41,889 bases of DNA from Treponema sp. (lineage in GTDB: Bacteria > Spirochaetota > Spirochaetia > Treponematales > Treponemataceae): the NCBI GenBank assembly GCA_018385315.1, contig JAHAZJ010000073.1, positions 1 to 41,889 of the forward strand, written 5' to 3'. The notes beneath the pieces are model-generated. The model was given only the letters and a program-made list of their open reading frames with translations. It was not told the origin of the DNA and made no database searches. Positions 1 to 41,889 of the stretch are shown here, in pieces. Within the stretch, counting starts at the first letter, position 1. Every line of letters begins with the position of its first letter. The translations under genes were made by a program, and so were the position numbers.

Positions 1-707
1 TTTTTGTTTCCTGCTCCAAGTTCTTTAGCCATGTCAGCAGCAACTTCTTTAATACGTGGGTCACCAGCGTGTTTGTTGAATGCTTCGAACAAGTCAAGTT
101 CTGAGTTTTCTTCGATTTCAACACCCAGGTTGTAAAGCTGTTTAATTGGTGCGTTACAAGCAAGGAAGTTTAATGGACGTGGACCGAAAGAAATAATCTT
201 CAAGTGATTCAAAGCGTATACAGCTTTTGCGATTGGTGCAAATTCATGAATCATATCTGCACACTGTTCAGCTGTTCCTACTGGATATTCAGGAATGTAA
301 GCTTTGATATTGCGGAGCTTAAGGTTGTAAGAAGCGTTGAGCATACCACAGTAAGCATCTCCACGACCCTGGATAAGTCCACCATTCTTAGATGTTTCTT
401 CCGCAGCTGCACAGAACATCTTTGGACCATCAAAGTGCTTAGCCAACAATGTTTCAGCAATTTCTGGACCGAAGTTTCCCAGGTAAACACAAAGTGCGTT
501 ACATCCAGCCTTCTTAATGTCTTCCAAAGCCTGAACCATATGGATTTCGCTTTCTACGATACAGATTGGACATTCGTAGATTTCGTCAGCTCCATATTTT
601 TTTGTGTAAGCTTCAACTAAAGCTTTTCTTCTGTTTACAGAAAGTGATTCTGGGAAACAGTCGCGGCTAACAGCTACGATACCAATCTTAATTTTTGGTT
701 TATTCAT
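1..707 (-). CDS. L-fucose/L-arabinose isomerase-like protein (COG2407-type), C-terminus cut off by window edge
   Basis: The reading frame starts at 707 (MNKPKIKIGIVAVSRDCFPE) after a good AGGAG ribosome site and stays open to the window edge, so about 235 N-terminal residues are visible and the C-terminus is missing. The N-terminal beta-alpha pattern (GIVAVSRDCFP, ECPICIVES, GCNALCVYLGNFGPE, KMFCAAAEET, GRGDAYCGMLNASYNL) matches the fucose isomerase-like family that interconverts aldoses and ketoses. The metal-binding C-terminal domain is outside the window, so catalytic competence and substrate cannot be judged. It has its own promoter (765-792). The DUF4867 gene, GH43 enzyme and xylulokinase nearby fit pentose or deoxy-sugar use. 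It could also be a non-catalytic paralogue. Family call is fairly sure; substrate unknown. Confidence 0.75.
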   Translation of the reverse strand, partial: MNKPKIKIGIVAVSRDCFPESLSVNRRKALVEAYTKKYGADEIYECPICIVESEIHMVQALEDIKKAGCNALCVYLGNFGPEIAETLLAKHFDGPKMFCAAAEETSKNGGLIQGRGDAYCGMLNASYNLKLRNIKAYIPEYPVGTAEQCADMIHEFAPIAKAVYALNHLKIISFGPRPLNFLACNAPIKQLYNLGVEIEENSELDLFEAFNKHAGDPRIKEVAADMAKELGAGNK

Positions 708-724
708 TTTTTGCTCCTATTTTT

Positions 725-744
725 AATCGTTTAAAAGAACGATT
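725..744. promoter_or_regulatory. Inverted repeat (AATCGTT-N6-AACGATT) in the leader of the isomerase-like gene
   Basis: Perfect 7-bp arms at 725-731 and 738-744 lie between the predicted transcription start (about 758) and the ribosome site of the isomerase-like gene. The CG-centred half sites resemble binding sites of LacI- or ROK-type sugar repressors. A binding role is inference. It could also form a small RNA hairpin in the leader. Confidence 0.35.
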
Positions 745-764
745 TTTTTCCTAATTTTAACTGA

Positions 765-792
765 ATTCTATATCTTTTATTACAGAAGTCAA
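765..792 (-). promoter_or_regulatory. Sigma-70-type promoter of the isomerase-like gene
   Basis: On the minus strand a TTGACT -35 box (787-792) and a TAGAAT -10 box (765-770) are separated by 16 bp. The predicted start near 758 gives a leader of about 50 nt containing the inverted repeat at 725-744. Confidence 0.55.
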
Positions 793-860
793 GCAGAGAT
801 TTTACCTATAATTTGTTTAAATTTTTCCGATTTTTTATTTTTCATAACATCATAACAAAT

Positions 861-3026
861 TCATTCCTCACTTTTTTTCAAAGGAGCTTTAAAACTCATT
901 TTTCTTGGAGTTGGAATATTATCAAACTGAACAGTATATGTATGCTTTGTTTCATCTATTTCTTTTATTGTACCTGTCCCTAAAATTCCATGAACAACCC
1001 GATCTCCCTCTTTTAATGAAGCCAGACTTGTCATTTTTGAAAGAAAAGAATTGCTATCATCAATATATCTTTTTGTGTTTTGCACAAGATTTTCTGGAAG
1101 TTCAACTTCGTAGTGCAAAAGAGACTTATCAACATCAAAAATAAATCTGGAAGGAAATCTGAAACCTATTGCCTGTTTTGTTCCTTCTGCTTCTGTTAAA
1201 TACAGCCTGTCTTTTGCACGTGTAAAAGCAACAAAAGCCAATCTGCGTTCTTCTTCCATAGAAGCCTGGCTATCTGTTTTTTTACTTGGAAACATGTTTT
1301 CATTCATACCAGCAATAAAAACAACAGGAAACTCCAGTCCTTTTGCAGTATGTATTGTCATGAATCGTATGCAGTCTTTTGATGTACCTAAATCTGCATT
1401 AGTATATAAAGCCGCATGTGAAAGATAATTCTCCAAAGAACATTCCTCTCCACAAGTTGTTTCATATTCATAAATAGACTGCTTTAATTCTGCAAGGTTA
1501 TCCAGTCTTTCCTGACTTCCTTCAGTTCTTAAAGCAAGCTCATAGCCAGAATCATTCATTAAATGGCTAAATACTTCTGAAATTTGGCGTTTAGAATAAC
1601 TTGCAGAATAATCTTCTACTAAATCAACAAAAGCCTTGGCCTTTGTGTTATTGAATATTTCATTATCTAAGTTTAATTTTAGGGCTTCGTACAAGCTGCC
1701 ACCGTTTTTTTCCACATATTCTTTTAAGAAATTCATACGACGCTCTCCAATATTTCTTTTGGGAGAGTTTACAACACGGATAAAAGACAAATCATCCTTA
1801 TAAGCTATCATTCGCAGATAACTTAAAGAATCCTTTATCTCTTTTCTGTCAAAAAAAGGTATTCCTGAAAACAATGTATATGGTATTTCTTTTTTTTGAA
1901 AAATCTCTTCTATATTTCTGCTAATAAAATGTGCTCTGTACAACACAACAATATCAGATGAAGAAAAACCCTGCTCCAATAATTCTTTTATAGTTTTCGC
2001 AATATATTCTGCTTCATCTTCTGCTGTCTTTCCATGATAGTATATAGGAAGAACAGGCTGTTCATTTTCTCTTGTTGCAATAAGATTTTTTTCTATTCGA
2101 GTTCTGTTTTTACTGATAAGAGAATTGGAAGCTGAAATTATGGGTGCTAACGAACGATAGTTTTTCATCATCATAATTGTTTTTGTATCAGGATGAGCTT
2201 TATCAAAATTCAATAAATAACCAACATCTGCACCACGCCAGGTATAAATTGTCTGATCTGGATCACCTACTATAAAAAGATTTTTATGATAATCGCACAA
2301 AACTTCCATTAATTCATATTGAATTTCATCAATATCCTGAAATTCATCAATCATGATGTACTCAAGTCTTTCCTGCCATTTCTGCCGAATCTGAGCATTC
2401 TGTTGAAAAATAAAAAGTGTAAATTTTATAAGATCATTGTAATCAAGGCCAAAACACTTTTTTTCCTGATACAAATACCCATAAAAAATAATATCATCAG
2501 TTTTTGTAGCATTTAAATATTTTTGATGAATTTCATCCAAAGACATGCATATCACATCTTTGTAATAAAAAGGTTCTTTATCCAACTTACGAATTTCTAT
2601 CATGTCCCTTGCAGCAGAAAAAGTCATCTGCCGTAAAGTAAGACCCCGCTCTTCATAAATAATCTGAAGCATTGCATCAATATCGGAATTGTCCAATACT
2701 AAAAAACTTTTTGGATATTGAACAGCATTGGAATCTTCTTGAAGTACACTTACACAAAAACCATGAAAAGTAGAAATATAACCTGTATCATTATCTCCAG
2801 TTAATTTTCTGATTCTGGTACGCATTTCGTTAGCGGATTTGTTTGTAAAAGTAACGCATAAAATATGAGAAGGCAATATTCCCATTTCATTAACCAAATA
2901 TGCAAAACGATGAGAAAGAGCCCTTGTTTTTCCAGAACCGGCACCTGCAATTACACGAACAAAGCCTTCTGTTGTTGTAACTGCCTGCAATTGTTCTTCA
3001 TTAAGTTCAGATAAATCCATATACAT
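861..3026 (-). CDS. uvrD: UvrD/PcrA-family superfamily 1 ATP-dependent DNA helicase
   Basis: A 3'-5' SF1A DNA helicase of the UvrD/PcrA/Rep group, acting in repair and clearance of replication blocks. Motifs in order: Walker A GAGSGKT, motif Ia VTFTNKSANEMR, Walker B YIMIDEFQDID, motif III FIVGDPDQTIYTWRGA, NYRS, motif V FMTIHTAKGLEFPVV and motif VI EEERRLAFVAFTRAKDRLYL. The C-terminus (GDRVVHGILGTGTIKEID) looks like the tudor-like tail of PcrA/UvrD. The frame is open upstream to 3122, but that extension runs through the terminator of the next gene. I prefer ATG 3026 (MYMDLSELNEEQLQAV), with ATG 3020 as alternative. No Shine-Dalgarno is seen; a TATACT box lies 6 nt before 3026. Length of 721 aa is normal for the family. 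uvrD versus pcrA naming is a convention here. Confidence 0.92.
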   Translation of the reverse strand: MYMDLSELNEEQLQAVTTTEGFVRVIAGAGSGKTRALSHRFAYLVNEMGILPSHILCVTFTNKSANEMRTRIRKLTGDNDTGYISTFHGFCVSVLQEDSNAVQYPKSFLVLDNSDIDAMLQIIYEERGLTLRQMTFSAARDMIEIRKLDKEPFYYKDVICMSLDEIHQKYLNATKTDDIIFYGYLYQEKKCFGLDYNDLIKFTLFIFQQNAQIRQKWQERLEYIMIDEFQDIDEIQYELMEVLCDYHKNLFIVGDPDQTIYTWRGADVGYLLNFDKAHPDTKTIMMMKNYRSLAPIISASNSLISKNRTRIEKNLIATRENEQPVLPIYYHGKTAEDEAEYIAKTIKELLEQGFSSSDIVVLYRAHFISRNIEEIFQKKEIPYTLFSGIPFFDRKEIKDSLSYLRMIAYKDDLSFIRVVNSPKRNIGERRMNFLKEYVEKNGGSLYEALKLNLDNEIFNNTKAKAFVDLVEDYSASYSKRQISEVFSHLMNDSGYELALRTEGSQERLDNLAELKQSIYEYETTCGEECSLENYLSHAALYTNADLGTSKDCIRFMTIHTAKGLEFPVVFIAGMNENMFPSKKTDSQASMEEERRLAFVAFTRAKDRLYLTEAEGTKQAIGFRFPSRFIFDVDKSLLHYEVELPENLVQNTKRYIDDSNSFLSKMTSLASLKEGDRVVHGILGTGTIKEIDETKHTYTVQFDNIPTPRKMSFKAPLKKSEE

Positions 3027-3032
3027 TAATAT

Positions 3033-3038
3033 AGTATA
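3033..3038 (-). promoter_or_regulatory. -10 box of the helicase gene, suggesting a leaderless mRNA
   Basis: Minus-strand TATACT ends 6 nt before ATG 3026, so a transcript would begin at or next to the start codon. No convincing -35 box is seen. Confidence 0.3.
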
Positions 3039-3093
3039 AATATTTTTGTAACACAAGTTTAGAACAATAAACCGGGTCACAATTTGACATGGC

Positions 3094-3132
3094 AAAAAAA
3101 AGGAATTGCACTTTCCCCGCACAATTCCTTTT
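3094..3132 (-). terminator. Rho-independent terminator of the DUF4867 gene
   Basis: An 11-bp stem (3122-3132 with 3098-3108) is followed on the minus strand by a run of at least seven T (3094-3100). It sits 30 nt after the DUF4867 stop codon and excludes the longest upstream start of the helicase gene. Confidence 0.85.
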
Positions 3133-3162
3133 ATAATTTATATGCCTGATTTTAACAAAACA

Positions 3163-3810
3163 CTATTTTGCAATATCAATATTAACGCCTTCCAAACCAA
3201 CGAAAGCACCAGATTTAGCTTCATTTGTATCTGGATGAGCAATGAGCCACTTGTTACGTGCCCACAGCAATTTATCTTCAAGATTTTTTTCTTCAATCTT
3301 TGGTTTTTCTGTATTTGTGTCTTTTGGAAGAACAATAATTACACGGAAACCGTCAGTTACTACTTTACCATTTTTTACAGCATTACATGGTGCATAGTGC
3401 AATGTTGTTTCATAAACCTGAACAACAGTTCCTGCTGGAGCATAAAAAGCTTCAACCATAGAAGTACTTAATTTGCCATTTTTTACTGCCTGTAAAGGAG
3501 CAACTAAAAGAACGATATCACTTGAAGGAATATTTAATTCTGATCCACGGTGCCATTCAAGACAATTCAATTTTGTATTATTACCATTACAGTATCCAAT
3601 CTGAATTGGCATTCCACCATAAGCATTTTCGCTAAATTCTTTTGCAATTGGTAAAGCTTCAAGACCTGCATCACCTGGTTCATAAATTACTGCATCAGCT
3701 GGTTTTTTAGTTGTTTCATCCAATTTTTTTAATAGCTCTGTTACATCATAACCAGAAAGAACCTTTCCGTATTTTTCAAAAGAATGAGAAAAAACTGATT
3801 TAATACGCAT
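3163..3810 (-). CDS. DUF4867 family protein (sugar-locus associated, function unknown)
   Basis: A 215-aa soluble protein that I recognise as the DUF4867 family from conserved stretches such as MPIQIGYCNGNNTKLNCLEWHR, SSDIVLLVAPLQ, VEAFYAPAGTVVQVYETTLHYAPC and DKLLWARNKWLIAHPD. The family is predicted to be cupin-like and is often found near sugar isomerase and kinase genes; its biochemical role is unknown to me. The start at 3810 follows an AGGAG ribosome site (ATAGGAGTAATAAAAAA). A TATAAT-like -10 element lies at 3842-3847. It sits in the same orientation as the isomerase-like gene but is separated from it by the helicase and is closed by a strong terminator, so it is probably monocistronic. 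It is divergent from the GH43 gene, which suggests shared sugar-related control. Confidence 0.75.
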   Translation of the reverse strand: MRIKSVFSHSFEKYGKVLSGYDVTELLKKLDETTKKPADAVIYEPGDAGLEALPIAKEFSENAYGGMPIQIGYCNGNNTKLNCLEWHRGSELNIPSSDIVLLVAPLQAVKNGKLSTSMVEAFYAPAGTVVQVYETTLHYAPCNAVKNGKVVTDGFRVIIVLPKDTNTEKPKIEEKNLEDKLLWARNKWLIAHPDTNEAKSGAFVGLEGVNIDIAK

Positions 3811-3917
3811 TTTTTTATTACTCCTATTTCCACCTTAATGGATTATAAAACTATTTTAACACCCAATATGAGAATTTGCATTAGGTAAAATTCCTATTTT
3901 TTTTTATTTTTTTGTTC

Positions 3918-3923
3918 TATAAT
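3918..3923 (+). promoter_or_regulatory. -10 box of the GH43 gene, suggesting a leaderless mRNA
   Basis: A consensus TATAAT ends 6 nt before ATG 3930. There is no Shine-Dalgarno in the T-rich upstream sequence. The -35 region is AT-rich and not recognisable. Confidence 0.4.
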
Positions 3924-3929
3924 TATGTT

Positions 3930-5447
3930 ATGAGTATTTATAAAACCGGTTCCGCTAATATTATTTGTTCAGATTATCCAGATCCTGATATTATTCGTGT
4001 TGATGATGCTTATTACATGGTAAGTACAACAATGTATTTTTTTCCAGGATGTGTAATTCTTCGTTCATATAATCTTCTTGATTGGGAATTCTGTTCTTAT
4101 GTTTTTGACCAATTAGAAGATACTCCAGGTCAAAAGCTTGAAGATAATAGGGGAGTGTATGGAAGAGGGATGTGGGCAGCCTGTCTTCGTCATCATAACA
4201 ATAAATTTTATGTAAGTTTTGTTGCAAATGATACACAAAAAACTTATTTATATACAGCAGATTCAATTACTGGACCCTGGACTAAATCTAATATCCAGGG
4301 CTTTTATCATGATATGTCGATTTTATTTGATGATGATGGCAGAGTTTTTGTAACTCATGGAAATATGAATATTCATCTGATAGAACTAAAAGAAGATTTA
4401 TCTGGACCAAAGGAAAATGGTATTGATAAAATCATTATTCAGGATATTCCCGAAAAAGTTTGCCTTGGTTATGAAGGCAGTCATTTTTATAAAATCAATA
4501 ATAAATATTATATTTTTCTTATTCATTTTCCCAATGGTAAATATCGTACTCAAGCATGTTTTGTATCTGATAAAATTGAAGGACCTTATATTGGACAAGA
4601 TGTTCTTTGTGCAGATTATAAAAATTGGAATAGTGGAATTGCACAAGGTGGAATAGTCCAGACCCCAGACCACAAATGGTATGGCATCTTATTTCAAGAC
4701 CACGGAGCTTTGGGAAGAATGCCTGTTTTAGTTCCTGTAGTTTTTGATGAAAATAATTTCCCAGTTTTTGGGGAAACAACAGCGTCTCCAGAAGAAGTTA
4801 CAGTATTAGATAACCGACCAGATTATAAATATGCGCCTCTTTACAGTAATGATTTTTTAAATCCTGCCTGGCAATGGAATCACTATCCTAACAAAAAGCT
4901 TGTTTCTGTTTCTTCTGAAAAATTATGCATTACAACAAATAAGCTTGTAAAAAATATTACTCAATGTGCTAATACTTATACACAGAGAGTTTTTACAGAA
5001 CATTGTGAAGGGTCTGTTTTTTTAAATGCTTCTAACATGAAAAATGGAGATTTTGCTGGTCTTTGTGCCTTAGAAAGTGAATATGCTTTTATAGGACTTA
5101 CAAAAGAAAATGATCAGTTTTATCTTGTAAAAGCAACTCACACTTCAAAACACAGCCCCTGGACTATGAATGTTTATGATGATGAAGAACCTGGGATTGT
5201 GGAGAAGAGGCAGGTGTCTTCATCTTCAATTAATCTGAAGATTGCATTTAATTTAGAAAAAGATGTTCAGCAGGCAACCTTATTTTATGCCAATGATAAC
5301 TCTCCATTTAACCAGCTAGGCACACCCGTTCCTCTCCGTTTTACTTTAGATCATTTTACAGGTGTAAGATTTGGACTTTTCTATTATTCAACAAAGGAAT
5401 CTGGTGGACAAATAGAATTTTCTGTTTTTAAAATAACAATCTGTTAG
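3930..5447 (+). CDS. Glycoside hydrolase family 43 enzyme (beta-xylosidase/arabinofuranosidase type)
   Basis: A 505-aa enzyme without a signal peptide, so it should act in the cytoplasm on imported xylo- or arabino-oligosaccharides. The N-terminal five-bladed propeller shows SDYPDPDIIRVDDAYYMVST (base Asp18), GRGMWAACLRHHNNKFYVSF, the HDMSILFDDDGRVFVTHG segment with the supporting Asp, and GYEGSHFYKINNKYYIFL with the acid Glu. The C-terminal 200 residues fit the concanavalin-like sandwich found in many GH43 xylosidases. I chose ATG 3930 over the upstream in-frame TTG at 3912 because 3930 begins the typical N-terminus and the TATAAT box overlaps the longer version. Downstream xylB would use xylulose made from released xylose. 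Exact substrate cannot be read from the sequence. Confidence 0.88.
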   Translation: MSIYKTGSANIICSDYPDPDIIRVDDAYYMVSTTMYFFPGCVILRSYNLLDWEFCSYVFDQLEDTPGQKLEDNRGVYGRGMWAACLRHHNNKFYVSFVANDTQKTYLYTADSITGPWTKSNIQGFYHDMSILFDDDGRVFVTHGNMNIHLIELKEDLSGPKENGIDKIIIQDIPEKVCLGYEGSHFYKINNKYYIFLIHFPNGKYRTQACFVSDKIEGPYIGQDVLCADYKNWNSGIAQGGIVQTPDHKWYGILFQDHGALGRMPVLVPVVFDENNFPVFGETTASPEEVTVLDNRPDYKYAPLYSNDFLNPAWQWNHYPNKKLVSVSSEKLCITTNKLVKNITQCANTYTQRVFTEHCEGSVFLNASNMKNGDFAGLCALESEYAFIGLTKENDQFYLVKATHTSKHSPWTMNVYDDEEPGIVEKRQVSSSSINLKIAFNLEKDVQQATLFYANDNSPFNQLGTPVPLRFTLDHFTGVRFGLFYYSTKESGGQIEFSVFKITIC

Positions 5448-5499
5448 CCCTATGGATAAAATAATATGCTTCTTTTATAATTCATTCATAAATTGAATT

Positions 5500-6213
5500 A
5501 TGGCAATAGAAACTTTTAACCGAACAGAAATAAAATATCTGCTTACAACAAAACAAAAAGATTCCCTCCTTTCTCTTTTATCACAATATATGGATTGCGA
5601 TAAGTTTAATAAGAATAATAAACCATATACTATATGCAATCTTTATTTAGATACACCTGCAGATGAATTAATAATTCGTTCCCTAGAAAAACCAATTTTC
5701 AAAGAAAAAATCAGATTAAGAAGCTATGGTCCTGTTTCTTTATCTGACACTGTTTTTTTGGAAAGTAAAAAAAAATATAACAAAGTTGTAAACAAAAGAA
5801 GATCCAGCTGCAGTTTAGAAGCGGCATATAATTATTTTTCAACAGGAGTTCTTCCAATTTGTGAAAACTCAAATTTACAGGTTTTAAAAGAAATTGATCA
5901 TACAATGAAATTTTATAAATTAAAACCAAAAGTTTTTCTTTCATATGACAGATTTGCTTTTTTTGAAAAAAATAACTCTGACTTTAGAGTAACTATAGAT
6001 CAAAATATTCAAACAAGAAGACATGATCTTGATTTACAAATTCCACCTTCAGGAACTCAGCTTTTAGAAAAAGATCAATGGCTTTTAGAAGCAAAAGCCT
6101 TTAAATCTTTTCCTCTATGGTTTGTTCAATTTCTTTCTGAAAAAAATATTAATTGTACTTCTTTTTCAAAATACGGTACTGAATATAAAAAATATATAGG
6201 AGCTATTTTATGA
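5500..6213 (+). CDS. VTC-domain polyphosphate polymerase family protein
   Basis: A 237-aa protein with the bacterial VTC-like fold of the triphosphate tunnel superfamily, related to the catalytic domain of yeast Vtc4, which makes polyphosphate from ATP. Visible family motifs are NRTEIKYLLT near the N-terminus, CNLYLDTP, KEKIRLRSYGP, VFLESKKKYNKVVNKRR, KPKVFLSYDRFAFF, FRVTIDQNI, QWLLEAK and TSFSKYGTEYKKYIG; the alternating basic and acidic residues line the expected tunnel. It overlaps the following DUF4956 gene by 4 nt (ATGA), so the two are translationally coupled. No strong Shine-Dalgarno precedes ATG 5500; a TATAAT at 5476-5481 would give a leader of about 12 nt. Activity on polyphosphate is a family-based inference. 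Confidence 0.82.
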   Translation: MAIETFNRTEIKYLLTTKQKDSLLSLLSQYMDCDKFNKNNKPYTICNLYLDTPADELIIRSLEKPIFKEKIRLRSYGPVSLSDTVFLESKKKYNKVVNKRRSSCSLEAAYNYFSTGVLPICENSNLQVLKEIDHTMKFYKLKPKVFLSYDRFAFFEKNNSDFRVTIDQNIQTRRHDLDLQIPPSGTQLLEKDQWLLEAKAFKSFPLWFVQFLSEKNINCTSFSKYGTEYKKYIGAIL

Positions 6214-6881
6214 GTGATTTATTAAACGGTTTTGCAATTGGAGAAAATGAAATCAATATTCTTTTTAATATTTTCCTTGCTTCCGTAGCAGGCATTATTA
6301 TTATGCTTAGTTATGTTTTTGGCCATAAAGATAAAAAATATTCCAAAAACTTTGCTATTACAATTTTATTGTTTCCAATTATTATGACCGTTGTAATTCC
6401 TTTTATTGCAACCGATTTGAAAAAAGCTGTTTCTCTTGCTGGCGTTTTTGCTTTAGTAAGATTTAGAAGTATTCCAGGTGATTCAAAGGATATTCTTTAT
6501 GTTTTCTTTGCCCTGTCAGTTGGAATTATTATTGGCTTAAACAGCTATATCATCGCTTTCGTACTTACAATCCTCGTTTCTGTTATGTTTGTTTTGTTAC
6601 AAAAAAACTGGAAATCAAGTAATACACAAACTCTTAAAATCACCATTCCAGAAAACATGGATTACTGCGGTGTATTTGATGATATTTTTAAAAAATATCT
6701 GAATGGTTACAGTGTACAAAATGTTCGCACTTCAAATATGGGAACTCTTTTTACTATTTCCTATGTAATCGAACCAAAAAATAATATTGATGTAAAAGCA
6801 TTTATAGATGAACTTAGAACAAGAAATGGTAACCTTTCTATCATCATTTCTGACCATGAAGCAGAAGGCTCTATTCTTTAA
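6210..6881 (+). CDS. DUF4956 integral membrane protein, partner of the VTC protein
   Basis: A 223-aa protein with about four hydrophobic segments in the first 130 residues (near residues 18-38, 45-66, 98-112 and 115-130), then a soluble C-terminal domain of about 85 residues with a beta-alpha-beta look. The loop AVSLAGVFALVRFRSIPGDSKDILYVFFAL is the family hallmark of DUF4956. These proteins are regularly encoded next to VTC-domain proteins, and a role in membrane export or anchoring of polyphosphate synthesis has been suggested from context only. The start overlaps the VTC stop codon in an ATGA arrangement. An AT-only hairpin at its 3' end may terminate the pair. Confidence 0.82.
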   Translation: MSDLLNGFAIGENEINILFNIFLASVAGIIIMLSYVFGHKDKKYSKNFAITILLFPIIMTVVIPFIATDLKKAVSLAGVFALVRFRSIPGDSKDILYVFFALSVGIIIGLNSYIIAFVLTILVSVMFVLLQKNWKSSNTQTLKITIPENMDYCGVFDDIFKKYLNGYSVQNVRTSNMGTLFTISYVIEPKNNIDVKAFIDELRTRNGNLSIIISDHEAEGSIL

Positions 6882-6899
6882 AAAAACATTTTTTTTAAA
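6877..6899 (+). terminator. Possible AT-only terminator of the VTC-DUF4956 operon
   Basis: TTTAAAAAAA pairs perfectly with TTTTTTTAAA over a 3-nt loop and contains the stop codon. All pairs are A-T, so it is weak as a hairpin, but the right arm is U-rich. Confidence 0.3.
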
Positions 6900-6917
6900 T
6901 ATAACTCATAAATATTA

Positions 6918-6946
6918 TTGAAAATAAAAACCGATTTTGAGATAAT
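6918..6946 (+). promoter_or_regulatory. Sigma-70-type promoter of lysA
   Basis: TTGAAA (6918-6923) and GATAAT (6941-6946) are 17 bp apart. The predicted start at about 6953 falls at the CGGAG ribosome site, giving a very short leader of about 12 nt. Confidence 0.55.
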
Positions 6947-6964
6947 TTTCACGGAGTAATTTTT

Positions 6965-8230
6965 ATGAGTTGTAATTTCCCATTAAACAAAAATCAGTTG
7001 GATAATTTGATTAAAGATTTTCCAACACCATTCTACTTGTATGATGAAAAAGCTATTCGTGAAAACATGAAGCGCTTCACAAAAGCTTTCAGCATTTTCC
7101 CAGTATTCAGAGAACACTTTGCCGTAAAAGCATGTCCAAACCCATATCTGCTTAAAATTCTTGCAGATGAAGGTTGTGGAGCCGACTGTTCTTCATTACC
7201 AGAGCTTATGCTTTCTGAAATGGCAGGTATTGAAGGAAAGCATGTAATTTTCACTTCAAACGAAACACCAGCTAATGAATACAAATACGCATATGAAAGA
7301 GGTAATATTATCAATCTTGATGATATTACTCATATTGAATACTTAAAAAACCATCTTGGTAAATTACCAGACACAATTTGTTTCCGTTATAACCCAGGTC
7401 CTGAAAAACAGGGCTGTAACTCCATTATTGGAAAACCAGAAGAAGCAAAATATGGTCTTACACGCCCACAGATTTTAGAAGCATACAAAATTTGTAAAGC
7501 TGAAGGTGTAAAACATTTTGGTCTTCATACAATGGTAGCCTCAAATGAATTAAATCCATCTTTCTTTGTTGATACTGCTAAACTTCTTTTTGAATTATGT
7601 GCAGAAATCCAGGAAAAATGTGGTGTTCGTATTGAATTTGTTGACCTTGGTGGCGGACTTGGTATTCCTTACAAACCAGACCAGAAAGCCGTAGATTATG
7701 ATGTTGTTGCAAAAGGAATTCGTGCTGAATATGACCGTGTTGTTGTTCCAGCCGGCCTTGATCCATTGGAAATCTACTGGGAATGTGGCCGTCCTATTAC
7801 TGGCCCTTATGGATGGCTTGTTACAACTGCCATTCATCAAAAACATATTTACCGCGAATATATTGCCGTAGATTCATGTATGGCTGATTTAATGCGTCCT
7901 GGTATGTATGGTTCTTACCACGAAGTAACTGTAAGTGGTAAAGAAAATGCTCCAAAAACTGAAGTTTATGATGTTGTTGGTTCTCTTTGTGAAAACTGTG
8001 ATAAATTTGCTGTTCAGCGTCAATTACCAAAAATTGATATGGGAGACCACGTAATTATTCATGATGCAGGAGCACACGGAAGAGCAATGGGCTTTAACTA
8101 CAACGGTAAACTTCGTTGTGGAGAAGTTTTAATGCGACCAGATGGAACATTCAAAGAAATACGCCGTCGTGAAACTATAGATGACCTCTTTGCAACATTA
8201 GATTTGAAGGGCGTAAAAAACTTTAATTAA
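6965..8230 (+). CDS. lysA: Diaminopimelate decarboxylase
   Basis: A 421-aa PLP-dependent decarboxylase of the alanine-racemase fold that converts meso-diaminopimelate to L-lysine. The PLP lysine is Lys55 in EHFAVKACPNPYLLK. Other family motifs are GLHTMVASN (HxG region), EFVDLGGGLGIPY (phosphate-binding glycine loop), ECGRPITGPYG (EPGR equivalent), SLCENCDKF (the active-site Cys motif CESxD equivalent) and HDAGAHGRAMGFNYNGKLR. The motif variants (CGR instead of PGR, CENCD) leave room for a related decarboxylase such as carboxynorspermidine decarboxylase, but the length and order fit LysA best. It has its own promoter and a CGGAG site 8 nt before ATG. No other lysine gene is in the window. Confidence 0.85.
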   Translation: MSCNFPLNKNQLDNLIKDFPTPFYLYDEKAIRENMKRFTKAFSIFPVFREHFAVKACPNPYLLKILADEGCGADCSSLPELMLSEMAGIEGKHVIFTSNETPANEYKYAYERGNIINLDDITHIEYLKNHLGKLPDTICFRYNPGPEKQGCNSIIGKPEEAKYGLTRPQILEAYKICKAEGVKHFGLHTMVASNELNPSFFVDTAKLLFELCAEIQEKCGVRIEFVDLGGGLGIPYKPDQKAVDYDVVAKGIRAEYDRVVVPAGLDPLEIYWECGRPITGPYGWLVTTAIHQKHIYREYIAVDSCMADLMRPGMYGSYHEVTVSGKENAPKTEVYDVVGSLCENCDKFAVQRQLPKIDMGDHVIIHDAGAHGRAMGFNYNGKLRCGEVLMRPDGTFKEIRRRETIDDLFATLDLKGVKNFN

Positions 8231-8266
8231 ATCTAACATGATAAAATTATAGTATGAGAGGTTAAA

Positions 8267-9919
8267 ATGTCTATAAAAAATGTACCTGAAGTTCAAGAAT
8301 TTAATAATGGTGATAAAATTTGGGACCATACCTTTAATACATTTCATGCAAAGGTTTATATCCCAAAATCAAAATTACCTGGAGATATTATTAATTTTGG
8401 ATACAGTTCTCCATACTTTCTTATTTTCACAGATTCTATTTTTACAAATGAAAATGCATTATCATATGCCAAAACAAGTAAATTATCAGAAATAGCTTCT
8501 GCTTATGATACTTCAATTGTATTTATTTATCCGTTAAATGAAGGAGGCTGGAAAAGTGCACCAGAAGGCATTTTTGAAGAAATAATTGAGAATTCAAAAA
8601 TACATCAATATCACAAAGACGGCTATGCTGTTTTAAACAATCGCTTTACCCACACCACTGAGGGTTATGCAATTCGTGGAGCAATATTCAGAACATTTTT
8701 AATTGGAAATGGGGATGGTGCAGATTATATTGCTAAATATCTTCTTAAAAAAATTACAGGTGCTGGATTATGGGGCCCTGCAGATATTGCTCCAACTGTT
8801 TGTCTCTTAGAAAATCTTTCAATTCAACCACTTAATAAACGTAGAGACATTCCAATTATCTCTGTTGGTAATTCAAAACTAATTAATGAAACTATTTCTG
8901 AAAAATTTGATGATTGCATTTTCCAGGAATCCTTAGATATTCCAGCTGCATTCAAATTTATGAAGCAATTTATACGCTGGGGCTGGGACGGTGAACTTTC
9001 AAGGGAAATTGATTTTAATGAAGTTAACTTTATTGAAGAACCTTGTGTAGTTGAATTAAAAACATCCCCTGACAATCAAGGAGACTATGCTGGCTCTGTT
9101 ACACACAAAACAGGTTTCATTTCGTATTACAATAAAACTGTATTCGATAAAGGTCCTGTTCCATTAGTTTTATGCTTCCATGGTGGCGGAGATTCTGCAA
9201 AACATATTGCCCTTGTTTCTTCCTGGTGGAAAGTTGCTCATGACCATAATTTTTTACTGGTTTGTGTAGAAGATCATTTAAATAGCACAGCAACCGAAAT
9301 GATGGAATTGTTAGAAATCTTAAAAACAAAATATAGAATTGACGAAAAACGAATTTATGCCTCAGGTTTTTCTATGGGTGGATGTAAAACTTGGGATTTG
9401 TATCAGGAATACCCAGATGTTTTTGCTGCTGTTGCACCAATGGATGCGACTTTTGATGTTGGTTGCAATTTATATGGACAGCCATCTGTTGGTTTACATG
9501 GTTGTGGAAAAATAAATGAAAATATATTAGTTCCTGTGTTTTATACTGGTGGTGAAGAAACACCTCTTCCAGAGCTTCCTTTTCAAGCAGAAAAATGTCG
9601 CGCTCGCATGGAATATGTTTTAAAAGTTAATGAATGTACTGCAAATTACAATATAAAATTTGAAGATCAGAATAAATGGGAAAATAAAATTTGGGGAATT
9701 AATGGTGATTCTGTGGAAAAAATTGAAGATAAATCCCGAAATTCTGTTTTGACTATAAACTATTTTAACAGTAAAGACGGAAATATATATACTGCTTTTG
9801 GTTCAATTAGTGGACAAGGTCATGAATGTCGTTACCACACTTGCGAACAAGCCTGGTTTTTCATGAGCAGATTCCAGCGTAACAAAGATAAAATAGAGAT
9901 TCATAATTGCCAATTATAA
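8267..9919 (+). CDS. Tandem alpha/beta hydrolase, PHB-depolymerase/CE1-like esterase; N-terminal half lacks the nucleophile
   Basis: A 550-aa protein without a signal peptide. The C-terminal half (from about residue 285) has a full hydrolase layout: oxyanion loop LCFHGGGDSAKH (305-312), nucleophile elbow ASGFSMGG with Ser369, strand AAVAPMDA, and a late His519 in SGQGHECRYH. This matches the LpqC/PHB depolymerase and carbohydrate esterase 1 group, which includes feruloyl and acetyl-xylan esterases. The N-terminal half shows a faded copy: SIVFIYPLNEGGWKSA and FLIGNGDGADYIAKYL, where the expected Ser is Gly149. It follows lysA by 36 nt with a GAGAGG ribosome site. An intracellular ester-removing role on xylan fragments is plausible given GH43 and xylB nearby, but unproven. 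Confidence 0.78.
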   Translation: MSIKNVPEVQEFNNGDKIWDHTFNTFHAKVYIPKSKLPGDIINFGYSSPYFLIFTDSIFTNENALSYAKTSKLSEIASAYDTSIVFIYPLNEGGWKSAPEGIFEEIIENSKIHQYHKDGYAVLNNRFTHTTEGYAIRGAIFRTFLIGNGDGADYIAKYLLKKITGAGLWGPADIAPTVCLLENLSIQPLNKRRDIPIISVGNSKLINETISEKFDDCIFQESLDIPAAFKFMKQFIRWGWDGELSREIDFNEVNFIEEPCVVELKTSPDNQGDYAGSVTHKTGFISYYNKTVFDKGPVPLVLCFHGGGDSAKHIALVSSWWKVAHDHNFLLVCVEDHLNSTATEMMELLEILKTKYRIDEKRIYASGFSMGGCKTWDLYQEYPDVFAAVAPMDATFDVGCNLYGQPSVGLHGCGKINENILVPVFYTGGEETPLPELPFQAEKCRARMEYVLKVNECTANYNIKFEDQNKWENKIWGINGDSVEKIEDKSRNSVLTINYFNSKDGNIYTAFGSISGQGHECRYHTCEQAWFFMSRFQRNKDKIEIHNCQL

Positions 9920-9931
9920 AGCTCTAAACTC

Positions 9932-10966
9932 TTAAATTATAGCTTCCAAAGCATTAATTATTTTTTTATCATAACGACTGTTGAATTTTCTCAAATCTGC
10001 AAATGCCGCATTTTTATTCATAGAATTTTTATATGAACGTTTAGAAACAATAGCCAAATAACTTTCCGCAACACGAATAGCTCTTGCAATATAAGGTATT
10101 TCATAATTGATTAATCGGTTTGGATATCCTGTACCATCAAGATTTTCATGATGTTTACTGATTGCATCCAAAAAAATTGGTTTATACTTTTTGGAAATAA
10201 AATAAAGCATTTTTTGGCCAAGTTCTGTATGGGTTTTCATTTTATCGAATAAATCATCTGTTAAATGCTCTGTTAGAAAAATATCTTTATCTAATTTTAA
10301 AAAACCAATGTCATATACCAAAGCAGCACAATAAAATAATGTTGAATCTTCTTCAGAATAACCTAATCTGATTGAAACTCTTAGTACTAATTCTGCAACC
10401 TGTAACGAAACACGATTCCTTTCTGTATATTCATCAATTTTCTTCCCATAATCCCGACACTTTAACAGCATTTTATTTATTTCATCTGTTTCTAGTATTG
10501 TTTTTTCTGGTGGCAACGAAAATAAATTATTGATTTTTACCATCAATTCATCTGCAACAGTTTCTTTTTGAAGTTTAGATAAAAATGGTATTTCAACTTC
10601 ATTTTTTTCTTCAAAAATCTGGGACTGCATAGTTGAAACTGCGTCTGATAACTGCCCCTGATATATTTTTTGCTGCTTTATCCAGAAAAATCCTATAAAA
10701 ATCAAAGAAGCTACAAATATTGTTGCAATAATAAAGAATATAATTAATCCATCACTATTTATGGGGGATGATTTTTCGGTAATTATCTCTTCATCTAAAC
10801 TGGAATTTTCATAAAGTTGAGAAAGATACTGATTATAATGTTGTTCTGCATCAATTAAGGCTTTTTCCATTTCCAATTTTTGCATTTCACGTTCCTTTGC
10901 AGTTTCACTAAAAAGAGAAGAGATGAATGCAATAATCATTAAAAGAAAAAAGCCTGTCTTTTTCAT
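9932..10966 (-). CDS. Membrane-anchored HD-GYP-like protein with a degenerate HD motif
   Basis: A 344-aa protein with an N-terminal signal-like segment (residues 1-20), a periplasmic stretch rich in Glu, Lys and Gln, one membrane helix (about 73-95), and a cytoplasmic HD-GYP domain (about 180-344). The GYP part is intact (HHENLDGTGYP, 272-282) and HTELG is present, but the defining HDIGK is Tyr218-Asp219-Ile-Gly-Phe222, losing a metal ligand. It is therefore probably inactive or altered as a c-di-GMP phosphodiesterase and may act as a c-di-GMP or protein sensor. It begins 17 nt after xylB, so it is likely co-transcribed with it, although no clear Shine-Dalgarno is seen. Convergent with the esterase gene, 12 nt apart. 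Confidence 0.8.
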   Translation of the reverse strand: MKKTGFFLLMIIAFISSLFSETAKEREMQKLEMEKALIDAEQHYNQYLSQLYENSSLDEEIITEKSSPINSDGLIIFFIIATIFVASLIFIGFFWIKQQKIYQGQLSDAVSTMQSQIFEEKNEVEIPFLSKLQKETVADELMVKINNLFSLPPEKTILETDEINKMLLKCRDYGKKIDEYTERNRVSLQVAELVLRVSIRLGYSEEDSTLFYCAALVYDIGFLKLDKDIFLTEHLTDDLFDKMKTHTELGQKMLYFISKKYKPIFLDAISKHHENLDGTGYPNRLINYEIPYIARAIRVAESYLAIVSKRSYKNSMNKNAAFADLRKFNSRYDKKIINALEAII

Positions 10967-10983
10967 TTATGTATCAAAACTAT

Positions 10984-12471
10984 TTATTTATAAAGTGGAG
11001 CAACAGTATCTACCATTTTCTGGTATTCAGCATATGCCTTATCGTAAGCTGCAACATTAGCAGGAATAGGATCAGCTGATTTAGATGTATCCAAAGTAAT
11101 GTGTTCTGCACAAAGAGCAGCAATGTCGCATTTTCCAGACTGGCTCTTCAAACACCAAAGTGCCTGAACTGCACCACCAAGAGCAGCTGCTTCATCCAAA
11201 GCAGGAACTCGGATTGGAAGGTTCATAATATCAGCCGCAATCTGACGCCAAAGTGGAGATTTTGAACCACCACCAATCAAGCGGATTTCTTTTGGCTGGA
11301 AACCAAGCTTGCGGAATGCATCCAAACCACCACGCATAGCAAATACTGCAGATTCCAAAGAAGCTCGGGCAATGTTTGCACGGTTTGTGTTAGCAGCTGT
11401 TAAACCTGTAATAGAAGCACGGCCGTTTGGTAAGTTAGGAGTTCTTTCACCGTTGAAGAATGGAACAACAAGTACCCCTTCTGAACCACATGGTGCTTTT
11501 GCAGCTTCGCCATCAAGTTCTTTAACATCCATCTGGAAAAGACCTCGTACAAATTCTGTAGCAACTGTACAGTTCATTGTACAAAGAAGTGGTAACCATC
11601 CGCCTGTAGAAGAACAGAAACCAGAAAGACCGTTAGCAGGATCTGCGATTGGTTTATCTGAATAACCGTAAAGTGTACCAGAAGTACCCATAGACATTGT
11701 AAGGAATCCATCGGCAACTGTACCAGTTCCAACAGCACCCATCATGTTATCTCCACCACCAGCAGAAACTGGAATTCCTTCTGGAATACCATAGGCAGCG
11801 GCAGCATCAGCAGAAACTTTACCTGCAGCTTCGTAAGCTTCAATAAGTTTTGGTAATTTACCAAGCAAAGAAGGATCAATAATATCACAAATCTTTTTAG
11901 ACCAGCAGCGGTTCTTAGAATCGAATAAAGCAGTTCCAGAAGAATCACCATATTCCATTACGTATTCACCAGTAAGCTTCCAGTTCAAATAGTCATGTGG
12001 AAGCATGATATACTGTAGTTTGGCAAAAGCTTCTGGTTTGTTGTTTTTAAGCCAAAGAATTTTTGGAGCAGTAAAGCCAGGAAGCATTAAATTTCCAAGG
12101 AGTTTTACAACTTTAGCATCACCACCGGCTTTTTTTGTAATATATGCACATTCAGCAGTTGTAGAAGTATCACACCAGAGTTTGATGTTGTATAAAGCTT
12201 TTCCATCTTTATCAAGAGGAACAAAACCATGCTGCTGACCAGAAACACCAATTGCTTCAATTGTTTTTTTATTTTCAGCAGAAAGTTTTCCAAAACATAC
12301 TTCAAGACCTTTATCAAACCATTCAGTTGTCTGTTCACGGGTTCCGTCTGCTTCAGAAATCAAGTCCATTGGACATGAAGCTTTTTCAATTATTTCCTTT
12401 TTTTCGTAGTCATAAATAACTACTTTCATACTCTGTGTACCTAAGTCGATACCTGCTACAGTTTTTGCCAA
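10984..12471 (-). CDS. xylB: Xylulokinase (FGGY carbohydrate kinase)
   Basis: A 495-aa FGGY-family kinase that phosphorylates D-xylulose for entry to the pentose phosphate pathway. The N-terminal ATPase motif AGIDLGTQSMKVVIYD, the substrate segment GVSGQQHGFVPLD, LWCDTSTTAE, the second-domain GGGDNMMGAVGTGTV, and the C-terminal RLIGGGSKSPLWRQIAADIMNLP and DEAAALGGAVQALW all match XylB. Length is typical. An AAGGAG ribosome site precedes ATG 12471. The gene is transcribed into the degenerate HD-GYP gene. No xylose isomerase is seen in the window unless the truncated isomerase-like gene at the left edge plays that part. Confidence 0.93.
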   Translation of the reverse strand: MAKTVAGIDLGTQSMKVVIYDYEKKEIIEKASCPMDLISEADGTREQTTEWFDKGLEVCFGKLSAENKKTIEAIGVSGQQHGFVPLDKDGKALYNIKLWCDTSTTAECAYITKKAGGDAKVVKLLGNLMLPGFTAPKILWLKNNKPEAFAKLQYIMLPHDYLNWKLTGEYVMEYGDSSGTALFDSKNRCWSKKICDIIDPSLLGKLPKLIEAYEAAGKVSADAAAAYGIPEGIPVSAGGGDNMMGAVGTGTVADGFLTMSMGTSGTLYGYSDKPIADPANGLSGFCSSTGGWLPLLCTMNCTVATEFVRGLFQMDVKELDGEAAKAPCGSEGVLVVPFFNGERTPNLPNGRASITGLTAANTNRANIARASLESAVFAMRGGLDAFRKLGFQPKEIRLIGGGSKSPLWRQIAADIMNLPIRVPALDEAAALGGAVQALWCLKSQSGKCDIAALCAEHITLDTSKSADPIPANVAAYDKAYAEYQKMVDTVAPLYK

Positions 12472-12533
12472 TTTTATCTCCTTAAAGGGCCATATAACCC
12501 ATAATTTTAAAATATACTAATTAAAATAATAAA

Positions 12534-12560
12534 CTCTGCTTGCGTGAATAACAAGCAGAG
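12534..12560 (-). terminator. Terminator hairpin of the propeller/HD-GYP gene
   Basis: A perfect 9-bp stem CTCTGCTTG/CAAGCAGAG with a 9-nt loop lies 11 nt after the stop codon at 12572. On the minus strand it is followed by TTTATTATTTT, an interrupted T tract. It separates the sensor operon from xylB. Confidence 0.65.
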
Positions 12561-12571
12561 AAATTCCCTAA

Positions 12572-15508
12572 TTATTCATGAAGCGTATAATCAACATCAC
12601 TATCAATTATTTCAATCATTTTGTCTGCAATTTCAGGGTCAAATTGTGTACCTTTATGTTTTACAAATTCTGCCCTTACATCCGCCTGATTCATAAACTT
12701 TCTGTAACTTCTATTAGATGTCATTGCGTCATATGCATCTGCAACACAAATAATTCTTGCAATTAAGGAAATTTCATCTCCTTTTTTGCTGTCAGGATAT
12801 CCTGAGCCATCAAAATGCTCGTGATGAGAGCGAGCACCTACAGAAATATTCTTCATAGTAGAAATAGAACTTAATATCTGGCTTCCAATTTCTGGATGTG
12901 TTTTAATTATATCATATTCTTCTTCTGTCAACTTTTCAGATTTATTTATTATTGTATCTGGAATACCTATTTTTCCAATATCATGTAATAGTGCAGAATA
13001 ATAAATTTCTGTTTGCATCTGTTTATCAAGACCAATAGCAGTTGCCAGCATTTTACTATACTCAGCAACTCGATTTGAATGACCATTAGTATATTTATCT
13101 TTTGCATCAATTGTACCAACAAGAGTTTTTATAACTTCAAAAGAAAGTTTTTCTGTTCTTTCTTTTTCTTTGTTTAAGTGATCAATTTTTGCATACACAA
13201 TCCAGCTAATAAGAGCCAGAATACAAGTTGAAACTACAATAATAAACCAAGGTCGATTCCATAAATAAGGAATCTTTTCAATGATGATTTTAGCCGGTTG
13301 TGGACTTATTACCTCATCGCCATTTTGTGCAAGAACAGAAAATTCATATGTTCCAGGCTTTAAGTTTGTATATGAAGCAACCCGCATATTACTCCATTCT
13401 GTATATTCATTTTCGAAACCTGCTAATTTTGTTTTGAAAATTAATTGCTCCGACGAAATAAAACTAATTCCAGTATAGTTGATTACTAACCTTTTTGATG
13501 AAGGAGGCAAAACGATTTTATTATTTTTAATCTGATATTTTTCACTATCAACATATATATCTTCTATTTTCACATCTGGTGCCAGATTTTTAGAAGCATT
13601 TCTTACAGGATCAAAAATCGTAAATCCATCTATTAAGGTAAACCAAATTCTTCCCAAATCATCTTTCATAGAAAGAGATGTGGATGTTACACCTCCTGAA
13701 GTAATACCATCAAGACGATTAAAATATTTTATATTTGCTACAGTTCGGGTACCATTTATTATTTCTTCAATATCCGAATTTTTTACAAAGAAAATACCTC
13801 TATTACTTGTCCCCCATAATCTTCCAGAAAAATCTGGAATTAACTGGAATACTCCATCTGCTCCAAAGCCATTTTTATTATCAAAAGTATAAAGTTTATT
13901 ATTTCTGTATAAAGAAATGCCTGTTCCTGTGGTAATCCAAATGTCGCCATTATTATTTTCAGTAATTTTAAATACTACATTACCAGCAAGAGAATCTTCT
14001 TTTGTGATTATTTTCTCTACCTGCTTGTTATTTAAAATGAAGACACCGCCACCATCTGTTCCAACCCAGATTTTTCCTTCTTTATCTTCATATAAACACA
14101 TAATATAGTCGTTTTTAAGAGTTTCACCTTTAACAATATTTGTAATGATGCCAGTGTCTTTTTCAATAATTGAAAGACCTGTTGTTGTACCAACATATAA
14201 ATCACCATTAGACATCTGCTCTGCTACACGTACACGATTTCCCGCAAGACCTGTTTCTTTTGTCCAGCATTCTATACTTCCATCATTATTAAATTTTAAC
14301 TGACCAAATTTTTCATATGTACTTACAAGAACAGCATTATCACTTGTAACTCCAACATGTCTGATTCTGATGTTTTTACAATACTTTGTAATCCAGTTTT
14401 CCTGAAATTTATTGTCCTTATAACAATACATTCCATTATCACCTGCCAACCAGACAACCTCTCTGTATTTATCTTGAGCAATTGCATTTACCGTTGTTGG
14501 CATGGAAGTTGTTTGGAATTTACCATAACTTAATTTCTGAATTCCCCCACGATCTGTTGCTATCCAAATATTTTTCTCTTTGTCTTCAATAATTTTTACA
14601 ACACTTTCATCAGAAAGACCGTTGTCTTTTTTGAAGTATGAATATTCTCCATCATGCAGGATTGTAATTCCATTATCTAGGCCAAACCAAATATTTTTTG
14701 AAGAATCCTGATAAATACAAGTAACAATTGTCCCTTTCTGATCTCCCGAACCTAAATTGTGAAGAACTTCTTTATTTCCAGAAACCTTTACCCCATAATA
14801 AGGAGCAAGACCAAACCAGTATGCTCCCGTTGCATCTTGAGACATTGAAGTAACAACCGGATTTTCTACAGAATGTATTCCATCGTATACTGAAAAAGTT
14901 TGATCCGAGTAAACATAAACACCATTTTCACTTCTTGTCACAATCCAAATTCTGCCTGCTGTATCACAATAAAGCTGAGAAGAAATAAAATTATTATCCA
15001 ATGGAATTTTATCAAAACCCGGAAGCTGAATGATTTTAAGATCTGGAGAAACACAGGCTATTCCCGATGCTGTACCAATCCAAATATTTCCATCTAAATC
15101 TTCACAAAATGACCTGATGGAATTATTTGGGAGTCCATTCTCTGTGGTAAATTCAGCTATTTCTTCATTTTCTTTAAGACAAAATGCTCCCTCATCATTA
15201 GAGCCAACCCAAATATTTCCCTTAGAATCCTGAAAAATCTGACGTGCCGAAAGGAAATTATATTTTTCGTTGTAAATTTTGTTCAATGTAAGAAACTTAA
15301 CACCATCAAATTTTGTTAATCCACCATAAGTTCCAAATAAAATGTATCCATCTTTATCTTGAAAAATATCGGTAATTGAATTGCCCTGAATACCATCTTC
15401 TGCATTCCAGGTTCTGCTTACATAATCCTTAAAAAACACATCACTTGTTTGAGCAAAAACAGAATTAAAAAATAGTACTAAAGCAAATAATAAAAATCTT
15501 TTTTTCAT
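12572..15508 (-). CDS. Periplasmic propeller/Y_Y_Y sensor fused to an intact HD-GYP c-di-GMP phosphodiesterase
   Basis: A 978-aa sensor. A signal peptide (about residues 1-19, ending FAQ) leads into some 630 residues of repeated two-component-regulator propeller blades (recurring patterns like IFQDKDGYILFGTYGGLTKF and DLDGNIWIGTASGIA), then a Y_Y_Y immunoglobulin-like domain (about 680-745), a membrane helix (about 752-772) and a cytoplasmic HD-GYP domain. The HD-GYP is complete: HDIGKIGIPD (His842-Asp843), THPEIG and HHEHFDGSGYP (from 895). This is the hybrid two-component polysaccharide sensor architecture of Bacteroidota, but with c-di-GMP hydrolysis in place of a histidine kinase. Signal is unknown; glycans are a fair guess. 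It starts 7 nt after the M16 gene, so the two form an operon. Confidence 0.9.
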   Translation of the reverse strand: MKKRFLLFALVLFFNSVFAQTSDVFFKDYVSRTWNAEDGIQGNSITDIFQDKDGYILFGTYGGLTKFDGVKFLTLNKIYNEKYNFLSARQIFQDSKGNIWVGSNDEGAFCLKENEEIAEFTTENGLPNNSIRSFCEDLDGNIWIGTASGIACVSPDLKIIQLPGFDKIPLDNNFISSQLYCDTAGRIWIVTRSENGVYVYSDQTFSVYDGIHSVENPVVTSMSQDATGAYWFGLAPYYGVKVSGNKEVLHNLGSGDQKGTIVTCIYQDSSKNIWFGLDNGITILHDGEYSYFKKDNGLSDESVVKIIEDKEKNIWIATDRGGIQKLSYGKFQTTSMPTTVNAIAQDKYREVVWLAGDNGMYCYKDNKFQENWITKYCKNIRIRHVGVTSDNAVLVSTYEKFGQLKFNNDGSIECWTKETGLAGNRVRVAEQMSNGDLYVGTTTGLSIIEKDTGIITNIVKGETLKNDYIMCLYEDKEGKIWVGTDGGGVFILNNKQVEKIITKEDSLAGNVVFKITENNNGDIWITTGTGISLYRNNKLYTFDNKNGFGADGVFQLIPDFSGRLWGTSNRGIFFVKNSDIEEIINGTRTVANIKYFNRLDGITSGGVTSTSLSMKDDLGRIWFTLIDGFTIFDPVRNASKNLAPDVKIEDIYVDSEKYQIKNNKIVLPPSSKRLVINYTGISFISSEQLIFKTKLAGFENEYTEWSNMRVASYTNLKPGTYEFSVLAQNGDEVISPQPAKIIIEKIPYLWNRPWFIIVVSTCILALISWIVYAKIDHLNKEKERTEKLSFEVIKTLVGTIDAKDKYTNGHSNRVAEYSKMLATAIGLDKQMQTEIYYSALLHDIGKIGIPDTIINKSEKLTEEEYDIIKTHPEIGSQILSSISTMKNISVGARSHHEHFDGSGYPDSKKGDEISLIARIICVADAYDAMTSNRSYRKFMNQADVRAEFVKHKGTQFDPEIADKMIEIIDSDVDYTLHE

Positions 15509-15515
15509 ACGTCTC

Positions 15516-18371
15516 CTATAATTCAGGTTTCAAATTTACATTTACATAGTTTTTTGTATCAAGATATTTCTTTGCTGTTTCCATTAATGTATCCCCAGTA
15601 ATAACAGACAGAACATCCTTTTCTAAATCATAAAAATTTTCTGGCTGTTCTTTAAATACTGCAGAACTAAGAATATTTGCCATTATCCATTCATTGTTTC
15701 TGTAATTAGTTTCATATGTTCTTTTTACAGTTTCAGAAATTTTCTGCAAATAATCCTCATTTACTTTTTCACGCTGCAATAATTCTATCTGCTTCAAAAC
15801 TTCTGCAACTAATTCTTCTTCACGCTCTGGCTCACAACCAAAGCTAATCTGAACTGTATATTTTTTTTGATTATTTCCTTCAAATCCAGCATATACACTT
15901 ACTCCGTATGATCCGCCTTTTTCTTCGCGAATTGCTTCTCTCAGACGAATATCTAAAAGATTTTGGAGCATGTAAAGCTTCTGCATTTCAAGATAATCCT
16001 GTTTTAAATTATTAGACAAGGAAATTTCGCCTCCAAAAGCGAGGAATACAGTTCCCTGTTTATCAATTCCTTTATTCACTGTTGATGTAATTTTTCCTTT
16101 TGGAAATGGAACAATAATATCTTTTGCAGTTTCTTTTTTTGCTGCTGTACTTATGCTTCCAAGGTATGTACAACACAAATCAAGTAAAGCCTTTTCATCG
16201 TAATCACCAACAAAAACAAAAGTAAAATCTGATGGATCAGCAAAACGTTCTCTATAAATCTTTTCTGCTGTCTTCTGATCTATTTTAGCAGCAAATTCTG
16301 GTGTGACAGCACTATAACGAATGTTGTCCTTATACATAATATTTCTTATTTCCTGTAATAAAACATCTATTGGTTGTTTACCATAGGAATCTGCCTGGTT
16401 TTGTACATAATTCATCAAAATACTCCAGCCTTCATTTGTAAACTGAGGTTTTGTAAAAAGAAGATTTGTGAACTGGAAAAGATATTCCAAATCTTCTCTT
16501 GTTGCTGCTCCATTTATAGATTCTCTGTCGGCATAAATACTTGCTGAAACACCAAAGTTTTTTGTAGAAACCTTTTTCATTAATTCATTATAAGGTATTC
16601 CATATATACCAGATAAAATAGCATAATCAACTGCTACCTGAGATGATGGAAAATCTGCTTCTGAAACATAGTTTGAACCACCCCAGCTGGAAGCTGTCAT
16701 ATTAACCATGTTTGTCTGAAAATCTGTTTTTTTAGCAATAATCCTGATTCCATTATTAAGAACATATTCTTTTCCGCTAAAATCAGAAATTTCTTTTGAT
16801 GAAACTACTCTGCCTTTTTTCTTTGGTTTTTCCATAAGAGAATCATTAATTTCATCTTCTTCATAGGCTGAAATATCATCTGCTTTGTAATTTTCCCAAA
16901 TTTCCATTAATTCAGCTTCAGTAGGAATATCTTTTGAAGTATCAGGGGCAATAATGAACATTGCAGTTCCCCGTGTCTCATAAACTTCTGAAATATACTG
17001 ATTGATTTCTTCTAAAGTAATATATGGAATTATTTCGTTATATAATTTGTAATAATCATCTTCTGAAACTACAGTTTTTCCAATTAATTCATACTGCAAA
17101 ATACTTGTTGCATAAGTTTCAGATGTGATTTTATCTTTGTTTTTATAATACTGTTCCTCTTGAACAAGCATTTTTTGTTTATTTCTCTGAAGTTCAGACT
17201 CTGTTATGCCAAAAAATCTGAATCTATCATATTCCGTTATAAATGCTTTTAATGCTGCTTCAAAACTACCATCTTTTGGAACAAGACCTAAAAATCCAAA
17301 AAGATTTTTATTTGTCATATTATATTCGCCTGCCTGTGCAGCAAGCCATAATGACTGTGAGTTGTTTGTTATTGTTTCATATCTTTCATTTAATACTGAT
17401 GCCGAAATCTGATTCAATAAAGAGTTTCTAACATCTTCCTTTGTTTTGATTGCCCCAAAATCATCTTTCCGCATGTAGATATTTATTACAGGATATTTCT
17501 GCTCTTTATCTTTAATAATTGCAATTTCTTTTTTTGTCTGAACCGGTAAATCATAAACAGGACTTTGTTTTACTTCTGATGATGAAGGAATATCATTCAT
17601 GACTTCTTTTAAAGCTTTTTCTAATGTAGCTTCATCAATATCACCAACCGCTACAATAGCCATATTTTCTGGACGATACCATTTTTTATAAAAATCCAGG
17701 ATTCTTTCCCGTTTAATAGTTTTTATAATATTCATATCACCAATTGGTAATCGATTTTCAAACTGAGAATCTTTTAATAAAAGAGGAATCTGTTTTTCTG
17801 TGATACGACGATTTAAACCTTGTGAAAGTCTCCATTCTTCTGTAACAACACCTCTTTCTTTTTCAATTTCTTCAGAATCAAAGGAAACCGCACTTGCCCA
17901 ATCATGAAGTACAAGAAGACTTGTTTTTAAAATCTGTGGATCATCAGCCGGAATTTCCAGCATATATACGGTTTCTTCAAAAGAAGTGTAGGCATTTACT
18001 TCTGGTCCAAATCCCATACCAATTTTTTCAAAGTAATCTACAATGGCTCTTTTTTCAAAATTCTTTGTTCCATTAAAAGCAAGATGTTCTATAAAATGGG
18101 CAACACCTTTCTGATCTTCTTCCTCCATTGCAGAACCAGCTTTTACAACAAGACGTAAATAGATTCTATTTTTAGGTTCACCATTTTTCATTACATAGAA
18201 AGTCATTCCATTATCCAGCTTTCCTGCTTTTACAGCCGAATTCCATTTTAATTCATTTGAGAAAGAAGGTTGCTCTTCTGGTGCTTTTTCGGGTTTATTT
18301 GTATTTGTTGAAACACATGAAAAAACAAATAATAATCCAATTAAAATAAAAAGTATTTTTATAGGTTTCAT
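15516..18371 (-). CDS. M16-family zinc metallopeptidase, lipoprotein
   Basis: A 951-aa insulinase/PqqL-like protease. The N-terminus (MKPIKILFILIGLLFVFSC) is a lipoprotein signal with Cys19 as lipid site, so it is membrane-anchored outside the cytoplasm. The zinc motif is HFIEH (His92, Glu95, His96), with the downstream Glu in the EIEKERGVVTEEWR region. The usual duplicated arrangement is seen: an active N-terminal M16 half, then a second half starting around KEYVLNNGIRIIAKKT that lacks the HxxEH motif. Length matches two-chain-like PqqL/zinc proteases. A CAGGAG ribosome site precedes ATG 18371. It is followed at 7 nt by the propeller/HD-GYP sensor, suggesting shared expression of a surface protease and a signalling receptor. 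Substrate unknown. Confidence 0.88.
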   Translation of the reverse strand: MKPIKILFILIGLLFVFSCVSTNTNKPEKAPEEQPSFSNELKWNSAVKAGKLDNGMTFYVMKNGEPKNRIYLRLVVKAGSAMEEEDQKGVAHFIEHLAFNGTKNFEKRAIVDYFEKIGMGFGPEVNAYTSFEETVYMLEIPADDPQILKTSLLVLHDWASAVSFDSEEIEKERGVVTEEWRLSQGLNRRITEKQIPLLLKDSQFENRLPIGDMNIIKTIKRERILDFYKKWYRPENMAIVAVGDIDEATLEKALKEVMNDIPSSSEVKQSPVYDLPVQTKKEIAIIKDKEQKYPVINIYMRKDDFGAIKTKEDVRNSLLNQISASVLNERYETITNNSQSLWLAAQAGEYNMTNKNLFGFLGLVPKDGSFEAALKAFITEYDRFRFFGITESELQRNKQKMLVQEEQYYKNKDKITSETYATSILQYELIGKTVVSEDDYYKLYNEIIPYITLEEINQYISEVYETRGTAMFIIAPDTSKDIPTEAELMEIWENYKADDISAYEEDEINDSLMEKPKKKGRVVSSKEISDFSGKEYVLNNGIRIIAKKTDFQTNMVNMTASSWGGSNYVSEADFPSSQVAVDYAILSGIYGIPYNELMKKVSTKNFGVSASIYADRESINGAATREDLEYLFQFTNLLFTKPQFTNEGWSILMNYVQNQADSYGKQPIDVLLQEIRNIMYKDNIRYSAVTPEFAAKIDQKTAEKIYRERFADPSDFTFVFVGDYDEKALLDLCCTYLGSISTAAKKETAKDIIVPFPKGKITSTVNKGIDKQGTVFLAFGGEISLSNNLKQDYLEMQKLYMLQNLLDIRLREAIREEKGGSYGVSVYAGFEGNNQKKYTVQISFGCEPEREEELVAEVLKQIELLQREKVNEDYLQKISETVKRTYETNYRNNEWIMANILSSAVFKEQPENFYDLEKDVLSVITGDTLMETAKKYLDTKNYVNVNLKPEL

Positions 18372-18444
18372 AAAAACATTTCTCCTGAGACTTTATACTA
18401 ACAACTGTTATTCTCAATATAATTAATTTACTTTTTTTTGTACA

Positions 18445-18473
18445 TTGACCAAACATAAATTAAACTTTAATAT
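18445..18473 (+). promoter_or_regulatory. Promoter of the 173-aa orphan gene, leaderless type
   Basis: TTGACC (18445-18450), 17 bp, TAATAT (18468-18473). The start codon at 18482 is 8 nt after the -10 box, where the transcript should begin. There is no Shine-Dalgarno. Confidence 0.5.
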
Positions 18474-18481
18474 TTATACCT

Positions 18482-19003
18482 ATGATAAAACAGGCCCCAT
18501 TATTAACAGAATTTTTAGATGCAAATACAATTGCCTCTCTTTCAACTTTTTTAGAAAAAGATGAAAACTTTGAAGAAGCCGCAAATACAATTGCCTGTGC
18601 ATTCGGAGCAGATAAAGATTTTACTAAAAAAGATGATGAAGAAATTAAAAAACTTGTTTTAAGTTTTAAGCATAATCTTACACTTTTAATCCAGAAAACT
18701 TGGGTTGAAAAATCTGACATTGCATTAAAAGAACAGCTTTTATATCAGTTAGATCTTTTCCTTGGTAATGAAGAATGGTTAACTAACTATACTTTATTCC
18801 TTCAAATGATTAATCAGGCTGTGTTCCTTATGTTTGGACAAAAGCCGGATTCACCCGATTTTGACGAATACTCTTTGAGAATTGATCCTGAATTCGGCAT
18901 ATTCTGGTGGTATATTTCAAACCTTCCAACAAAAATAGAATGGTCTGAAGCTAAATGCAGAATTGCAATGATGCTAGGTATGTACTTCCTGGCAAATTAC
19001 TAA
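18482..19003 (+). CDS. Hypothetical protein, 173 aa
   Basis: I do not recognise a family. The protein is small, acidic in its first half and predicted mostly helical, without a signal peptide or membrane segment. Leu, Phe and aromatic residues are frequent (FGIFWWYISNLP, MMLGMYFLANY at the C-terminus). It reads as a genuine gene because it has its own promoter upstream, a strong terminator directly downstream, and codon use like its neighbours. The start at 18482 is set by the promoter position. It is divergent from the M16 protease gene and upstream of proA but separated from it by the terminator, so context gives no function. Confidence 0.7.
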   Translation: MIKQAPLLTEFLDANTIASLSTFLEKDENFEEAANTIACAFGADKDFTKKDDEEIKKLVLSFKHNLTLLIQKTWVEKSDIALKEQLLYQLDLFLGNEEWLTNYTLFLQMINQAVFLMFGQKPDSPDFDEYSLRIDPEFGIFWWYISNLPTKIEWSEAKCRIAMMLGMYFLANY

Positions 19004-19014
19004 TAACTAAGAAT

Positions 19015-19045
19015 GCCGGAACTTTTACAGTTTCGGCTTTTTTTT
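19015..19045 (+). terminator. Rho-independent terminator after the orphan gene
   Basis: An 8-bp stem GCCGGAAC/GTTTCGGC (one G-U pair), 7-nt loop, then eight T (19038-19045). It lies 11 nt past the stop codon at 19003. Confidence 0.9.
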
Positions 19046-19075
19046 AATTCATAAAGTAAAAATAATGGAGTTTTT

Positions 19076-20350
19076 ATGGAATTAGAAGCTGTTTATAAAT
19101 CTCTTAGATTTGCAAGTGAAAAAATCGCTCTTCAAAGTGCCAGTCTTAAAAATCAAGCACTAGCATTTGTTGCAGATGCTTTAGATAAAAATCGCTCTTA
19201 TATTATAGAGGCAAATAAAACTGATATTGAAAAGGGCCGTAAAAATGGGATGTCGGAGTCTTTAATTGACCGTCTTATACTGGATGATAAACGAATTGAT
19301 TCTATCATTGCCAGTGTAATAGATATTATTGCCCAAACAGATCCTATTGGTGAAGAAATTTCTGGATGGAAAACTCCAAACGGTTTAAATATCCGTCAGG
19401 TTAGAGTTCCTCTTGGTGTTGTAGCCATTATTTACGAAAGTCGTCCAAATGTAACTGTAGATGCTTTTGCCCTTGCTTATAAAAGTGGTAATGGAATTTT
19501 ACTTAGAGGTTCTGCTTCTGCATACAATTCAAATAAAGCTATCGTAAAGATTATAAAAAATGCCCTTAAAGATTGCAGTCCTTACGGAGAACCAGATGCA
19601 ATTGAACTGGTAGAAGTTAAAGACCATGATCACAGTGATGTAGATAAAATTCTTACTGCTGTAGGAAAAATTGATGTTGTACTTCCTAGAGGCGGCAAAA
19701 AATTAATTCAGAATGTAGTTTCTAATGCTAGAATTCCTGTAATTGAAACTGGAAGTGGCGTATGTCATCTTTACATAGACCATTCTGCTGATTTAGAAAA
19801 AGCTGTTAAAATTGCAGAAAATGCAAAAATCCAGCGGCCAAGCGTTTGTAATGCAATTGAATGTATTTTGGTTCATAAAGCAGTTGCAGAAGCTTTCCTT
19901 ACAAAAATGGCAGAAGCTTTTAATAATCGGGTAAAACTTCATGCTGATGAAAAAGCATATGAAATTCTTGCTAAAGCTAAAAATCTAAAAAAAGAAAATC
20001 TCTTTCAGGCTACCCAAGAAGATTTTGGAAACGAATATCTTGATTATGAATGCTGTGTAAAAGTTGTTCAGGATATTGAAGAAGCAATTCAATATATAAA
20101 CACACATAATACAAAACACAGCGAAAGTATTATTACCCAGAGTTTGCAAAATGCAAAAACTTTCCAGAAGCAAATTGATGCTTCCTGCGTTTATGTAAAT
20201 GCCAGCACTCGCTTTACAGATGGCGGCGAATTTGGTTTTGGTGCAGAACTGGGAATCAGTACTCAAAAACTCCATGCCCGGGGTCCAATGGGAATAAAAG
20301 CACTTACAACAACAAAATACTTAATCGATGGCGACGGTCAGATTAGATAA
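19076..20350 (+). CDS. proA: Glutamate-5-semialdehyde dehydrogenase (gamma-glutamyl phosphate reductase)
   Basis: A 424-aa NADPH-dependent reductase of the aldehyde dehydrogenase fold, second step of proline synthesis. Recognised by VPLGVVAIIYESRPNVTVDAFALAYKSGNGILLRG, DVVLPRGGKKLI, the catalytic Cys region AKIQRPSVCNAIECILVH, and the C-terminal FTDGGEFGFGAELGISTQKLHARGPMG. Length is normal. The ribosome site is TGGAG 7 nt before ATG. proB and proC lie about 1.6 kb downstream in the same direction, separated by an oppositely oriented symporter gene, so proA is transcribed separately. A bidirectional terminator follows. Confidence 0.95.
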   Translation: MELEAVYKSLRFASEKIALQSASLKNQALAFVADALDKNRSYIIEANKTDIEKGRKNGMSESLIDRLILDDKRIDSIIASVIDIIAQTDPIGEEISGWKTPNGLNIRQVRVPLGVVAIIYESRPNVTVDAFALAYKSGNGILLRGSASAYNSNKAIVKIIKNALKDCSPYGEPDAIELVEVKDHDHSDVDKILTAVGKIDVVLPRGGKKLIQNVVSNARIPVIETGSGVCHLYIDHSADLEKAVKIAENAKIQRPSVCNAIECILVHKAVAEAFLTKMAEAFNNRVKLHADEKAYEILAKAKNLKKENLFQATQEDFGNEYLDYECCVKVVQDIEEAIQYINTHNTKHSESIITQSLQNAKTFQKQIDASCVYVNASTRFTDGGEFGFGAELGISTQKLHARGPMGIKALTTTKYLIDGDGQIR

Positions 20351-20357
20351 CAAAAAA

Positions 20358-20395
20358 GGGCTGATTAATAACTTATAAATGCTATTAATCAGCCC
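20358..20395. terminator. Bidirectional terminator between proA and the symporter gene
   Basis: A perfect 13-bp stem (20358-20370 with 20383-20395). On the minus strand it is followed by six T; on the plus strand by ATTTATTTT. It serves two convergent genes. Confidence 0.85.
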
Positions 20396-20434
20396 ATTTA
20401 TTTTGCTTAATGCAAATCTAAATTAAAAATTTTA

Positions 20435-21832
20435 TTATCCAAAAATTCCAAATGAACCAAGAAGAATAATCAAAAGAAGAACTGGAGCTACAAATTTAAT
20501 CATAACAACATAAAGACCTTTTCTTCCAAATTTTTCTCCGTTCAAAGTAACTTCATCAATAATTGTTTTTGGTTTAACAACCCAGCCAATAAGAATACAA
20601 GTAAGAATTGCAACAATTGGCATAAGAAGATTGTTAGAAGCGTAATCAAGAATATCAAGAATCTGACCATTAACAACAGTTGCAAATGAAGCTTCAAAGT
20701 ACAATTTATTGTATCCAAGACAAACAATTACTGAAACTAAGAATCCAATTCCAGCCATTACTAAAGTTGCTTTCTGACGACTCCAGTGAAGTTTATCCAT
20801 CATACTAGAAACAATTGCTTCAAGAATTGATACAGCAGAAGTCAATGCTGCAAAAAGAACCATTACAAAGAACATAAGAGCAAACATTTCACCAAAGTCA
20901 CCCATAGACGAGAAAACTTTTGGCAATGTTACGAAGACTAATCCAGGACCAGCTGAAGTTAATCCTTCCTCCCCTGCAAATACATAAACAGCTGGAATAA
21001 TCATCATTCCTGCAATAATAGCAATTCCAGAGTCAAAAATTTCTATCTGATTAATTGATTTTCCAAGGTTTACATCTTTTTTCATGTAAGAACCATAAGC
21101 AACCATAATACCCATTGCAATAGACAATGAATAGAAAAGCTGTCCCATAGCATCAAGACAAATGCGAAGGAATCGTCCAAAGGTTAATCCTTTAAAATTT
21201 GGAATAAAGTAGATTCCTAATCCCTGAAGACCTGTTCTTGTTTCTCCGTTTCCATCTGTAAATTTAAGGAATACTGAATAAACTGCAATAAAAATTACAA
21301 GCACTGCAAGAATTGGCATAAGGATACGTGAATATTTTTCAATTCCGTTTTCTACACCTTTATAAACGATTACAAAACATAATGCAGCAAATAAGAATGT
21401 GTACAAAATTGGCTGCCACTGATGTGTAATAAATCCTGTAAAGAATCCGTCTACAACAGCTGCCTGTCCCTGGAATGCCAGATAAGTACTCATATATTTA
21501 ATTACCCAGCCACCAATTACACAATAATATGGGTAGATAATAAAAGGTACTATATAAGCAAAAATACCAATAAAGCCAAAGCCTTTGTGAATTTTTTTAT
21601 AAGCTGTAAGTGGACTTTCCTGTGTTTTACGACCAATTGCAACTTCTGTGGTAAGAAGTGCAAAACCAAATGTTAAAGCCAAAATAATGTAGATTAATAA
21701 AAATAATCCACCGCCATTTTTTGCAGCAAGGTTAGGGAAACGCCAGATGTTTCCTAATCCAACAGCACTACCTGCAGCTGCTAATACAAACCCAATTGAG
21801 CCTGTAAAGGAGTTACGTTTTTTCTCTTCCAT
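20435..21832 (-). CDS. Neurotransmitter:sodium symporter (NSS/SNF) family transporter
   Basis: A 465-aa inner-membrane protein with about eleven hydrophobic helices and the LeuT fold. The N-terminal signature GSIGFVLAAAGSAVGLGNIWRFPNLAAKNGGG contains the unwound first helix that binds sodium and substrate, followed by FLLIYIILALTFGFALLTTEVAIGR. It should import an amino acid with sodium. Length and missing twelfth helix resemble bacterial members such as MhsT and Tyt1. The substrate cannot be read from sequence; its position between proA and proBC is suggestive but it is on the opposite strand. An AGAGG ribosome site precedes ATG 21832. Divergent from proB, 93 nt apart. Confidence 0.92.
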   Translation of the reverse strand: MEEKKRNSFTGSIGFVLAAAGSAVGLGNIWRFPNLAAKNGGGLFLLIYIILALTFGFALLTTEVAIGRKTQESPLTAYKKIHKGFGFIGIFAYIVPFIIYPYYCVIGGWVIKYMSTYLAFQGQAAVVDGFFTGFITHQWQPILYTFLFAALCFVIVYKGVENGIEKYSRILMPILAVLVIFIAVYSVFLKFTDGNGETRTGLQGLGIYFIPNFKGLTFGRFLRICLDAMGQLFYSLSIAMGIMVAYGSYMKKDVNLGKSINQIEIFDSGIAIIAGMMIIPAVYVFAGEEGLTSAGPGLVFVTLPKVFSSMGDFGEMFALMFFVMVLFAALTSAVSILEAIVSSMMDKLHWSRQKATLVMAGIGFLVSVIVCLGYNKLYFEASFATVVNGQILDILDYASNNLLMPIVAILTCILIGWVVKPKTIIDEVTLNGEKFGRKGLYVVMIKFVAPVLLLIILLGSFGIFG

Positions 21833-21878
21833 AACTTTTCCTCTAGAAATTATAAATTTTTTTTAATTATAACATATT

Positions 21879-21907
21879 ATGACAAACATTTAAAATTATT
21901 CTATAAT
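21879..21907 (+). promoter_or_regulatory. Promoter of proB-proC
   Basis: ATGACA (21879-21884), 17 bp, consensus TATAAT (21902-21907). The predicted start near 21914 leaves a short leader containing a CAAGGA ribosome site. Confidence 0.6.
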
Positions 21908-21925
21908 CGTTCCAAGGATTAAAAA

Positions 21926-22726
21926 ATGAGTGAAGTTATTTCTCAGGCATTAAAGGATGCAAGAAAAATCGTAATTAAAATCGGAAGCAATACTCTGGCA
22001 AAAGCAGATGGAACTCAAAATACAGATTTTATGTCTAGCTTTGCAAAACAGTGTGCCGCTCTTATAAAAGATGGAAAACAGATTGTTGTAGTTTCTTCTG
22101 GAGCTCAGGTTGCAGGAGTTTCTACAGTAAATGGATGGGCACGAAAAAAAGATGTTCATTACAGACAAGCCCTTTGTTCTATTGGTCAGGTAGAATTAAT
22201 GCACCAGTGGAGAAAAGCTTTTGGCGCTGAAAATCTTCACATTGGTCAATTACTTCTTACAAAAGATGACTTTGAAAACGAACATCGCAGCTTAAACATC
22301 AGAAACACTTTATTTACTTTAGTTGATGAAGGCGTTGTTCCTATTATTAACGAAAATGACTCTGTAAGCTTTGATGAAATTAAAATTGGTGATAACGATA
22401 ACCTTTCTGCATTAACTGCCATTCTTTGGTCAGCAGATTTGCTTCTTCTTTTCAGCGATATTGACGGCATTTATACAGATAACCCAAAAACAAATCCACA
22501 GGCAAAATTAATTGAAAAAGTAGATTCTATTCCTGAACTAAGAAAAGAAATAACAATTGGCGAAACAAATGCTTTTGGAACTGGCGGAATTGAAACAAAA
22601 ATTCAGGCTGCAAAAAAAGTAACAGAATACGGCATTCAGATGATTCTTGCTAACGGTGGTGCAGAAAATGCCGTAGAAACTCTTTATGCAGGAAAGGGCA
22701 AAGGTACTTTATTCCAGGTAAAATAG
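21926..22726 (+). CDS. proB: Glutamate 5-kinase without PUA domain
   Basis: A 266-aa amino-acid kinase that phosphorylates glutamate at the start of proline synthesis. Motifs: RKIVIKIGSNTLA, IVVVSSGAQVAGV, GQLLLTKDDFENEHRSLNIRNTL, PIINENDSVSFDEIKIGDNDNLSA (substrate and Mg-ATP region), LLLFSDIDGIYTDNP and FGTGGIETKIQAAK. The C-terminal PUA domain found in E. coli ProB (367 aa) is absent; the protein ends just after the kinase domain, as in several other bacteria. Proline feedback sites in the kinase domain may still exist. proC begins 13 nt downstream, so the two form an operon. Confidence 0.94.
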   Translation: MSEVISQALKDARKIVIKIGSNTLAKADGTQNTDFMSSFAKQCAALIKDGKQIVVVSSGAQVAGVSTVNGWARKKDVHYRQALCSIGQVELMHQWRKAFGAENLHIGQLLLTKDDFENEHRSLNIRNTLFTLVDEGVVPIINENDSVSFDEIKIGDNDNLSALTAILWSADLLLLFSDIDGIYTDNPKTNPQAKLIEKVDSIPELRKEITIGETNAFGTGGIETKIQAAKKVTEYGIQMILANGGAENAVETLYAGKGKGTLFQVK

Positions 22727-22739
22727 AATGGGAGGAAAT

Positions 22740-23528
22740 ATGAAAATCGGTTGTATTGGAACAGGTGCAATGGGTGGCGCAATTATGCGTGCTGTTTGCA
22801 AAAAATATGATGTAAAAAACATTCTCGTAACAGATAAAAATGTTGAAATGGGAAAAGCCTTTGCAAAAGAAACGGGAGCTACATTTGTTGCTTCAAACAA
22901 AGATGTTTTAACTGCAGATTACATTTTCCTTGCTGTAAAACCACAATTTTTAGGAGATGTCTTTGATGAAATTGCATCTTCTATTTCAGAAAAATCTGTA
23001 ATCATTTCTATGGCTGCAGGTGTAAAAATTGAAAAATTAAACTCATGGGCTCCAAAAGCTCGCTTTATAAGAATGATGCCAAATGTTTGTGCCATGATTG
23101 GTCAGGCAATGACTGCCCTTTCTTATAATTCAAATATTACAAAAGAAGAAGCTGATACAGCTGTTCAGATTTTAAGCTCTGCTGGTAAAGTAGAAGTTGT
23201 TCCAGAAAAATTAATGGATTGTGTAACAGGTGTAAGTGGTTCAGGTCCTGCTTTTGTATTTATGTTTATTGAAGCAATGGCAGATGCTGCCGTTCGTTGC
23301 GGAATGCCTCGCTGTCAAGCTTATACTTATGCTGCTCAGACAGTTTATGGTTCAGCAGGTATGGTTTTAGAAACAGGAAAACATCCTGCAGTTCTTAAAG
23401 ATATGGTTTGTTCACCAGCCGGAACAACAATCGAAGGTGTTGCAGCTTTAGAAAAAGATGGTCTTAGAGATGCCGTTATTGATGCCGTAACAGCCGCTTA
23501 CAACAAATCAGTTTCATTGGGTAAATAA
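22740..23528 (+). CDS. proC: Pyrroline-5-carboxylate reductase
   Basis: A 262-aa NAD(P)H-dependent reductase for the last step of proline synthesis. The N-terminal Rossmann motif MKIGCIGTGAMGGAIMRAV, the substrate loop VSGSGPAFVFMFIEAMADAAVRCGM and the C-terminal VCSPAGTTIEGVAALEKDGLRDAVIDAV are standard. I place the start at ATG 22740, because the upstream in-frame ATG at 22728 is itself part of the strong GGGAGGAAAT ribosome site. It is 13 nt after proB and should be co-transcribed with it. No terminator hairpin is obvious after it. Confidence 0.95.
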   Translation: MKIGCIGTGAMGGAIMRAVCKKYDVKNILVTDKNVEMGKAFAKETGATFVASNKDVLTADYIFLAVKPQFLGDVFDEIASSISEKSVIISMAAGVKIEKLNSWAPKARFIRMMPNVCAMIGQAMTALSYNSNITKEEADTAVQILSSAGKVEVVPEKLMDCVTGVSGSGPAFVFMFIEAMADAAVRCGMPRCQAYTYAAQTVYGSAGMVLETGKHPAVLKDMVCSPAGTTIEGVAALEKDGLRDAVIDAVTAAYNKSVSLGK

Positions 23529-23569
23529 AGTATAATCCCAGTTATCTTTATTATATCATAAAAAAACTT

Positions 23570-23575
23570 TATAAT
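23570..23575 (+). promoter_or_regulatory. -10 box of metF, leaderless type
   Basis: A consensus TATAAT ends 6 nt before ATG 23582, with no Shine-Dalgarno between. The -35 region (near 23547) is AT-rich and not convincing. Confidence 0.4.
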
Positions 23576-23581
23576 ATTAAT

Positions 23582-24472
23582 ATGTTAATGAACACAAATA
23601 AAACAATATTTTCTTTTGAAATCTTTCCTCCAAAAAAAAATATGCCTATTGAAACAATCTTTAGTACTTTAGATGAACTTAAAGATTTGCGACCTGATTT
23701 TATTTCCGTTACTTTTGGTGCAGGTGGTAGTGAAAATTGTGACAATGCCCTTGCTATTGCAAAACGTATTAAAGATGAATGCAAAGTAGAATCTGTTATT
23801 CACATGCCAGCCATAAACATGACAAAAGCTGATGCAAAATACTGTCTCGAACAGTTTCAAACTGCAGGTATAGAAAATATCCTTGCTCTTAGAGGCGACA
23901 GAGTAGAAGGAAAAGAACCTTGCAGCGACTTCCCCCATGCCAGCGACTTAATAGAATTTATTTCTGCTTTTGATAAACTTCGCACCGATGGCAAAAAATT
24001 CCATATTTTTGGTGCCTGCTACCCAGAACTTCATCCCCAATCAGATTCTGTTTATTCCGATATAGATAATCTTAAAAAGAAAGTTGATGCTGGAGCTACA
24101 CATCTTTTGTCTCAGCTCTTCTTTGATAATGAAAAATTCTTCCGTTTTCAGGAACGCTGTCAGATTAAAGGTATAAATGTTCCAATTGAAGCTGGAATCA
24201 TGCCTGCTACAAATAAAAAATCAATTGAACGCATGGTAAGCATGACAAACGCTCAGCTTCCAAAAAAGTTCACAGATATGATGGAACGTTACGGTGAGCA
24301 TCCAGATGCAATTAGAGATGCAGGTATTGCTTATGCTATCGACCAGATTGTTGACCTGGTAACTCACGGTGTTCAGGGCATTCATTTATACACAATGAAT
24401 AATCCTCATGTAGCAAGAAAAATTTACGAAGCAACAAAGAGCTTATTTGAAGTTCCACCATTAGTAAAATAA
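23582..24472 (+). CDS. metF: Methylenetetrahydrofolate reductase
   Basis: A 296-aa flavin-dependent TIM-barrel reductase that makes 5-methyl-tetrahydrofolate for methionine synthesis. Motifs: FSFEIFPPKKN with the catalytic Glu, DFISVTFGAGGS, HMPAINMTKADAKYCLEQFQ, ENILALRGDR, FGACYPELHP, VDAGATHLLSQLFFDNEKFF, EAGIMPATNKKSI and GIHLYTMNNP. Length fits the bacterial single-domain enzyme. Start is ATG 23582 from the promoter position; ATG 23588 is also possible. It appears monocistronic and ends 66 nt before the palindrome controlling the ABC operon. Confidence 0.95.
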   Translation: MLMNTNKTIFSFEIFPPKKNMPIETIFSTLDELKDLRPDFISVTFGAGGSENCDNALAIAKRIKDECKVESVIHMPAINMTKADAKYCLEQFQTAGIENILALRGDRVEGKEPCSDFPHASDLIEFISAFDKLRTDGKKFHIFGACYPELHPQSDSVYSDIDNLKKKVDAGATHLLSQLFFDNEKFFRFQERCQIKGINVPIEAGIMPATNKKSIERMVSMTNAQLPKKFTDMMERYGEHPDAIRDAGIAYAIDQIVDLVTHGVQGIHLYTMNNPHVARKIYEATKSLFEVPPLVK

Positions 24473-24514
24473 ACTTCATTTCCAGCTTAATTCATAGGCT
24501 TTGATATAAATTTC

Positions 24515-24543
24515 TTGACAATCCCCCTTAAAGTGTGTATATC
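24515..24543 (+). promoter_or_regulatory. Promoter of the ABC transporter/GntR operon
   Basis: TTGACA (24515-24520), 17 bp, TATATC (24538-24543). The -10 box lies inside the palindrome at 24523-24565, as expected for a repressor-controlled promoter. The predicted start is near 24550. Confidence 0.55.
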
Positions 24544-24565
24544 TAATATATACACTTCAAGGGGG
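24523..24565. promoter_or_regulatory. 43-bp palindromic operator of the YtrA-type operon
   Basis: The outer arms are CCCCCTT (24523-24529) and AAGGGGG (24559-24565). The inner arms are AAGTGTGTATA (24531-24541) and TATATACACTT (24547-24557), with one mismatch and a 5-nt centre. The inner TGTGTATA/TATACACT part resembles GntR YtrA-subfamily operators and covers the -10 box. The outer right arm doubles as the ribosome site. The GntR gene at the end of the operon is the likely ligand, giving autoregulation. Confidence 0.7.
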
Positions 24566-24569
24566 ATAT

Positions 24570-25409
24570 ATGTATTCACTCAAAATTGAAAATCTTTCTA
24601 AAACATATCCAAAATTCAAACTGGATAATGTTAGTTTCTTTCTAGAACCTGGCTATATTATGGGCTTTATTGGTCGTAATGGTGCTGGTAAAACAACAAC
24701 TCTTAAATCAATGTTAAAATTTGTTCATCCTGATTCAGGAAAAGTGGAAATCAATGGTTATGATATTGAAAAAGAAGAATTCGCCGTAAAAAATTCCATT
24801 GGTTTTGTTTCTGGCCTTGACGGTTTTTATAACTCAAAAAAAATAAAAACAGTAACAGATGTTACAAAAAAGTTTTTTCCAAACTGGGACGATGAACTTT
24901 ATCACAATCTTTTACAGAAGTTTAATCTTGATGAAACAAAACTGATAAAATCTCTTTCTGCCGGTATGAAAGTAAAATATCAGATTGCACTTGCCATGAG
25001 CCATGATGCAAAACTTTTAATTCTAGATGAACCAACTTCCGGATTAGATCCAGTAAGCCGTGATGAATTGGTTGTTCTTTTTCAAGATTATGTTGCAGAT
25101 GGTGAACATTCTATTTTATTTTCAACCCATGTTACTTCAGATTTAGACAAATGTGCTGATTACGTAACTTACATTAAACAAGGAAAAATTATTGAAAGTT
25201 CTGACATTGTAAGTTTTAAAGAAAAATATCTTTTGGTCTCTGGCAAAACTGATGATTTAACAGATGCATTAAAAGAAAAAATAATTGGTTTCCATGCTCA
25301 CAATTTTGGTTTCGAAGGCATGATTCTTGCATCAGATAAAGAATCCTTCCAAAATTGCGAAATAGTAAAACCAAATCTTGAAGATATTATGATTCATTGT
25401 GAACGCTAA
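24570..25409 (+). CDS. ABC transporter ATP-binding protein (YtrB-like)
   Basis: A 279-aa ABC ATPase. Motifs: Walker A GFIGRNGAGKTTTLKSMLKF (from about residue 32), a divergent Q-loop segment GFVSGLDGFYNSKK, signature LSAGMKVKYQIALAMSHDAK, Walker B LLILDEPTSGLDP and H-loop FSTHVTSD. The last 70 residues form a small extra domain common in BcrA/YtrB-type exporters. It heads an operon with a permease (15 nt on) and a YtrA-type GntR regulator, an organisation often linked in other bacteria to cell-envelope stress or antibiotic export; the transported substrate is unknown. Start ATG 24570 follows AAGGGGGAT. Confidence 0.9.
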   Translation: MYSLKIENLSKTYPKFKLDNVSFFLEPGYIMGFIGRNGAGKTTTLKSMLKFVHPDSGKVEINGYDIEKEEFAVKNSIGFVSGLDGFYNSKKIKTVTDVTKKFFPNWDDELYHNLLQKFNLDETKLIKSLSAGMKVKYQIALAMSHDAKLLILDEPTSGLDPVSRDELVVLFQDYVADGEHSILFSTHVTSDLDKCADYVTYIKQGKIIESSDIVSFKEKYLLVSGKTDDLTDALKEKIIGFHAHNFGFEGMILASDKESFQNCEIVKPNLEDIMIHCER

Positions 25410-25424
25410 CAGGAGGTGTAATAT

Positions 25425-26084
25425 ATGAAACAGTTTTTAAATAAAGAATTTAAGCTTTGTCTTGCACCAATTAATTATGTATATATGAGTTTTGCAATAA
25501 TGACATTAATTCCAGCATATCCTCGTTATGTACCATTCTATTTTTTCTGTGTCAGCATTCTGCACTTGTTCAACAATGCCATGCTGAATAAAGACCTTGA
25601 ATACTCTATGATTTTGCCAATCCTTAAAAAGGATATTGTAAAATCTCGTTGTCTTTTAGTAGCAGTTTATGAACTGATTTGTACTTTATTATCTATTCCT
25701 TTTTCCTACCTTTTTACATTGATTATGCCAACTGGTAATGATGCCGGAATTGAAGGTAACGTGGCTTTCTATGGCCTTGTTTTGATTCTTTTTTCCGTTT
25801 TCAATTTCATATTCTTTACAAGCTACTATAAAAAAGCATATAAAACAGGAGTTTCATTTGTCAAAGCAACAATAGCCTTTTGGATTATATTTATGATATT
25901 AGAATTTCCAATCTGGACAAAAAATGTTTTCAACATTCCTTTCTTTTTGATGTTAGACAGCACAGATTTTGCCTGCCAGATTCGTCAGCTTCCACTTTTA
26001 GCTGCAGGAATAATAATTTATTTTTTAGGCTGGCTTGTAACTTATAAAATGTCAGCTAAACGCTTTGAAAAAGTAGACTTGTAA
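25425..26084 (+). CDS. ABC-2 type membrane permease subunit
   Basis: A 219-aa membrane protein with about six hydrophobic segments and basic loops. The N-terminal motif LLNKEFKLCLAP-like start (MKQFLNKEFKLCLAPINYVY), NKDLEYSMILPILKKDIVKSR and the final YKMSAKRFEKVDL are typical of short ABC-2 permeases paired with YtrB/BcrA ATPases. It has a very strong ribosome site (AGGAGGTG) and lies 15 nt after the ATPase gene. It likely dimerises and forms the transport path for the ATPase. Substrate unknown. Confidence 0.85.
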   Translation: MKQFLNKEFKLCLAPINYVYMSFAIMTLIPAYPRYVPFYFFCVSILHLFNNAMLNKDLEYSMILPILKKDIVKSRCLLVAVYELICTLLSIPFSYLFTLIMPTGNDAGIEGNVAFYGLVLILFSVFNFIFFTSYYKKAYKTGVSFVKATIAFWIIFMILEFPIWTKNVFNIPFFLMLDSTDFACQIRQLPLLAAGIIIYFLGWLVTYKMSAKRFEKVDL

Positions 26085-26089
26085 TTTTT

Positions 26090-26455
26090 ATGGATATAGT
26101 TCTAAACCAGGCTTCAGACATTCCAATCTATTCTCAAATCTATAATCAGATTAGTTCTCAGATTATGAATGGAACACTGCAGCCTGGAACTAAGTTACCT
26201 GGCATTCGTCAGGTAGCAAATGAATTAAGAATTTCTGTCATTCCAGTAAAAATGGCCTGGGAAGAATTAGATAAAAATGGATTTATAAAAACTGTTACTG
26301 GCAGTGGTACCTTTGTTAATAATCTTCCATCCCAGGAAATTGAATCAAAGTTAAATGAAAAAGCCGAAACCCTTGTTCTTAAAACCTGCAAAGAGGCCAA
26401 AGAATCAGGAATTTCGGCTGATACTTTAATCGATTTAATTAGAAAACTCTACTAA
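26090..26455 (+). CDS. GntR family transcriptional regulator, YtrA subfamily
   Basis: A 121-aa repressor-type protein. An N-terminal winged helix-turn-helix (about residues 10-77: PIYSQIYNQISSQIMNGTLQ, LPGIRQVANELRISVIPVKMAWEELDKNGFI, GSGTFV) is followed by only about 45 residues, the short helical dimerisation tail that defines the YtrA subfamily. It is the last gene of the ABC operon, 5 nt after the permease, with no separate Shine-Dalgarno, so translation is probably coupled. It most likely binds the 43-bp palindrome at the operon promoter. Its stop codon is 3 nt from the convergent PPIase gene. Confidence 0.92.
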   Translation: MDIVLNQASDIPIYSQIYNQISSQIMNGTLQPGTKLPGIRQVANELRISVIPVKMAWEELDKNGFIKTVTGSGTFVNNLPSQEIESKLNEKAETLVLKTCKEAKESGISADTLIDLIRKLY

Positions 26456-26458
26456 ATC

Positions 26459-27508
26459 TTATTTAACCAAAGTTACATTGAAACAAATATAAGAGTTACC
26501 AGGAATTCCTGCCTGTGGAATACCATATGCACCATAAGCTAACTCTGGTGGAATAACCATCTTTCTTGTTTCACCAATTTTCATTTCTGCAACCATTTCA
26601 TCAAAACCAGGAATCATATCTCCGGCACCAACATTAAATTCAAGTGGTTCGTGTCCCTGTGGATGGAATTTTTGAGAAGCATCAAATACTTGTCCGTCTG
26701 GAAGATATCCAACATATTCACAAGTTACTTTTTTTCCTTTACCAATTACAGAACCCTTTCCTTCTTCCATAATCTGGTAATAAACACCACTTGCAGATTT
26801 TGTACAGCCTTCAATTAATTTTTTCCAAGCTGCTTCTTTTTTTGCCTTTGATTTTGCTTCTACTTCTGCATTCAATCTGTCAAAATCAGCCTGTGTAGCA
26901 GTGAATTTTTCAGCATCTGCACCCTGACGAATAATTTTTACAGATTTAATAACATCATTTGTTTTCATTTTATTTACAATTTCCTGCCCAGTTACAACTT
27001 CACCAAAAATTGTATGTTTTCCTGTAAGCCATTCTGTTGGAACAATTGTAATAAAGAACTGACTTCCATTTGTATTTGCACCAGAGTTTGCCATAGCAAG
27101 TTTTCCTGGAACATCAAATTTCAAATCATCAACAAATTCATCTGCAAATTGATATCCTGGACCACCAGTACCATTTCCAGCAGGATCACCACCCTGAATC
27201 ATAAAGTTCTGGTTATCACCATTTGCAATACTGATTACACGATGAAATTTTAAACCATCATAAAAAAGTTTTCCTTTTGCAGCATCCAATGTACCTTCTG
27301 CAAGACCAACAAAGTTTGTTACTGTTAAAGGTGTTTTGTCATAATACAATTTCAAACAAATTTCACCTTTACTAGTATCCATAATTGCAAAGATACCTTC
27401 TTTACCTTCAATAGCTTTCATTGCTTTACTCCCAGGATTACATGCGATACTTGAAAGAACAAATAATCCGAACATTAATCCAATAATAATTTTTTTCATT
27501 TTTCTCAC
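26459..27508 (-). CDS. Dual-domain peptidyl-prolyl isomerase lipoprotein (cyclophilin plus FKBP)
   Basis: A 349-aa lipoprotein; signal peptide ends LFVLSSIAC with Cys23 as lipid site, so it works in the periplasm or on the surface. Residues about 40-195 are a cyclophilin (FHRVISIANGDNQNFMIQGGDP, GKLAMANSGANTNGSQFFIT, WLTGKHTIFGEV). A charged helical linker follows (about 200-235), then an FKBP domain (GKKVTCEYVGYLPDGQVFDAS, PGFDEMVAEMKIGETRKMVIPPELAYG, IPGNSYICFNVTLVK). Both catalyse proline isomerisation during protein folding. This cyclophilin-FKBP order is the dual-family immunophilin type I recall being described from treponemes. Start GTG 27508 has AAGGA at good spacing; ATG 27499 is the alternative. 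Confidence 0.9.
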   Translation of the reverse strand: MRKMKKIIIGLMFGLFVLSSIACNPGSKAMKAIEGKEGIFAIMDTSKGEICLKLYYDKTPLTVTNFVGLAEGTLDAAKGKLFYDGLKFHRVISIANGDNQNFMIQGGDPAGNGTGGPGYQFADEFVDDLKFDVPGKLAMANSGANTNGSQFFITIVPTEWLTGKHTIFGEVVTGQEIVNKMKTNDVIKSVKIIRQGADAEKFTATQADFDRLNAEVEAKSKAKKEAAWKKLIEGCTKSASGVYYQIMEEGKGSVIGKGKKVTCEYVGYLPDGQVFDASQKFHPQGHEPLEFNVGAGDMIPGFDEMVAEMKIGETRKMVIPPELAYGAYGIPQAGIPGNSYICFNVTLVK

Positions 27509-27518
27509 TTTTAATTCC

Positions 27519-28319
27519 TTAGAATTGTTTTAAAAACCATTCATGAACAGCATTCATTCTTGCTACCATGGAATCAGTTACAAGATTCTTAATGCCGGGA
27601 ACCTTGTTTGCATTTACATCTGTACTTAAATAAAGCAAAATGCTATCTCCACAATCAATTACAAGAACATTAATTTTAAGCTGACCTTTATTTATTCCAG
27701 TTATTGGACCAACACCAATTGAATCTGTGTTGTTGAACACTGCATACATCATGTCTGCTTTTTGGCTATATTCCAATTTATATCTTGTAATACCAAAGCT
27801 GGCATCATCCTGCAAACAATAAATCACTTTTCCATCTGCACTGCCTTCAATATTATCTGCAATTGCAGTTTTACTATCTGGACTTGAAATAGTATATGCC
27901 TTTTTATACAAAGTCTTATACTTTTTACGAGTATTAGAATAGTAAGTCATTCCCTGCATCTTAGAAATAGAACGCAATACTCTGGAAACATCATTCATAT
28001 CTATTACATCATCAGAAGAATTACTTTGTTTTTTAAGTTCATCTTTTGAAACATAATATAGACCTTCAAAAACAAATGGAAAATCTTTATTACCTTTTAT
28101 AATACGATTTCCATTTATTTTTGAATCATAAACTGTACTTGGAAGAAGGACATAATCATCTTTTCCTTCTTCATGAATTATTTCAACCTGACCATCTTTT
28201 AAAAGTTGATCTAAATACTTTGCTGGAACAAGCTTTTTTACATCATTTGTCTGTGAAAAAACATTCACTCCAGCTGCAATTAAAATTGCTGAACAAATTA
28301 TGCTTTTGAATAATTTCAT
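27519..28319 (-). CDS. Secreted protein of unknown function
   Basis: A 266-aa protein with a cleavable signal peptide (MKLFKSIICSAILIAAGVNVFSQ, cut probably after FSQ), so it is exported. No catalytic motif is evident. The body is mixed alpha/beta with segments such as YVLLPSTVYDSKINGNRI, FPFVFEGLYYVSKDEL, RSISKMQGMTYYSNTRKKYKTLYKKAY and INVLVIDCGDSILLYLSTDVNA. It may belong to the DUF6675 family of spirochaetes, but I am not sure of that. It lies between jag and the PPIase with short gaps (13 and 10 nt), so it is the penultimate gene of the long rpmH operon. A link to envelope protein folding is only contextual. Confidence 0.75.
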   Translation of the reverse strand: MKLFKSIICSAILIAAGVNVFSQTNDVKKLVPAKYLDQLLKDGQVEIIHEEGKDDYVLLPSTVYDSKINGNRIIKGNKDFPFVFEGLYYVSKDELKKQSNSSDDVIDMNDVSRVLRSISKMQGMTYYSNTRKKYKTLYKKAYTISSPDSKTAIADNIEGSADGKVIYCLQDDASFGITRYKLEYSQKADMMYAVFNNTDSIGVGPITGINKGQLKINVLVIDCGDSILLYLSTDVNANKVPGIKNLVTDSMVARMNAVHEWFLKQF

Positions 28320-28332
28320 TTTCCTTTTACCT

Positions 28333-29034
28333 CTAGCGAATACCTTTATATAAAACTCTTACCTGTTTATATAAACCATCACCTTCGCTTTTGGTTTCAA
28401 CATCTGGAATATCATTTAAAGTTGTATGAATTAATCTTCGTTCAAACGGATTCATTGGTTCAAGAAGAATAGAATTTTTTGAAGAGCGAACTTTGTCAGC
28501 TGTTGTATAAGCAAGACGAACTAAAGATTCTTCTCTGCGAATTCTATAATTTTCTGTATCAAGAATAACTCTTACTTCTTCATGGCCAAGACGTCCTGCA
28601 TAAATATTTGCAAGAAGTTGAAGTGCATCAAGGTTCTTTCCTTTACGTCCAATAAGGATAGAAGAATTATTTGAATCAAGTTTAATTCCAAGCTTCTTAT
28701 CTTCTCTGTATGAAACAGATACTTTTACGGTATATCCCATTTTTTCAATAACAGCAGTAATGAATTCTATCAATTTCTGTTCAAATTCATCCTGTGGAAG
28801 AGGATTTGCAACCATTCTTGTAAAATTTTCTTCGTGATCTTTATTTTCTCTATGGAATGATGTTTTTTCGTTATCTAATGTGTGAACCTTAATTTTTACA
28901 TAACCTTTTTTAAACAAAGAGTTTTTCTGTGTTTCAAGAATTTCAACATCAAATTGATCTCTTTCAAGATTTAATTCGTTTGCAGCCAACTCTATGGCTT
29001 CTTTTTCTGTTTTTCCTTCAAATTCGTATGTCAT
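28333..29034 (-). CDS. jag: Jag/KhpB (EloR) RNA-binding protein
   Basis: A 233-aa cytoplasmic RNA-binding protein with three parts: the Jag_N domain (MTYEFEGKTEKEAIELAANELNL and KKGYVKIKV), a KH domain (VKVSVSYREDKKLGIKLDSNNSSILIGRKGKNLDALQLLANIY) and a C-terminal R3H domain (ESLVRLAYTTADKVRSSKNSILLEPMNPFERRLIHTTLND). In other bacteria KhpB works with KhpA in post-transcriptional control of cell elongation. It lies 17 nt downstream of yidC, the usual place. Confidence 0.93.
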   Translation of the reverse strand: MTYEFEGKTEKEAIELAANELNLERDQFDVEILETQKNSLFKKGYVKIKVHTLDNEKTSFHRENKDHEENFTRMVANPLPQDEFEQKLIEFITAVIEKMGYTVKVSVSYREDKKLGIKLDSNNSSILIGRKGKNLDALQLLANIYAGRLGHEEVRVILDTENYRIRREESLVRLAYTTADKVRSSKNSILLEPMNPFERRLIHTTLNDIPDVETKSEGDGLYKQVRVLYKGIR

Positions 29035-29051
29035 TTTCTTACCTCGTAAAA

Positions 29052-30830
29052 TTATTTCTTTTTACCACTTTTTGCAGGAACTGCTTTTTTGTTTGCCATT
29101 TCGCTTCTTTTTTCTTTCATTATTTTATTAATAATAATCTGCTGTACAATCTGTAAAATGTTACTTGTAAGCCAGTAAAGTAAAAGTCCAGATGGAGCAT
29201 TATAGAAAATAAAGAAGAATAACAATGGCATACCGTATGTCATAAACTTCATTGAAGCGGCATTCTGTCCACCCATTCCCGAATTCTGTGTTATTTTTCC
29301 TGAAAGAAGCTGTGTTGCTACATAAATTACAGGAAGAATACGGATATGACTTACACCGAGGAATGTGGAAATAACAGGAATATCTTTTTTCAAAGCATAA
29401 ACACTATCACCTGTTGAAAGATCTGGAATCCATCCTTTGATAAAGCTTGCACCACGGAATTCAAAGTAATTATTAAAAAGATTATACATAGCAAACAGGA
29501 TGAGGAACTGGAAAATCAAAGGAAGACATCCACTTGCCGGATTATAATGAGCTTCCTGATATATTTTTGCCATTTCAGCCTGCTGTTTCTGCTGATCATT
29601 TGCATATTTTTTCTGAATTGCCTGAATTTTTGGCTGCAATTCCTGCATTTTAAGAGTTCCCAAAGACTGTTTCTTTGAAAGTGGGAACAAAATAATCTTA
29701 AGAATGAGAGTAAGAAGTATGATACAAACACCCCAGTTTTTGAAAGGAATGTGTAATATTTCAAGACACCATTTTAAGATTGTTTCCAGCCAACTAAGCC
29801 AACCAGATGACTGTAAGCTTTCAGAAAGTTTATAACCAGAAAGTCTCCAGTAATTGTTATCTGATACATTATAAATCTGAAGATCTTTTTCATTTCTTGG
29901 ACCAAAATACATAAAATATGTATCCTGAACATCTTTTCCAACAAATGCTTTTCTTTCAATCATTGCCTGTGCATTTGCATAATCATCAATTTCAATTTTT
30001 GTAGAATATGCGGCATTTTTAATTATGGTACTGTCGGCAGGTACAATTAATTCAATAAAGTATTTACTTGCAATACCACCCCACATAATATCTTTATCCC
30101 AATGTTTAAATGCACCATCTGTAAGAATCGGCTTCTTTGCTTTTTTACCGTTAAATGCAATAAACTGACGGTTTTCATATTTGTTCTGTTTGCGATTAAA
30201 ATGTGGACCAATCTGAGGTGAAGTACGAATTGTATAAGCTACACCATTTGAATCAAGACCTGAGCCTGATTCATCGTGAATAAGTACATCTAATCTAAAC
30301 ATATACTCATCTGGTGTGAATGTATATTTTTTACCAAATGTTACTTTTCTGTTATTTACTATTACATCTTTTGTAAACAAATATGTGTAATCATCAATTT
30401 TCTTAATGTCAAAAATACCATTAATAATATTGTTTTCTGCTGTTCCTAAAGAAATAGCACAAGTTCTGTTTACATCTGTAATATTATCTGAAAGCTGAAC
30501 TCCTTTTCCTGTTTCATAATCCTTATGAGTTTCAGGATCCAAAGTATAACTGATAATATCAGCACCTTTATTTGTAATTACAATTTCTGCTTTATTTGTT
30601 TTGATTGTAATTTTTTCTTCCTGTTTTACTTCTTCAATTTCAGCAACCTGCTCTGTTCCAAGTACAGCAGAAAGATCTTCTACTTTGTTTGTTGTATTTT
30701 CTGATTTTTGTGCTTCAACAGTTTGCTGTGCAGAAGCCTCCTGCTTTACGGCTTTTGGAGTAAAGAAAATACCACTTACTACAATTACCAATATGGACAA
30801 TACAATTGCCCAGACAGTGTTCTTATCCAT
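29052..30830 (-). CDS. yidC: Membrane protein insertase YidC
   Basis: A 592-aa Oxa1-superfamily insertase that puts proteins into the inner membrane with or without SecYEG. It has an N-terminal membrane anchor (about residues 7-25), a large periplasmic P1 domain (about 60-340) as in outer-membrane bacteria, then five core helices (KNWGVCIILLTLILKIILFPLSKKQ; ASGCLPLIFQFLILFAMYNLF; MTYGMPLLFFFIFYNAPSGLLLYWLTSN) with the conserved hydrophilic-groove arginine not pinpointed here. The basic C-terminal tail (KKAVPAKSGKKK) may contact ribosomes. It is the fourth gene of the rpmH operon, 24 nt after yidD. Confidence 0.96.
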   Translation of the reverse strand: MDKNTVWAIVLSILVIVVSGIFFTPKAVKQEASAQQTVEAQKSENTTNKVEDLSAVLGTEQVAEIEEVKQEEKITIKTNKAEIVITNKGADIISYTLDPETHKDYETGKGVQLSDNITDVNRTCAISLGTAENNIINGIFDIKKIDDYTYLFTKDVIVNNRKVTFGKKYTFTPDEYMFRLDVLIHDESGSGLDSNGVAYTIRTSPQIGPHFNRKQNKYENRQFIAFNGKKAKKPILTDGAFKHWDKDIMWGGIASKYFIELIVPADSTIIKNAAYSTKIEIDDYANAQAMIERKAFVGKDVQDTYFMYFGPRNEKDLQIYNVSDNNYWRLSGYKLSESLQSSGWLSWLETILKWCLEILHIPFKNWGVCIILLTLILKIILFPLSKKQSLGTLKMQELQPKIQAIQKKYANDQQKQQAEMAKIYQEAHYNPASGCLPLIFQFLILFAMYNLFNNYFEFRGASFIKGWIPDLSTGDSVYALKKDIPVISTFLGVSHIRILPVIYVATQLLSGKITQNSGMGGQNAASMKFMTYGMPLLFFFIFYNAPSGLLLYWLTSNILQIVQQIIINKIMKEKRSEMANKKAVPAKSGKKK

Positions 30831-30854
30831 TTTTTTCTCCCATTTTTAGATATT

Positions 30855-31118
30855 TCATGGAACTGGATCGTATCCACCTTCATGAAAAGGATTGCATTTT
30901 AATATTCGTTTAATTGAGAGAAAAAGGCCCTTTACTGGTCCATATTTTTTTATTGCTTCTAAAGCGTAGGCAGAACAACTAGGTGTGAATCTGCAACAAG
31001 ATCTATGCAAAGGAGAAATACAAATTTGGTAAGCGCGAATAAGAAAGCAGAAAAATTTTATAAAAAAAGTTTTGATTATAAAAACTATCTTTTTAAAAAT
31101 AATTTTATCCTCACTCAT
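30855..31118 (-). CDS. yidD: Membrane protein insertion efficiency factor YidD
   Basis: An 87-aa protein with an N-terminal amphipathic/hydrophobic segment and the family core [36 protein letters not shown], ending in [16 protein letters not shown]. The Cys-rich [10 protein letters not shown] block is diagnostic. It aids YidC-dependent insertion. It sits between rnpA and yidC as in most bacteria, 11 nt after rnpA. Confidence 0.95.
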
Positions 31119-31129
31119 TCCCGGAACTA

Positions 31130-31495
31130 CTAGTTTTCGTTGAGTAATCCAGCTTTTTTAAACAATAAACGAATTTGATCACATCGCGAGTGGAACGAAT
31201 CATTTCCCGGATAAATTAGAATTAAAAAATCATAACCGGTGTTCAGATGTGATTTTAAAATACGATAGACTTCACGGCTGTATCTTTTTGATAAGTTCCT
31301 TTCAACTGCGTTACCGTATCCGCGAATTAAAGGAAAACCTACTCGGTTAAAACCCAGGTTATTTTCAGAGAAGAATAATTTAGCCCCAGGAATACTTATC
31401 TTTTTTCCTTCTTTAAACAGCTTTTTAAAATCAGCGGGATTTTTTATTCGTTCTTCACGCTTAAAAAATCCCGTTTTAGCTAAGTCTGTTTCCAT
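31130..31495 (-). CDS. rnpA: Ribonuclease P protein component
   Basis: A 121-aa basic protein that supports the RNase P RNA in maturing tRNA 5' ends. The family RNR-type motif appears as [21 protein letters not shown], with the preceding [13 protein letters not shown] strand and the following [10 protein letters not shown] strand. Start ATG 31495 lies only 9 nt after rpmH and its AGGG is very close to the start, so translation is probably coupled to rpmH. Length is normal. Confidence 0.93.
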
Positions 31496-31504
31496 CCCTA
31501 ATTA

Positions 31505-31660
31505 TTAGTACTTTTTGTGTTCGTCAGCTACTGATAATTTTGCACGACCCTTAGCTCTTCTTCTAGCGAGAATTTTGCGTCCGCCTTTTGTTGCCATACG
31601 AGCTCTGAATCCGAATTTTCTATTGCGTTTTACTTTACTTGGTTGATATGTACGTTTCAT
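31505..31660 (-). CDS. rpmH: 50S ribosomal protein L34
   Basis: A 51-aa very basic ribosomal protein. The translation starts [20 protein letters not shown] and continues [20 protein letters not shown], the full L34 signature. It ends [11 protein letters not shown]. The ribosome site is AAGGAG before ATG 31660. It heads the rpmH-rnpA-yidD-yidC-jag-secreted protein-PPIase gene string. A 79-nt gap from dciA probably holds its promoter; a candidate is TTTAAA-N17-TACTAT, which is not strong. Confidence 0.97.
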
Positions 31661-31739
31661 GTACGTGCTCCTTATATATTTAATCTAAAGATTTCAAAAT
31701 AGAATAGTAAGAAAATATATCATGTATTTAAAGAATTGG

Positions 31740-32300
31740 TCAACCTTGTTCACCTGATTCTTTCATACTTTGTTTCATGTCTTCAAATATTTTATTTAGT
31801 TCCGGTGGTAATTTTGACTCTGTGGAAATACCATTTAAAGTATCTTCCTCTGCTGTTTTTTGTGAAAGAAAATTTAATTTTTTTTCATCCTCTTCCCATT
31901 TTTTTGAAAAATCATTTTTTGCCTTTTCCAAAGTATCTTCATAGCTTTCACTTAAATTAACATTTGTTCCGGCAATTCTAAACGCCAGTGTGTTAATAGT
32001 TAAATCTGGAAGAGCCATTTTTAGGCCACGCAAAATAAATTTCTGATAAACTTTAAGATACTGTATCCAGCCAGAATGATCTGTTTCTACAAGGAGTACT
32101 CCGTTTTTCAAATTAATTACCCTTGTATTTGAGGCAAGTCTTTCTCCTATAGGAATACGTTTTTCATCATCTTCATCATCATGGGAAGTACGGATTTTTG
32201 AAACAACATTTCGCCACACATTAATTACTTTTGATTCAGAAGTTGTATTTAATCTGGTAACAAAATCGAACATATTTTTTGTATCAATTACTTCTTTCAA
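31740..32300 (-). CDS. dciA: DciA-like (DUF721) protein, predicted replicative helicase loader/operator
   Basis: A protein of about 186 aa. The N-terminal half carries the DUF721 fold: INVWRNVVSKI, RIPIGERLASNTRVINLKNGVLLVETDHSGWIQYLKVYQKFILRGL and INTLAFRI, a KH-like domain. The rest is acidic and probably disordered (EKAKNDFSKKWEEDEKKLNF). DciA is the helicase-loading partner of DnaB in bacteria lacking DnaC or DnaI, which fits the dnaA-dnaN-recF setting. The gene overlaps recF. The frame is open to GTG 32312, but AAGGTGG sits 8 nt before TTG 32300, so I prefer TTG 32300 (first residues MKEVIDTKNMFDF). A non-ATG start would keep expression low. Confidence 0.8.
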   Translation of the reverse strand: MKEVIDTKNMFDFVTRLNTTSESKVINVWRNVVSKIRTSHDDEDDEKRIPIGERLASNTRVINLKNGVLLVETDHSGWIQYLKVYQKFILRGLKMALPDLTINTLAFRIAGTNVNLSESYEDTLEKAKNDFSKKWEEDEKKLNFLSQKTAEEDTLNGISTESKLPPELNKIFEDMKQSMKESGEQG

Positions 32301-33417
32301 ACCATTCACCACCTTTTATATTATACACTTTTGTTGTGTCCTTCATATACCGTTCATAAGGTTCTCCTGGCAAGAAAGTACAAAAAAGTTGTTCGTATTC
32401 AGGCAGAAGAGAATTTATTTTTGCTCTTTTGTCCGGATCTAATTCTAGCAAAACATCATCCATTAATAATACAGGTTTTAATCCAGTAACCCGGGTATAA
32501 TAAATAGATTGAGCAATACGAAGAATTAACGATAAAAGGCGGCGCTGACCTGTAGATGCAGTTGGCACAAACAAAACCTTATCTTTTATAAAATTTATTT
32601 TATCTCTATGAGGACCAGACATACTTGTTTCAAAACGTTTATCTAGTTCCTGACGAGAAAGAAGTAAATTTATAATATCCTGGGAAGCAGGAAAATTTTT
32701 TTCCGTTATGATTTTATTATCAGCTGTTAGTTTTTCTGTTATTATTTCTTTCCATGAAGGTTCATAAACAATTTTTACACCTTCAATTCCTGTTACTTCA
32801 TAAAAAATTTTTCCAAAAATTTCATTAAATTGAAAAATTGCTTTTTTTCTTTTTTCTTGAATTATTAAACCATAGTAAGCTAGTTGAGAATCAAAAGTTT
32901 CTAACAAATCATATTGATGATTTTTTAAAATCAAATTTCTACTCTTTAATATTTTTTTATAATTTCTTATATCATCAATATATAAATTATCATAAAGAGT
33001 AAGAGACTGATCTATAAAAAAACGACGACATTCTGGTTCTCCAATAGCAAATTTCATATCATCATGACAAAACAAAATACATGGAATTGTATTTATTAAT
33101 TCTTTTCTGTCTTGAATACGTTTTCCATTCTTATCAATTCGCTTTTTTCCATTTTCAAAAACCAGAGTGATTTTTTGCATATCATCATCTGATTTTTTAA
33201 ACATGGAATTTACACTAAAGGCTTTTTCACCATTTTTTATAATTTGAGATTCATTGTGAGTTCTAAAAGATGTTCCGTAGGCTGAATAATAAAGTGATTC
33301 AAGAAGATTGCTTTTTCCCTGACCATTTTCACCAACAAAATAGACCTCTCTAGAAGAAAGGTCTATTGTATCATTCTTAAGATTACGGAAATTATAAAAT
33401 GTCTGATATAAAAACAT
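32284..33417 (-). CDS. recF: DNA replication/repair protein RecF
   Basis: A 377-aa ABC/SMC-like ATPase that helps load RecA on gapped DNA. Walker A is VGENGQGKSNLLESLYYSAYG (from about residue 30), the signature-like region is STGQRRLLSLILRIAQSIYY, and Walker B is PVLLMDDVLLELDPDKR. The 1-nt overlap with dnaN (TAATG) and the overlap with dciA point to one tightly coupled transcript. Length is normal. Confidence 0.95.
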   Translation of the reverse strand: MFLYQTFYNFRNLKNDTIDLSSREVYFVGENGQGKSNLLESLYYSAYGTSFRTHNESQIIKNGEKAFSVNSMFKKSDDDMQKITLVFENGKKRIDKNGKRIQDRKELINTIPCILFCHDDMKFAIGEPECRRFFIDQSLTLYDNLYIDDIRNYKKILKSRNLILKNHQYDLLETFDSQLAYYGLIIQEKRKKAIFQFNEIFGKIFYEVTGIEGVKIVYEPSWKEIITEKLTADNKIITEKNFPASQDIINLLLSRQELDKRFETSMSGPHRDKINFIKDKVLFVPTASTGQRRLLSLILRIAQSIYYTRVTGLKPVLLMDDVLLELDPDKRAKINSLLPEYEQLFCTFLPGEPYERYMKDTTKVYNIKGGEWFERSN

Positions 33418-34544
33418 TAGTAATTCATTGGCATAATTACATGAATGTAATCACCAGCAGGTTCAGAACGCATAATTACAGCTTTTGTAATATTAGCTTC
33501 TTCATCATTTTGATTTTCTGAAACATTAAAATCAAATACTACATTTTCTGAATCAATTACTTTTAAAGGTTCTGTAACATATGTAAAATTCAAAGCCATT
33601 GAAATACTTTGACCATCATATCTACAAGGAATTTCTTCATCAGCATTACCAAGATCAGATTCTGGAGAAATAAGTTTTAACACACCAGAAGAAATCTTAA
33701 ATATAATTCTACTTACTTTTTTATCAACCATGATAGTTGTACGTTTTAAAGCAGCATCTAAATCAGCTTTATTTACCATAATTGATTGTGAAAGATTTTC
33801 TGGAATAACTTTCTGATAATTAGGGAACTGTCCATCAATTAAAACTGAACTGAATTCAATATTTCCAAATTTAACAAAAATAGATTTATCAATTACTGAA
33901 ATCTGGATATTTCCTTCATCAGAAGCATTTTTAAGAACACAACCAAGAATTTTTGTTGGAATAATTGCAGGTTGGAAATCTGGAACATTAAAACCTGTTT
34001 TATTTACACAAGAAAGACGACGACCATCTGTAGCAACCATTGTTAAAGTATCTCCATTTTTTACAAAGTAAACACCAGTCATAAAATATCTGTTTTTATC
34101 TTCAGATACTGCAAAAATTGTCTGTTTAATCATCTCTTTAAATTCTTTTGCAGGTAATTCAAAGAAAGGAAGATTTTCAGATGTTCCAATTTCTGGAAAT
34201 TTATCTCCAGCCTGACTCTTAAGCTGGAATTTTACTCTTTTAGAAATAGGTTTAATTGTTACACCAATATCCTCTTGAATAAACTCAATTTCACCAGAAG
34301 GCAAAGAAGAAAGAATACTCATAAACTTATCACAGAAAATTGTTGTTCTTCCTTCTTCCTGAATATCTACAGGAATCATGGTTGTAAATTTTACAGTTGA
34401 ATCCGTTGCTTTAATAATTAAAGTGTTATTTTCAGCTATAACAAGAATATTTGAAAGAATAGAAACAGGACTTTTATTTGTAATAACTTCCTGTGCAATT
34501 GAAATTTCTTTAATCATTGCATCTCTATCAAATGTAAATTTCAT
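33417..34544 (-). CDS. dnaN: DNA polymerase III sliding clamp (beta subunit)
   Basis: A 375-aa beta clamp with the three repeated clamp domains. Recognised by MKFTFDRDAMIKEISIAQEVITNKSPVSILSNILVIAENN, FAVSEDKNRYFMTGVYFVKNGDTLTMVATDGRRLS and the C-terminal PAGDYIHVIMPMNY, close to the usual YVIMPMRL ending. The ribosome site is GGGGGAT, 4 nt before ATG 34544. A TATAAT at 34575-34580 (minus strand) in the origin gap may be its promoter. dnaA lies upstream on the same strand across a 237-nt gap holding DnaA boxes. Confidence 0.96.
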   Translation of the reverse strand: MKFTFDRDAMIKEISIAQEVITNKSPVSILSNILVIAENNTLIIKATDSTVKFTTMIPVDIQEEGRTTIFCDKFMSILSSLPSGEIEFIQEDIGVTIKPISKRVKFQLKSQAGDKFPEIGTSENLPFFELPAKEFKEMIKQTIFAVSEDKNRYFMTGVYFVKNGDTLTMVATDGRRLSCVNKTGFNVPDFQPAIIPTKILGCVLKNASDEGNIQISVIDKSIFVKFGNIEFSSVLIDGQFPNYQKVIPENLSQSIMVNKADLDAALKRTTIMVDKKVSRIIFKISSGVLKLISPESDLGNADEEIPCRYDGQSISMALNFTYVTEPLKVIDSENVVFDFNVSENQNDEEANITKAVIMRSEPAGDYIHVIMPMNY

Positions 34545-34781
34545 TTATATCCCCCATTTTCTTATGTTTTATTTATTATAAATTTTTTAAATTTAATAAT
34601 AATAATAATAAGTGCTGTGAATTTTGTGTATAACTAGTTTAATTCTTTATACTAAATAGAATTAAAATGTTTATAACCCTATGATTTGAATTCACTTTTT
34701 ATACACTTATTCACATTTTACTCAATTATTGTAATTTTATCCACAAATTTAGATTACTTATTCACTTTAAATTAACGAGTG
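34545..34781. other. Candidate oriC: DnaA boxes, DnaA-trio-like repeat and AT-rich stretch between dnaA and dnaN
   Basis: DnaA-box-like 9-mers: TTATCCACA at 34737-34745 (perfect), TTATTCACA at 34707-34715, TTATACACT at 34699-34707, TTATTCACT at 34758-34766, all on the plus strand, and TTATACACA on the minus strand at 34625-34633. Next to the last box lie six TAA triplets ending in G (34594-34611), oriented as a DnaA-trio read 3' to 5' away from the boxes. Beyond it is a stretch of A and T only (34569-34593) that could be the unwinding element. Box positions are direct observations; origin function is inference from layout. Confidence 0.7.
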
Positions 34782-36203
34782 TTATTTATGCTCTTTTATT
34801 TCCCTTATATAAAGTTGAATTTTATTATTAAGTGAAGGATCTATTTTTATAAGATCTTTTACTTTTTCATAAGCATGCATCATTGTTGTGTGATCTTTTC
34901 CACCAAATTCATTTCCAAGTTCCATAAATGAAATTTCTGTAATTTCTCTTGCTATGTAGATTGCAATTTGTCTTGGAATTACAAATTTTTTATCACGTTT
35001 CTTGCTTTTTAAATCACTTACAGAAACCTGATAATTATCTGCAATTACTTTTTGAATTATATCGATTGAAATATTTTCAATGGAGTTAGCTGTTATTAAA
35101 TCTTTTAATTGATTTTTAACAGTATCTAAATCTGGAGAGCCACCAAAAAGTTCAATATATCCAAGGACTTTATTTAATGCAGCTTCAAGTTCCCGGACAT
35201 TTGTTTCAACATTTTTGGCAATGAATTCAATAATTTCCGGATTAAGTTCTTTTTCTTTTAATTGTAATTTTTTTTGTAAAATAGCAATTCGTGTTTCATA
35301 ATTAGGAGGCTGTAAATCAATAGACAAACCATTAGAAAGTCTGCTGACTAATCTATTTGCCATTTTTTGAATTTCTCTTATAGGACGGTCACAAGTAAAT
35401 ACCATTTGAGCATTTTTATCTGAAAGAGCATTAAAAGTATAAAATAACTCTTCCTGAGTAGCTTCTTTACCACTTAAAAAATGAATATCATCAAGAAGAA
35501 GAACATCAAGATTTCTATATTTATTTTTGAAATCATTAGTTTTTTTAGAAGTTATTGATGAAGTAAATTCATTTGTAAAATTTTCAGCAGAAATATAACA
35601 GATTTTCAAATTTTCAGGATTATTCTGATAAATATAATTTCCTATAGCTTCCATAAGGTGAGTTTTACCAAGACCTGAACCACCATAAAAAAGAATTGGA
35701 TTATATTTTTTACCTGGTTTTTGAGCAACTGCAAGTGCTGCTTTATATGCATAATCACTATTTTCACCAGGAATAAAAGAATCAAAATTAAAATCTTCGT
35801 TTAAAAGAGGATGTTTTTTCTTTTTTTGATTAGTATCATTTTCATCTGTTTTTTCATTTTGAGTTTCAATTGTTTGTGATTTAAATATTTTAATATCTTC
35901 ATCATCATCAGATTCTGGAGAAATATTTATTTCATTTTTTACAACAATAACATTTAAAACAATATTTTCTTGTCCTGTAATTTCACGAATTTTGTTTTGA
36001 ATAATTGTTATATATCCATTTTTTTTCATGTTAAAAGACAAAAATTCTGTTTTTACAGAGGCTGTGATTGTATCAATTGTGTCTTCTACATAATCAAGAT
36101 TAAACCAGAGAAGAAATGTATCTTCATCATTTTTTGCTATATATTCTTTGTGAAGCTCATTCATTGCATATTCAAAAGCTTCCTGATAAATGTGTCCTGC
36201 CAT
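34782..36203 (-). CDS. dnaA: Chromosomal replication initiator DnaA
   Basis: A 473-aa AAA+ initiator. Domain I is residues 1-85, a variable acidic linker with many Asp, Glu and Lys follows, domain III has Walker A ILFYGGSGLGKTHLMEAIGNY, Walker B VLLLDDIHFLSGKEATQEELF and sensor VSRLSNGLSIDLQPPNYETRIAIL, and domain IV has the DnaA box-binding signature ELGNEFGGKDHTTMMHAYEKV. The frame is open to 36239, but ATG 36203 (MAGHIYQEAFEYAMNEL) follows AGGAT and matches the family N-terminus. A TATAAT at 36276-36281 (minus) could drive it. Confidence 0.97.
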   Translation of the reverse strand: MAGHIYQEAFEYAMNELHKEYIAKNDEDTFLLWFNLDYVEDTIDTITASVKTEFLSFNMKKNGYITIIQNKIREITGQENIVLNVIVVKNEINISPESDDDEDIKIFKSQTIETQNEKTDENDTNQKKKKHPLLNEDFNFDSFIPGENSDYAYKAALAVAQKPGKKYNPILFYGGSGLGKTHLMEAIGNYIYQNNPENLKICYISAENFTNEFTSSITSKKTNDFKNKYRNLDVLLLDDIHFLSGKEATQEELFYTFNALSDKNAQMVFTCDRPIREIQKMANRLVSRLSNGLSIDLQPPNYETRIAILQKKLQLKEKELNPEIIEFIAKNVETNVRELEAALNKVLGYIELFGGSPDLDTVKNQLKDLITANSIENISIDIIQKVIADNYQVSVSDLKSKKRDKKFVIPRQIAIYIAREITEISFMELGNEFGGKDHTTMMHAYEKVKDLIKIDPSLNNKIQLYIREIKEHK

Positions 36204-36261
36204 GGGATTTATTATCCTAGACTTCTTAAAAAATCGCAAGACTAACGATAGTGTGTTTTAA

Positions 36262-36290
36262 TTGAAATTTTCTTTATTATAGGATAAAAT
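36262..36290 (+). promoter_or_regulatory. gyrB promoter, overlapping a divergent dnaA -10 box
   Basis: Plus strand: TTGAAA (36262-36267), 17 bp, TAAAAT (36285-36290). Inside the spacer, the minus strand reads TATAAT at 36276-36281, positioned for dnaA with a leader of about 65 nt. The remaining 36204-36408 gap shows no DnaA box or other gene. Confidence 0.5.
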
Positions 36291-36408
36291 TGTATATTCC
36301 TATCTGTATAAGCTTTTATCTTTTTAGAATTCAAGGGGAAAGGATTCTAAATTAAAAGTAAAAGTTTTATTAGTTTTGAAATAAATAAACATAATTAAGG
36401 ATATAGCG

Positions 36409-38382
36409 ATGTCAGCAGAAGAAGAAAAAAAGAGTTATGGTGCTGAAAATATTCAGGTATTAAAAGGACTTGAAGCAGTTAGAAAACGCCCTGGTATGTA
36501 TATCGGTTCAACTGGTCCTAAAGGTCTTCATCACCTTGTTTATGAAACTGTAGATAACTCTATTGATGAAGCAATGGCAGGATTTTGTGACAATATTGTT
36601 ATTGCTTTGGAAAAAGATGATGTGGTACGTGTTGATGATAATGGACGAGGTATTCCAGTAGATATTCATCCAACTGAAAAAATTAGTGCTTTGGAACTTG
36701 TACTTACTCGTCTTCATGCTGGTGGTAAATTTGATAAAGGTTCATATAAGGTTTCTGGTGGTTTGCATGGTGTAGGTGTTTCTTGTGTAAATGCTCTTTC
36801 AGACTGGCTGGAAGCTACTGTAAAAAGAGATGGACATATTTATCGTCAGACATATGCAAGAGGAATTCCAAAGTCAAAAGTTGAAGTAATTGGCGATACA
36901 GATGAACATGGAACTTCAATCAGATGGAAAGCTGATAAATCTATTTTTACAGTAACCACAACTTACGATTGGGATGTACTTATTCAGCGTCTTAAAGAGC
37001 TTGCGTTCTTAAACAGTGGTATTGTTATTACTTTTAGAGATGAACGACTGGAAAATCCAAAAGAAGAAGTTCTTAAATATGAAGGTGGAATTGTTCACTA
37101 TGTAAAAGAATTGAATTCAAAAGCTAAGCTTACATATCCAGAAGAACCAATTTATATTACTGGTGAAAGAGATGATGTAATTACAGAACTTGCTTTTCAG
37201 TATAACGAAACATATTCAGAAAATATTCACACTTATGTAAATGATATTAGAACAGGTGATGGTGGTACTCATCTTGATGGTTTCCGTTCTGCACTTCTTT
37301 CTGTACTTTCTAAAGCCCTTGATAGCAATGAAAAACTTAAGAAAAAAATGCCTAAAAAAGATGGCAAACTTGACCCAAAAGAAGATCCATATGAAAAACT
37401 TAATGGAGATGATGTTCGTGCTGGTTTAGTTGCTGTTCTTTCAATGAAGGTTCCTGAACCAGAATTTGTTGGTCAGACAAAAGATAAGCTTGGAAATCCA
37501 GAAGTAAGAGGAATTGTAGATTCACTTGTAAAGGATAAGCTTACTGTTTTCTTTGAACAGAATCCTCAGGTTTTGGAAAAAGTTCTTGAAAAATCTATTG
37601 GAGAAGCAACAGCCAGAATTGCAGCTCGTAAAGCAAAAGAAGCTTCACGTAAAAAATCTGGTATTGCTGGTTTTAGAAAACCTGAAAAACTTTCAGATTG
37701 TTCAATCAAAGATGATCCTTCTAGATGCGAAGTTTATATTGTCGAAGGAGATTCTGCAGGTGGTTCTGCTAAAAAAGGACGAGATTCTCAGACACAGGCA
37801 ATTCTTCCTCTTTGGGGAAAAATGCTTAATGTAGAAAAGGTTGCTGCTGATAAAGTTATTGGAAACGATAAACTTGAACCAGTAATCAATACATTAGGTG
37901 CAGGTTTTGGAAAAGATTTTAATATTGAAAAACTTCGTTATGACAAAATCATTATTATGGCCGATGCCGATGTTGATGGTTCTCATATTCGTACTTTGTT
38001 GCTGACTTTCTTTTTCCGCTATATGCCACAGCTTATTACAGATGGACATGTATATTTAGCTATGCCTCCATTATTCAAAGTTCAGCTTGGAAAGAAAGAA
38101 CCAGTTTATTGTTATTCAGATGCAGAACGAGATGCAGCTTTAGAAGCTTTAGGAGATCAAAGAGATAAGGCTGATGTTCAAAGATATAAAGGTCTTGGTG
38201 AAATGGATGGTGACCAGCTTTGGGAAACAACTATGGATCCTGCACGTAGAAAGATGCGTGTTGTAACAATTCCTGATGCAGAGGCAGCAGATAGAATTTT
38301 TACAGTTTGTATGGGTGAAGAAGTAGAACCTCGCCGTGAATTTATTGAATCTAATTCAAGTTATGCAAATCTTGATATTTAG
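36409..38382 (+). CDS. gyrB: DNA gyrase subunit B
   Basis: A 657-aa type IIA topoisomerase subunit: N-terminal GHKL ATPase (YIGSTGPKGLHHLVYETVDN, VDDNGRGIPVDIH, VSGGLHGVGVSCVNALS), transducer, then TOPRIM (EVYIVEGDSAGGSAKKGRD, IIMADADVDGSHIRTLLLTF) and the C-terminal VQRYKGLGEMDGDQLWETTMDP. It uses ATP to drive supercoiling with GyrA. The ribosome site is AAGGATAT before ATG 36409. Trp469 in ILPLWGKMLNVEK occupies the place of E. coli Lys447, a known quinolone-related position. gyrA follows after 42 nt, so they form an operon. Confidence 0.97.
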   Translation: MSAEEEKKSYGAENIQVLKGLEAVRKRPGMYIGSTGPKGLHHLVYETVDNSIDEAMAGFCDNIVIALEKDDVVRVDDNGRGIPVDIHPTEKISALELVLTRLHAGGKFDKGSYKVSGGLHGVGVSCVNALSDWLEATVKRDGHIYRQTYARGIPKSKVEVIGDTDEHGTSIRWKADKSIFTVTTTYDWDVLIQRLKELAFLNSGIVITFRDERLENPKEEVLKYEGGIVHYVKELNSKAKLTYPEEPIYITGERDDVITELAFQYNETYSENIHTYVNDIRTGDGGTHLDGFRSALLSVLSKALDSNEKLKKKMPKKDGKLDPKEDPYEKLNGDDVRAGLVAVLSMKVPEPEFVGQTKDKLGNPEVRGIVDSLVKDKLTVFFEQNPQVLEKVLEKSIGEATARIAARKAKEASRKKSGIAGFRKPEKLSDCSIKDDPSRCEVYIVEGDSAGGSAKKGRDSQTQAILPLWGKMLNVEKVAADKVIGNDKLEPVINTLGAGFGKDFNIEKLRYDKIIIMADADVDGSHIRTLLLTFFFRYMPQLITDGHVYLAMPPLFKVQLGKKEPVYCYSDAERDAALEALGDQRDKADVQRYKGLGEMDGDQLWETTMDPARRKMRVVTIPDAEAADRIFTVCMGEEVEPRREFIESNSSYANLDI

Positions 38383-38389
38383 TATTAAA

Positions 38390-38405
38390 TAACTATCAAT
38401 AGTTA
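38390..38405. repeat. Perfect inverted repeat in the gyrB-gyrA gap
   Basis: TAACTAT-CA-ATAGTTA lies between the gyrB stop and the gyrA ribosome site (AGAGGAATTAG). It may be an RNA processing hairpin or a protein site; no T tract follows, so it is not a standard terminator. Confidence 0.4.
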
Positions 38406-38424
38406 GTTTTAGAGGAATTAGAAA

Positions 38425-40944
38425 ATGCTAGAAGAATATAAAACAGAAGCTGGTGGAACCGTAATTAAAATTCCAATTGAAGATGAAGTTAAACAGGCTT
38501 ACATTGACTATTCAATGTCAGTTATTGTTCAGCGTGCTCTTCCAGATGTTCGTGATGGTCTTAAACCGGTTCATCGTCGAATCATGTATGCAATGGACAC
38601 ACTCCATCTTGCAAGTGGCGGCAAAACAAAAAAATGTGCCACTATTGTTGGTGAAGTACTTGGTCATTATCATCCACATGGTGATGCTTCTGTTTATGAT
38701 GCTCTTGTTCGTCTTGGACAGGACTTTGCTCAGAGATATACAACAGTAACTCCACAGGGAAACTTTGGTACTATTGCTGGTGACCCTGCTGCGGCTTATC
38801 GTTATACCGAAGCTAAAATGTCTAAAATCACAGAAGAAATGGTTGCAGACATTAATAAAAATACAGTTGATATGGTTGCCAACTTTGACGACACTACAAC
38901 TGAACCTGCTGTTCTTCCTGGTGCATTCCCATTCCTTCTTTGTAACGGTACAACAGGTATTGCTGTAGGTATGGCTACAAATATGCCAACTCATAACTTA
39001 AGGGAAGTAGCTTCTGCAATTGGTGCATATATTGATAATCCTGATATTACAATTGATGAACTAATGCAACATATTAAAGGACCGGATTTTCCTACTGGTG
39101 GTATTATTTATGGTACTGCAGGAATTAGAAAGGCATATACAACTGGTCGAGGAAAGATTACAATCCGTTCAAAATTTACTATTGAAACAGATAAAAAGGG
39201 ACGTGAAAAAATTGTATTTACAGAAGTTCCTTATGGTGTAAATACAACAACAATTATTAAAAAAATTAATGAACTTAAAGAAAATAAAGTTATAGAAGGA
39301 ATTGTTGATGCCAATGATGAAACTTCGGATCGTGTTGGTATGCGTCTTGTAGTTGAACTTAAAAAAGGTGCAATTACAAAAATAGTTCTTAATCAACTTT
39401 TCTCAAAAACAGATTTGCAGGCTAACTTTGGTGTTATTAATCTTGCTTTGGTACCACAGGAAAAGGATGGAGAACCTCGTTATAACGAACCAGGATATCT
39501 TACACTTCCACAGACATATTTAAAGCCTGAAATTCTTACACTTAAACAGCTTATTGCTCATTTTGTAAAACATCGTGATGAAGTAATTACTCGCCGTACA
39601 ATTTATGATTTGAAAGTTGCAAAACACAGAATGCATATTTTGGAAGCTTTAATTACAGCAATCAATAATATTGATGAAGTTATTAAAATTATAAAAGAAA
39701 GTCGTGATACAGAATCTGCTAAATTAGCATTGGCTAAAAGATTTGGTTTTGATGAAGAACAGACTCAGGCCATTGTTGATATGCAGTTGAAGAGACTTAC
39801 ACATCTGCAGATTGAAGATTTACAGAAAGAAATTAAAGAGCTTCAGGCTTGGATTGATTATCTTCAGGATCTTCTTGATCATCACGAAAAAATCTTACAG
39901 CTCATTAAAGATGATACAAATAAGCTGGCAGAAAAATATGGTGATAATCGTCGCACAGATATTATTCATAATGAAATTGAAGCCATTAATGTTGAAGATA
40001 TGATTAAGGAAGAAGACGTTGTTGTCATGATTTCTAAACTTGGTTATATCAAACGAGTTTCTGTTACTAAATATAAAAAGCAGGGTAGGGGTGGTACAGG
40101 AAGTAATAGTACTACACTTATTGAAAACGATTATATTAATCAGTTGTTTATTGGTTCAACAAAAGAAATGTTGTTGTTCATAACAAATGCAGGTAAAGCA
40201 TACTGGCTTAAGATTCATGAAATTCCAGAAGCTGAAAAAAATAGTCGAGGTTCAAACATCAAAGGTATTTTACAGGTTGGACCAGATGAAGAAATTACAA
40301 CAATTGTTTCGCTTAAAGAATTCTCTGATGATCAGTATCTGTTTATGACAACTGCAAAAGGTGTTGTAAAGAAGGTTAAGACTTCAGAATTTACAAATGC
40401 AAAAACACGTGGAATTATTGGAATTAAACTTAACGATGGAGACAAACTGATTAGTGCCGTTAAGACATCTGGAAGCTCTGAAGTAATGATGGTTTCTCGT
40501 TGTGGTAAGGCATTAAGAATTAACGAAGATACAGTAAGAACAATGGGAAGAGCAAGCTGCGGAATTAAAGGAATGAAGCTTGCAGAAGGTGATGAAATTG
40601 CTGCTGCTGTAGAAGTTAAGGAAGATTCTAATATTATACTTCTTACAGAAAAAGGATATGGAAAAAGAATTTCTTTTGAACTTTTCTCAACTCATGGAAG
40701 AGGAACTGGTGGTCAGAGAATCTTTGGAAATACTGATGGTAAAGGTGAAATTATTGGAGCTCTTGATGTTAAAGATAAAGATGAAGTTGTTTGTATGACC
40801 AGTCAGGGAAAAACTTTAAGATTTAAGGCATCAGAAATTAAAGAACAGGGTCAAGGAGCTTCTGGAGTAAAGATGGTTAAGGTTACTGAACCAGATTACT
40901 TAGTTGGAATTGACAAAGTTCAGGATAAAGATGATGAAAATTAA
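38425..40944 (+). CDS. gyrA: DNA gyrase subunit A
   Basis: An 839-aa cleavage and wrapping subunit. The N-terminal breakage-reunion domain shows DYSMSVIVQRALPDVRDGLKPVHRR, VGEVLGHYHPHGDASVYD and the catalytic Tyr127 in AAAYRYTEAKM. A coiled-coil gate follows, then the six-bladed C-terminal propeller with a GyrA-box-like KQGRGGTG near residue 550, which supports gyrase rather than topoisomerase IV ParC. Ala88 replaces the Ser83 of E. coli in the quinolone region; Asp92 (E. coli Asp87) is kept. AGAGGAATTAG is the ribosome site. A 12-bp hairpin follows the stop codon. Confidence 0.97.
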   Translation: MLEEYKTEAGGTVIKIPIEDEVKQAYIDYSMSVIVQRALPDVRDGLKPVHRRIMYAMDTLHLASGGKTKKCATIVGEVLGHYHPHGDASVYDALVRLGQDFAQRYTTVTPQGNFGTIAGDPAAAYRYTEAKMSKITEEMVADINKNTVDMVANFDDTTTEPAVLPGAFPFLLCNGTTGIAVGMATNMPTHNLREVASAIGAYIDNPDITIDELMQHIKGPDFPTGGIIYGTAGIRKAYTTGRGKITIRSKFTIETDKKGREKIVFTEVPYGVNTTTIIKKINELKENKVIEGIVDANDETSDRVGMRLVVELKKGAITKIVLNQLFSKTDLQANFGVINLALVPQEKDGEPRYNEPGYLTLPQTYLKPEILTLKQLIAHFVKHRDEVITRRTIYDLKVAKHRMHILEALITAINNIDEVIKIIKESRDTESAKLALAKRFGFDEEQTQAIVDMQLKRLTHLQIEDLQKEIKELQAWIDYLQDLLDHHEKILQLIKDDTNKLAEKYGDNRRTDIIHNEIEAINVEDMIKEEDVVVMISKLGYIKRVSVTKYKKQGRGGTGSNSTTLIENDYINQLFIGSTKEMLLFITNAGKAYWLKIHEIPEAEKNSRGSNIKGILQVGPDEEITTIVSLKEFSDDQYLFMTTAKGVVKKVKTSEFTNAKTRGIIGIKLNDGDKLISAVKTSGSSEVMMVSRCGKALRINEDTVRTMGRASCGIKGMKLAEGDEIAAAVEVKEDSNIILLTEKGYGKRISFELFSTHGRGTGGQRIFGNTDGKGEIIGALDVKDKDEVVCMTSQGKTLRFKASEIKEQGQGASGVKMVKVTEPDYLVGIDKVQDKDDEN

Positions 40945-40945
40945 T

Positions 40946-40972
40946 CTAATTCCTTATATTATAAGGAATTAG
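40946..40972 (+). terminator. Strong hairpin directly after gyrA
   Basis: A perfect 12-bp stem (left arm begins CTAATTCCTTAT, right arm ends AAGGAATTAG) with a 3-nt loop starts 2 nt after the gyrA stop. There is no T tract, so it may stabilise the mRNA 3' end or mark processing rather than end transcription by itself. Confidence 0.5.
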
Positions 40973-41017
40973 AGAATATAAATTACTATTTTTAACAGAT
41001 TACAGTTTTATTTTAAG

Positions 41018-41046
41018 TTGACAAATTATTTTATTTAATAAATAAT
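41018..41046 (+). promoter_or_regulatory. Candidate promoter of a small RNA
   Basis: A consensus TTGACA (41018-41023) and AATAAT (41041-41046) are 17 bp apart. No protein gene follows; a terminator lies about 80 nt downstream. Confidence 0.4.
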
Positions 41047-41052
41047 AGTTTT

Positions 41053-41132
41053 TGGGTAAAACTAGATTTAAAAATAGTTTAGGGAAAGAAAACATCAGGC
41101 AAGGCTGGTCGACAATGCGATCAGCCTTTTTT
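41053..41132 (+). ncRNA. Candidate small RNA of about 80 nt between gyrA and the DnaA-box/parS region
   Basis: The candidate runs from the predicted start of the TTGACA promoter to a strong terminator. A 5' hairpin can form (TAAA-A-CTA at 41057-41064 with TAGTTTA at 41075-41081, one bulged A), followed by a purine-rich single-stranded linker (GGGAAAGAAAACAUCAGGCA) and the terminator stem. It does not match tmRNA, 6S, SRP RNA or a riboswitch I know, and no gene lies downstream in the window. It could instead be a leftover attenuator or simply the distal terminator of gyrBA. Confidence 0.35.
41101..41132 (+). terminator. Strong rho-independent terminator
   Basis: An 11-bp stem (AAGGCTGGTCG with CGATCAGCCTT, one G-U pair), 6-nt loop ACAATG and a T tract to 41132. 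Confidence 0.9.
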
Positions 41133-41165
41133 AATTTAAAAGTGTTTGTTCATAAATCAAAGAAG

Positions 41166-41237
41166 TTATCCACAATTTATTCACAAATGTGGATAAGTAC
41201 AAAAATAGAAATCCACATTTGTCACAAGTTATCCACA
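41166..41237. other. Second DnaA-box cluster, downstream of gyrA
   Basis: Three perfect boxes TTATCCACA: 41166-41174 (plus), 41188-41196 (minus, seen as TGTGGATAA) and 41229-41237 (plus). There is also TTATTCACA at 41177-41185, and weaker 9-mers at about 41209-41217 and 41219-41227. This is denser and closer to consensus than the dnaA-dnaN cluster. It may be part of a split origin or a DnaA-titrating/control site. Confidence 0.7.
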
Positions 41238-41272
41238 ATAATTTTAATTCCAATAATAATAAATTTTTCTAA

Positions 41273-41847
41273 TGTTTCACGTGAAACGGCATCTTTTATG
41301 ATAAAGAAAAAGTAGCTTTGTTTCACGTGAAATTTTAAAAAAGTATTTCATAATATAAATGTGTTGAATTATAAAAATATTTTTAAGAAAGATAATATTT
41401 GAGTTCAAAGAAATTATTTTAATAAAAAGGTGTTTCACGTGAAACTCTATCGTTCAAAAAAATATGAATAAATAGATAAGGTTATAAAAGCATAATGTTT
41501 CACATGAAACATTTAATTCAATTTTTTTATTGTTATGTTTCACGTGAAACTGGACTTATATTATAAAAATGTTCCACGAGAAACAATTCTAATTTATTTG
41601 AAGTTGGACTTCTATAATTAATAGCACGAATGTTTCACGTGAAACCATATCGTTCAAAATAATAAGAATAAATAGAAAAGGTTATAAATATAAAATGTTT
41701 CACATGAAACATTTAATTCAATTTTTTATATTGTTATGTTTCACGTGAAACTGGACTTATAATATAAAAATGTTCCACGTGAAACAATTCTAATTTATTT
41801 GAAGTTAGACTTCTATAATTAATAGCACGAATGTTTCACGTGAAACT
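41273..41847. repeat. Array of at least eleven parS-like centromere sites
   Basis: Sites match the chromosomal ParB-binding palindrome TGTTTCACGTGAAACA. Starts: 41273, 41319, 41431, 41496, 41536, 41570, 41631, 41696, 41737, 41771 and 41832, each 16 bp. 41273, 41431, 41536, 41631, 41737 and 41832 differ only at the last base. 41496 and 41696 have CACATG in the centre. 41771 has GTTCC, 41570 has GTTCC plus a second change, and 41319 ends AAATT. ParB (Spo0J) would load here and recruit ParA (Soj) and SMC for chromosome segregation. No parA or parB is in the window. The first two sites stand outside the tandem repeat. No protein gene is seen from 40945 to the window end. Confidence 0.9.
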
Positions 41848-41889
41848 CTATCGTTCAAAATAATAAGAATAAAAAGAAAAGGATAAAAA
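41431..41889. repeat. Tandem repeat of about 200 bp, four parS sites per unit, running off the window
   Basis: Unit 1 is 41431-41630 (200 bp), unit 2 is 41631-41831 (201 bp) and unit 3 starts at 41832 and is cut by the window end. Units 1 and 2 differ by about a dozen substitutions and one indel. Site-to-site steps are 65, 40/41, 34 and 61 bp in both units. Non-parS stretches such as ATCGTTCAAAA, GGACTTATA and TCTATAATTAATAGCACGAA are conserved too. Confidence 0.9.

Follow-up and report, generated by a model that had tools for sequence, protein, structure and literature searches.

A probable palindromic operator that may also mask the ribosome-binding site of an ABC transporter operon in Treponema

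An ABC transporter operon of this Treponema sp. is preceded by a long palindrome. Its core fits an operator for the YtrA-type GntR repressor that the operon itself encodes, and an extension of its arms over the Shine-Dalgarno sequence (SD) may hide the ribosome site in RNA arriving from the upstream gene metF. This combined explanation, given for the analysed species and a sister species, is judged to lie slightly on the probable side. The window is the whole stretch of 41,889 nucleotides that was analysed (contig JAHAZJ010000073.1). The features involved are as follows.

23582-24472, plus strand: metF, the co-directional upstream gene; its stop lies 97 nt before the ABC start
24515-24520, plus strand: −35 box TTGACA, exact in 48 of 48 upstream regions; abuts the left edge of the palindrome
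24521-24567, no strand: whole inverted repeat, 22-nt arms and a 3-nt centre
24521-24529, plus strand: left outer arm ATCCCCCTT, with complementarity to the SD; carried solely by RNA coming from upstream
24531-24557, no strand: core AAGTGTGTATAT-CTA-ATATATACACTT, the putative operator of the YtrA-type repressor
24538-24543, plus strand: −10-like TATATC as read from the sequence, inside the palindrome with a 17-bp spacer to the −35 box
24559-24567, plus strand: right outer arm AAGGGGGAT, holding the SD (24559-24565) of the ABC gene
24570-25409, plus strand: ABC transporter ATPase (PF00005)
25425-26084, plus strand: ABC-2 type membrane protein (PF13346)
26090-26455, plus strand: YtrA-type GntR regulator of 121 aa, the last gene of the operon (PF00392; PmtR-like below the cut-off; predicted model with fold matches)

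The palindrome as probable operator of the operon

The earlier note had described a 43-bp palindrome whose CCCCCTT/AAGGGGG arms extend beyond a GntR-type core, the right arm being the SD of the ABC gene. This description was confirmed. The part from C-run to G-run (CCCCC...GGGGG) occupies exactly 24523-24565, and the right outer arm contains the SD, AAGGGGG, 4 nt ahead of the ATG at 24570. The full repeat is longer (24521-24567). Its arms are 91% complementary and are separated by CTA at 24543-24545. Two pairs are imperfect, A24530/C24558 and G24537/T24551, the latter being a G.U pair in RNA. No other inverted repeat in the 41.9-kb window scores as highly as this palindrome, and none of four first-order Markov resamplings contained an inverted repeat above the reporting threshold. 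Behind the palindrome in strength come the inverted repeats at 40945-40973 and 20354-20399, with 14 and 19 arm positions. A search of 23400-26700 against Rfam gave one hit, which stayed below threshold and was taken as chance: a microRNA model from animals, aligned with the hairpin (26.3 bits vs. 81).

The orthologous operon was compared in 47 genus relatives and the window. These were obtained from 60 fetched loci after leaving out L045, which has no ABC gene, L066, where the start of that gene is truncated, and L082-L092, in which no ABC match reached 200 bits. L108, a genus ABC match with neither core nor GntR gene, was not counted, and same-genome duplicates of the L096 type were counted once. 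Of 49 loci from the genus that were fetched with E values of 1e-29 or less, 48 had the ABC gene co-located at 200 bits or more; the one locus lacking it is L045, at a contig edge, and L066 counts as having the gene. Removal of eight near-duplicates from the 48 operons gave a set of 40. The nearest record found was a Treponema MAG from horse faeces, with an ABC protein 96% identical.

The core GTGTATAT-nnn-ATATACAC is found in all 48 upstream regions, 26 of them matching perfectly, 20 with one mismatch and 2 with two. Because this core and the exact TTGACA are present in 48/48 and the operon encodes a YtrA-type GntR protein, the core very probably serves the repressor of this operon as its operator; the operator claim of the earlier note thus finds support in the comparison of sequences. 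In the genome itself, only one further core match with two or fewer mismatches was found, at C37:53-71 on another contig, close to its edge. YtrA regulons usually comprise a single operon for each regulator (PMC4494728).

The regulator has an N-terminal GntR winged helix (PF00392, residues 14-76). Its model (mean pLDDT 92) ends in a short tail of two helices, 81-105 and 110-120; such a two-helix C-terminal part, shortened to about 50 residues, is a trait of the YtrA subfamily. A second trait, a long palindromic upstream site with GT and AC far from the centre, was seen in all 48 operons. Fold matches along the whole length were the small regulators 3neu and 4r1h, 2ek5 from C. glutamicum and 6sbs, the YtrA of S. 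acidocaldarius. The NCBIfam PmtR equivalog model scored 95.9 bits against a cut-off of 200. By its sequence, the protein is related to PmtR, below the cut-off of that model. In PADLOC, the ABC protein had 15 matches, which were weak or to ATPases in general, and the other two proteins of the operon had none. The GntR gene and a convergent lipoprotein gene on the minus strand (26459-27508), which we take to be FKBP/cyclophilin-like, end 4 bp apart (26455-26459). This leaves no room for an operon terminator outside the coding sequence.

Many relatives (L033-L081) have nested or repeated half-sites, with GTGTTATATT or GTGTATATT before GTGTATAT and the mirror image on the right, yielding palindromes of up to 43 bp. 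They resemble the additional boxes of GntR sites, which in the YtrA type often lie 7-12 nt from the site centre (PMC4494728). A wider set comprised 43 loci, mostly from other genera or phyla: 29 provided a start, a core (at most four mismatches) and a −35 box, and 14 had no usable start or core. Removal of L140, L154, L160 and the genus member L216 reduced the 29 to 25. The Nesterenkonia (Actinobacteria) loci L153, L154 and L160 have the same ABC-GntR gene pair and a related site (3-4 mismatches) behind a TTGAC box, which indicates that module and site cross phyla.

The −35 box and TATATC, a weak −10, place the transcription start at about 24549-24551, a position predicted from the sequence. 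This promoter is missing from a scan for consensus promoters, since the scan demands a T at the sixth −10 position. Judging from conservation and from what is known of the family, the repressor bound at the core would cover the −10 region and the likely start, blocking the TTGACA promoter. Its release would allow transcription to start inside the right half. The resulting mRNA would have the right arm only and lack the 5′ strand of the hairpin, with a free SD about 8-10 nt from its 5′ end.

Predicted masking of the ribosome site in read-through RNA

In the window species and its sister, the palindrome reaches outward, its left outer arm being complementary to the SD. RNA from metF is predicted to carry both arms and to form a 21-pair hairpin that buries the SD. 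Such burial would make read-through a poor source of transporter. No terminator-like site was listed by the scan between metF and the ABC gene, and read-through is therefore possible.

Folding predictions agree with this mechanism in the window. The folded RNA segment of 61 nt has −29.3 kcal/mol (z −6.4) and its counterpart in the sister −23.8 kcal/mol (z −5.6). The probability of an unpaired SD was 0.03 in the long read-through RNA and 0.40 in the short RNA of the local promoter; the values for the sister were 0.16 and 0.51. Shuffling the ten bases after the −35 box raised the window value to 0.25 on average (p 0.041). The same shuffle in the sister was not significant (p 0.18). Of 95 gene starts called in the window and in 20 stretches of the genome, the ABC start is the one with the most stable local folding. 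SD accessibility alone is less special, with about 6% of these starts at 0.03 or below. By these calculations, masking of the SD in read-through RNA is a sound prediction.

Across the 48 operons, a long RNA that hides the SD (≤0.1) together with a short RNA that frees it (≥0.3) was predicted for 10, and the reverse for none. The next relatives with a co-directional metF upstream, L034 and L035, are not among them: the long RNA hides the SD no more than the short one, with unpaired probabilities of 0.51 vs. 0.52 in L034 and 0.17 vs. 0.03 in L035. The absence of extra masking behind metF in these two speaks against a long-standing function. The masking claim of the earlier note thus holds for the predicted folding of the window sequence, hidden in the long and freer in the short RNA, and fails as a switch in L034 and L035.

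The outer arms proved restricted to few operons. A symmetric match over the SD with at least six pairs and 80% pairing was found in 2/48, the window and its sister; in L075, all five bases of a shorter SD are paired. Outer arms unconserved in relatives had been named in advance as evidence against the claim, and this is largely the outcome. The outer arms as a conserved part of the operator were rejected on this count, and the masking structure is likewise not conserved in the relatives. Sequence comparison thus indicates that the CCCCCTT/AAGGGGG arms do not belong to the conserved operator. The extension over the SD is real and lineage-specific.

Promoter geometry differs as well. In 43/48 operons, TTGACA and the core are 21, 23 or 24 nt apart, compared with 14 nt in the window and its sister; three others, L041, L077 and L079, have 13-15 nt. 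Comparison of the 14 nt in the window and its sister (L033) with the 23 nt in their next relatives, L034-L038, suggests that the operator half supplying the −10 has shifted by about one helical turn.

Of the nine sites of the left outer arm, three differ between the sister and the window; in the right arm, one site differs. Two of the three left-arm changes keep the RNA pair as G.U. The internal mismatch has moved by one position, and both species have a 21-pair stem. These changes would fit maintenance of an RNA helix and are too few for proof.

The strongest alternative is a plain operator with incidental outer complementarity. The shorter −35-operator distance would have put the spacer opposite the SD, followed by drift or by quasi-palindrome mutation through template switching, a known process. 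Read-through would be rare or harmless and the RNA hairpin without a role. This explanation is a serious possibility that we hold to be somewhat short of probable. It agrees with the restriction of the arms over the SD to two operons, with the unusual 14 nt, with the location of all left-arm differences of the sister at outer-arm sites and with the overall null result for leader accessibility given below. It has more difficulty with the nine bases ATCCCCCTT opposite AAGGGGGAT, for which base composition gives a chance of about 2e-6 (computed post hoc), with the G.U pairs retained by the sister and with the anti-SD patches that other operons have in the same position, matched to their own SD.

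The hairpin could also be a 3′-end element of the metF mRNA, a terminator or stabiliser, rather than a mask. The stem begins 48 nt after the metF stop, where no other terminator-like site was detected. The tail, ATATGTATTC, lacks a U run on either strand and the terminator scan does not contain the hairpin; a metF terminator was rejected for these reasons. A co-directional metF upstream was found in only four of the genomes searched, the window, G082, G154 and G133. In G138 (L039), metF adjoins the operon on the opposite strand in divergent orientation; the neighbourhood is partly kept there and read-through from metF is impossible. A 3′-end function is accordingly unlikely. Least likely of all are additional half-sites in the outer arms that offer the repressor extra DNA contacts, with an SD overlap that has no RNA role, since CCCCCTT is unlike the half-sites GTGTTATATT and GTGTATATT and is absent from relatives sharing the core, even though many relatives extend the palindrome by repeated half-sites and YtrA-type sites often have additional boxes (PMC4494728).

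The putative operator is of the ordinary, well-conserved YtrA type. The RNA lock built into it stands as a plausible and cheaply testable mechanism that is predicted from folding, with conservation mostly failing for the exact structure.

Anti-SD patches behind the −35 box in the genus

Other operons of the genus also have short anti-SD patches behind the −35 box, such as GTCTCC facing GGGAGA in L056 and TCCTCC facing GGAGG in L060. Tests for this looser idea were designed after the sequences had been seen and used relatives that are not independent; their support is mixed.

The 12-mer after the −35 box paired with its own SD region better than under permutation, with p 0.017 at one of 15 offsets tested (0.063 without the window); offset −30 gave 0.036. 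For a 10-mer and the SD alone, own pairs reached −3.43 and swapped pairs −2.86 (p 0.0026; 0.030 without the window). Ordinary promoters had no such own-versus-swapped effect (p 0.19). A patch of −5 kcal/mol or lower was present in 13/40 operons and in 4/86 ordinary promoters (Fisher 6e-5), the latter having five or six of six −35 matches and 15 being exact. Smaller control sets had 0/7 each at this threshold, and none of 300 shuffled sets reached the observed mean pairing. Reversed patches paired almost as well in the genus (−3.16 vs. −3.43); reversal keeps CCTCC-like words.

The orientation of the upstream gene could be called for 37 of the 40 operons. It was co-directional in 10/12 cases with a strong patch and in 10/25 others. 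With the first gene caller, Fisher's test gave 0.015 and a rank test 0.023; without the window, the value was 0.035. The association was weaker at a threshold of −4 (0.094). A second gene caller gave 0.055 (39/40 callable) and a permutation within clusters 0.044. SD accessibility in the folded leaders of the 40 operons had no overall shift (mean p 0.48 and 0.52). Single p values of 0.05 or below occurred in 7 and 6 of 40 operons and p values of at least 0.9 in 8 and 4 of 40; they did not track upstream orientation (0.45). Outside the genus, no orientation effect was observed (p 0.59, 23/25 callable). The own-SD effect there, p 0.001 (n = 29) and 0.0006 (n = 25), is confounded by base composition (r 0.41).

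These observations would be united by a recurrent lock against read-through in the YtrA-type ABC operons of Treponema: an anti-SD patch directly 3′ of the −35 box that is present only in upstream-derived RNA, re-evolves with its own SD mostly behind co-directional genes and has merged with the operator palindrome in the window species. We regard this generalisation as a lead of low probability. If it were true, a repressor-controlled operon would not leak via the transcription of its neighbour.

Relation to known systems and meaning for the operon

The operon resembles the YtrA subfamily, including B. subtilis YtrA and S. aureus PmtR, in its small regulator, which has about 120 aa and ends in two short-tail helices, the ABC operon and a single long palindromic promoter site (PMC4494728). 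PmtR of S. aureus keeps its ABC operon repressed through a 36-bp site that overlaps the start point (PMC5080381). The regulator gene is last here and first in pmt. Further differences from the known YtrA and PmtR systems are the location of the SD in the outer arm of the palindrome and the match to the PmtR model below its cut-off.

Masking of a ribosome site in upstream RNA has precedents. In IS10-type protection against outside transcription, read-through RNA hides the gene start; IS10 is an insertion sequence and uses its terminal inverted repeat, whereas an operator would be used here. In phage T4, I-TevI represses its close promoter through an overlapping operator. RNA from upstream promoters folds and hides the ribosome site, and transcripts of the close promoter do not include the 5′ strand (PMC2988022). 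I-TevI is a phage homing endonuclease and its masking is shown by experiment; here, the regulator is a GntR repressor and the masking is predicted. In contrast to I-TevI, one palindrome would be both operator and hairpin. In the T4 lysozyme gene e, the long early RNA masks the SD and the late promoter sits within the DNA that specifies the 5′ strand of the masking structure (PMC3014915). That case concerns phage timing, has no operator and was measured (about 100-fold), whereas masking in the window is a prediction. Among the literature matches listed, with subscription journals mostly outside their range, no bacterial chromosomal repressor operon had this double use of operator and mask.

A repressor controls its own promoter only, and compact genomes in general face leakage by read-through from a neighbour. 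I-TevI is a documented case in which an operator is combined with a read-through mask (PMC2988022), and the combination would be of value in an ordinary bacterial operon. If the palindrome of the Treponema operon acts as DNA operator and also as RNA mask, both leaks would be closed by one element.

Follow-up and report, generated by a model that had tools for sequence, protein, structure and literature searches.

The way in which bacteria coordinate replication initiation with segregation is an open question, with the known links running via proteins (ParA/Soj acting on DnaA), and the locus described here raises it at the level of DNA sites: does a dense cluster of DnaA boxes lying beside a parS centromere mark the place where replication begins, or does it have another role? 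The window analysed is one whole contig (C71) of 41,889 bp, which belongs to a metagenome-derived Treponema assembly with 223 contigs and 2.57 Mb in total; among named organisms, Treponema from rumen and horse faeces are closest to it, the nearest one showing 94% identity in the GyrA C-terminal region. The gene order comprises dnaN and dnaA on the minus strand, gyrB and gyrA on the plus strand, a small intergenic block, a parS array and the contig end (Table 1), and the parA and parB genes are found on contig C6 of the same assembly. In the lineage of the window, the gene beyond the array points toward gyrA, which places the DnaA/parS block between convergent genes.

Table 1. Coordinates of the genes and sequence elements around the two sets of DnaA boxes in the window.
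Feature	Position	Strand	Basis or remark
dnaA–dnaN intergenic region, likely oriC	34545–34781		Conserved block of DnaA-trios, DnaA boxes, GC-skew minimum close by
Six DnaA-trios (TTATTATTATTATTATTA on the minus strand)	34594–34611	−	Direct reading; run conserved in the genus and in other families
Unwinding-module DnaA box TTATACACA beside the trios	34625–34633	−	With AAATTCACA at 34616–34624
oriC boxes TTATTCACA (34707) and TTATCCACA (34737)	34707–34745	+	Sequence match
dnaA	34782–36239	−	Pfam PF00308, PF08299
gyrB	36409–38382	+	Pfam
gyrA	38425–40944	+	Pfam
Candidate small RNA gene	41018–41134	+	Promoter TTGACA-17-AATAAT at 41018–41046; CATCAGGC linker at about 41093–41100; terminator hairpin at 41101–41128
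DnaA box TTATCCACA	41166–41174	+	Sequence match
DnaA box TTATTCACA	41177–41185	+	Sequence match
DnaA box TTATCCACA, inverted	41188–41196	−	Sequence match
Degenerate box AAATCCACA	41209–41217	+	ATCCACA-type box at the aligned position in several relatives
DnaA box TTATCCACA	41229–41237	+	Sequence match
parS array (11 sites) with tandem repeats of about 201 bp	41273–41889		Runs off the contig end and resumes on contig C202

The initial annotation had described three perfect boxes and one near-perfect box within 72 bp at positions 41166–41237, and this count holds, with three copies of TTATCCACA, the middle one inverted, and one of TTATTCACA. The copies of TTATCCACA represent three of the four perfect boxes of the window, the fourth being located in the dnaA–dnaN gap, and three of the 28 perfect sites of the whole assembly. 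The surroundings are also as they had been depicted: the cluster is tighter than the dnaA–dnaN gap, where the boxes are one perfect copy, TTATTCACA at 34707 and TTATACACA at 34625; it lies 4.9 kb from dnaA, given before as 5 kb, and its distance to the boxes in the dnaA–dnaN gap is about 6.5 kb; it adjoins a parS array with 11 sites (at most two mismatches to TGTTTCACGTGAAACA) between 41273 and 41847; and gene direction switches between the two sets of boxes, from minus at dnaA to plus at gyrB and gyrA. When the 945 bp that follow gyrA were shuffled with dinucleotides preserved, only one of 20,000 shuffles gave at least three TT[A/T]TNCACA boxes within 72 bp. Positions 41166–41237 have the sequence make-up of an extra-origin DnaA-box cluster of the DBC or datA type, with consensus boxes that are grouped away from oriC, exceed chance and are conserved.

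The possibility that this cluster is the true origin, which had been raised as one option beside half of a bipartite origin and DnaA titration next to the centromere, is not sustained by the distribution of unwinding elements. Along the minus strand of the dnaA–dnaN gap, from 34633 down to 34594, TTATACACA is followed by AAATTCACA, GCAC and six TTA trios, and a layout of boxes, then TTATTATTACTACTACTA-type trios, then an AT-rich stretch is kept across Treponema and also in other families within the order, with runs of at least five trios in 37 of 50 Treponema dnaA–dnaN gaps. This box-plus-trio arrangement is the basal unwinding system described for B. subtilis in a passage of PMC6669920, and the gap next to dnaA, with its DnaA box and DnaA-trios, has the composition of a basal-unwinding origin. 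Downstream of gyrA, the longest trio run in 90 Treponema loci is three, which is not above shuffles, and no run of more than two trios occurs within 50 bp of any downstream box in those loci. Cumulative GC skew, a check suggested in the initial annotation, turns in or beside dnaA and not at the cluster in four genomes, with minima at 36246 in the window and at 188242 in a 400-kb stretch of G015 (both at the dnaA/gyrB junction) and at 99106 and 356055 in 200-kb stretches of G024 and G001 (in or beside dnaA), the minimum coinciding with the switch in gene direction, an effect that is not fully removed. An origin relocated beside the centromere would agree with the AT-rich flank of the cluster and with a perfect-box density that is the highest in the window, and in G015 the fourfold sites of gyrA and gyrB are rich in C, which would suit lagging-strand genes; however, dnaN, whose leading-strand position is undisputed, shows the same bias over its few sites, so that this signal is probably codon choice, with conserved genes avoiding G at third positions. 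Against the conserved trio block of the dnaA–dnaN gap and the position of the skew minima, such a relocation is regarded as very improbable. Positions 41166–41237 are probably not the origin, and the replication start most likely lies in the dnaA–dnaN gap, at about 34.6 kb; picking the densest DnaA-box cluster as the origin would mislead in Treponema. As a separate observation, the trio block of one relative (L050, from G035) runs opposite to that of other relatives in its dnaA–dnaN gap, as though an inversion of the unwinding module had taken place.

The element that the cluster does accompany is the centromere. All the GTTTCACGTGAAAC parS cores of the assembly (at most one mismatch) map either to the end of this contig or to the first 191 bp of C202, which adds four parS on the other side of the array. 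C202 starts with the common repeat unit and continues with the same genes that are found behind the array in the nearest relative (L105), and this shared repeat and gene order indicate that C71 and C202 are neighbours. The tandem unit of about 201 bp contains several parS (41431–41889; G000:C202:1-191, L268), and the assembly broke there, the array having at least 15 sites. A cluster of 16-bp parS near the origin, together with parA and parB in the genome, corresponds to a chromosomal ParABS centromere.

A tie between the cluster and parS had been suggested from their closeness in the window, and it extends to the relatives: up to 10 kb after gyrA, a parS is found no more than 150 bp away from 88 of the 99 perfect boxes, against an expectation of 9.7, and boxes follow the moved arrays in three lineages (L058 from G001, L060 from G032 and L062 from G031), where the array is 3–7 kb from gyrA and perfect boxes occur among its parS sites. 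In G100, G065 and G142, three genomes that are complete or nearly so, a single array contains all exact parS, and the box cluster is in it or directly beside it. That the boxes belong to parS rather than to gyrA is strongly supported by these sequence comparisons. Moreover, the boxes show a regular disposition on the helix. Distances between same-strand boxes peak at 9, 11–12, 20–21 bp and onward, those of inverted pairs at 10–12, 21–23 and 31–33 bp, and the spacing follows a period of 10.3–10.6 bp (R of 0.79 for same-strand and 0.75 for convergent boxes, with 0 of 2000 random sets as high), a signal that persists when each distinct spacing is counted once. Species differ in their spacings yet keep the same phase, which points to selection for a given face of the helix and hence to DnaA–DnaA contact. 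A frequent module consists of two boxes in one direction followed by an inverted one.

The conservation of the cluster was followed in 87 Treponema loci that extend 500 bp or more beyond gyrA and are non-independent samples in all locus counts, and in 10 loci of other families. After gyrA, at least two consensus boxes within 75 bp are present in 58 of the 87 Treponema species and at least three in 40, whereas at least two parS are found in 72 of the 87 loci. In the 1.5 kb after gyrA, the Treponema loci hold 272 consensus and 158 perfect boxes, where shuffles predict 27.4 and 1.0, respectively; their densities reach 2.12/kb for consensus and 1.22/kb for perfect boxes, as compared to 0.068/kb and 0.003/kb, respectively, within the dnaA, gyrB and gyrA genes. 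Chance boxes in AT-rich spacer DNA would fit the base composition of the region and the lack of boxes in some species, but not an excess over shuffles from about tenfold (consensus) to 150-fold (perfect), nor the helical phasing and the linkage to parS, which together rule this explanation out, its probability being negligible. Over the 1.5 kb after gyrA, about one third of the sampled species do not reach two consensus boxes within 75 bp, and the single-contig genome G179 carries parS after gyrA with no perfect box nearby, which indicates that the element is not essential throughout the genus. The arrangement of DnaA boxes with parS is common, not universal.

In the 10 loci of other families, parS is usually present after gyrA, where boxes of any kind are scarce and the density of perfect ones is 0, while their dnaA–gyrB gap contains 4.7 boxes/kb (2.9/kb perfect), against 0.55/kb in Treponema. 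Boxes in this gap, upstream of dnaA, were seen in L068, L070, L072, L073 and L074. It is suggestive, from 6–10 outgroup loci, that a second set of boxes moved from upstream of dnaA to the centromere. Such a reversal would agree with the cluster being the distal half of a split origin, in which DnaA bound here would loop to the dnaA–dnaN module and aid its opening, replacing the former boxes upstream of dnaA. Passages on the bipartite B. subtilis origin report that a distal group of boxes increases the local amount of DnaA at the trios (PMC6669920) and that the origin forms loops (PMC5295017). However, the gap between the two sets in B. subtilis is about the length of dnaA, whereas here it is about 6.5 kb, and more than 10 kb where the array moved, and the boxes track parS rather than the origin and are missing in many species. 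Box clusters in both gaps flanking dnaA, as in a bipartite origin, were not found either, since the dnaA–gyrB gap of Treponema is nearly devoid of boxes and the second cluster is beyond gyrA. A split origin is considered unlikely.

Between gyrA and the cluster, there is a candidate small RNA of about 80–100 nt, placed at 41053–41134, with a strong promoter match, two hairpins with the near-invariant CATCAGGC in between, and a terminator, whose stem shows changes on both sides in seven of its eight pairs among 17 close sequences. No structure was returned by RNAalifold for 31 diverse sequences, in an alignment that mixed subtypes, and no Rfam family matched the candidate. It occurs in 49 of 90 Treponema loci under a strict pattern and in 29 of 59 genomes with a covariance model (some of the matches being weak), which in most close relatives locates it immediately behind gyrA, usually as the sole strong match; a weak match (E 5.7e-4) lies next to the moved array of G031. 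This conserved promoter and candidate RNA, ending about 32 bp upstream of the first box, would be in keeping with a DnaA that acts here as a transcription factor, for instance for the small RNA. The boxes are nevertheless downstream of the terminator and, in the lineage of the window, between convergent genes, a location with no obvious promoter operator, which makes a transcriptional role highly doubtful. A broader proposal, in which the small RNA, the phased boxes and parS would form a device coupling initiation to segregation, so that ParB/ParA occupancy would set the amount of DnaA held or DnaA would gate the loading of the partition complex, is judged unlikely.

The interpretation preferred here, which is deemed moderately probable, takes in the boxes, their conservation and helical phasing, their linkage to parS and the absence of trios, all of them directly observed in the sequences, and regards 41166–41237 as a conserved DnaA-binding regulatory cluster, either sink or hub, within the parS centromere and not as the replication start. 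Initiation would follow the loading of DnaA from its boxes onto the adjacent DnaA-trios of the dnaA–dnaN gap. DnaA would also assemble on the centromere boxes, whose position on one face of the helix would let neighbouring molecules touch. At about 6.5 kb from the origin, the cluster would be copied within seconds of initiation, and the doubled sites may absorb free DnaA, holding initiation down until more DnaA is made. ParA and ParB are partners of DnaA control in other bacteria, and a location inside the ParB/parS complex would set DnaA beside them. The binding of DnaA, the sign of its effect and the contact with ParA/ParB are thus predictions from the arrangement of sites.

A section of PMC5295017 reports that ParA/Soj acts directly on DnaA in B. 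subtilis, which suggests that a cluster in the ParB–parS complex could put DnaA next to its regulator, and that the joint loss of six extra-origin clusters leads to early initiation; in E. coli, datA lowers DnaA-ATP, as stated in a passage of PMC13220808. Since the genome has 28 perfect boxes, the three of the cluster would make a modest sink. A search for an Hda homologue gave only sub-threshold model matches, the best being dnaA itself, so that no RIDA-type regulator was found by that model. Another reading is that of a DARS-like site, where ADP-DnaA would exchange its nucleotide and be reactivated. The module of two boxes followed by an inverted one matches the order of the E. coli DARS cores as located here (PMC8682772), with one box facing two opposed ones, but the match is weak, because three boxes allow only four orientation classes, and the spacings within the core differ, with 14 and 12 bp in E. 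coli against 11 and 11 bp here; a DARS-like function is held to be quite improbable.

A second conserved extra-origin DnaA-box cluster was noticed elsewhere in the assembly (G000:C200:30191-30413; L269:4192-4414), with two groups of boxes separated by about 200–217 bp, between STAS-like and polyprenyl-synthetase-like genes (identified by eye) and near a cheB-like gene. It is present in G024, G010, G004, G015, G003 and G002, the same spacing of perfect boxes recurs in G100, G142 and G065, and no parS was found at this cluster. In addition, a ParA-like gene is found with other genes at positions 993–3470 of L263 (G006:C57), and perfect DnaA boxes come after them, which may represent a plasmid or an integrated replicon.

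In the literature covered (titles, abstracts and selected passages, with few subscription journals), no report was found of DnaA boxes inside the parS array of a main chromosome. The arrangement is new and its parts are known, and in terms of sequence the link with the centromere has good support. With DnaA and parS sites physically combined, conserved and moving together, a possible coupling between initiation and segregation becomes testable on a 72-bp element.

As compared to known systems, the bipartite oriC of Bacillus subtilis and Helicobacter pylori also has two box clusters, one on either side of dnaA and one of them with an unwinding element, whereas the second cluster of Treponema is beyond gyrB–gyrA, about 6.5 kb from the unwinding module, and moves with parS. 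The DARS1 and DARS2 sites of Escherichia coli share a three-box module with opposed boxes, at the different spacing given above. The six DBCs of Bacillus subtilis are likewise chromosomal groups of consensus boxes outside oriC, expected to absorb free DnaA, but the Treponema cluster is embedded in an origin-near parS array, travels with parS and keeps a helical register. The datA locus of Escherichia coli is similarly a cluster of high-affinity boxes outside oriC that is duplicated early in the cycle, although it acts together with IHF and does not belong to a centromere, whereas the Treponema cluster is centromere-borne. Finally, as in the origin-proximal parS clusters of other chromosomal ParABS systems, many 16-bp parS are found near oriC and both ParA and ParB are encoded, while in Treponema the DnaA boxes are interleaved with the parS sites or directly beside them.
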